DNA of 30,850 nt. Source: a virus. A program made the position numbers and the translations under genes. Under the pieces are notes generated by a model. The model was not told the origin of the DNA. It worked only from the letters and a program-made list of their open reading frames with translations, and did no database searches. This document shows, piece by piece, positions 1 through 30,850 of the stretch; positions within the stretch are counted from its first letter, which is position 1; every line of letters starts with the position of its first letter. The stretch is from positions 1 through 30,850 of the IMG/VR virus record IMGVR_UViG_3300046167_000336; one strand, 5' to 3'.

Positions 1-1604
1 CTAATGGCAATATTACTGACGGAACTGATATTGTTGTAAGTGCAGGTGATGATATAACTTTTACAGATACAAGTAAGATTTTGTTAGGTGATGATGATGA
101 TTTACAAATATATCATAATGGTACAAACGCAGTAATTGATAATGGTACAAATAATTTACTAATACAAACAGCATCACAAACTATAATAAGTTCAGATGCA
201 ACTGATAATCAATTAACATTATCGCACAGCACAGGAAACTGGTTTGCAAAAGCGACAAACAGCAATACGTTAATTATAGGTAGCGAAAGTAATGCTACAG
301 ACAATATAACATTAGATACTACAAATGGCGGAAGTGCAACCTTTGCTGGAAACGTAGGAATAGGAGGAACACCAAGTACATTTGCTAATTTTACAAATGT
401 TACAATTCAAGGCGGTTCAAGTGGTTCTAATCTTGACTTTAAAAACTCAAGTGGAACAAGGGTAAGTGCAATAGTAACAACTGCAAGTAATGAATTAATT
501 ATTGAAACTGGTACTGCACAACCTATGATATTTAAAACTAACGATACAGAAAGAATGCGTATAACATCTGGGGCAAGAATTAATATGGATGTAATGGCAG
601 GGCAAGCGTCTGAAGGTGTTATTCGTATTGGTAGATATGATGCAAATACAAGCAGATATAATGAAATACAAAATTATGTTACATCAAGTGCTGCAGGTAG
701 TTATATGAATTTAAGTGTTCATAGTGGTACTGAAAATGTAGTTACAGATGTAATGACTTTATTAGGTTCTGGAAACGTAGGAATTGGTGGTTCTCCTGAT
801 TCACCTTTACATCTTTCACAAGCAGCAGCAAACACTTTCTTTAAAATGGAAGCATATGCAAGTACACAAGGTGCTGATGCAGGAATCAATGTAGCTCGTG
901 AATTAACTTCAGGGAGCAGTTCCAATTTAAGTTTTTGGACAAACACGGGTAGTGCATTAACACAAAAATTAATAATAGACAGTTCTGGAAACGTAGGAAT
1001 TAATGATACTAATCCAAATACAGCAAATTTAAGTATAAAAGGACAGAGTACAGGCGTTAGTGCTAATTACCCTATGCTTAAGTTATTAGGGCAAAATACA
1101 AGTTCAGATGGATTACACATAACTACAACTGGAACAGGTAATAACTATTATGCTATAAAAGTGGCTACTGGTGCTGATTCAAGTGCTTTTGCTGTAACAA
1201 ACGCAGCAAACGTAGGAATCGGAGCGACTAATCCTTTTGCAAAACTTGAAGTTACAGGTAATTTATCAAATAATTGGGCAGGAAGATTTGAAAACACTAA
1301 TTCAATTGGTTATGGAATTTTAGCAAAAATAAATTCAACAGATTCAAGTGATTATATATTTCAAGCAAGAACAGGAAGTACAAATGTAATGACTATTTTA
1401 GGTGACGGCAACGTAGGAATTGGAACGATTTCGCCACAAGAAAAATTACATATTGTAAATGCTGCAAATGCAAGTGTAGATAATTTTATGCTTGAATTAC
1501 AAAATACAACAACTGTAGCTGATTCAAGGTCAGGAATATTATTTTCCACTAATAGTGGCACGGGGTCAAGTAGGGCAGGGGTGCGCAATACAAGGTTCAA
1601 ATAA
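1..1604 (+). CDS. Tail fibre protein, central shaft (5' partial at window edge)
   Basis: The frame is already open at base 3 and runs to a stop at 1602-1604, so this is the continuation of the gene starting at 29770 rather than a new gene at the internal TTG at 81. It encodes repeated beta-rich modules ending in [SG]GNVGIG, with phrases such as DDLQIYHNGTNAVI and ERMRITSG that are common in marine phage fibres carrying a C-terminal S74 chaperone. It stops abruptly after SSRAGVRNTRFK with no chaperone domain. The domain lies in the next frame (1555-2214), so a frameshift is likely at the GGGG run at 1578-1581. Joined to the 29770 part, this frame alone would make 894 residues. With a +1 shift the full protein would be about 1,097 residues. 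Role: host recognition at the tail tip. Confidence 0.8.
   Translation, partial: NGNITDGTDIVVSAGDDITFTDTSKILLGDDDDLQIYHNGTNAVIDNGTNNLLIQTASQTIISSDATDNQLTLSHSTGNWFAKATNSNTLIIGSESNATDNITLDTTNGGSATFAGNVGIGGTPSTFANFTNVTIQGGSSGSNLDFKNSSGTRVSAIVTTASNELIIETGTAQPMIFKTNDTERMRITSGARINMDVMAGQASEGVIRIGRYDANTSRYNEIQNYVTSSAAGSYMNLSVHSGTENVVTDVMTLLGSGNVGIGGSPDSPLHLSQAAANTFFKMEAYASTQGADAGINVARELTSGSSSNLSFWTNTGSALTQKLIIDSSGNVGINDTNPNTANLSIKGQSTGVSANYPMLKLLGQNTSSDGLHITTTGTGNNYYAIKVATGADSSAFAVTNAANVGIGATNPFAKLEVTGNLSNNWAGRFENTNSIGYGILAKINSTDSSDYIFQARTGSTNVMTILGDGNVGIGTISPQEKLHIVNAANASVDNFMLELQNTTTVADSRSGILFSTNSGTGSSRAGVRNTRFK
351..1420 (+). repeat. Five exact 11-nt repeats encoding NVGI in the fibre gene
   Basis: The word AACGTAGGAAT occurs at 351-361, 774-784, 990-1000, 1209-1219 and 1410-1420, always in the same reading phase. 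A degraded sixth copy lies near 1690. Spacings are 423, 216, 219 and 201 nt, all multiples of three, so the unit is a module of about 70 residues ending in GNVGIG, with one double-length interval. The sequences between copies differ, so this is a modular protein repeat with a conserved DNA core, not a recent tandem duplication. Confidence 0.8.
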
Positions 1605-2214
1605 TGGAATTGATGGGACTGGTCATTTACTTTTTGGTAGTGTTAACAGCAATACTTTTTCAGAAAAAATGCGTATAGACAGTTCTGGAAATGTAGCGAT
1701 TGGTTTTACTGGCACTAATAATTACAAATTTTATATTAATGATGGAGTTAATAGAGGAACAAGTGATGCACAAATACATATTAATGGCAATGGTTATAGT
1801 GGGTTTCATTATCTTGATGGTACAGGTTATCATATACAACAAAATTCAAATTATCGTTCTTTAATATTAATTTCTGGAACAAGTGGAGGAGTAAAATTAA
1901 CTGCAGGAGCAACTTCTTGGGTTTCTAATTCTGATGAAAGTTTAAAAGAAAATATTAAACCTTTAGAAGATATATTAGATAAAATACAAGATTATAGGTG
2001 TATTGAATATAATTTAATTGATGATGAAACAAAAGACAAAAAAATAGGTTTTATTGCTCAAGATTGGGTGGATGATTTTCCAGCCATAGTAGATAAAGAT
2101 AATGATGGTTTATTAGGTATGAAATATACTGAAACAATACCTGTTTTATTAAAAGCAATACAAGAACTAAAAGCAGAAATAGAAATATTAAAAAACAAAT
2201 GTAATTGTAAATAA
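1555..2214 (+). CDS. Tail fibre C-terminus with peptidase S74 / intramolecular chaperone domain (frameshifted)
   Basis: This frame continues the fibre: AIQGSNNGIDGTGHLLFGS and MRIDSSGNVAIG match the module style upstream. The C-terminal ~95 residues form an intramolecular chaperone auto-processing domain (peptidase S74). The key motif is SDESLKENI, with the candidate autocleavage Ser codon at 1930-1932. It is followed by IGFIAQDW, by MKYTETIPVLLKAIQEL, and by a C-terminal coiled coil (LKAEIEILKNK) ending CNCK. In this family the domain promotes trimerisation of the fibre and then cuts itself off. The GTG at 1555 lies inside the upstream frame and is probably not a true start. I expect the segment to be reached by a +1 shift around 1578-1581, or to be in frame in reality if the run carries one extra G. 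Domain identification is strong; the mode of expression is uncertain. Confidence 0.85.
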   Translation: MARGQVGQGCAIQGSNNGIDGTGHLLFGSVNSNTFSEKMRIDSSGNVAIGFTGTNNYKFYINDGVNRGTSDAQIHINGNGYSGFHYLDGTGYHIQQNSNYRSLILISGTSGGVKLTAGATSWVSNSDESLKENIKPLEDILDKIQDYRCIEYNLIDDETKDKKIGFIAQDWVDDFPAIVDKDNDGLLGMKYTETIPVLLKAIQELKAEIEILKNKCNCK

Positions 2215-2215
2215 T

Positions 2216-2223
2216 TATATTTG
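2216..2223 (+). promoter_or_regulatory. Candidate Bacteroidetes -7 box before the lysis module
   Basis: TATATTTG matches the Bacteroidetes -7 consensus TAnnTTTG. It lies just after the fibre stop and 24 nt before the ATG at 2248. No well-spaced -33 TTG is seen (the nearest TTG, at 2205-2207, is too close), so this is a weak call. Confidence 0.35.
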
Positions 2224-2247
2224 TATATAACTATAAATTAAATAAAA

Positions 2248-2484
2248 ATGTCAAAAATTAGTAAAGAAGAATTAGAATCATTAAAAGAATCAGAAAAGAA
2301 GTTTGCTGCTATAAAGCACGACTTAGGTACTTTAGAAGTACAGAAACACGGCTTATTACACGCCTTTGCACAATTGCAAGAAGAAAGTAATAAAGAGAAA
2401 AAAGAACTAGAGGACAAGTATGGTAAAATAAACATCAACTTAGAGGATGGTTCTTACGAAGAAATAAAAGAAGAAACTAAATAA
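2248..2484 (+). CDS. Small coiled-coil protein, unknown function
   Basis: The 78-residue protein is almost wholly charged helix: Lys/Glu-rich with heptad-like spacing from residue 4 to about 60 (KEELESLKESEKKF, then LQEESNKEKKELEDKYG). It ends in an acidic tail and has no signal peptide or membrane segment. The start ATG follows an A-rich leader with no Shine-Dalgarno. It sits between the tail fibre and the lysis genes. Similar small coiled-coil proteins are common beside fibre genes in flavobacterial phages, but I know of no assigned function. A structural adaptor or fibre assembly factor is possible, though unsupported. Confidence 0.7.
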   Translation: MSKISKEELESLKESEKKFAAIKHDLGTLEVQKHGLLHAFAQLQEESNKEKKELEDKYGKININLEDGSYEEIKEETK

Positions 2485-2488
2485 TATT

Positions 2489-2629
2489 ATGGATTTTGCA
2501 GATATGAAGATTTATACTTTAAACTCAATGGCTTTTCTAGTTACAATGACCGAAGTAGAAACTTGGTTAAAGATAATTCTTCTTGTCTGTACTATCGTTT
2601 ATACAGTAATGAAAACTAAAAAGCTATGA
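2489..2629 (+). CDS. 46-residue single-TM protein, holin-like candidate
   Basis: A short ORF of 46 residues has a polar N-terminus (MDFADMKIYTLNSMAF), one hydrophobic segment at about residues 27-41 (WLKIILLVCTIVYTV) and a basic end (MKTKKL). It begins four bases after the preceding stop, and its TGA overlaps the ATG of the amidase at 2626 (ATGA), the usual sign of translational coupling. Position directly before a peptidoglycan amidase and a single membrane span suggest a lysis role such as a small holin or pinholin. Size and hydropathy are the only direct evidence. Confidence 0.6.
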   Translation: MDFADMKIYTLNSMAFLVTMTEVETWLKIILLVCTIVYTVMKTKKL

Positions 2630-3060
2630 GAAAAATAGACAAGCTTATAGTTCATTGTTCAGCTACACCAGAACACAAGGAGTTTGATGTAGAGGACATA
2701 ACAGAATGGCACGTTACAGGAAATGGGTGGTCAGATTGTGGTTACCATTATGTCATTACTCTTAGTGGTGAGATACAAGATGCTAGACCAGAAAGAAAGA
2801 TAGGTGCTCATTGTAAAGGTCACAATAGAAATTCTATAGGTATTTGTTACATAGGAGGTATGGATAGAACTATGGACAAATGGATAGATACTAGAACACC
2901 TGAGCAAAAAGAATCATTAGAGCAATTATTAAAAGATTTAAAACAGAAGTATCCTGAAGCTAAAATATATGGACATAAAGATTTTACTAATAAGAAAGTA
3001 TGTCCTTGTTTTGATGCTAAGGAAGAATATAAAAATATAAGTAATGGGAATAGAGAATAA
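2626..3060 (+). CDS. N-acetylmuramoyl-L-alanine amidase, endolysin
   Basis: The 144-residue protein is a compact Amidase_2/PGRP-fold endolysin of the T7-lysozyme type, close to the usual length of a stand-alone catalytic domain. Visible residues fit the zinc amidase pattern: His10 in IVHCSAT, Tyr40 in GYHYVI (equivalent to the T7 catalytic Tyr), His117 in YGHKDF, then Lys124 and Cys126 in KKVCPCFDA, equivalent to the T7 Lys and zinc Cys. It would cut the amide bond between muramic acid and the peptide stem. There is no signal peptide, so release depends on a holin. Candidate holins and spanin-like proteins surround it. It overlaps the genes on both sides. Confidence 0.93.
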   Translation: MRKIDKLIVHCSATPEHKEFDVEDITEWHVTGNGWSDCGYHYVITLSGEIQDARPERKIGAHCKGHNRNSIGICYIGGMDRTMDKWIDTRTPEQKESLEQLLKDLKQKYPEAKIYGHKDFTNKKVCPCFDAKEEYKNISNGNRE

Positions 3061-3340
3061 AAAAGTTAATGTAGATATTGACGGAGATGGCAAACCTGAT
3101 TTAAACTTAGACCTAAAAACCATTATAATGGTAGTAGGAGGGATTATTAGCTTAACTATGACTTACTCTACCCTTACTAAACAAATAGAGCTTAATAAGC
3201 AAGAAATAGAGGTTGCTAAAAAGCTACCTCCTGCACAGTCATTAGAAGTTATTAAGCAAAGAATAGAGTTTCTTGAAGGACAAATAGAAGCTAAAGATAA
3301 ACGATTAGATAAGATAGAAGATAAAATATATAAAAGATGA
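3044..3340 (+). CDS. Single-TM coiled-coil protein of the lysis module
   Basis: The 98-residue protein has three parts: an Asp-rich N-terminus (NVDIDGDGKPDLNLD, resembling a Ca-binding loop), one membrane span at about residues 27-43 (IIMVVGGIISLTMTYST), and a long charged coiled coil to the C-terminus (EFLEGQIEAKDKRLDKIEDK). The layout resembles inner-membrane spanins or Rz-like proteins in size and order, but the topology is unproven and the N-terminal Asp motif is not typical of Rz. It starts 17 nt inside the amidase gene and ends overlapping the next ATG (ATGA), so it is probably translationally coupled to both. Confidence 0.7.
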   Translation: MGIENKKVNVDIDGDGKPDLNLDLKTIIMVVGGIISLTMTYSTLTKQIELNKQEIEVAKKLPPAQSLEVIKQRIEFLEGQIEAKDKRLDKIEDKIYKR

Positions 3341-3417
3341 ACAAGTTAATTGAGTTTGTCTTTATGATAGTAATCATATTAGTAATTGGCTCATTTACTG
3401 TTTTACCTTTAAATTAA
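3337..3417 (+). CDS. 26-residue hydrophobic peptide
   Basis: A tiny ORF starts on the ATGA overlap with the upstream gene. It encodes MNKLIEFVFMIVIILVIGSF followed by TVLPLN, essentially one transmembrane helix after a short polar cap. The overlap-coupled start and the run of membrane proteins around it argue that it is translated. It may be a lysis accessory peptide or antiholin-like. Short hydrophobic ORFs can arise by chance in AT-rich DNA, so confidence is moderate. Confidence 0.45.
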   Translation: MNKLIEFVFMIVIILVIGSFTVLPLN

Positions 3418-3421
3418 AACT

Positions 3422-3580
3422 ATGGAAACTATAAAACATTTATTAGGAATTTGTGGCGAAAGTCATATAAACATTTACACAGTAATTTTATCAGTAATTA
3501 TTTTAAAATACATTTATGAAAAATATACTAGCAAAACTATTTGGAGGAGCAGCAGGAGGAGTAGCAGAGAAGATATCTAA
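3422..3580 (+). CDS. 52-residue membrane protein, unknown
   Basis: The ORF begins METIKHLLGICGESH, then has a hydrophobic segment (INIYTVILSVIILKYIY, about residues 16-32) and a basic Arg/Ser-rich tail. The tail overlaps the start of the holin gene by 65 nt in another frame, so the last 20 residues may be shaped by that gene. I recall the KHLLG-CGE start from small membrane proteins in lysis regions of other Bacteroidetes phages, which supports it as real; this is memory, not a search. Function is unknown. Confidence 0.5.
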   Translation: METIKHLLGICGESHINIYTVILSVIILKYIYEKYTSKTIWRSSRRSSREDI

Positions 3581-3911
3581 CATCATAGCTAAACATACTT
3601 TCTCAAAAGAAGATAGAGCAAAGTTTGAAAATGAGATGACTAAGGTGTTAATAGATGCAGAAGCTGATATGCAACAAAACGTAACAGAGCGTTGGAAAAC
3701 TGATATGTCTAGTGATAGTTTTTTAAGCAAGAATGTAAGACCTTTAGTATTAATCTTTTTAGTTGTATCTACTGTACTTATGGTGTTTATAGATGCAGGT
3801 GTTATTTCGTTTGAAGTTAAAGAAAGTTGGATTGATTTGTTACAGTTAGTGCTTATAACAGTCATAGGAGCTTATTTCGGTGGTCGTAGTTATGAGAAAA
3901 TAAAAAAGTAA
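3516..3911 (+). CDS. Holin, 3TM / GTA-holin type
   Basis: The 131-residue protein matches the plan of the 3TM-type (GTA) holin family. It has a Gly/Ala-rich amphipathic start (LFGGAAGGVAEKI), a charged helix, then the signature region ERWKTDMSSDSFLSKNVRP at about residues 58-76. Two clear membrane helices follow (about 76-95 and 105-122), with a basic C-terminus GGRSYEKIKK. The N-terminal glycine-rich segment may be the third span. Its role is to permeabilise the inner membrane so that the amidase at 2626 reaches the wall. Its stop overlaps the next start (TAATG). Confidence 0.8.
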   Translation: MKNILAKLFGGAAGGVAEKISNIIAKHTFSKEDRAKFENEMTKVLIDAEADMQQNVTERWKTDMSSDSFLSKNVRPLVLIFLVVSTVLMVFIDAGVISFEVKESWIDLLQLVLITVIGAYFGGRSYEKIKK

Positions 3912-4045
3912 TGGCTAAAACAATTAATATAAGCTCGTATAGAAGCAAATCAAAGAAACGTAAAGGAATACATGCTAAAAGTAAAATGAGTACCTTAAAA
4001 GGCTCTAAAAACTATTTTAAAAAATATAAAGGTCAAGGTAAATAA
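3911..4045 (+). CDS. Small, very basic 44-residue protein
   Basis: The ORF starts on a TAATG overlap with the holin and encodes a Lys/Ser/Gly-rich peptide: MAKTINISSYRSKSKKRKGI, then HAKSKMSTLKGSKNYFKKYK and GQGK. Short proteins with the pattern KKRKG-HAKSK...SKNY-K-Y-GQG recur in Bacteroidetes phages, from memory. The charge suggests binding to nucleic acid or to the capsid interior, but no function is known to me. It is the last gene before the longest non-coding stretch. Confidence 0.65.
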   Translation: MAKTINISSYRSKSKKRKGIHAKSKMSTLKGSKNYFKKYKGQGK

Positions 4046-4216
4046 TTTTTTTATATATTTACTGCACACTTGCAAAACCTAATAAAGTTGGACGTTGCTT
4101 GGATCGGGTAATTAATTTTTCTTTTCTTTTTGCTGGCTTTTTCTTTTCTTTTTTCTTTTTACCCTTTTTCTTTTTTCTTTTCTTTTATTATAATTTAAAT
4201 TTATATATTAGCTAAT
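4046..4216 (+). other. Longest intergenic region, with a 71-nt polypyrimidine tract
   Basis: These 171 bases separate the lysis and recombination modules and contain no credible ORF. Positions 4116-4186 are pyrimidine except for three G (4132, 4135, 4136) and one A (4161), built of TTTTC-like units. Upstream (4046-4110) is a more mixed stretch containing GGACGTTGCTTGGATCGGG. A TATATTAGC promoter-like element follows at 4204. The strand asymmetry is the most extreme in the genome. An origin, a packaging site or a transcription pause region are all possible; none is shown by the sequence. Confidence 0.6.
4182..4212 (+). promoter_or_regulatory. Promoter-like element before the ninG-like gene
   Basis: TATATTAGC at 4204-4212 is identical to the right end of the 34-nt promoter-like repeat found at 7736-7769 and 15227-15260. 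TTTTATTA sits at the same distance upstream as TTTTGTTA in those copies; the spacer is not conserved. It lies immediately before ATG 4217. This looks like a third, diverged member of the same promoter family. Confidence 0.5.
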
Positions 4217-4624
4217 ATGAGAAAAATATCACGTAAAGGACTTGTGAAAAAGTTAGATACAATTTTTTCAATATTTATTAGATTAAGAAAAGCTAATGAG
4301 TTAGGTGAAGTTAGCTGCTATACATGTGGTAAAAAAGATCATTATAAAAAAATGCAATGTGGTCATTTTATGTCAAGAAAACATTATTCAACACGTTGGG
4401 AAGAATTAAATTGCCAAGTACAGTGTTATTCATGTAATGTAATGAGGTATGGAGAACAATATAAATATGGACTTCAGTTAAAAAAAGAATATGGTGAATA
4501 TTTACCAGATAAATTATTAACAATGTCAAGAAGTGTAGTTAAATTCTCAAATGATGATTTAAACGAAATGATAAATAGATATGAACATTATGTTGATTTA
4601 TTGAAAAAAGAATTATATTTGTAG
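4217..4624 (+). CDS. ninG: NinG/Rap-like recombination nuclease
   Basis: The 135-residue protein has the NinG (Rap, lambda recombination) pattern. A zinc-binding pair CYTC (Cys34, Cys37) is followed by CGHFMSRKH (Cys48, His50, His56) and RWEELN, then a second pair QCYSCN (Cys70, Cys73) and a Gly/Tyr-rich stretch. The Cys/His arrangement recalls HNH-type zinc nucleases. Lambda Rap acts on Holliday junctions and D-loops. The C-terminal third is helical and charged. It opens the recombination and replication region, ahead of an ERF annealing protein and, further on, a RecE-like exonuclease, which fits a phage recombination pathway. It ends at a candidate promoter and terminator region. Confidence 0.85.
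   Translation: MRKISRKGLVKKLDTIFSIFIRLRKANELGEVSCYTCGKKDHYKKMQCGHFMSRKHYSTRWEELNCQVQCYSCNVMRYGEQYKYGLQLKKEYGEYLPDKLLTMSRSVVKFSNDDLNEMINRYEHYVDLLKKELYL
4593..4621 (+). promoter_or_regulatory. Candidate promoter inside the 3' end of the ninG-like gene
   Basis: TTG at 4593-4595 is followed 18 nt later by TATATTTG at 4614-4621, which matches the Bacteroidetes TTG-N17-23-TAnnTTTG pattern. Transcription would begin around 4628 and meet the terminator at 4671-4700, giving a transcript of roughly 70 nt. This is sequence pattern only, in a very AT-rich background. Confidence 0.35.
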
Positions 4625-4670
4625 GATAATTACCGCTAGGTAGTTTGTTTCCTAACTGTTTTGTTTAATT

Positions 4671-4700
4671 AAGGGGTAAATTAATTTTTATCCCTTTTTT
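4671..4700 (+). terminator. Intrinsic terminator after the ninG-like gene
   Basis: A 10-bp stem (4671-4680 with 4687-4696, one G-U pair) closes a TTAATT loop and runs into Ts. The core is AAGGGGTAAA pairing with TTTATCCCTT. It separates the ninG-like gene from the ERF unit. Confidence 0.75.
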
Positions 4701-4719
4701 ATTATATCATTTTTTTTTA

Positions 4720-4727
4720 TATATTTG
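4720..4727 (+). promoter_or_regulatory. Candidate -7 box for the ERF operon
   Basis: TATATTTG matches TAnnTTTG and lies 23 nt before the ATG at 4751 and directly after a terminator, where a new promoter is needed. No clear -33 TTG is present. Confidence 0.45.
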
Positions 4728-4750
4728 TATAGAACAAAAAAAACAGTTTT

Positions 4751-4873
4751 ATGGAATATCAATTAGCAGCAATACTAGCTCTTAGAAAAAAAGTAGAAGA
4801 TTTACAAAATCAAGTTGAAGAATTAACAATTAAACTTGAGAAGTCACAACAAGATAATTTATTAAATACTTAA
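4751..4873 (+). CDS. 40-residue coiled-coil peptide
   Basis: This short ORF (MEYQLAAILALRKKVEDLQN, then QVEELTIKLEKSQQDNLLNT) has regular heptad spacing of Leu/Val/Ile and is predicted to be a single coiled coil. The ATG follows an A-rich leader downstream of a -7 box, and the stop is two bases before the ERF start, so it is probably the first gene of that operon. Function is unknown; an interaction peptide is possible. Confidence 0.55.
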   Translation: MEYQLAAILALRKKVEDLQNQVEELTIKLEKSQQDNLLNT

Positions 4874-4875
4874 CA

Positions 4876-5301
4876 ATGGAAACAAATATTTACCATAAGC
4901 TTTATAAGCTTCAATCCGAGATTGGTACGGTTAGCAAAGATGTAAGAAATCCTTTTTACAAAAGCAAATATTTTGATATTAATTCTCTTATAGGACAATT
5001 ACAACCTTTATTAGAAAAACACAAATTAGTATTAATTCAACCTATAACAGATAATCAAGTAAGAAGTGTTATAGTTGATTTAGATGGTGGTAGTGTTGAA
5101 TCAAGTATGAAATTACCTGATATTCAAGACCCACAGAAAATAGGTTCAGCAATAACTTATTATAGAAGATATACATTAACATCATTACTTGGATTACAAG
5201 CTGAAGATGATGATGCTAATTCGACTGTAGGTTATAAATATCAACCAAAAAAACAATATAATTCAAATAATAATAATCCTTTAAGTAATATATTAAAATA
5301 A
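4876..5301 (+). CDS. erf: ERF-family single-strand annealing protein
   Basis: The 141-residue protein fits the ERF superfamily: an N-terminal helical stretch with NPFYKSKYFDINSLIGQLQP, then the hallmark DPQKIGSAITYYRRYTLTSL (residues 85-104) and GLQAEDDDAN. These proteins bind single-stranded DNA and anneal complementary strands during phage recombination and circularisation. The C-terminal 25 residues are Asn/Gln/Lys-rich and probably disordered. The expected partner is a 5'-3' exonuclease, and a RecE-like nuclease is encoded at 12033. The neighbour at 5307 looks like a single-strand DNA-binding protein. It is short for the family but includes the core. Confidence 0.9.
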   Translation: METNIYHKLYKLQSEIGTVSKDVRNPFYKSKYFDINSLIGQLQPLLEKHKLVLIQPITDNQVRSVIVDLDGGSVESSMKLPDIQDPQKIGSAITYYRRYTLTSLLGLQAEDDDANSTVGYKYQPKKQYNSNNNNPLSNILK

Positions 5302-5306
5302 AAATT

Positions 5307-5603
5307 ATGGCTTCAATACAAACAATAAGTATAGATCTTACAAAAATCGATAAATCAAAGATAGTAAATGACAAATATCTTAACATAACTGTAACACAAA
5401 ATAATGAGACTAATAAATATGGTCAAAATGTTACTGTTACACATAATCAAACAAAAGAAGAAAGAGAAAATAAAACACCTAAAATTTACTTAGGTAACGG
5501 TAAAACAGTTTGGAATGACGGTACTGTTGTAAATGCTGAAAGAGTTGAAAATATAAATAATTCAGAACAAAACAAAAGTAGAGAAGAAATAGATATATTT
5601 TAA
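5307..5603 (+). CDS. Small protein with SSB-like acidic C-terminal tip
   Basis: The 98-residue protein has a beta-rich first half (IQTISIDLTKIDKSKIV, YLNITVTQNNETNKYGQNVTV), a central YLGNGKTVWNDG, and a disordered Asn/Glu-rich tail ending SREEIDIF. The final acidic-hydrophobic-Phe tip resembles the D-D-D-I-P-F end of single-strand DNA-binding proteins, which recruits replication partners. It lies between an ERF annealing protein and a DnaB-like helicase, with a TAATG overlap to the latter. I infer a phage SSB analogue; an OB fold is not proven from sequence. Confidence 0.55.
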   Translation: MASIQTISIDLTKIDKSKIVNDKYLNITVTQNNETNKYGQNVTVTHNQTKEERENKTPKIYLGNGKTVWNDGTVVNAERVENINNSEQNKSREEIDIF

Positions 5604-6520
5604 TGTTAGCTAATTTAGATCATTTAGAAAAAAAGATCTTAGATGTAAAATACGGTAGAATTAAACAAGGTTTAAAGGTTGATGTTCCTGAGATAGATGA
5701 GCATATAAGATTTAAACAAAATAACTTTAATTTAATTCTTGGCCACGCTAACGTGGGAAAAACTACAGTTATTTTATATTTAATGTTATTATATACAATA
5801 AAGCATAACGTTAGATGGTTAATATTTTCCGCTGAAAATACTTCACAATCAATAGCTAGAAAAATATTAGAATTTAAAACAGGTAAAATAGTAAATAATG
5901 TTGCTGATAAAGATATACAAAAAACATTAGATTGGTTTAATGATTTCTTTAAAATTATAGAAGTAGATGATTTATATAATTACAAGGAACTTTTAGACGA
6001 GGCCAAAAGGATAAAGCAATATTTTAATTATGATGGTTTTTTAATAGACCCTTATAATAGTTTAGTAAAAGACAGAAACATATTGAGAGGTATAAATACT
6101 CATGAATATGATTATCAAGTAGCAAGTGAATTTAGGTTATTTTGTAAACATCAAAACGTTTCAATATGGTTAAATGCACACGCTGTAACCGAAGCATTGC
6201 GTAAAATACACATAAAAGAGCATGATTATGCAGGGTTACCAATTCCACCAAGTTTAGCTGATGTAGAAGGTGGAGGTAAATGGGGTAATAGAGCTGATGA
6301 TGTTTTTACTATTCATAGATATATACAACATCCTACAGATTGGATGGTTAGTGAAATACATGTTAGAAAAATAAAAGAAGTAGAAACAGGTGGAAGACCT
6401 ACTCCTATAGAGCAACCAGTTAAATTACGAATGACAAAAAATAATATCGGTTTTGAATTTGCTGGAGTTAATATATTGCATTGTAATAATAACGACGTAA
6501 AAGATATATTAAAATTTTAG
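5603..6520 (+). CDS. DnaB-like RecA-fold replicative helicase / ATPase
   Basis: The 305-residue protein is a RecA-fold P-loop ATPase. Walker A is GHANVGKTT (residues 47-55); SAEN with Glu78 fits the catalytic glutamate position; Walker B is DGFLIDPYN (Asp149); WLNAHAV (about 189-195) fits the sensor strand. The C-terminal part, with WGNRADDVFTIHR and a basic VRKIKE stretch, resembles the core of DnaB-type helicases and RepA/AAA_25 ATPases. It lacks the N-terminal DnaG-interacting domain of cellular DnaB, so it may be a minimal helicase or need a loader. Its start overlaps the preceding stop (TAATG). The next gene follows within 13 nt. Confidence 0.82.
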   Translation: MLANLDHLEKKILDVKYGRIKQGLKVDVPEIDEHIRFKQNNFNLILGHANVGKTTVILYLMLLYTIKHNVRWLIFSAENTSQSIARKILEFKTGKIVNNVADKDIQKTLDWFNDFFKIIEVDDLYNYKELLDEAKRIKQYFNYDGFLIDPYNSLVKDRNILRGINTHEYDYQVASEFRLFCKHQNVSIWLNAHAVTEALRKIHIKEHDYAGLPIPPSLADVEGGGKWGNRADDVFTIHRYIQHPTDWMVSEIHVRKIKEVETGGRPTPIEQPVKLRMTKNNIGFEFAGVNILHCNNNDVKDILKF

Positions 6521-6532
6521 TTATATTTACAT

Positions 6533-7045
6533 GTGTCACATTGGTTAGAGATTATTGCTAAAGATCACAAAGAATGGATTAAGATAATAAATTCATTTGG
6601 CGAATACGATTATGCAGAAGACATTGTACAAGAAATGTATTTAATATTACATAAGTATGCTGATCCTAATAAAATAATAACCAACGGAAAAGCAAATAGA
6701 GGTTATGTTTTTTTTACATTAAAGACAACCTACTATCAATATTATAATGCTAAGCATAAAGTTAAAAAAGTAAGCATAGATGATTACAATATAAAGTATG
6801 AAGATACAATTGAAGAGCAATTAGCTTACGATAAAATATGTCAATTAATAGATAATGAAATAGAAGATTGGCATTGGTATGATAAAAAACTTTTTAAGCT
6901 GTATAGAGATACTGATATGAGTATAAGAAAAATAGCTAAAGAAACACAAATAAGTTGGGTAAGTATATTTAATACATTAAAAAATTGCAAAAATAAAATA
7001 AAAAATAAATACGATAAAGATTGGCAAGAATACAAAAAAAAATAA
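6533..7045 (+). CDS. Sigma-70-like / helix-turn-helix regulator
   Basis: The 170-residue protein has the outline of a minimal sigma factor. Residues 28-41 (AEDIVQEMYLILHK) resemble sigma region 2, and a C-terminal helix-turn-helix at about 129-155 (MSIRKIAKETQISWVSIFNT) resembles region 4. A Lys/Asn-rich end follows. The start is GTG at 6533; the nearby ATG at 6531 is out of frame and stops at once. No anti-sigma gene was seen. It could direct host polymerase to phage promoters such as the 34-nt repeats at 7736 and 15227, though that link is inference. An alternative is a simple HTH DNA-binding protein with no polymerase contact. Confidence 0.65.
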   Translation: MSHWLEIIAKDHKEWIKIINSFGEYDYAEDIVQEMYLILHKYADPNKIITNGKANRGYVFFTLKTTYYQYYNAKHKVKKVSIDDYNIKYEDTIEEQLAYDKICQLIDNEIEDWHWYDKKLFKLYRDTDMSIRKIAKETQISWVSIFNTLKNCKNKIKNKYDKDWQEYKKK

Positions 7046-7047
7046 TT

Positions 7048-7467
7048 ATGAAACAACCTAAAGACAAAAGAACAAAAGCGTATAAAGACTGGAAAAAAAA
7101 ATTTGATTTAGAAAACGAAAATAAATCAGAAGGATTTGGTGATACTATAGAAAAAATAACAGTTATGACTGGTATTAAAAAAGTTGCTAAGTTTATAGCT
7201 GGAGAAGATTGTGGATGTGATGAAAGAAAAGATAAATTAAATAAAGTACTACCATATCACAAACCTAAATGTTTGAATGAATTAGAATATAATTTTCTTG
7301 AAAATTGGTTTTCTGATAGAAGATTGACTATTACACCTGAAAAACAACAAAAACTTTTAGATATATATAATAGAGTATTTAACACTAAAAGAAAACTAAC
7401 ATCATGTAACTCTTGTGTAAAAGAAGTTATAATTGATCTTGAAAAATTATTTAAAACTTATTTATAA
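7048..7467 (+). CDS. Conserved Cys-containing phage protein, unknown
   Basis: The 139-residue protein starts at ATG 7048 behind AATAATT; the longer frame back to 7021 would overlap the upstream gene and need a TTG. The N-terminus is basic (MKQPKDKRTKAYKDWKKK). The centre carries GFGDTIEKIT...GIKKVAKFIAG followed by EDCGCDERKDKLNK. Later come KPKCL and TSCNSCVKEV. The five cysteines in CxC, C and CxxC arrangements suggest metal binding. I recall this architecture in many Bacteroidetes phages without a known function. Its stop overlaps the next ATG. Confidence 0.75.
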   Translation: MKQPKDKRTKAYKDWKKKFDLENENKSEGFGDTIEKITVMTGIKKVAKFIAGEDCGCDERKDKLNKVLPYHKPKCLNELEYNFLENWFSDRRLTITPEKQQKLLDIYNRVFNTKRKLTSCNSCVKEVIIDLEKLFKTYL

Positions 7468-7721
7468 TGGATTTACTTAGGAAACAAATCTACGAATTAC
7501 ATTTTAATGAAATAGGACAAACTTTAAAACAACAGTTTGAAAAAACAAAAGGAGCAAAAAGAAAAAAAATATCTAATTTAATTAAGAATATAAATGAGAT
7601 GTATATGTATACAAATCATTTAGAAAAACAACTCATGATGAGTGAGTTTAGAGAGTCTTCATTAATATCTGATAAAATTAGAGCAGTTAAAAGAGCGAGG
7701 AAAGCAGAAGATAAAATATAA
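7467..7721 (+). CDS. Small basic helical protein, unknown
   Basis: The 84-residue protein is Lys/Glu/Gln-rich and predicted all-helical (RKQIYELHFNEIGQTLKQQF, then KTKGAKRKKISNLIKNINEM). A basic end, RAVKRARKAEDKI, would suit nucleic-acid or partner binding. It starts on the stop of the previous gene (TAATG) and closes this operon before the promoter-like repeat at 7736. No family recognised. Confidence 0.65.
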   Translation: MDLLRKQIYELHFNEIGQTLKQQFEKTKGAKRKKISNLIKNINEMYMYTNHLEKQLMMSEFRESSLISDKIRAVKRARKAEDKI

Positions 7722-7735
7722 AATATTTCTAAATA

Positions 7736-7769
7736 ATTTTTTTGTTAATAAAATGTTTATTATATTAGC
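7736..7769 (+). promoter_or_regulatory. 34-nt promoter-like repeat, copy 1
   Basis: Identical over 34 nt to 15227-15260. It holds a T-run ending in TTTG (G at 7744), 16 nt of spacer, then TATATTAG at 7761-7768, one mismatch from the Bacteroidetes -7 box TAnnTTTG. It stands at the head of the modification operon, 27 nt before ATG 7797. The retained identity in non-coding DNA argues for function. Confidence 0.7.
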
Positions 7770-7796
7770 CTATATAATAAATAAAAAAACAAAATT

Positions 7797-7964
7797 ATGT
7801 CAGAACCAATTAGCAATGAAATATTTGAAACATTCAGAATTCACGAAAGAGTAAGAGAACAAAGAAAAGCTATTAAGCTTCTTGTCAACCAAGGGTATGT
7901 TATATTAGATTTAGAAAATAATATAATAAATAAAAACAATTATAATAAATCAGAAAATAAATAA
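7797..7964 (+). CDS. 55-residue hypothetical protein
   Basis: This ORF begins at ATG 7797 after an A-rich leader downstream of the promoter repeat. It encodes MSEPISNEIFETFRIHERVR, then EQRKAIKLLVNQGYVILDLE and an Asn/Lys-rich tail. The middle (charged helix, then GYVILDLE strand) looks like a real small fold. It is first in the operon that leads to the modification genes. No family recognised. Confidence 0.6.
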   Translation: MSEPISNEIFETFRIHERVREQRKAIKLLVNQGYVILDLENNIINKNNYNKSENK

Positions 7965-7968
7965 CAAA

Positions 7969-8181
7969 ATGGTTATATTTTACTTAGATAAAGCTTTATA
8001 CATAAAGCATAGTTATATTCCAGGTTTTTCGAAAACTTATTATGATCCGCCATCTGATCCTGATATTTCAATAGAAGATATATTTTTAAATGAAGAAAGT
8101 ATATATGATTTAATGGGAGACAAACAATTACAAGAAATAGAACAATTACTTTATAATGAATATACTGAAGAAAGCAGATAA
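7969..8181 (+). CDS. Acidic 70-residue hypothetical protein
   Basis: The protein has an N-terminal strand-like segment (MVIFYLDKALYIKH), then DPPSDPDISIEDIFLN and an acidic helical end (DKQLQEIEQLLYNEYTEE). It lies four bases after the previous stop, and its last 26 nt overlap the next gene. No motif was recognised. Acidic small proteins early in phage operons are sometimes inhibitors of host functions, but nothing here shows that. Confidence 0.65.
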   Translation: MVIFYLDKALYIKHSYIPGFSKTYYDPPSDPDISIEDIFLNEESIYDLMGDKQLQEIEQLLYNEYTEESR

Positions 8182-8419
8182 AATAGTTAACGAAAGATTA
8201 GAAGAAAAAGAAAGAAATTATGGTCCTTTTTCTGAAGGAATGAAACGTGCCGCTATGATAGCTAGTGGTTGTACAGGTAAAAAAATAACTACTAAAGACA
8301 TGTACATGTGTATGATAGCTTTAAAATTATCTAGAGAATCATACAATCACAAAGAAGATAATTTATTAGATGCTGTTGCTTATATAGGTGCGTTAAATAA
8401 CTACGAAAATGAAAAATAA
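8156..8419 (+). CDS. DUF6378-like protein
   Basis: The 87-residue protein has the pattern of the DUF6378 family. KADKIVNERLEEKERNYGPF is followed by a variable stretch, then ITTKDMYMCMIALKLSRE and HKEDNLLDAVAYIGALNNY. The family is common in tailed phages near nucleotide metabolism genes, and its helical acidic pattern recalls MazG-like folds. No activity is established to my knowledge. It overlaps the gene before it by 26 nt and the next gene by 11 nt, so it belongs to the modification operon. Confidence 0.7.
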   Translation: MNILKKADKIVNERLEEKERNYGPFSEGMKRAAMIASGCTGKKITTKDMYMCMIALKLSRESYNHKEDNLLDAVAYIGALNNYENEK

Positions 8420-9320
8420 AAAAGGAATAGTAGGTGTTGTTAGTAATCCTGTTAGAAGTTTAAATAGTCATAACGGAGGTTGGACATTAGTTTTAAAAAG
8501 TATTTTAGATGCTGATATACTAACTGAAAAAGATGATTGGAATAAATACGAAGAACTAATATTGTCTGAAGGAATTAATTATAAAGAGGGAAAATTTAAT
8601 TTTTTTGGAGGAGTTCAAGATTCTTTTTATATAAGATTAAATAAGTTAAATGATTTCAAAGGGAAAGTATATTGTATTAATGAAATGATAGACTACAATG
8701 TTGTTTGTAAAAAAAGAAAAGAATTAAAAGGTTTAAGTTGTAATAAATTACCTGAAATACTATACACAAAAAAACATAATAACAAATTAATATTAGGAGA
8801 TAGTCATAGTGTTTCTGTTTATAGACCTGGTTATTCTATACATAGAATAGACGGTAAAACTTTAAATGGTTTTTTAAAAATAGGATTACATAATTTTATT
8901 AAAAAAGACACTAGTGAATTGGTTTTTTATGCAGGAAATATAGATGTTAGATTTCATATACATAGGTTTGGAGGTAGGAAAGCTGTAGTAGATTTAATTA
9001 GAGAATTATTTGTACAGTTACAGAAATTAAATTTAAATAAAATAACTTTAGTTTCTTTGTTGCCTATAGAAGATGAATCAAGAAAAATACCTGGAACTGG
9101 TTTATATAAAGATAAACCTTTTTTTGGCACTAAAGAAGAAAGAACTTATTATGTTAATGAATTTAATGCTTTACTAAAAAGAGGAGCGAATCATTATAAT
9201 TATAATTTAATAGAATGGGATTTTAATTATGAAGATGGCCTTTCTTTTGATGAAATGGAATCACGACAATCTGTTCATTTAAAGCCAAAATCTTATAAAT
9301 ACATAAAACAATTATGTTAG
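8409..9320 (+). CDS. SGNH/GDSL-hydrolase-like protein in the DNA-modification operon
   Basis: The 303-residue protein has two parts. The N-terminal ~120 residues (containing NSHNGGWTLVLK and FNFFGGVQDSFYIRL) match no family I know. From about residue 125 the features fit an SGNH hydrolase. Block I is LILGDSHSVS (Ser132 as nucleophile candidate); block III is YAGNIDVRF (Gly176, Asn177). A C-terminal RQSVHLKPKSYKYI places His290 where the catalytic His sits, although the usual DxxH Asp is replaced by Gln287. The family includes esterases and acyl transferases. It overlaps genes on both sides and precedes a DNA-transferase-like protein and a PLP enzyme. It may attach or trim an acyl or amino-acyl group during base modification; that role is inference. 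Confidence 0.6.
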   Translation: MKNKKGIVGVVSNPVRSLNSHNGGWTLVLKSILDADILTEKDDWNKYEELILSEGINYKEGKFNFFGGVQDSFYIRLNKLNDFKGKVYCINEMIDYNVVCKKRKELKGLSCNKLPEILYTKKHNNKLILGDSHSVSVYRPGYSIHRIDGKTLNGFLKIGLHNFIKKDTSELVFYAGNIDVRFHIHRFGGRKAVVDLIRELFVQLQKLNLNKITLVSLLPIEDESRKIPGTGLYKDKPFFGTKEERTYYVNEFNALLKRGANHYNYNLIEWDFNYEDGLSFDEMESRQSVHLKPKSYKYIKQLC

Positions 9321-10219
9321 ATCAATTTAAAGATTATTATAATAAAGCACATAAAATGCAACAGCTTAAATTTCAAGGGTTTAATTGGAAAGAACAAGAT
9401 GTTGATGATGATTTAGTTTGGAACATACCTATATATGATGTAGTTAATAGAAGGTTTGCAGCATTTAGTAGTTTGTTAGAAGCAATAAAAGCAAAAGAAG
9501 ATCCAAAAAATAATAGTGTTTATTTTAGAAGTAGTAGAGACAATATTAAAGATGTTGATTTCATTAAAATGTGTTATTTATTTAGATTGTGTGGTTCAGG
9601 CATTAATTATATACCTAAAGATAATTGTGGTTCTCCTTTTGGTACTCATGGCTTTGGTAATTTTTGGGTTGTAAATGAATTAAATAAAGGTTTAGTTGAC
9701 TGTAATAATTGGATTAATATCATGCCTGAAAAAAAATTTTGTGACGTAAAAGGTTATTTGTTACCAATGATAAAAGGTGGGTTATATAATTTTATACAGA
9801 ATGAAAGTAAAGATTTAATGATTAATTTAATAAATTATATTAAACAACCTAATATAAAAGGTATTAAGGATGTTGTTGACTATGGCAACGATTGGTTAAT
9901 TAACAAAGGTTATAAAAGACAAAACTTCGTATTAACTGCTTTTTCTATGGACATGGCAGAATATTATCCTAATTTAGTGAATAGAGACAGTGATGTTTAT
10001 GTTGGCTCTAATGCTAAAAAATGTTTAAAGATGATATTACCTAACAAAAAAACAAATGATGCATTACGTTATTTGTGTGATATAACAGGTGGTTATTCTA
10101 AACCTTATGACATGGAAGATGTTGCTTGTGACTTTATTAGGTATATAGAAAATTTTCAAAGCAAACATCATATAGAAAAAAACAATGGAATAAAATATTA
10201 TAATAATGTTCTTAAATAA
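9314..10219 (+). CDS. Amino-acid:DNA-transferase-like (aGPT-pyrophosphorylase-like) helical protein
   Basis: The 301-residue protein is helical. It carries YLFRLCGSGINYI (about residues 89-101), FGTHGFGNFWVV (about 109-120) and, near the C-terminus, DMEDVACDFIRYIE. The GSG-hydrophobic-aromatic, HG-x-x-N and E-x-x-C-[DE]-F-x-[KR]-Y patterns resemble the alpha-glutamyl/putrescinyl thymine pyrophosphorylase and amino-acid:DNA-transferase group. In phages such as SP10 and phiW-14, that group replaces a pyrophosphorylated hydroxymethyl group on DNA with an amine-bearing moiety. No phosphate-transferring kinase was recognised in this genome, which is unexpected. The neighbours (PLP enzyme, TS-like enzyme) support a DNA-base role. 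The match is by remembered motif and should be tested by profile search. Confidence 0.55.
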   Translation: MLDQFKDYYNKAHKMQQLKFQGFNWKEQDVDDDLVWNIPIYDVVNRRFAAFSSLLEAIKAKEDPKNNSVYFRSSRDNIKDVDFIKMCYLFRLCGSGINYIPKDNCGSPFGTHGFGNFWVVNELNKGLVDCNNWINIMPEKKFCDVKGYLLPMIKGGLYNFIQNESKDLMINLINYIKQPNIKGIKDVVDYGNDWLINKGYKRQNFVLTAFSMDMAEYYPNLVNRDSDVYVGSNAKKCLKMILPNKKTNDALRYLCDITGGYSKPYDMEDVACDFIRYIENFQSKHHIEKNNGIKYYNNVLK

Positions 10220-11108
10220 ACAGAAAGATAAAGAAAATAATGATTTAAAAAACATAAGTTTAGATTATTATTTAGAATTAACAAAGCATTTTAAATCTTC
10301 TTTTGATGATTTTATTGTAAAAAAAGTAAATGGATTTAATGTTATAGATGAATCTCTTGGTTGTGAGGTGGGTTATAAAGCTAGATCTGGAGAATTTTTT
10401 ATGAAACAGTTAGTTGGTTTAGGAGTGAAAGAAATAGTATATGTTCAGCCAAGGAGAGGTTTTGCTGGAATAAGTTTATCTTGGTTATGTAATAAGTATT
10501 CTATAGATTTAACTTTAGTTATGCCTTCTTCAAAAGAAATAAGTGATCATCAAGCTTTATGTATAGAACTAGGAGCTAAACCTTTATTTGCGAGAATAGC
10601 AGCTATGCCTAATGCAAATAGATTAGCTAGATTATATGCTGAAAAAACAAACGCTTATTTTGTGCCTTTAGGTTTAAACCATCCTTTTGTTATTGCAGGA
10701 GGAGTTAAATGTTTTTATGATTTTTTTAAGGACAAGGAGAAACCTAAAACAATGTGGTCTGTAATATCTACTGGAGTTTTGACTAGAACAATGCAGATTG
10801 CTTTACCTGATACTAATTTTAAAGCAGTTGCTGTTGCTAGAAACATACAACAAGGTGAATTAGGTGTTGCAGAATTTTATTCTTATCATAAACCTTTTAA
10901 TAGTAAATCTGATTTAGTTCCTAGTGATTTCAACTGTGAAGATTCATACGATTCTAAGGGCTGGGACTATTTAAATAAATATGGAAATAAAGATGATTGG
11001 TTTTTTTCTGTAGCGGGTAATGCTAGAAAACCTAATATTGAAAAAAAATTAGTAAATTCGTATAGAGATTGGAATGACTTAAAGGACTTTAAACAGTATG
11101 GTATTTAA
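10206..11108 (+). CDS. PLP-dependent enzyme, fold type II (deaminase/lyase-like)
   Basis: The 300-residue protein resembles fold-type-II PLP enzymes such as ACC deaminase, cysteine desulfhydrase and threonine synthase. There is a Lys-containing start of the domain (GYKARSGEFFMKQL, Lys58 and Lys67 as Schiff-base candidates). A phosphate-binding-like loop follows (QPRRGFAGIS, about 81-90), with MPSSKEISDHQALCIELGAK typical of the small domain. IAAMPNANRLARLYAE and the Gly-rich VISTG come next. In phages with hypermodified thymine, PLP enzymes remodel amino acids attached to the base, for example by decarboxylation. It overlaps the transferase-like gene by 14 nt and the TS-like gene by 11 nt. 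The exact reaction and the catalytic lysine are not certain. Confidence 0.7.
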   Translation: MFLNKQKDKENNDLKNISLDYYLELTKHFKSSFDDFIVKKVNGFNVIDESLGCEVGYKARSGEFFMKQLVGLGVKEIVYVQPRRGFAGISLSWLCNKYSIDLTLVMPSSKEISDHQALCIELGAKPLFARIAAMPNANRLARLYAEKTNAYFVPLGLNHPFVIAGGVKCFYDFFKDKEKPKTMWSVISTGVLTRTMQIALPDTNFKAVAVARNIQQGELGVAEFYSYHKPFNSKSDLVPSDFNCEDSYDSKGWDYLNKYGNKDDWFFSVAGNARKPNIEKKLVNSYRDWNDLKDFKQYGI

Positions 11109-11745
11109 CAGAGCACAGGAAGCATTTGAATTTTATTATGATTTAATATCTAGAACAGGTATTAATTTTGATAATACTAAAGCATTATTTAACATAGGTT
11201 TTAATATATTAAATCCATTGGAAAATAATATAAAAACTAAGTGGAGAAATTTTTCAAATAAATATGCTAAAAGAGAGTGGGACTGGTATTTATCAGGAAA
11301 TCCTAATGCAGAAGAAATATCTAGATATGCTCCTACCTGGAAGAATATGATGGATGAAAAAGGTAATGTTAGATCTAATTATGGTTGGCAATGGAAAAGG
11401 AATGATCAGTTAAATAAAACAATAGATATATTAAAAAGAAATAAAAATACTAGGCAAGCAGCCATATCTATTTATGATGGTAAAGAAATACAAACTTACA
11501 GTAAAGATACTCCTTGTACATATGCTATAAATTTCACTATAATAAACAATAAATTAAACATGTCGGTATTAATGAGATCTAATGATTTATGGTACGGATT
11601 TTGTAATGATCAATATTGTTTTAGTAAATTACAAGAATTAATTTGTAAAGAATTAAAAGTTAATATTGGTAGCTACTATCATTTTGTAAATAATTTACAT
11701 ATATATAATAATTTTTTAAATAAAAACAATGAAACTAAACAATGA
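11098..11745 (+). CDS. Thymidylate-synthase-fold dNMP hydroxymethylase-like enzyme
   Basis: The 215-residue protein shows the thymidylate synthase / deoxypyrimidylate hydroxymethylase core. It has SRYAPTWKNM, then SNYGWQWKRNDQL, NTRQAAISIY (Arg119), and the nucleophile motif DTPCTYAINF (Cys140). RSNDLWYGFCNDQYCF (Arg160, Asp163, Gly167) and LHIYNN (His201, Tyr203) follow. Counting from the conserved Arg, the position of E. coli TS Asn177 is occupied by Asp171. T4 dCMP hydroxymethylase also has Asp there, and it favours dCMP over dUMP. The likely reaction is addition of a hydroxymethyl group to C5 of dCMP (or dUMP) using methylene-tetrahydrofolate. It is shorter than bacterial TS. It overlaps both neighbours in the modification operon. 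Confidence 0.78.
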   Translation: MVFNRAQEAFEFYYDLISRTGINFDNTKALFNIGFNILNPLENNIKTKWRNFSNKYAKREWDWYLSGNPNAEEISRYAPTWKNMMDEKGNVRSNYGWQWKRNDQLNKTIDILKRNKNTRQAAISIYDGKEIQTYSKDTPCTYAINFTIINNKLNMSVLMRSNDLWYGFCNDQYCFSKLQELICKELKVNIGSYYHFVNNLHIYNNFLNKNNETKQ

Positions 11746-12031
11746 ATTTAAACCAATTAGAGATTGGGCAGAACAAAAAGGTATTTTAAATGAAGGTGAT
11801 TCAAGAACACAGTATGTTAAATTACAAGAAGAATCTGGTGAATTAGCAAAAGCTTTACTTAATAATGATCAAGATGAGATAATAGATGCTATAGGTGATA
11901 TGGTTGTAGTGTTAACTAACTTAGCAGAACTAAGAAACGTTAAAATAGAAGATTGTATAAACTCAGCTTATGATGTAATTAAAAATAGAACTGGTAAAAT
12001 GATAAATGGAACGTTTGTAAAAAATAATTAG
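11729..12031 (+). CDS. MazG-like nucleotide pyrophosphohydrolase
   Basis: The 100-residue all-helical protein has the MazG signature. KLQEESGELAKALLN gives the E-E-x-x-E metal site at residues 34-38, and DEIIDAIGDMVVVLTNLAE gives the second acidic helix (E-x-x-D and a following D). Such enzymes hydrolyse NTPs or dNTPs to monophosphates. Next to a hydroxymethylase-like gene it may remove unmodified dNTPs or supply monophosphate substrate, as analogous phage enzymes do; this is inference. It overlaps the TS-like gene by 17 nt and is followed two bases later by the RecE-like gene. Confidence 0.85.
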   Translation: MKLNNEFKPIRDWAEQKGILNEGDSRTQYVKLQEESGELAKALLNNDQDEIIDAIGDMVVVLTNLAELRNVKIEDCINSAYDVIKNRTGKMINGTFVKNN

Positions 12032-12032
12032 T

Positions 12033-13058
12033 ATGAGAGTAGTAACTAAAAAATCAACATGGAAACATATAACATTTATGACACCTAAGATAGCTTTTAT
12101 GGATTGGGCAAAAGATGGTGTAGAGGTAAACGTAAAAGATGAAGTGTTTCAGTTTAAAACAAAAAATGAACTTCATGCTTTACATATTAGTTTAAATGGT
12201 TCTTTTCATGGTGATGATACTTGTTACATTACTGTTAATGAATTAAAAAGTATACATAACAAAAGTAAAAGGAAAGAAAAGATACAACTATTAAATGGTG
12301 ATGTATACGATAAAGATAAGTTACTAGAGAAAATGTATGATGATTCTTTTTACTACGGAGAGCTTGGTAAATATGCATTGAGTTCTTCTGCTATAAAGTC
12401 ATTGATAGATTCCCCTAAGAGTTATGCTAGATCTCTAAACTTTAAATCAGATAGTAAAGCATTTAAAACTGGTAGATTAATTCATTTAGCAGCATTAGAG
12501 CCTGAAAAGTTAGATTCGTTATGCCATGTTGTAGAAGTAAAATCAGCAGTAACTAAAGCATATAAAGATAAAGTAAAAGAAGTAGGGAGTGATCAATTTG
12601 TATATACAAGAAGAGAATATGATAAAGCTATGTATACTGTAGATGCATTACTTCAAAATGATATATGGCAAGAATTAACTAGAGATGCTATGTTCGAACA
12701 ACCTGGTTTTGATATATTACAAGGTTATCCGTTTAGAGCTAAAGCAGATATATTAGGAGGTGATTATGTTGCAGATCTAAAAACAACTTCAGATTTAAAA
12801 GCTTTTCCTTGGTCTGCTAAAAAATATGGTTATGATGTTCAAGTGTATATTTATTGTGAACTATTTAAAGTTAATTATGAGAACTTTTTCTTTTTTGTTA
12901 TAGATAAATCAACTGGAGATTTAGGTCATTATAATGTTAGCGAAGAGTTTTATTTATCAGGTAAAGATAAAGTAGAGTATGGTTTAAAAGTATTTGAACA
13001 ATATTTTGTAAAAAAAAAACTCGAACTAAATGAATATATAATAAAAGGAACTTTGTGA
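12033..13058 (+). CDS. RecE-like PD-(D/E)XK exonuclease
   Basis: The 341-residue protein carries a C-terminal PD-(D/E)XK nuclease of the RecE / exonuclease VIII type (DUF3799-like). LSSSAIKSLIDSPKSYA starts the domain at about residue 116, followed by KTGRLIHLAALEPEK (His151). The catalytic acidic residues lie in FRAKADIL (Asp239) and VADLKTTSDL (Asp248, Lys250), and KKYGYDVQVYIYCELF matches the conserved Tyr/Gln helix. The first ~105 residues form an extra N-terminal domain without recognised homology. RecE-type enzymes resect 5' ends for a single-strand annealing partner, here the ERF protein at 4876, although the two genes are about 7 kb apart. Confidence 0.83.
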   Translation: MRVVTKKSTWKHITFMTPKIAFMDWAKDGVEVNVKDEVFQFKTKNELHALHISLNGSFHGDDTCYITVNELKSIHNKSKRKEKIQLLNGDVYDKDKLLEKMYDDSFYYGELGKYALSSSAIKSLIDSPKSYARSLNFKSDSKAFKTGRLIHLAALEPEKLDSLCHVVEVKSAVTKAYKDKVKEVGSDQFVYTRREYDKAMYTVDALLQNDIWQELTRDAMFEQPGFDILQGYPFRAKADILGGDYVADLKTTSDLKAFPWSAKKYGYDVQVYIYCELFKVNYENFFFFVIDKSTGDLGHYNVSEEFYLSGKDKVEYGLKVFEQYFVKKKLELNEYIIKGTL

Positions 13059-13285
13059 ATGAAGATGATATTAAAAAACAATATTACCTCATGTCAATGC
13101 ATGATTATAAAAGTGGAACTCCTTTATCTAAATTAAAAAAAATATTAAAGCTTTACGAAGAAACTGAAATGTACGAACAATGTTCTGGTATATTTAAAGC
13201 GATACAAGAAATAGAAATAAAAGAATTAATTAAAATAAGCAAACTAATAAGAAATAAAAATGGAAGACTTGATAACGAGATGTAA
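13055..13285 (+). CDS. 76-residue helical protein, unknown
   Basis: The start is GTG at 13055, overlapping the upstream stop as GTGA. The protein (containing YYLMSMHDYKSGTPLSKLKK and EMYEQCSGIFKAIQEIEIKE) is helical and mixed-charge with no recognised domain. The last 26 nt overlap the DnaA-like gene in another frame. Tight overlaps on both sides suggest genuine, coupled translation. Confidence 0.6.
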   Translation: MNEDDIKKQYYLMSMHDYKSGTPLSKLKKILKLYEETEMYEQCSGIFKAIQEIEIKELIKISKLIRNKNGRLDNEM

Positions 13286-13760
13286 AAAAATAGTGAATAA
13301 TGAATTAGGAGTAAATGTAGAAAATCCTACTAGAAAAAGAAAGTATGCGGAAGCAAGAGGATTGTATTATACACTTCTTAAAAACTCAACAAATCTTAGT
13401 TTAAACAATATAGGAGAATCAGTAAATAAAGACCACTCTACAGTATTGTACTCTTTAAGACAATTCCCTATGTGGATGAAACATGATAAGATGTTAAAGT
13501 TTGCATATGACAAAGCAAAGACAAAAGTAAAAGACATAAAAGATATAACCGAAGAAGATGATCACATAAAGCTAAAACAAAAGTGTGTCAAACTTAACTT
13601 TGAAATATTTGAACTAAAAGAACATATAAAAAGTTTTGAATTAAAAGAACAAAATAGAAAAATAACAAACGATAGATTAATAGATTTATTAAATAAAATA
13701 CCTGAAGATAAAGAAGATATGATGATTGATAGATTAGAAAAGATACTTGCTATGTATTAA
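13260..13760 (+). CDS. DnaA domain-IV-like DNA-binding protein with coiled coil
   Basis: The 166-residue protein has at residues 23-68 the pattern of the DnaA C-terminal DNA-binding domain. NPTRKRKYAEARGLYYTLL is followed by LSLNNIGESVNKDHSTVLYS. The DHSTV motif is the DnaA-box recognition signature. Unlike DnaA there is no AAA+ domain; the rest (about 95-166) is a Lys/Glu-rich coiled coil. It may be an origin-binding protein, a regulator recruiting the DnaB-like helicase, or a competitor of host DnaA. It precedes the terminase genes and a change of transcription unit. The DNA-binding domain call is strong; its role is open. Confidence 0.8.
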   Translation: MEDLITRCKKIVNNELGVNVENPTRKRKYAEARGLYYTLLKNSTNLSLNNIGESVNKDHSTVLYSLRQFPMWMKHDKMLKFAYDKAKTKVKDIKDITEEDDHIKLKQKCVKLNFEIFELKEHIKSFELKEQNRKITNDRLIDLLNKIPEDKEDMMIDRLEKILAMY

Positions 13761-13771
13761 CAAAAGTTATA

Positions 13772-13812
13772 TTTTTTTATTGTACTATTGAATAATCAAT
13801 TTTTTTCAAACT
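13772..13812 (+). promoter_or_regulatory. Leader before the terminase genes with a shared TTTTTTTATTGTA element
   Basis: The 13-nt word at 13772-13784 recurs exactly at 27048-27060, and its last nine bases at 16192-16200. Each time it lies in the short non-coding leader of a new gene block. TACTATTG at 13783-13790 is one mismatch from TAnnTTTG. Promoter function is likely but unproven. Confidence 0.45.
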
Positions 13813-14046
13813 ATGAATACAAGAGGAGGCAAAAGAGAAGGTGCAGGAAGAAAATCTAAAAGTGAGGAGATAGAACTTATTGAGAAGTTAAAACCATTAG
13901 AAGAAAAAGCGTATAAAGCTTTAGAAGCTGGTATTGATACCGGTGATTTTAAATATGTACAATTGTTTTATCATTATTATGCAGGTAAGCCAAGAGAAAC
14001 TAAAGACATTACTTTAAATTCAGAGCAACCAATATTTGAGATTTAA
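13813..14046 (+). CDS. terS: Terminase small subunit (putative)
   Basis: The 77-residue protein opens with NTRGGKREGAGRKSKSEE, the GGKREGAGRK start common in phage small terminase subunits. A helical charged region follows (LIEKLKPLEEKAYKAL), then a segment ending PIFEI. It lies immediately upstream of the large terminase with a TAATG overlap, the canonical arrangement. It would recognise the packaging site on phage DNA and load the large subunit. It is short for a full small terminase, so it may be a reduced version. Confidence 0.7.
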   Translation: MNTRGGKREGAGRKSKSEEIELIEKLKPLEEKAYKALEAGIDTGDFKYVQLFYHYYAGKPRETKDITLNSEQPIFEI

Positions 14047-15212
14047 TGGATTTTGTAGTAACAACTGCAATTAAAAAACTATATAAGTTAGATAAGAGAA
14101 TAAAAGTAGTTTGCGGAGGTACTTCTGCAGGTAAAACTTTTGGTATAATTCCTATATTAATAGACAAAGCAATTAAGAATCCTAATTTAGAGATTAGTAT
14201 AGTTTCTGAGAGTATACCACACTTAAGAAGAGGAGCATTAAAAGATTTTTTAAAAATCATGATGTTATTGAACAGATATACTGATGTTCAGTTTAACAAG
14301 TCTACTTTAAAATATAATTTCACCAACGGTAGTTATATTGAGTTTTTTAGTACAGACATGCCAGATAAATTAAGAGGAGCAAGGAGAACAGACTTGTATA
14401 TAAATGAATGTAATAATATACCTTTTGATGCGTACCAACAGTTGATGGTTAGAACTAGTGATAATATATGGTTAGATTATAATCCCACTAGCTCATTCTG
14501 GGTTGATAGAGAAGTTTTAAATGGACAAGATGTAGATTTTATCACGTTAACTTATAAAGACAATGAGGCATTGCCTGAAACAATTGTTAAAGAAATAGAA
14601 TCAGCAAGAGTTAAAGCAAGCAAAAGTAATTATTGGAAAAACTGGTGGAAAGTATATGGATTAGGACAATTAGGAAGTTTAGAAGGAGTATGCATACCTG
14701 ATTGGAAAGAAATACAATTACCAGATGAAGCAAGAATACTTTGTTACGGTATGGATTTTGGATATAGTAACGACCCTACATCTGTTGTAGCTATGTATAA
14801 ATATAATGATAGTTATATATTTGACGAGATTATTTATAAGAAAGGTTTATTAAATAGAGATATAAGTAATTTATTAAAAACATATAATGTTAGTGATGTT
14901 ATTTATGCAGACAGTGCAGAACCTAAATCTATAGCTGAATTAAATCACTACGGACATATAGTATATCCTGTTAAAAAAGGAAGAGATAGTATTAACTATG
15001 GTTTAAATCTTATAAATCAAAACAAGATCTTTATTACATCTAGAAGTAAGAACTTAATAAACGAATTAAGAAACTACATATGGATGACTGACAAACAAGG
15101 AAATGTATTAAATAAACCTATAGACGCTTATAACCATGCTATAGATGCTTTACGTTATTCTATAACATCTCAATTACAAGATCCTAATAAAGGAGAATAC
15201 CATATTTGGTAA
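14046..15212 (+). CDS. terL: Terminase large subunit
   Basis: The 388-residue packaging motor has both expected domains. In the ATPase domain, Walker A is GGTSAGKT (24-31) and Walker B is DLYINE (116-121, Glu121 catalytic). In the RNase-H-like nuclease domain the acidic residues lie in GMDFGYSNDPTS (Asp237), YADSAEP (Asp289) and NHAIDALRY (Asp367). The length and the DFGYSNDP / YADSAEP pairing resemble PBSX/SPP1-like terminases, many of which package headfuls. Headful packaging would agree with a circularly permuted genome, but the type is inferred. It starts on the stop of the small subunit. Confidence 0.95.
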   Translation: MDFVVTTAIKKLYKLDKRIKVVCGGTSAGKTFGIIPILIDKAIKNPNLEISIVSESIPHLRRGALKDFLKIMMLLNRYTDVQFNKSTLKYNFTNGSYIEFFSTDMPDKLRGARRTDLYINECNNIPFDAYQQLMVRTSDNIWLDYNPTSSFWVDREVLNGQDVDFITLTYKDNEALPETIVKEIESARVKASKSNYWKNWWKVYGLGQLGSLEGVCIPDWKEIQLPDEARILCYGMDFGYSNDPTSVVAMYKYNDSYIFDEIIYKKGLLNRDISNLLKTYNVSDVIYADSAEPKSIAELNHYGHIVYPVKKGRDSINYGLNLINQNKIFITSRSKNLINELRNYIWMTDKQGNVLNKPIDAYNHAIDALRYSITSQLQDPNKGEYHIW

Positions 15213-15226
15213 AAAAGTATAAAAAT

Positions 15227-15260
15227 ATTTTTTTGTTAATAAAATGTTTATTATATTAGC
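15227..15260 (+). promoter_or_regulatory. 34-nt promoter-like repeat, copy 2
   Basis: Exact copy of 7736-7769. It follows the terL stop by 14 nt and precedes ATG 15288 by 27 nt, the same spacing to the next start as copy 1. TTTG ends at 15235 and TATATTAG is at 15252-15259. It should drive the small-ORF block. Confidence 0.7.
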
Positions 15261-15287
15261 TGTATATTAATACTAAAACAAAACAAA

Positions 15288-15437
15288 ATGAAAAAAATAT
15301 ATTTAAAAGTAGTTGGTATCTACTCAAATGGAGTACAAGGTGTTGTTTATATTGATGACATAAACATAGCTAGAAATCTTATCCAACAAGTAGGAGATGG
15401 TTTTATTGCTACACCAGATGGTATTAAAATACAATAG
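15288..15437 (+). CDS. 49-residue hypothetical protein
   Basis: The ORF begins at the first ATG after promoter-like copy 2, behind an AAACAAA leader. It encodes MKKIYLKVVGIYSNGVQGVV, then YIDDINIARNLIQQVGDGFI and ATPDGIKIQ. Alternating beta-strand and helix pattern suggests a small folded domain. No family recognised. It is the first gene of a block of five small ORFs between terminase and tail genes, and may act on the host early. Confidence 0.6.
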   Translation: MKKIYLKVVGIYSNGVQGVVYIDDINIARNLIQQVGDGFIATPDGIKIQ

Positions 15438-15461
15438 TAAAATAATTAAAAACAAAACAAA

Positions 15462-15632
15462 ATGAAAGATATAGATATATTAAAAAAAGATATTAAAGCT
15501 CTTAAAAAGCATTACAAAGAATGTAACACAAACAACACTATTTATTTAAGACCTGTTCTTAAAAATCAAATAGAAGGTTTAAAGGAAACAATCTTTAATT
15601 TAGAAGTTCAACAATTTAAAGATTTTATATAA
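15462..15632 (+). CDS. 56-residue helical protein, unknown
   Basis: The ORF starts behind the same AACAAAACAAA leader type as the previous gene and encodes a charged, helical protein (MKDIDILKKDIKALKKHYKE ... LKNQIEGLKETIFNLEVQQF). Coiled-coil spacing is visible in the second half. Its stop overlaps the next ATG (TAATG). Function unknown. Confidence 0.55.
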   Translation: MKDIDILKKDIKALKKHYKECNTNNTIYLRPVLKNQIEGLKETIFNLEVQQFKDFI

Positions 15633-15736
15633 TGATAAAGAAATTCTTACAACAAGACCCAAACAACTGGAAATGGCTAATTAGCTTTTATGTTATAGCA
15701 TTAGCTTTAACTATAATTTTAACAATAAAAATATGA
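15632..15736 (+). CDS. 34-residue single-TM peptide
   Basis: A tiny ORF (MIKKFLQQDPNNWKWLISFY, then VIALALTIILTIKI) has a polar N-terminus and one membrane helix from about residue 16 to 32. It starts on TAATG and its stop overlaps the next ATG (ATGA), so it is embedded in a coupled chain. It is a membrane peptide of unknown role, possibly superinfection exclusion or a lysis accessory. Confidence 0.5.
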   Translation: MIKKFLQQDPNNWKWLISFYVIALALTIILTIKI

Positions 15737-15903
15737 GAGAGTTTGGAAAACTAATAAAAGATCTATTTAATCCTAAAGAAAAAAATGTTTTTTGGATTAG
15801 AGTAACTAAGCAATTTAATAGTCATAAAGAAAGAGAAGAATTTATATATGCTACTTTAGAGTTATTGAGCAATGAAACTATGGTAAATGAGATACAGGAA
15901 TAA
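15733..15903 (+). CDS. 56-residue hypothetical protein
   Basis: The ORF starts on the ATGA overlap with the TM peptide. It encodes MREFGKLIKDLFNPKEKNVF, then WIRVTKQFNSHKEREEFIYA and TLELLSNETMVNEIQE. It is mixed-charge and helical, without a recognised motif. Its last 17 nt overlap the next gene. Coupled overlaps at both ends support translation. Confidence 0.55.
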   Translation: MREFGKLIKDLFNPKEKNVFWIRVTKQFNSHKEREEFIYATLELLSNETMVNEIQE

Positions 15904-16165
15904 CGACGATTGGGTTAATGATAAATCATTTACTGAAATGAAATGGTGTTGGGAAAACAATATAAAAGCCTATCCAATACCAGAAATTGATACATATAAA
16001 TCATCTACAGGTAGAAGAAAAAACTATGTTAAAGTAGAAATAAACTGTGATGGAAAATTATTAATAGGTAAACAACAATACAAACAAGAGCAAGAACTAA
16101 CAGAAGCCATACAGAAAGTTTATGCTCATTACTACGCAAGAAGATTCGGAAATAAATTAATGTAA
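15887..16165 (+). CDS. 92-residue Trp/Tyr-rich hypothetical protein
   Basis: The protein contains NDDWVNDKSFTEMKWCWENN, then KAYPIPEIDTYKSSTGRRKN, and a second half YVKVEINCDGKLLIGKQQY with a basic helical end (YAHYYARRFGNK). Basic, aromatic-rich composition with strand pairs suggests nucleic-acid or protein binding. No family was recognised. It closes the small-ORF block, and a new transcription unit starts about 40 nt later. Confidence 0.65.
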   Translation: MRYRNNDDWVNDKSFTEMKWCWENNIKAYPIPEIDTYKSSTGRRKNYVKVEINCDGKLLIGKQQYKQEQELTEAIQKVYAHYYARRFGNKLM

Positions 16166-16191
16166 TCTCTTTTATACAATATTGATAAAAC

Positions 16192-16205
16192 TTTATTGTA
16201 TAGAT
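16192..16205 (+). promoter_or_regulatory. Short leader element before the tail operon
   Basis: TTTATTGTATAGATATG (16192-16208, including the start codon) matches 16 of 17 bases with 27052-27068, which also ends in a start codon. The shared block lies directly against the ATG. It could be a promoter giving a nearly leaderless mRNA, or a translation-initiation element. Confidence 0.4.
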
Positions 16206-16868
16206 ATGAAACTAGACATTTATGCACCAAGTTCTTTAGATGAAATAACTTTAGAACAATATCAAAAATTTCATAAAATATCTAACGGTAAAGAAACAAA
16301 TAACTTTATTAACCAAAAGATGATTGAGATATTTTGTAATATAGATCTAAAGGATATAATAAAAGTAAAATATACTAGTCTAAATAAGATCTTAAAACAT
16401 ATAGATAACTTATTTAAGCAAAAATCTAAATTTACAAATACATTTAATTTAAATGGTATAAAGTATGGTTTTATTCCTAAGTTAGATGAAATGACTTTTG
16501 GAGAGTATATAGACTTAGATAATTATTTTAGTAAATGGGAAACCATGGATAAAGCAATGTCTATATTATACAGACCAATTACACACAAAGACAAAGATAA
16601 GTATATTATAGAAAAATATAAAGGTGTAAATATAGATATGAGACAAATGCCATTGTCTATAGTTATGTCAACCATTATTTTTTTTTACAGTTTAAGCAAG
16701 GACTTATCGATAAATACCCTGAAATATTTAGTGAGTCAGAAGGACAATACACTAGTGAGTCAAACTTTTCAAACAAGTGGGGTTGGTATCAATCTATATA
16801 TGGAATTAGTCGAGGAGACATTACAAGATTTGACGAAGTCACCAGTTGCTCCTTACACGAGTGTCTAA
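16206..16868 (+). CDS. Tail assembly chaperone, frame-0 product (G-like)
   Basis: The start is ATG 16206; the longer frame from 16182 would need a non-ATG start inside the leader. The 220-residue protein opens MKLDIYAPSSLDEITLEQYQ, continues with helical segments and KLDEMTFGEYIDLDNYF, then MRQMPLSIVMSTIIFFYS. After the T-run at 16678-16686, the frame-0 sequence ends with a conserved-looking SGVGINLYMELVEETLQDL. Position at the head of the tail genes and the overlapping -1 frame (16685-16936) fit a tail-assembly chaperone, the equivalent of lambda gpG, made in excess over the frameshifted form. The family is inferred from organisation more than from sequence. Confidence 0.65.
   Translation: MKLDIYAPSSLDEITLEQYQKFHKISNGKETNNFINQKMIEIFCNIDLKDIIKVKYTSLNKILKHIDNLFKQKSKFTNTFNLNGIKYGFIPKLDEMTFGEYIDLDNYFSKWETMDKAMSILYRPITHKDKDKYIIEKYKGVNIDMRQMPLSIVMSTIIFFYSLSKDLSINTLKYLVSQKDNTLVSQTFQTSGVGINLYMELVEETLQDLTKSPVAPYTSV
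16679..16685 (+). promoter_or_regulatory. Slippery heptamer T_TTT_TTT for predicted -1 frameshift
   Basis: Within a run of nine Ts (16678-16686), the frame-0 codons are ATT (16677-16679), TTT (16680-16682), TTT (16683-16685) and TAC. The heptamer T_TTT_TTT is thus exactly in the phase needed for tandem -1 slippage. After the slip the next codon is TTA (16685-16687). No strong downstream hairpin was seen by eye. Confidence 0.6.
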
Positions 16869-16936
16869 TGTATTTAGCATTCGAAAAAGATAAATTAGAA
16901 TTAGAATCAAAAAGAATAAAATCAAAATTTAAATAA
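16685..16936 (+). CDS. Tail assembly chaperone, -1 frame extension (GT-like)
   Basis: The -1 frame is open from the slippery site to TAA 16934-16936 and reads LQFKQGLIDKYPEIFSESEG, then SNKWGWYQSIYGISRGDITR, FDEVTSCSLHECLMYLAFEK and a basic helix KDKLELESKRIKSKFK. This is clearly protein-like. It has no usable start of its own; the only ATG is near its end. Its TAA overlaps the next gene's ATG (TAATG), the coupling used throughout the genome. Joined to frame 0 (16206-16685) it gives 243 residues. By analogy with lambda GT, the extension would recruit the tail tube to the tape measure. Confidence 0.7.
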   Translation, partial: LQFKQGLIDKYPEIFSESEGQYTSESNFSNKWGWYQSIYGISRGDITRFDEVTSCSLHECLMYLAFEKDKLELESKRIKSKFK

Positions 16937-17391
16937 TGAAAGGATTTTATAATATAACAACAAAAATAAAAGAAACACTACAGTCAGAGCCATTTGTTAA
17001 TACAGTAACATTTGGAAATATAGATGATGTAGATTTAAATAAACAAAATATTTTTCCTTTATCTCATATAATAGTTAATAATAGTTCTATAAATGATAAA
17101 ACAATAAATTTTAATATAAGTGTTTTATTTATGGACATTGTCGATGAGAGTAAAAAAGAAGAGGTAACTAAGTTTATGGGAAATGATAATGAGCAAGACG
17201 TTTTAAATACACAACTTGCTGTAGCTGCTAGGTTAACTAGTTTATTAAAAAGAGGTACTTTATATAGTGAACTATATCAGTTAGAAGGAGATGTTTCTTG
17301 TGAACCTTTTGTTGATAGATTTGAGAATAAATTAGCTGGATGGACTGCTACATTTAATGTAATAATACAAAACGATATGACTATTTGCTAA
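16936..17391 (+). CDS. Neck / tail-terminator-like protein (putative)
   Basis: The 151-residue protein is well ordered in appearance. It has a helical start (KGFYNITTKIKETLQSEPFV), strands around FPLSHIIVNNSSINDKTINF and NISVLFMDIVDESKKE, then NEQDVLNTQLAVAARLTSLL and a closing SCEPFVDRFENKLAGWTATF followed by NVIIQND. The helix-strand order, length and position before an HK97-gp10-like gene fit a tail terminator or completion protein. I recall close relatives in flavobacterial phages but no proven function. It starts on TAATG and ends on TAATG. Confidence 0.6.
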   Translation: MKGFYNITTKIKETLQSEPFVNTVTFGNIDDVDLNKQNIFPLSHIIVNNSSINDKTINFNISVLFMDIVDESKKEEVTKFMGNDNEQDVLNTQLAVAARLTSLLKRGTLYSELYQLEGDVSCEPFVDRFENKLAGWTATFNVIIQNDMTIC

Positions 17392-17909
17392 TGGACTTTA
17401 AACAAACAAAGGACATATTAAACAAATTTGCAAAGTATGTGATACAACAATCTCGTACTAATTTAACTAAGGGCAAAAAAAATAGTTCTAAAAAGCTTTA
17501 TGATAGCTTAGATTTTAAATTTAAACCTGTAACGAATGGAATAGGTATAAATTTTTTAATGGAAGAGTATGGTGTCTATCAAGATAAGGGAGTTAGAGGA
17601 GCTAATGCTCATTATGCAGATAGTGCAACAGCTAATAGTCCTTTTAGTTATAAAACTAATTCTAAAATACCACCAATTAAATCATTAGCAGATTGGGCTA
17701 AAAAAAGAAATATAAGATTAAGAGATGAAAAAGGTAGATTTGCAAAAGGTAATTATAATACAATAGGATTTTTAATAGCAAGAAGTATAAAAGATAAAGG
17801 TATAAGAGCAAGTTTATTTTTTACAAAACCATTTGAAAAAGCATATAAAGATTTACCAACAGATTTAGTTAAAGGATTTATAAACGATATAGAAAACGCA
17901 ATAGAATGA
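17391..17909 (+). CDS. HK97-gp10-like tail component (putative)
   Basis: The start is ATG 17391 on the upstream stop; a TTG at 17385 would add two residues inside the previous gene. The 172-residue protein starts MDFKQTKDILNKFAKYVIQQ and has MEEYGVYQDKGVRGANAHYA, then ADWAKKRNIRLRDEKGRFAK and a conserved-looking GFLIARSIKDKGIRASLFFT with KPFEKAYKDLP. The YG-x-Y-x-DKG-x-x-G motif and C-terminal F-x-x-PFEKA helix recall gp10-family neck proteins, which join head and tail. Genes on both sides are tail genes. Confidence 0.5.
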   Translation: MDFKQTKDILNKFAKYVIQQSRTNLTKGKKNSSKKLYDSLDFKFKPVTNGIGINFLMEEYGVYQDKGVRGANAHYADSATANSPFSYKTNSKIPPIKSLADWAKKRNIRLRDEKGRFAKGNYNTIGFLIARSIKDKGIRASLFFTKPFEKAYKDLPTDLVKGFINDIENAIE

Positions 17910-19267
17910 GTACAATAATAAATGCAAGAAGTCCATATTATATAAAAGTAGCTCCTGCAACTGGAACACTTACCTCAGCTTCAATGAGCTTATATATATA
18001 TTCTGGAACTTTTACAACAGACAAACCTGGTTCACCACAGTACACTATAAGTAAAGATATCATAGGAACTAATAATTATGTAATATATGAAATAACAGAA
18101 CTTATTAGAGATTATCTAAACACAGAGTATGCTAGTTTTGCTACAGACGGAGTGTGGGTAGAAGCAGATATAACATTAACTAAAACATCAGGAAGTGAAA
18201 CACAGAATTTGGATTATCTATCTTTTGATGGTTATGGCTATTTTGAAGATGGTGTAAATCCTAGAACTTTAACAGACCCAGTAAACACCTTAATAGATTC
18301 AACAACTACAGGTACGACCACAGCTTATAAACTAATAGATAGTGGACAGACATTCTTAACAAGCGTACAAATAGGAGATACAGTTTTTAATGATACAGAT
18401 ACAACACAAACAACAATAACAGCTATAGATAGTGATACGCAGCTTTCAATTAAAAATGATATAATGACTACAGGAGTGGATTACAGAATAGTAGGTACTC
18501 CAAATTATACTCCTCAATATTTACAATCAAATACTAAGATATATTTCAAACAAGGTACTGATATAGTATTTCCTGTATTTGCAGAAGCAGCTCCTTTGAT
18601 TGAGCTTGACCCAGGTGGAGGAGCCGATGTGTTTTGGGAACAAGTAGAAGATTTCTGGAACTTATATGACGTTGGTTGGGGAAGTACAATAAATGATATA
18701 CAAGTAAATGATTCAACTGATTCTACACAAAAGATTATATATATAAGAATAAGCCCTACAACATCTCTAGTAAGTGGAGATACAATAACAATAACAAGCT
18801 CGGTAGGAACATCACAAGTAACAACCATTACACTAGAAGCAGTATGTGAACCTAAATTCCAAGAGCTACAAGTAATCTTTTATAACAAATTTGGAGCATT
18901 ACAGATTATGCCTTTCTATAAAAAGTCAGTAGATAGTATAAATACTAAATCTGATAATTACAAAAGAAACTTAATGGACTTCACAAACGACCCAACATAT
19001 AATACTGAGAAACATCAAATAAGACAGTTTCACGTCACAGGTAAAGAATCTATAAATATTAACACTGGTTTTATAGATGAGAGTTTTAACGAGGTTATAA
19101 AACAAATGATGCTAAGTGAACAAGTGTGGGTAGATAATGGTACAGAAGTACTACCAGTTAGCTTAAACACATCTAATTTAAGATTTAAAAAATCAGTAAA
19201 TGATAGATTGATTAATTACACAGTAGATTTCCAATATGCGTTTAATAAAATAAATGATATTAGATAA
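17906..19267 (+). CDS. Large tail structural protein with inserted beta module
   Basis: The 453-residue protein starts with a beta-rich domain (SPYYIKVAPATGTLTSASMS, then YIYSGTFTTDKPGSPQYTI) and a helix EITELIRDYLNTEYA. At about residues 128-198 there is a Thr/Asp-rich segment (SGQTFLTSVQIGDTVFNDTD, then TTITAIDSDTQLSI) that looks like a separate accessory beta domain. The C-terminal half (EPKFQELQVIFYNKFGALQI, KESININTGFIDESFNEVIK) looks like core tail-tip structure. It ends on an overlap with the next gene. Baseplate or distal tail function is inferred from position; no specific family is certain. Confidence 0.6.
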   Translation: MSTIINARSPYYIKVAPATGTLTSASMSLYIYSGTFTTDKPGSPQYTISKDIIGTNNYVIYEITELIRDYLNTEYASFATDGVWVEADITLTKTSGSETQNLDYLSFDGYGYFEDGVNPRTLTDPVNTLIDSTTTGTTTAYKLIDSGQTFLTSVQIGDTVFNDTDTTQTTITAIDSDTQLSIKNDIMTTGVDYRIVGTPNYTPQYLQSNTKIYFKQGTDIVFPVFAEAAPLIELDPGGGADVFWEQVEDFWNLYDVGWGSTINDIQVNDSTDSTQKIIYIRISPTTSLVSGDTITITSSVGTSQVTTITLEAVCEPKFQELQVIFYNKFGALQIMPFYKKSVDSINTKSDNYKRNLMDFTNDPTYNTEKHQIRQFHVTGKESININTGFIDESFNEVIKQMMLSEQVWVDNGTEVLPVSLNTSNLRFKKSVNDRLINYTVDFQYAFNKINDIR

Positions 19268-21321
19268 TGCAGAATATTCAGCTATATATTGAAGGCAATA
19301 GAATGGATATGTTCAAAGATGAATCTGTTTCGTTAACCCAGACAATTCAAAATGTAAGAGACATAGGTAAGATATTTACAAACTTTACTAAGACCTTTTC
19401 ACTACCTGCATCTAAAGACAATAATAAGATATTTAAGCATTATTACAATTATGATATAGTCAATGGATTCGATGCAAGAATAAAGAAGAACTCCACTATA
19501 GAACTCAACTATCTACCATTTGAAAAAGGTAAGATAAAACTAGAAGGAGTAGATATGAAGAATAATAAGCCATATGCTTATAGAATTACTTTCTTTGGAA
19601 ACACAGTAGATTTAAAAGATTTATTAGGAGAAGATAACTTAGATGCTTTAACGTGGCTAAATAACTTTACTATAGATTATGATGCTACTGAAGTATTGTT
19701 AAGATTGCAATCAGGTTATGATAAAGTAGTTGATAGTGTTACTTACTCAGATTCTATTATAGCTCCTTTAATATCACATTCACAAAGATTGTATTATGAT
19801 TCTACAACACACGTTGCAGATACTCCTAACTTAGCATATCATACTGGAGGAGGTACTCACCATCACGGAGTATTGTGGTCTGATTTAAAATATGGAATAA
19901 GAGTACACTTAATTATAAAAGCAATAGAAAACGAATATGGATTAAGTTTTTCTACAGATTTTTTCAATACAACAAATGATAGGTATCACAATCTATATTT
20001 ATGGATGCAAAGAAAAAAAGGGAATCTAATACAAGACGACCAAACCTTTACTTCACAAGTTACTGGCTTTGCAGCTACTCCAAGTCCTGTTTACGTATCT
20101 AGCGATATACTAGGACAAACATTAACAGTGGAAAGAAAAATTACTAATATTAGTTTAACCACACTGATGAGTGATACTTCTGTAACGTATGATGTACTTA
20201 TATTTAGAAACGGTAATTTATTTTCTTCTGTTGTTGGAATAACTGGAAACCAAACTGCTTTAGATATGATTTTTATAGGTTCTTTAGAAGATGGTAATTT
20301 AACTGTTTTTGTTAGAAGTAATAGTTCTGTGACCTTTAATACATTTACTTTAGGATTTGATGATATATCAACACCTGCAGAACCTAATGAACAAACAATA
20401 TCAGCAACTAATATATCAATAGTACAAATTATACAATTCCAACCTACTCAAAATGTACCTGAAATTAAGGTTATAGATTTCATTACAGGACTATTCCGTA
20501 TGTTCAATCTAACTGCATTTACACAAGATGATGGTACTATCAAAGTAGAAACTTTAGATAACTTCTATGCATCAGGTACGAGCTATGTTATAGATGATTA
20601 CGTTGATATGGAACAAAGTCAGGTTGATTTAGCTTTACCATATAAAGAAATATCATTTAGTTTTAAAAGTACTAAATCATTATTGGCATCAGTATTTAAT
20701 CAAATAAACAACCGTGAATGGGGGTCTTTAAATTATGATAATAGTGAAGCACTTGACGGAGGTATATATAAGATAGAAGTACCTTTTGAACATATGCAAT
20801 ATGAGAGATTAACAGATGGTACAGGTGGAACTATTAAGAACGTACAGGTAGGATATATGATTGATGAAAACTTAGACCCAATAAAAGGAGAACCATTATT
20901 GTTTTATGCAATATATAATAACTCTAGTCCACAAACTATATCTTTCTTGCCAGATGCTTCTAATGAAACAGAAGTCCCTGAATCAAGTTATACAGGTTAT
21001 TATATACCAAGTAATTCAGTAGCATTAGATTCTAGCACAGACGATACTGCTTTACACTTTGGATTAGAAACAAACGAATGGCAACCTAGCGGTAACTTCT
21101 CTGGTACTTTATTTGAGGATTTATATAAAACTTATATAGAGGATGTATTTAATATAAAGAGAAGATTAACTAAAATAAATGCTTTTTTACCATTGAAGAT
21201 ATTAAGAAACTATACTCTTGCAGATAGATTTATAGTAAGAAATAGAAGTTACAAAATAAATAGCATAACAACAAATTTAAAAACAGGAGAAAGTCAACTT
21301 GAATTATTAAACGAGGTATGA
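19267..21321 (+). CDS. Large tail-tip / hub protein (putative)
   Basis: This 684-residue protein is the largest intact product in the window. It begins MQNIQLYIEGNRMDMFKDES and has a signature region of FTNFTKTFSLPASKDNNKIF, HYYNYDIVNGFDARIKKNS and KIKLEGVDMKNNKPYAYRIT. A Thr/Ser-rich middle (GGGTHHHGVLWSDLKYGIRV follows) precedes a C-terminal part with FEDLYKTYIEDVFNIKRRL and RNRSYKINSITTNLKTGESQ. The last pattern resembles the end of baseplate hub proteins. I recall the N-terminal signature from many marine flavobacterial phages, without a proven role. It lies upstream of the tape measure rather than downstream, which is unusual for a hub protein. Confidence 0.6.
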   Translation: MQNIQLYIEGNRMDMFKDESVSLTQTIQNVRDIGKIFTNFTKTFSLPASKDNNKIFKHYYNYDIVNGFDARIKKNSTIELNYLPFEKGKIKLEGVDMKNNKPYAYRITFFGNTVDLKDLLGEDNLDALTWLNNFTIDYDATEVLLRLQSGYDKVVDSVTYSDSIIAPLISHSQRLYYDSTTHVADTPNLAYHTGGGTHHHGVLWSDLKYGIRVHLIIKAIENEYGLSFSTDFFNTTNDRYHNLYLWMQRKKGNLIQDDQTFTSQVTGFAATPSPVYVSSDILGQTLTVERKITNISLTTLMSDTSVTYDVLIFRNGNLFSSVVGITGNQTALDMIFIGSLEDGNLTVFVRSNSSVTFNTFTLGFDDISTPAEPNEQTISATNISIVQIIQFQPTQNVPEIKVIDFITGLFRMFNLTAFTQDDGTIKVETLDNFYASGTSYVIDDYVDMEQSQVDLALPYKEISFSFKSTKSLLASVFNQINNREWGSLNYDNSEALDGGIYKIEVPFEHMQYERLTDGTGGTIKNVQVGYMIDENLDPIKGEPLLFYAIYNNSSPQTISFLPDASNETEVPESSYTGYYIPSNSVALDSSTDDTALHFGLETNEWQPSGNFSGTLFEDLYKTYIEDVFNIKRRLTKINAFLPLKILRNYTLADRFIVRNRSYKINSITTNLKTGESQLELLNEV

Positions 21322-21467
21322 TAGAGAATATATTAGAATTATTGCAAGAAGCGAAAGGAGAAACTGAAAACATTAGAATAGCACAAGGGAAATATAAGTT
21401 TCCTGAAAGTTTAAAAGAAACATTTGCTCAATTTAAAAAAGAAATAGCATGGAAAAAATTACAATAG
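21318..21467 (+). CDS. 49-residue protein before the tape measure
   Basis: The ORF starts on the ATGA overlap with the upstream gene and overlaps the tape measure start by 19 nt. It encodes MIENILELLQEAKGETENIR, then IAQGKYKFPESLKETFAQFK and KEIAWKKLQ. It is helical and charged. Overlaps at both ends suggest coupled translation. It may be a small chaperone or stoichiometry-setting peptide for tail assembly; that is a guess from position. Confidence 0.55.
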   Translation: MIENILELLQEAKGETENIRIAQGKYKFPESLKETFAQFKKEIAWKKLQ

Positions 21468-23188
21468 ATCTTATTGCTAAAACAGATAAAGCTGTTAAAG
21501 AGGTAGAAGAATTAAAAAAAGAAATACAAGAACTTAACAAACAAGTTGAAAAAGGCAATAAAGATACTAAAGATGGTTTAAAAGGTGTTGAAAAAGCTTC
21601 TGAAAAAACAGCAGGAGGCGTACAAAAAATAGGAGGTGCGTTAAAGGCAGCTGGTATTGGATTAGCTATTGCAGCATTTGCTAAGTTTACAGAAGTATTA
21701 AATGAAAATCAAAAAGTTACTGATTTTTTCTCGATTACTTTTGAAACTCTTTCAATAGCATTTAATGATTTCTTTAATTTTATTAATAAAAATTCAAGTA
21801 TAATAATTGATACTTTTAAAAGTTTATTTAGTGATCCTGTACAAACTATTAAAGATTTTGGAAATTCAATATATGAAGGATTAGTAGTTAGATTTGAACA
21901 ATTTAAAGAAACTTTAGGTTTTGTAGCTAAAGGTATAGGAGAATTATTTAAAGGTAACTTTTCTGATGCTATAGATAGTTTTAAACAAGCAGGTAAAGAA
22001 AGTATTGATATAATCACAGGACAAGATGAGAGTTTTGAAAAGGTAAAAAATACTATTATTGATTACACTAAAGAAACAATTTCGTCTGCTAAATCTATTG
22101 TTGAATTAAACAAAAGTGCAGAAAAAGCAAGGGTTATAAATCAAGGTTTAATTGAAGAATATGACAGGCAAGCTGAACAACAAAGACAATTAAGAGATAA
22201 TGAATTTAATACTATAGAACAAAGAATAGAAGCTAATAATAGATTAAAAGAAGTATTAGATAAACAAAAAGAAACAATGCAGGATAATGCTGATGCTATA
22301 GTTGCTGCAGCACAGGCTCAATATGATAAAAATCAAAGTGATGCTAACTTTCTTGAATTACAAGATGCTAAAAATGAAAAATTAGGAATAGAGGCACAGA
22401 TAAAAGGATTTATGTCCGAACAAGATTCTAATGCTAATGCTTTAAAAAGAGAATCTTTAGAATTAGATCAATCTATTAGTGATGCTGAAGCAGAAAGACA
22501 ACAATCTAAAAGAGATTTTGATGCTGAACAAATTGAAAGTGAATTTCTACGTTTAGAACAACAAAAGTTAAATAATGAAGAAGATTTAAGATTAGAAACT
22601 GAAAGATTAGAAGCGAAGAGAGCATTATATAAAGAAGGAACACAATCATATGAAGATGCGAATAATGAACTATTAGCATATCAACAAGAAAATGCAAATA
22701 ATCAAGTAAAAATAGAAAAAGATTTAAATAAATCAAAACAACAATTAATGACTGATGCTTTAGGTAATTTAGCATCGTTGGTTGGTAAAAGTTCTAAATT
22801 TGGTAAAGCTATTGCAATTGTACAAGCAATTAGAGATACTTTTGCAGGTGCTAACAAAGCTTTGGCTGCATCACCACCTCCTTTTAACTTTATTGCAGCA
22901 GCAGCTGTTACTGCAGCAGGTATAGCTAATGTTAAAACGATAACTTCTTCACCTGATCCAACTCCACCTGCTGGTCTTGGTGCTTCAGGAGGAGGAGCGG
23001 TATCATCTCCTGCGGTGGTTCCACCTGCACCACCTGCTTTTAATATAGTAGGTGATTCAGGAACTAATCAATTAGCAGAAGCAATAGGAGGTCAAGCACA
23101 GCAACCTATAAAAGCTTTTGTAGTTAGTAATGATGTAACTACTTCACAAGAGTTAGATAGAAATATTGTAGAAGGAGCATCAATTTAA
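21449..23188 (+). CDS. Tail tape measure protein
   Basis: The 579-residue protein has the typical tape-measure layout. An N-terminal coiled coil (KAVKEVEELKKEIQELNKQV) is followed by a hydrophobic Gly/Ala segment (GGALKAAGIGLAIAAFAKF, about 61-79). There is a second hydrophobic region around residues 90-150, a long Gln/Glu/Asp-rich helical rod (about 215-430), then FNFIAAAAVTAAGIANVKTI and a Pro/Gly-rich linker (about 495-535). It sets tail length and is expelled into the host during infection. At about 1.5 Å per residue of extended helix, it predicts a tail near 90 nm. It ends a coupled run of tail genes. Confidence 0.85.
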   Translation: MEKITIDLIAKTDKAVKEVEELKKEIQELNKQVEKGNKDTKDGLKGVEKASEKTAGGVQKIGGALKAAGIGLAIAAFAKFTEVLNENQKVTDFFSITFETLSIAFNDFFNFINKNSSIIIDTFKSLFSDPVQTIKDFGNSIYEGLVVRFEQFKETLGFVAKGIGELFKGNFSDAIDSFKQAGKESIDIITGQDESFEKVKNTIIDYTKETISSAKSIVELNKSAEKARVINQGLIEEYDRQAEQQRQLRDNEFNTIEQRIEANNRLKEVLDKQKETMQDNADAIVAAAQAQYDKNQSDANFLELQDAKNEKLGIEAQIKGFMSEQDSNANALKRESLELDQSISDAEAERQQSKRDFDAEQIESEFLRLEQQKLNNEEDLRLETERLEAKRALYKEGTQSYEDANNELLAYQQENANNQVKIEKDLNKSKQQLMTDALGNLASLVGKSSKFGKAIAIVQAIRDTFAGANKALAASPPPFNFIAAAAVTAAGIANVKTITSSPDPTPPAGLGASGGGAVSSPAVVPPAPPAFNIVGDSGTNQLAEAIGGQAQQPIKAFVVSNDVTTSQELDRNIVEGASI

Positions 23189-23225
23189 TAATATAACAAA
23201 ACATCAATAAAACTATTATTTATAT

Positions 23226-24251
23226 ATGGACATTATAGAACTTTTTATAGACGAATCAGATGAGTTTTCAGGTATTCAAGCAATATCAGTTGTAGAAAAC
23301 CCAGCGATAGAAGAAGATTTTATTGCACTTAAAAATCAAGAGTTAAAGTTAGCTGAAGTAGATAAAGAAAAAAGAATTCTAATGGGAGCTGCTTTAATAC
23401 CTAATAAACCTATATACAGGAAAACCAAAGATAAAGATTATTATATTTATTTTTCTAGAAAAACAGTTAAGAAAGCAAGTGAGTTATTTTTAATGAGAGG
23501 TAATCAAAATAAATCTACTTTAGAGCATCAACTACCTTTGCAAGGATTGTCTGTGGTTGAATCTTGGATAGTAGAAGATGATAAGTTTGATAAAACAAGG
23601 AAGTATGATCTAAACGCACCTATAGGCACTTGGATGGTATCTGTAAAAGTAAATAATGATGAAGTTTGGAATGACTTTGTAAAAACAGGTAAAGTTAAAG
23701 GGTTTAGTATAGAAGGTTATTTTGCTGATAAATTAGAAAGACCAAATGAGCCAAATGAGTTAGCAATGATAGAAGAAGAAGAGGCTGCTGAATTATTATC
23801 TCAAATAAAAGGTATAGTTAAAAAAGATAAAAGATATAAAAGTGGAAAAACATTAGAATTAGAAACATATTCGGATTATCCACAAGCAGTTAAGAATAAT
23901 GCTAAAAGAGGTTTAGATTTAAATAAAAAAGTAAATAATAAATGTGCTACGCAAGTAGGTAAGATTAGAGCACAGCAATTAGCTCAAGGAAAACCAATTA
24001 GTAAAGCAACTATTAAAAGAATGTTTAGTTATTTGAGTAGAGCAGAAGAATATTATAAAGAAGGTGATAATGAAGCTTGTGGAACTATATCTTATTTACT
24101 TTGGGGTGGTAAAGCTGGAAAACGTTGGGCTGAAAGTAAATTAAAACAACTAGAAAAGTTAAAATCTCCTTGCTGGGATGGTTATGAAATGGTAGGTTTT
24201 AAAATGAAGAATGGTAAAAAAGTACCTAACTGTGTACCAACAAAAAAATAA
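23226..24251 (+). CDS. XkdF-like prohead protease with C-terminal extensions
   Basis: The 341-residue protein contains an XkdF-like (peptidase S78_2) protease. NKSTLEHQLPLQGLSVVESW carries the candidate His101, and KVKGFSIEGYFAD carries the candidate Ser161. APIGTWMVSVKVNNDEVWND lies between them. These are the hallmarks of capsid maturation serine proteases. A second, helical domain at about 212-305 (YPQAVKNNAKRGLDLNKKVN, ATIKRMFSYLSRAEEYYKEG) and a C-terminal tag (CWDGYEMVGFKMKNGKKVPN, ending CVPTKK) are extra modules seen in other Bacteroidetes phages. It should trim the scaffold at 24777 and the capsid. The start follows a short T/A-rich leader. Confidence 0.83.
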   Translation: MDIIELFIDESDEFSGIQAISVVENPAIEEDFIALKNQELKLAEVDKEKRILMGAALIPNKPIYRKTKDKDYYIYFSRKTVKKASELFLMRGNQNKSTLEHQLPLQGLSVVESWIVEDDKFDKTRKYDLNAPIGTWMVSVKVNNDEVWNDFVKTGKVKGFSIEGYFADKLERPNEPNELAMIEEEEAAELLSQIKGIVKKDKRYKSGKTLELETYSDYPQAVKNNAKRGLDLNKKVNNKCATQVGKIRAQQLAQGKPISKATIKRMFSYLSRAEEYYKEGDNEACGTISYLLWGGKAGKRWAESKLKQLEKLKSPCWDGYEMVGFKMKNGKKVPNCVPTKK

Positions 24252-24252
24252 T

Positions 24253-24393
24253 ATGAAAAAAAAATACGAAAGCAATAGATATTATACAAGCCCTAAAACA
24301 GATAAAAGAGGATGTTTGTGTAAAGACGGACAAACTTATTCTAGAAAATGCTGTGACGGTAGTTACCAGGCACAAGGTATAGGGAAAATATAA
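24253..24393 (+). CDS. 46-residue Cys-rich protein
   Basis: The start is ATG 24253, the first ATG after the protease stop; the frame is open further upstream but inside the protease gene. The protein reads MKKKYESNRYYTSPKTDKRG, then CLCKDGQTYSRKCCDGSYQA and QGIGKI. The CLC and CC pairs could bind metal or form disulfides. Short proteins with RxCLC-DG-YS--CC--G-QGIG recur beside head genes of Bacteroidetes phages, from memory. Function is unknown; capsid decoration or a morphogenesis factor are options. Confidence 0.65.
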   Translation: MKKKYESNRYYTSPKTDKRGCLCKDGQTYSRKCCDGSYQAQGIGKI

Positions 24394-24423
24394 CAAAAGT
24401 TTAATTAATTAATTATATATAAT

Positions 24424-24771
24424 ATGAATCCAAAAGTTATTCAAAACGTAAATGAACATTTACAAAAAGAAAGTCTTTCTATTCAAAAAGTAGATTTAAA
24501 TAAAATACAAGACGCAAAAAACCTATTAAAAGAAGGTAATAGAGAGCTAGCTATTATTGAAAAAAATGGAGAAGAAGCTAATAGATTATTAAATCTAGTA
24601 GGACGAGTTGGAGATGATTTTTTAAGAAGTAGTTATAGTGAAGCTGAAGATTTAATTATACAAATTGAAAGAGCAGCTAAAGATTTTGGTGTACCTGTCC
24701 CAAACGAAGTAAATCAATTAAAAAAAATGATGGATACAGGATTACAATATAGAAAACGTTATTCATTTTAA
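24424..24771 (+). CDS. 115-residue helical protein in the head module
   Basis: The protein is helical: NVNEHLQKESLSIQKVDLNK, then DAKNLLKEGNRELAIIEKNG, LIIQIERAAKDFGVPVPNEV and a C-terminal basic QYRKRYSF. No motif was recognised. It lies between protease and scaffold and is probably a head assembly or internal head protein. Its stop is five bases from the scaffold start, so it is in the same operon. Confidence 0.6.
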   Translation: MNPKVIQNVNEHLQKESLSIQKVDLNKIQDAKNLLKEGNRELAIIEKNGEEANRLLNLVGRVGDDFLRSSYSEAEDLIIQIERAAKDFGVPVPNEVNQLKKMMDTGLQYRKRYSF

Positions 24772-24776
24772 ATAAT

Positions 24777-25394
24777 ATGAAACCAATAGATATGTTAAAT
24801 CAAGTAAAAGAACTTTTAGGTGTTGAAACTGAATCTTCTATAGAAGAAGTAAATTTAGCACAAATGAAGTTACAAAATGGTACTGTTTTAGAAGCAGAAT
24901 CATTCGAAAGTGACCAACCTATTTTTATAGTTACTGAAGATGAGCGCGTGGCTCTACCTATCGGTGAATATGAACTAGAGGATGGTAAAATTCTAGTTAT
25001 AGAAGAAGAAGGAATTATCAAAGAAATTATTGATGGTAAACCTGAAGAAGTAAAAGAAGAAGAAGCTTCTGAAGAACTAGAAGAAGAAAAAGAAGAAGAG
25101 GTTGAAGCTAAATATGTTACAAAAGAAGAATTAACTTCAGTTGTAGAAGAAATTAAAGCAATGATTGAAGATCTTAAAGGACCTCATAAAGAAGAAGAAA
25201 TGAGTGAACAAGTTGGGCTTGCTGTAACAGAAATGTTAAGTAAAGAAGAATCAGTTGAATTAACTGAAGAACCTAAAAAAGTAAATCACTCACCAGAGAG
25301 AAAAGAAGAAAATAAAATAAACTTGTATTCTAAAAATAGAGTACATACAATTAAAGACAGAGTATTAAACAGAATTTTAAATTTAAATAAATAA
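24777..25394 (+). CDS. Acidic scaffold-like protein
   Basis: The 205-residue protein sits directly before the major capsid gene. It has an N-terminal beta module (MKLQNGTVLEAESFESDQPI, VALPIGEYELEDGKILVIEE), then a strongly acidic stretch (about 83-108, mostly Glu). A coiled-coil segment follows (ELTSVVEEIKAMIEDLK), with a basic C-terminus (NRVHTIKDRVLNRILNLNK). The acidic coil plus basic helix at the end resembles phage scaffolding proteins, whose C-terminus contacts the capsid. The beta module is shared with other marine phage head proteins, from memory. Confidence 0.7.
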   Translation: MKPIDMLNQVKELLGVETESSIEEVNLAQMKLQNGTVLEAESFESDQPIFIVTEDERVALPIGEYELEDGKILVIEEEGIIKEIIDGKPEEVKEEEASEELEEEKEEEVEAKYVTKEELTSVVEEIKAMIEDLKGPHKEEEMSEQVGLAVTEMLSKEESVELTEEPKKVNHSPERKEENKINLYSKNRVHTIKDRVLNRILNLNK

Positions 25395-25402
25395 TAATTA
25401 TT

Positions 25403-26350
25403 ATGGCTACTACAACATCAATTACGTCCTCTTATTCAGGAGAGTTTGCAGGCAAGTATATTTCGGCTGCATTGCTGTCAGGTGCTACTTTGGATCAAGG
25501 TAACATTGACATTAAACCAAATGTTAAGTTTAAAGAAGTAATCAAAAAAGTTGCAACAGATAGTAACGTTATAAAAGACGCTACTTGTGATTTTACTGAT
25601 ACAGCTACTGTAACATTAACAGAAAGAATCCTTCAACCTGAAGAATTCCAAGTAAATCTAGAACTTTGTAAGAAAGATTTTAGAAGCGATTGGGAAGCTA
25701 TTCAGATGGGATATTCTTCATTTGATAACATGCCACCTAAATTTAGTGATTTCTTAATAAGCCACGTTGCTGGTTTAGTTGCAGAAAAAACTGAACAAAA
25801 TATTTGGGGTGGTGTAAACGGAACTGCTGGAGAATTTGATGGATTTACGGTTCTTATGGCTGCTGACGGAGACGTCAACGATGCTTCTAATGGTTCTGAA
25901 ACTTCATTTACTTCTTCTAATATTAATAGTTTATTAGGAAATATTGTTGATTCAATTCCTAATGCAATCTACGGAAAAGAAGATTTAAATATCTACTTAC
26001 CACCAGTTGCATATCAAGCATATGTAAGATCTCTTGGAGGATTTGGAGCATCAGGTCTTGGAGCTGCAGGTTACGAAAACAAAGGAAATCAATGGTACAA
26101 TATGGGTAATGCACTTTCTTTCGATGGAATTAAAGTTGTATTAGCTCCTGGAATGCCAGCAGATCATGCAGTTGCAGGTCAAAAATCAAATCTTTATTTT
26201 GGTACAGGATTATTGTCAGACCATAATGAGGTGAAGGTTTTAGACATGGCTGACCTTGATGGATCTCAAAACGTAAGAGTAATTATGAGATTTACAAGTG
26301 GAATCCAATACGGAATCGGTTCAGACTTAGTGCTATTGACTTTAGCATAA
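25403..26350 (+). CDS. Major capsid protein, HK97 fold
   Basis: The 315-residue protein follows the scaffold gene and is followed by a strong terminator, as expected for the most expressed gene. It begins MATTTSITSSYSGEFAGKYI. It has a middle with EEFQVNLELCKKDFRSDWEA and VAEKTEQNIWGGVNG, then KEDLNIYLPPVAYQAYVRSL, a Gly-rich loop, and a closing strand pair VRVIMRFTSGIQYGIGSDLV. The order (N-arm, spine helix with acidic/aromatic residues, P-domain strands) fits an HK97-type capsid of phages in this host group. Codon use looks less AT-biased at third positions than the early genes, suggesting selection for expression. Confidence 0.85.
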   Translation: MATTTSITSSYSGEFAGKYISAALLSGATLDQGNIDIKPNVKFKEVIKKVATDSNVIKDATCDFTDTATVTLTERILQPEEFQVNLELCKKDFRSDWEAIQMGYSSFDNMPPKFSDFLISHVAGLVAEKTEQNIWGGVNGTAGEFDGFTVLMAADGDVNDASNGSETSFTSSNINSLLGNIVDSIPNAIYGKEDLNIYLPPVAYQAYVRSLGGFGASGLGAAGYENKGNQWYNMGNALSFDGIKVVLAPGMPADHAVAGQKSNLYFGTGLLSDHNEVKVLDMADLDGSQNVRVIMRFTSGIQYGIGSDLVLLTLA

Positions 26351-26374
26351 TAACTAAGTAATTGTATAACATAG

Positions 26375-26410
26375 AAAAGGGTAGGTGGTAGAAACTACCT
26401 GCCTTTTTTT
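26375..26410 (+). terminator. Intrinsic terminator after the capsid gene
   Basis: A 12-bp stem (26375-26386 with 26397-26408, including two G-U pairs) encloses a 10-nt loop, and the 3' arm runs into a T7 tract. The tail-tube start is only 18 nt beyond it, so some polymerases must read through or a promoter must overlap. Confidence 0.85.
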
Positions 26411-26428
26411 AATTAAAATAAAAAAATT

Positions 26429-26980
26429 ATGGCTTGTACGTTAAATAAAGGTAGGATTGAACCATGTAAAGATGTAGTTGGTGGAATAAAGAATGTTTAT
26501 TTTACTGACTTCGGTGGTTTTGGTACTGTATCTCAAGATACAGATGATCAAATAACCGACATGACTGGTACTTTTACTGCTTTCAAATATGAATTAAAAG
26601 GTAATTCATCATTCGAACAAACCGTTACTTCTTCAAGAGAAAATGGAACTACTTTCTTTGAGCAAACATTAAACTTAACACTACATAAATTATCTAAAGA
26701 AGATAATAAAGAGATTAAGTTGCTTGCTTACGGTAGACCACATGTTGCTGTTGAAGATTACAACGGAAATGTTTTTGTGATGGGATTAGAGCATGGAGCT
26801 GAAGTTACCGGTGGAACAATTGTAACCGGAGCTGCAATGGCAGATTTAAGTGGTTATACTCTTAGCTTTTCGGCTCAAGAAGTAAAACCAGCTAACTTTG
26901 TTGATAGCCCTACTGCATCCGATCCTTATGCTGGAATGTCTAGTGCTACTGTTACTGTAACATCTGGTTCTGACTTCTAA
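26429..26980 (+). CDS. Major tail tube protein (putative)
   Basis: The 183-residue protein begins MACTLNKGRIEPCKDVVGGI with KNVYFTDFGGFG. It continues through beta-rich segments (FKYELKGNSSFEQTVTSSRE, TTFFEQTLNLTLHKLSKEDN) to a KLLAYGRPHVAVEDYNGNVF strand pair and ends with Ser/Thr-rich sequence. Size, beta content, two flanking terminators and location next to the capsid gene fit a highly expressed tail tube subunit. No other protein in the genome is a better candidate. A head-decoration role cannot be excluded from sequence. Confidence 0.55.
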   Translation: MACTLNKGRIEPCKDVVGGIKNVYFTDFGGFGTVSQDTDDQITDMTGTFTAFKYELKGNSSFEQTVTSSRENGTTFFEQTLNLTLHKLSKEDNKEIKLLAYGRPHVAVEDYNGNVFVMGLEHGAEVTGGTIVTGAAMADLSGYTLSFSAQEVKPANFVDSPTASDPYAGMSSATVTVTSGSDF

Positions 26981-27001
26981 AATATATTTATATATTAATT
27001 T

Positions 27002-27029
27002 AAAAGAGGGGCAATAGCCCCTTTTTTTT
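27002..27029 (+). terminator. Intrinsic terminator after the tail-tube gene
   Basis: The stem AAAAGAGGGGC (27002-27012) pairs with GCCCC plus Ts (27017-27027, one G-U pair) around an AATA loop, followed by a T-run to 27029. It is the strongest hairpin seen in the window. Confidence 0.9.
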
Positions 27030-27047
27030 ATTATAACAAATTGTAGT

Positions 27048-27065
27048 TTTTTTTATTGTATATAT
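27048..27065 (+). promoter_or_regulatory. Leader element before the portal operon
   Basis: TTTTTTTATTGTA (27048-27060) is identical to 13772-13784. The longer block into the start codon (27052-27068) matches 16192-16208 at 16 of 17 bases. It follows a terminator, so a promoter is needed here. TTG at 27041-27043 could serve as a -33 element. Confidence 0.5.
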
Positions 27066-27413
27066 ATGATAATATTACAAGAAACTAATTTAGCGCAAAC
27101 TATTAGGTTTATTCCAAGAGAATATTCTTCTACTATGACCTATAGTGTCAATATAGTTTCAGAAACTGAAAATAAAAATATTTATTCTCAAAATTTTAGT
27201 AATAATTTTCAATCAGTAAAATATTATTATGAAATCATGAGTGGTTTTTCATTAAAACAAGATAATTTTTATATGATAGAAATAACAGATGATTCAGATA
27301 ATGTAGTTTTTAGAGATAAAATATTTTGCACTAATCAACAAATATCAGATTATACTGTTAATAGTAACACATACACTACTCATAGTAGTACTAATGAATT
27401 TATAATTATATAA
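27066..27413 (+). CDS. 115-residue protein before the portal, unknown
   Basis: The protein is beta-rich: MIILQETNLAQTIRFIPREY, then TMTYSVNIVSETENKNIYSQ, YYEIMSGFSLKQDNFYMIEI and a closing VVFRDKIFCTNQQISDY with NSNTYTTHSSTNEFIII. The RDKIFCTNQ and THSSTNEFI phrases recur in flavobacterial phage proteins of this size, from memory. No function is known to me. Its stop overlaps the portal start (TAATG), so it is probably structural, possibly a portal-associated or head-decoration protein. Confidence 0.65.
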   Translation: MIILQETNLAQTIRFIPREYSSTMTYSVNIVSETENKNIYSQNFSNNFQSVKYYYEIMSGFSLKQDNFYMIEITDDSDNVVFRDKIFCTNQQISDYTVNSNTYTTHSSTNEFIII

Positions 27414-29200
27414 TGGACAATTTACATATTTTAAATTTATCTAACTATAATAGACCAGTTATAAATGAAAATAAAAATAAAGATTGGATAAATTATGGTG
27501 AAGATAACAACTACTATCAATATATCATAGATAGATATAACGGTAGTGCTACAAATAATGCTATTATAAATGGTGTTGTAAATATGATTTATGGTAAAGG
27601 TTTGGATGCTAGTGATTCGAACAGAAAACCTGATGAGTATGCACAAATGAAATCTATTTTTAAGAATTTAGATATTAGAAAGACTTGTCAAGATCTTAAA
27701 CTTTTAGGCGAAGCAAGTATGCAGGTTATTTATAAAAATGGTAAAGTAATAAAAGCAGAACATTTTCCAAGACAAACTTTAAGGGCTGAAAAATGTAATG
27801 ATAAAGGTGAAATAGAAGCTTATTATTATCATCATGATTGGAGTAAAATAAGGCCTTCAGAGCAACCAGAAAGAATTCCTAACTTTAAATTTGGTAATAA
27901 AAAACAATCTGAAATTATAATCATAAAAAGATATGTTTCAGGCTATGATTATTATGCTCCTGTAGATTACCAAGGAGGATTAGCTTACGCTGAACTAGAA
28001 GAAGAAGTAGCTGACTATTTAATTAATGAGGTCCAGTGTGGTTTCTCAGGTACTAAAGTAGTAAACTTTAATAACGGTGTTCCTGATAGAGAGAAACAAT
28101 TACAAGTAAAATCAGATGTTTTAAATAAACTAACTGGTAGTCAAGGTGAAAAAGTAATTGTAGCTTTTAATAATAACGCTGAAAGCAAAACGACAATAGA
28201 TGATATTCCTTTAAATGATGCACCACAGCACTATGAATATTTGTCTAATGAATGTATTAAGAAATTAATAATATCTCATAGGATTACATCTCCTTTGTTA
28301 TTAGGTATTAAAGACGGTAATAGCGGATTAGGAAATAATGCTGATGAAATAAAAACAGCTTCTTTATTGTTTGATAATATAGTAATTAAAAACTATCAAG
28401 AATTATTAATAGATTCTTTTGATGAAATTTTATCTATAAATGATATATCTTTAAACTTATATTTTAAAACTTTACAACCACTTGAATTTACTGAAGTTGA
28501 AGAGATAGAAGATGATGAAACAAAAGAACAAGAAACAGGCGTTAAAATGTCTTCAGACACTTCTAATGAGCTTTCTGATGATACTGCTAATGATATATTA
28601 GAAAATTTAAATGGCGAGCAGATAAATGATGAATGGGAACTAGTAGATGAAAGAGAATATTCAGATGAAAATTCAGATGTAGAAACTTGGGCAAACGAAT
28701 TAATAGAAGAGAAAAAAAGTTTACTTAAGAAAATAGCAATGGCTATTCCTAATTTAAAAAAAGGTAAAGGTGATTTTTCTGTATTAGATAAAAGTTTTTA
28801 TAAAGTAAGATATAAATATGCTGAAAAATATTCAAGCGGTGGTAATTCTAGAGATTTTTGTAAAGCTTTAATGAGTAGAAACATGGTTTATAGAATAGAA
28901 GATATTGATGCTGCTTCTAAAAAAGGAGTTAATAAATCTTTTGGACATAAAGGAAAAGCATATGATCTTTTTAGATTTAAAGGAGGAGTTAGTTGCGGTC
29001 ATTACTGGAGTCAACAACTATATAGATTGAAAAAGAAAACAAATGGTAAATATATAGAAAAATCAGATAAAATAAAAGATTTTGTAGAAGTGGATAGTAT
29101 ACCGAAAACATACGAAGGAAAACCAAGAGGTTGGAAAGATGCTAAAACTGCCCCTAAAGATATGGACAATGACGGTCATCATCCAAATTATAAAAAGTAA
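27413..29200 (+). CDS. Portal protein with C-terminal extension
   Basis: The first ~370 residues of this 595-residue protein read as a portal. NYGEDNNYYQYIIDRYNGSA and INGVVNMIYGKGLD start the clip and stem region. KLLGEASMQVIYKNGKVIKA and KIRPSEQPERIPNFKFGNKK follow. LNDAPQHYEYLSNECIKKLI, SHRITSPLLLGIKDGNSGLG and NNADEIKTASLLFDNIVIKN match the typical end of SPP1/HK97-like portals. From about 375 an acidic linker leads to an extra domain (FYKVRYKYAEKY, SRDFCKALMSRNMVYRIEDI, GGVSCGHYWSQQLYRLKKK) with Cys/His residues. That C-terminal module occurs in head proteins of related phages; its function is unknown. The portal forms the DNA channel in the head. Confidence 0.85.
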   Translation: MDNLHILNLSNYNRPVINENKNKDWINYGEDNNYYQYIIDRYNGSATNNAIINGVVNMIYGKGLDASDSNRKPDEYAQMKSIFKNLDIRKTCQDLKLLGEASMQVIYKNGKVIKAEHFPRQTLRAEKCNDKGEIEAYYYHHDWSKIRPSEQPERIPNFKFGNKKQSEIIIIKRYVSGYDYYAPVDYQGGLAYAELEEEVADYLINEVQCGFSGTKVVNFNNGVPDREKQLQVKSDVLNKLTGSQGEKVIVAFNNNAESKTTIDDIPLNDAPQHYEYLSNECIKKLIISHRITSPLLLGIKDGNSGLGNNADEIKTASLLFDNIVIKNYQELLIDSFDEILSINDISLNLYFKTLQPLEFTEVEEIEDDETKEQETGVKMSSDTSNELSDDTANDILENLNGEQINDEWELVDEREYSDENSDVETWANELIEEKKSLLKKIAMAIPNLKKGKGDFSVLDKSFYKVRYKYAEKYSSGGNSRDFCKALMSRNMVYRIEDIDAASKKGVNKSFGHKGKAYDLFRFKGGVSCGHYWSQQLYRLKKKTNGKYIEKSDKIKDFVEVDSIPKTYEGKPRGWKDAKTAPKDMDNDGHHPNYKK

Positions 29201-29202
29201 TT

Positions 29203-29706
29203 ATGGCACAAGCATTATTTATAACAAGAAACGATTTAGTAAAGTATACTGCTGTTAACGGGAATGTTGACACGGATAAATTTATACAATTTATCAAAAT
29301 CTCACAAGACATACATATTCAAAATTATTTAGGTAGTAATCTATTTAATAAAATAAGTGATGATATTATAGCCGACAATTTAGCAGGTGATTATTTAACT
29401 TTAGTGAACGACTATGTTAAGCCTATGGTTATACATTGGGCTATGGTAGAATATTTACCTTTTGCTAGTTATAGTATAGCTAATAAAGGTATATATAAAA
29501 GTACGAGCGAAAATGCTAGTGCAGTAGATAAAAACGAAATAGATTTTTTAATAGAAAAATCAAGAAATTTAGCTCAATATTATACTGACAGATTTATTAG
29601 TTATATGCAATTTAATGCACCTAGTAAGTTTAATGAATATTATACTAATTCAAACCAGGATGTTTATCCTGATAAAGATGCTAGTTTTGAAGGATGGGTA
29701 TTATAA
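29203..29706 (+). CDS. Head-tail connector / adaptor (DUF6712-like)
   Basis: The 167-residue helical protein follows the portal by two bases. It begins AQALFITRNDLVKYTAVNGN, then VDTDKFIQFIKISQDIHIQN, YLGSNLFNKISDDII and a C-terminal helix bundle (SRNLAQYYTDRFISYMQFNA). The N-terminal I-T-R-x-D-L-x-K-Y and LG-x-x-L-x-x-K-I pattern resembles gp6-like adaptors and the DUF6712 proteins of Bacteroidetes phages, which sit under the portal ring. Position after the portal supports this. The last 13 nt overlap the next small ORF. Confidence 0.7.
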   Translation: MAQALFITRNDLVKYTAVNGNVDTDKFIQFIKISQDIHIQNYLGSNLFNKISDDIIADNLAGDYLTLVNDYVKPMVIHWAMVEYLPFASYSIANKGIYKSTSENASAVDKNEIDFLIEKSRNLAQYYTDRFISYMQFNAPSKFNEYYTNSNQDVYPDKDASFEGWVL

Positions 29707-29810
29707 AAAAAACTTATAAGCCAAAGGCAGAAAATATAAAGAAATTATTAACTTATTTAAAAAGCAATAATGGCTACATTAACAAGCACGAAAATAAAAA
29801 ACACTTATGA
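29694..29810 (+). CDS. 38-residue basic peptide between connector and fibre
   Basis: A short ORF starts inside the connector gene and overlaps the fibre start by 41 nt. It encodes MGIIKKTYKPKAENIKKLLT, then YLKSNNGYINKHENKKHL. The first half looks like a genuine basic helix. The last 13 residues overlap fibre codons and may be constrained by them. It could be a coupled leader peptide or a small structural protein. It fills the only gap between connector and fibre. Confidence 0.45.
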   Translation: MGIIKKTYKPKAENIKKLLTYLKSNNGYINKHENKKHL

Positions 29811-30850
29811 TGCGTTATTAAAGTCAATAGACAATGATGCAATAGGTTCTACAGCAAAACAAATAACAGACGGTTTAGGAAATACAACGCCATTATACGT
29901 ATCAACAACTCAAGTGGGTATAGGAGTTACTCCAGAATCAGGATTAAATCTACACGTTTACGGAGATGCAAAAATAGGAAGCAATTTAACTGTAATAGGA
30001 AACCTAGTAGTTGAAGGAAGCACAACAACTGTAGGAACTGACACACTAACAGTAAAAGACCCATTAATCGTACTAGCTAACAATAACACTTCAACAGACG
30101 CAGTAGATATAGGTTTTTATGGCAAATACACACCTGCAGGTACCACACTATACTCTGGACTGTTTAGAGAAGCTTTAACAGGCAAATACAGGTTATTTAA
30201 AGGATTACAAATAGAACCAACAACTACTGTAAGTATATCAGGTACAGGATATGATAAAGCAGATTTAGTTATAGGTAACATAGAAACAAATGGAGTGGTA
30301 GAAGATTCTTCATTATTTACTTTTAGTAAAGATATTTTAATTAATAAAGCAGGGACTACTAAATTAACGATAGACAATGTAACGCAAAACAAGTCAATAG
30401 AGCTAGAATGTACATCTTTAAATAATGTGCTTAATGCTGAGGGTGATATGATATTTTCATCTGGTAGCCCTATATTTAAATATACTAGTAGCAGCTTTGA
30501 AGTTTTAAATGTTGATTCAACTTTTGGAGGAGACATAACAGTAAGCACAGGCACAGAGGGAGGTGCTATTTTTCTTGGTAGTTCTGGAAGTATATTTAGT
30601 GAAGAGGGTATTACTTTTAAAGATAGTGATACTACAATTCAAAACGTAGTTGCAGGAGGTGACATTGTATTTAAAACAAAAACTGGTGCAGGAAGTGAAA
30701 ACACACATCTTACTTTGTTTGAAAATAACACATCTAGTTTTGGCGGTCAGGTTACTATTCCTTTAACTCCGAGTGCAAATACAGATGCAGCATCAAAAGG
30801 GTATGTAGACACTCAGGTTGGAGCAAACAATGAGCTTTCTGAGGTTTTAG
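29770..30850 (+). CDS. Tail fibre / receptor-binding protein, N-terminal part (continues at base 1)
   Basis: The frame opens at ATG 29770 (MATLTSTKIKNTYDALLKS) and has no stop to the window edge, giving 360 codons plus one base. Those codons read as low-complexity, Ser/Thr/Gly/Asn-rich beta-structured sequence of phage fibres, with an early VGIG motif (about residue 57) and, near the edge, the fibre-typical stretch SANTDAASKGYVD. The last base plus bases 1-2 form GCT (Ala) and the frame then continues at base 3, giving ...NNELSEVL-A-NGNITDGTD... across the junction. I infer one gene split by linearisation of a circular genome. It follows the connector gene and a small ORF that it overlaps, which suits the last gene of the structural operon. 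The N-terminal part should attach to the tail. The fibre class is fairly sure; receptor and attachment partner are unknown. Confidence 0.85.
   Translation, partial: MATLTSTKIKNTYDALLKSIDNDAIGSTAKQITDGLGNTTPLYVSTTQVGIGVTPESGLNLHVYGDAKIGSNLTVIGNLVVEGSTTTVGTDTLTVKDPLIVLANNNTSTDAVDIGFYGKYTPAGTTLYSGLFREALTGKYRLFKGLQIEPTTTVSISGTGYDKADLVIGNIETNGVVEDSSLFTFSKDILINKAGTTKLTIDNVTQNKSIELECTSLNNVLNAEGDMIFSSGSPIFKYTSSSFEVLNVDSTFGGDITVSTGTEGGAIFLGSSGSIFSEEGITFKDSDTTIQNVVAGGDIVFKTKTGAGSENTHLTLFENNTSSFGGQVTIPLTPSANTDAASKGYVDTQVGANNELSEVL

What the first reader, a model, noticed from the sequence alone, without database searches (positions are those of the whole stretch)
8409..12031. Candidate new DNA-base hypermodification operon (SGNH-like + amino-acid:DNA-transferase-like + PLP enzyme + TS-fold hydroxymethylase + MazG)
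Five overlapping genes place a deoxypyrimidylate hydroxymethylase-like enzyme (11098), a PLP fold-type-II enzyme (10206), a helical protein with motifs of the aGPT-pyrophosphorylase / amino-acid:DNA-transferase group (9314), an SGNH-hydrolase-like protein (8409) and a MazG-like pyrophosphohydrolase (11729) in one operon. Known hypermodification routes (phiW-14, SP10, ViI, M6) use a hydroxymethylated base in DNA, a kinase that activates it, a transferase that adds an amine-bearing group, and sometimes PLP enzymes that remodel it. Here no kinase was recognised and an SGNH-like protein appears instead. The set could make a different modified base in a small flavobacterial phage, probably as defence against restriction. 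The motifs are seen; the pathway is inferred.
Basis: partly seen in the sequence, partly recalled or inferred. Interest (0 to 1): 0.85.

Follow-up and report, generated by a model that had tools for sequence, protein, structure and literature searches.

The report
Phage cassette that decorates cytosine DNA
A block of six overlapping genes, conserved in about a hundred viral contigs, appears to make cytosines that carry a hydroxymethyl handle and then attach and reshape a further group on it, probably to hide phage DNA from bacterial nucleases; the known amino-acid-type DNA decorations are built on thymine and use a kinase that these phages do not encode.

Summary
The operon is real: overlapping genes DUF6378–SGNH–helical–PLP–hydroxymethylase–MazG (8156–12031), syntenic in about 100 viral contigs. 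It is very probably a base-hypermodification cassette, but on cytosine, not thymine. Nearly every cassette hydroxymethylase has Thr147/Asp177 (E. coli ThyA numbering), as in T4 dCMP hydroxymethylase; M6-type enzymes have Asn147/Asn177. The PLP protein belongs to the phage M6 gp52 family. The 8409 protein has an SGNH-fold C-terminal domain and an N-terminal domain weakly like T4 beta-glucosyltransferase, an enzyme that acts on 5hmC. The 9314 protein matches no Pfam family; its model resembles predicted phage proteins annotated as amino-acid:DNA transferases. The 5hmU-DNA-kinase family is absent. Unexpected finding: a second cassette type, in phages up to 293 kb, keeps the SGNH gene and a HMUDK_hel-type helical protein but replaces the window's helical and PLP genes with myo-inositol-phosphate synthase, a HAD-like protein and an FkbM methyltransferase; Aeromonas phage 44RR fuses the SGNH and HMUDK_hel parts. 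SGNH plus a helical protein therefore looks like the installer, with interchangeable cargo genes. That SGNH activates 5hmC in place of the kinase, and the product's identity, are inference; LC-MS is needed.

The parts
8156..8419 (+). DUF6378 small helical protein; by inspection MazG/NTP-pyrophosphatase-like, function inferred
   Evidence: PF19905 3.7e-13; present in 19 of 20 HEL-bait loci, 65 of 78 PLP-bait loci and 36 of 60 variant-B loci
8409..9320 (+). Two-domain protein: N-terminal domain weakly like T4 beta-glucosyltransferase (about residues 1-100) plus SGNH/GDSL-fold C-terminal domain (about residues 125-300)
   Evidence: PF09198 in 6 of 39 members, best 1.9e-4; AF2 pLDDT 92, PDB hits are GDSL esterases, E about 3e-5
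8796..8807 (+). Block I 'GDSH' with candidate nucleophile Ser132 (residues 130-133)
   Evidence: 100% conserved in 153 sequences
9270..9278 (+). 'SVH' with candidate catalytic His290; no Asp three residues before it
   Evidence: His290 100% conserved in 153 sequences
9314..10219 (+). All-helical candidate transferase (called HEL here)
   Evidence: AF2 pLDDT 89; BFVD hits annotated amino acid:DNA transferase, E 2.8e-10 and 4e-4; homologous to a second cassette protein, c19, hhalign 98-99%
10206..11108 (+). PLP fold-type-II (PALP) enzyme of the phage M6 gp52 family
   Evidence: phrog_7093 8e-16, the family of M6 gp52; hhalign to the M6 gp52 family 97%, 4e-11
10377..10379 (+). Lys58, the PLP-lysine candidate, aligned with M6 gp52 Lys36
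   Evidence: invariant in the family
11098..11745 (+). TS-fold deoxycytidylate 5-hydroxymethylase candidate
   Evidence: PF00303 8e-25; best PDB match is MilA CMP 5-hydroxymethylase 1e-17; T4 dCMP hydroxymethylase 1e-13
11515..11520 (+). Catalytic Cys140 and Thr141 (= E. coli ThyA C146, H147)
   Evidence: alignments; cytosine-type signature per PMC8670742
11608..11610 (+). Asp171 (= ThyA N177), the dCMP-specificity residue
   Evidence: alignments
11729..12031 (+). MazG/PRA-PH-like nucleotide pyrophosphohydrolase (pool editing, inferred)
   Evidence: PF01503 6e-7, PF03819 8e-7, phrog_1992 1e-32

Best explanation
This is a phage cytosine-hypermodification cassette. The TS-fold enzyme makes 5-hydroxymethyl-dCMP; MazG and the DUF6378 protein edit the dNTP pool in favour of the modified nucleotide; 5hmC enters the DNA during replication. 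The SGNH protein, through its beta-glucosyltransferase-like N-terminal domain, recognises 5hmC in DNA and works together with the helical protein to install a group on the hydroxymethyl; most likely the SGNH domain activates the hydroxyl (for example by acylation) and so replaces the 5hmU-DNA kinase of M6/ViI. In this version of the cassette the group is an amino acid or amine, which the PLP enzyme then remodels (for example by decarboxylation). In sister phages the same SGNH protein, paired with an HMUDK_hel-type helical protein, appears with inositol genes instead. Shown by sequence: the gene set, its conservation, the dCMP-type residues, the family or fold of PLP, TS, MazG and SGNH, the absence of the 5hmU-kinase family, and the two interchangeable cassette types. 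Inferred: every chemical step after 5hmC formation, the order of steps, the leaving group and the identity of the product.
For: Conserved synteny over diverse phages. Dedicated TS with Thr147/Asp177 in 75 of 77 unique sequences from variant-A loci (the other two keep Asp177), 7 of 8 in variant-B loci and both T4-like contigs L195/L196, against 25/25 Asn147/Asn177 in M6-type loci; several large phages carry a canonical His147/Asn177 ThyA as a separate gene. Best PDB match is a cytidylate hydroxymethylase. Asp177 and position 147 mark TS genes from modified-cytosine contigs (PMC8670742). In L195/L196 the cassette genes lie beside a T4 gp42-type TS and, by inspection, a dCMP deaminase. PLP is in the M6 gp52 family. 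The 9314 model resembles ADDT-annotated viral proteins. The SGNH gene accompanies the HMUDK_hel-like 44C family in 58 of 60 loci found with 44C alone as bait and is fused to it in a 59th, Aeromonas phage 44RR. HEL/PLP and HMUDK_hel do not co-occur in the genomes tested.
Against: No chemistry is shown. The 9314 family is not linked to ADDT or HMUDK_hel by any sequence profile, scoring no better than unrelated controls, and no solved structure matches its model significantly although M6-type transferases are in the PDB. SGNH enzymes are usually hydrolases; this one lacks the Asp three residues before the His and has GNID in place of GxND. No hm-dCMP kinase was recognised in the small genomes, so how hm-dCTP is made is unexplained. 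The beta-glucosyltransferase link is weak (E 0.067 for the full profile). That M6 gp52-type PLP enzymes are decarboxylases is from memory; the paper was not held.
Confidence: 0.68

Rival explanations
1. Thymidine-type hypermodification as in M6/ViI: the TS homologue makes 5hmdUMP and amino acids are added to 5hmU in DNA.
For: The PLP enzyme belongs to the M6 gp52 family; the 9314 model resembles ADDT-annotated proteins.
Against: Asp177/Thr147 in essentially all cassette TS against Asn/Asn in M6-type TS; best PDB match is CMP hydroxymethylase; no PF18748 kinase, no ADDT family.
Confidence: 0.05
2. The decoration is made on the nucleotide (5hm-dCMP or 5hm-dCTP) before incorporation, not on DNA.
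For: The 5hmC carbamoyltransferase of PMC8670742 acts on 5hmdCTP; this phage has no DNA polymerase of its own among recognised genes and several small nucleotide enzymes.
Against: The beta-glucosyltransferase-like N-terminal domain and the resemblance of the helical protein to DNA-acting transferases fit polymer-level work better; [quoted passage not shown]
Confidence: 0.17
3. Same cytosine pathway, but the SGNH protein is a late cap or an esterase that finishes or trims the group, and the helical protein acts on 5hmC without prior activation.
For: SGNH folds are typically esterases or acyltransferases; the canonical triad is incomplete.
Against: The SGNH protein is present in both cassette types and fused to the HMUDK_hel-type part in 44RR, which couples it to the installation step.
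Confidence: 0.3
4. The genes serve something other than base modification, for example a diffusible metabolite or a host-takeover factor, and the hydroxymethylase is incidental.
For: No product is known; PALP and SGNH enzymes are metabolically versatile.
Against: Tight linkage to dCMP-type hydroxymethylase and MazG, the PLP family shared with an established DNA-modification phage, and the Aeromonas fusion to an HMUDK_hel-type domain.
Confidence: 0.06

Closest known systems
Thymidine hypermodification in Pseudomonas phage M6 (5-NedU) and Salmonella phage ViI
   Same: TS-fold hydroxymethylase, PALP enzyme of the same PHROG (phrog_7093), helical transferase-type protein beside the PLP gene, one block of neighbouring genes
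   Different: M6 builds on 5hmU (Asn147/Asn177), has a P-loop 5hmU-DNA kinase (gp54), Pfam ADDT (gp51), HMUDK_hel (gp55) and a radical SAM protein (gp53); the window has Asp177/Thr147, no such kinase, no Pfam ADDT or HMUDK_hel, and an SGNH protein
T4 dCMP hydroxymethylase (gp42) plus beta-glucosyltransferase (5hmC glucosylation)
   Same: dCMP-type TS-fold enzyme; the partner protein has a beta-GT-like N-terminal domain including the NFFGG motif
   Different: The sugar-donor half of beta-GT is absent; an SGNH domain takes its place, with helical and PLP enzymes added
5hmC carbamoyltransferase cassettes (MetaGPA, PMC8670742; similar genes in Bacteroides phage BF486P2)
   Same: Cytosine-type TS with pool-editing pyrophosphohydrolase; BF486P2 has the closest TS among named phages, 52% identity
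   Different: BF486P2 has a carbamoyltransferase; none was recognised among the window genes scanned
Aeromonas T4-like phages 44RR, 31, UP87 (SGNH/HMUDK_hel fusion, function unannotated)
   Same: Same two-domain SGNH protein; 44RR has a dCMP-type TS as well as ThyA
   Different: Fused to an HMUDK_hel-like domain; 44RR has no HEL or PLP gene
5-carboxymethylcytosine system CmoA/CmoX/CmoY (PMC12783734)
   Same: Amino-acid (glycine) hypermodification of cytosine in phage DNA
   Different: Uses Cx-SAM, a C5-methyltransferase homologue and an ATP-dependent ligase, not hydroxymethylcytosine

Membership tests
Deoxycytidylate 5-hydroxymethylase (T4 gp42 type) | Asp at E. coli ThyA position 177 | tested here: met
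   Asp171 of the window protein; Asp in all variant-A cassette TS
Deoxycytidylate 5-hydroxymethylase (T4 gp42 type) | Catalytic Cys and cytosine-type residue (Thr) at position 147 | tested here: met
   Cys140-Thr141 in the window protein; same Thr in T4 gp42; position highlighted in PMC8670742
Deoxycytidylate 5-hydroxymethylase (T4 gp42 type) | Hydroxymethylation of dCMP rather than methylation | not testable with these tools
   needs an enzyme assay
M6/ViI-type thymidine hypermodification | dUMP-type hydroxymethylase (Asn177) | tested here: not met
   Asp177
M6/ViI-type thymidine hypermodification | P-loop 5hmU-DNA kinase (PF18748) | tested here: not met
   absent from the window and all other cassette-bearing records searched; M6 control positive at 1.1e-19
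M6/ViI-type thymidine hypermodification | PLP enzyme of the M6 gp52 family | tested here: met
   phrog_7093 8e-16; hhalign 97%
Amino acid:DNA transferase (ADDT, PF18724) | match to the Pfam profile | tested here: not met
   no match in the window or 14 other cassette genomes; M6 control 2e-48; none of 33 members
Amino acid:DNA transferase (ADDT, PF18724) | shared fold | tested here: inconclusive
   BFVD proteins annotated ADDT match at 2.8e-10 and 4e-4; no significant PDB match
HMUDK_hel (PF18723) | match to the Pfam profile | tested here: not met
   window none; variant-B partner proteins 1e-8 to 6e-8, M6 1e-57
SGNH/GDSL hydrolase superfamily | SGNH fold with block I Ser | tested here: met
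   GDSH invariant; 62 PDB matches at E <= 0.001, those listed mostly GDSL/SGNH proteins
SGNH/GDSL hydrolase superfamily | block III GxND and block V DxxH | tested here: not met
   GNID instead of GxND; His290 invariant but no Asp at -3
T4 beta-glucosyltransferase | N-terminal domain | tested here: inconclusive
   PF09198 in 6 of 39 members, best 1.9e-4, each sub-cut-off where the score was shown; profile against T4 BGT E 0.067, collinear over residues 1-101
T4 beta-glucosyltransferase | C-terminal UDP-glucose-binding domain | tested here: not met
   PF09198 matches stop near residue 95; the rest matches SGNH-fold proteins

The most novel reading that the evidence does not exclude
A modular platform for decorating 5hmC that needs no kinase: a chimera of a beta-glucosyltransferase-like DNA-reading domain and an SGNH acyl-transfer domain activates 5-hydroxymethylcytosine in DNA, a helical transferase swaps in a nucleophile (an amino acid in the window's phages, inositol or methyl-inositol in the sister phages), and a cargo-specific enzyme finishes it. 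It would be the cytosine counterpart of thymidine hypermodification with a different activation chemistry, and inositol-bearing DNA would be a new kind of base.
Probability: 0.3. Interest if true: 0.88.

Novelty: new variant of a known kind. Interest (0 to 1): 0.74.

Why it matters
If right, a widespread group of uncultivated phages, from about 30 kb genomes to 293 kb contigs, decorates cytosine by amino-acid-type or inositol-type chemistry. It would extend the hypermodification logic known for thymine to 5hmC, propose an alternative to the DNA-base kinase, give a role to unannotated genes of long-cultured Aeromonas phages such as 44RR and 31, and provide enzymes for labelling 5hmC, an epigenetic base of animals.

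Tried and rejected
Pfam, PHROGs and NCBIfam on the 9314 protein: nothing. Profile-profile comparison of the 9314 family with ADDT, HMUDK_hel and 44C, with enlarged and merged alignments and unrelated controls: no better than controls, while it does find the c19 paralogue at 98-99%. My by-eye motif correspondence with HMUDK_hel was not reproduced by these alignments and is not used as evidence. Pfam ADDT and HMUDK_hel on the window and variant-A genomes: absent. PDB fold search of the 9314 model: nothing significant. tblastn of the helical protein (the window's and two diverse relatives, one of them L196's) and of the c19 protein against named phages: no match, so no cultured phage with this exact cassette is known here. 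The thymidine-type reading was rejected on TS residues. Phage ino1 genes in Stenotrophomonas phage Moby lie beside 7-deazaguanine genes and have no annotated SGNH gene near them, so ino1 alone does not mark the system. Key papers on thymidine hypermodification are not in the library.
Full report
WHAT IS THERE. The window is an IMG/VR viral record of 30,850 bases. Six genes on the + strand overlap end to start: DUF6378 8156-8419, SGNH 8409-9320, helical protein (HEL) 9314-10219, PLP 10206-11108, TS-fold 11098-11745, MazG 11729-12031. Recognised neighbours are ERF, NinG, a DnaB-like helicase, a DUF3799 nuclease and a DnaA-like HTH protein. A 32 kb relative (G001) aligns collinearly from 2146 to 30260, and both window ends fall inside open reading frames that look like one tail-fibre gene, so little of the genome is probably missing (inference).

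NOT CHANCE. With HEL as bait, 20 of 20 viral loci carry SGNH and PLP, 19 carry TS, 18 MazG. With PLP as bait, 69 of 78 new loci carry SGNH and HEL; in the large phages (up to 256 kb) the cassette often sits by dUTPase, B-family DNA polymerase and ribonucleotide reductase genes, often with a second helical gene, c19. HEL and c19 are homologous (hhalign 98-99%). Two contigs placed in bacterial MAGs (L195, L196) hold HEL, PLP and SGNH in another order beside a T4 gp42-like TS and what reads as a dCMP deaminase; L196 also has c19. Third-position substitutions dominate in all six genes.

THE BASE IS CYTOSINE. Aligned to E. coli ThyA, the window TS has Cys140-Thr141 (ThyA C146-H147) and Asp171 (ThyA N177). 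Of 77 unique TS sequences from variant-A loci, 75 have Thr147/Asp177 and the other two have another residue at 147 but keep Asp177. Variant-B loci give 7 Thr/Asp and one canonical His/Asn copy; T4 gp42 is Thr/Asp; all 25 M6-type TS are Asn/Asn. Large cassette phages that also have a normal ThyA (His/Asn) encode it separately. The best PDB match is MilA CMP 5-hydroxymethylase (1e-17); T4 dCMP hydroxymethylase follows among the top hits. PMC8670742 cites work that Asp177 switches substrate from dUMP to dCMP and finds that positions 177 and 147 best separate TS genes of modified-cytosine contigs from others. So 5hmC, not 5hmU, is the likely handle.

PLP ENZYME. Pfam PALP matches at 1e-7 (32.1 bits, cut-off 35); phrog_7093 at 8e-16. 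M6 gp52 belongs to phrog_7093 at 2e-159, and the profile alignment gives 97%, 4e-11. Lys58 and the STGV loop line up with M6 Lys36 and SSGTV. From memory, not from a paper read here, M6/ViI-type PLP enzymes decarboxylate amino acids already attached to DNA.

SGNH PROTEIN. The AlphaFold model (pLDDT 92) matches GDSL/SGNH esterases in the PDB (best about 3e-5). In 153 sequences GDSH (Ser132), Asp179, Arg181, His183, Glu221, Arg245 and His290 are essentially invariant, but the block III GxND is GNID and the Asp three residues before the His is missing. Residues 1-95 or so match the T4 beta-glucosyltransferase Pfam profile in 6 of 39 members (best 1.9e-4); the family profile aligns with T4 BGT residues 1-101 collinearly through the NFFGG motif, at E 0.067. 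I treat this as a likely but unproven link to an enzyme that acts on 5hmC in DNA.

HELICAL PROTEIN. No meaningful Pfam, PHROG or NCBIfam match. The model (pLDDT 89) matches BFVD proteins annotated 'Amino acid:DNA transferase domain-containing' at 2.8e-10 (TM 0.75) and 4e-4, but nothing significant in the PDB, where M6-type transferases are present. Sequence profiles do not place it in ADDT or HMUDK_hel. Its transferase role rests on structure resemblance and gene context.

THE SISTER CASSETTE. Aeromonas phage 44RR ORF233c (795 aa) is the same SGNH protein fused to a C-terminal part with weak HMUDK_hel similarity (0.0036). With only that C-terminal part (44C family) as bait, 60 viral loci came back: 58 have the SGNH gene nearby, one is the 44RR fusion, one lacks it on the stretch held. 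In many of the cassettes read, the genes between SGNH and 44C are a myo-inositol-1-phosphate synthase (PF01658, 1e-22), a small HAD-like protein (by inspection) and an FkbM methyltransferase (PF05050, 9e-13); 44C itself scores above the HMUDK_hel cut-off in L305 (5e-8). INO1, HAD-like and FkbM genes occur in at least 43, 40 and 32 loci; DUF6378 in 36; dCMP-type TS is present. HEL and PLP are absent from the variant-B genomes tested, and HMUDK_hel from the variant-A ones. The SGNH gene is thus constant while the helical partner and cargo genes change. 44RR and UP87 have a large gene next to the fusion, annotated in 44RR as matching SSF sodium:solute symporters; import of a polyol is a guess.

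NO 5hmU KINASE. PF18748 is absent from the window, from all other cassette-bearing records searched and from phages PTm1 and 44RR, with phage M6 as positive control; several records are fragments, so this is strongest for the window and its 32 kb relative. Among the early window genes scanned no kinase of any kind was recognised. How 5hm-dCMP is phosphorylated in the small phages is unexplained.

MECHANISM. Most likely order: dCMP to 5hm-dCMP (TS); pool editing (MazG, DUF6378); incorporation as 5hmC; SGNH protein and helical protein install a group on the hydroxymethyl; PLP enzyme remodels it. I favour activation of the hydroxyl by the SGNH domain because it is the constant partner of the helical proteins, is fused to one in Aeromonas phages, and stands where M6 has a kinase; a late-cap or trimming role for SGNH remains a serious rival, as does action on free 5hm-dCTP.

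NOVELTY. A new variant of a known kind (phage base hypermodification). I found no paper describing this set within the library searched, which lacks the main thymidine-hypermodification papers. No cultured phage in the phage collection has the exact cassette, but Aeromonas relatives of the SGNH/HMUDK_hel pair are cultured and give the quickest test.

Noticed in passing
L305:263-5200 and other loci among L264-L323: A sister cassette with DUF6378, SGNH, myo-inositol-1-phosphate synthase, HAD-like protein, FkbM methyltransferase and a HMUDK_hel-type protein, possibly making inositol-bearing 5hmC.
   Followed up: partly
L004:6411-10391 (Aeromonas phage 44RR); L364:3259-7264 (UP87): A large gene (SSF sodium:solute symporter family in the 44RR annotation) sits directly before the SGNH/HMUDK_hel fusion gene.
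   Followed up: no
L005 (Erythrobacter phage R6L gp1) and L006:6282-8600 (Microcystis phage Mae-JY30): Relatives of the window PLP enzyme lie within or beside proteins annotated as ParB-like and DNA methylase, perhaps another DNA-linked use of this PLP family.
   Followed up: no
L002:2647-8675 (Bacteroides phage BF486P2): Two dCMP-type TS-fold genes, a carbamoyltransferase and an AAA-domain (kinase-like) gene, which looks like a 5-carbamoyloxymethylcytosine cassette.
   Followed up: partly
L362:6207-11621 (Stenotrophomonas phage Moby): A phage inositol-phosphate synthase gene stands next to folE and 7-deazaguanine modification genes, without an annotated SGNH gene nearby.
   Followed up: no
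window 3-1604 and 29770-30849: Both contig ends fall in open reading frames that look like one repetitive tail-fibre gene; a 32 kb relative also has its end in a matching gene, suggesting a nearly complete genome.
   Followed up: partly
L085:6884-7996 and about 20 relatives: A second helical protein (c19), homologous to the 9314 family, lies between HEL and PLP in many larger phages, as if the helical protein had been duplicated.
   Followed up: partly
L196:12233-13432; L265:6528-7748; L282:5452-6630: C5-cytosine methyltransferase-like genes lie beside both cassette types in some T4-like and large phages; role in the modification unknown.
   Followed up: no
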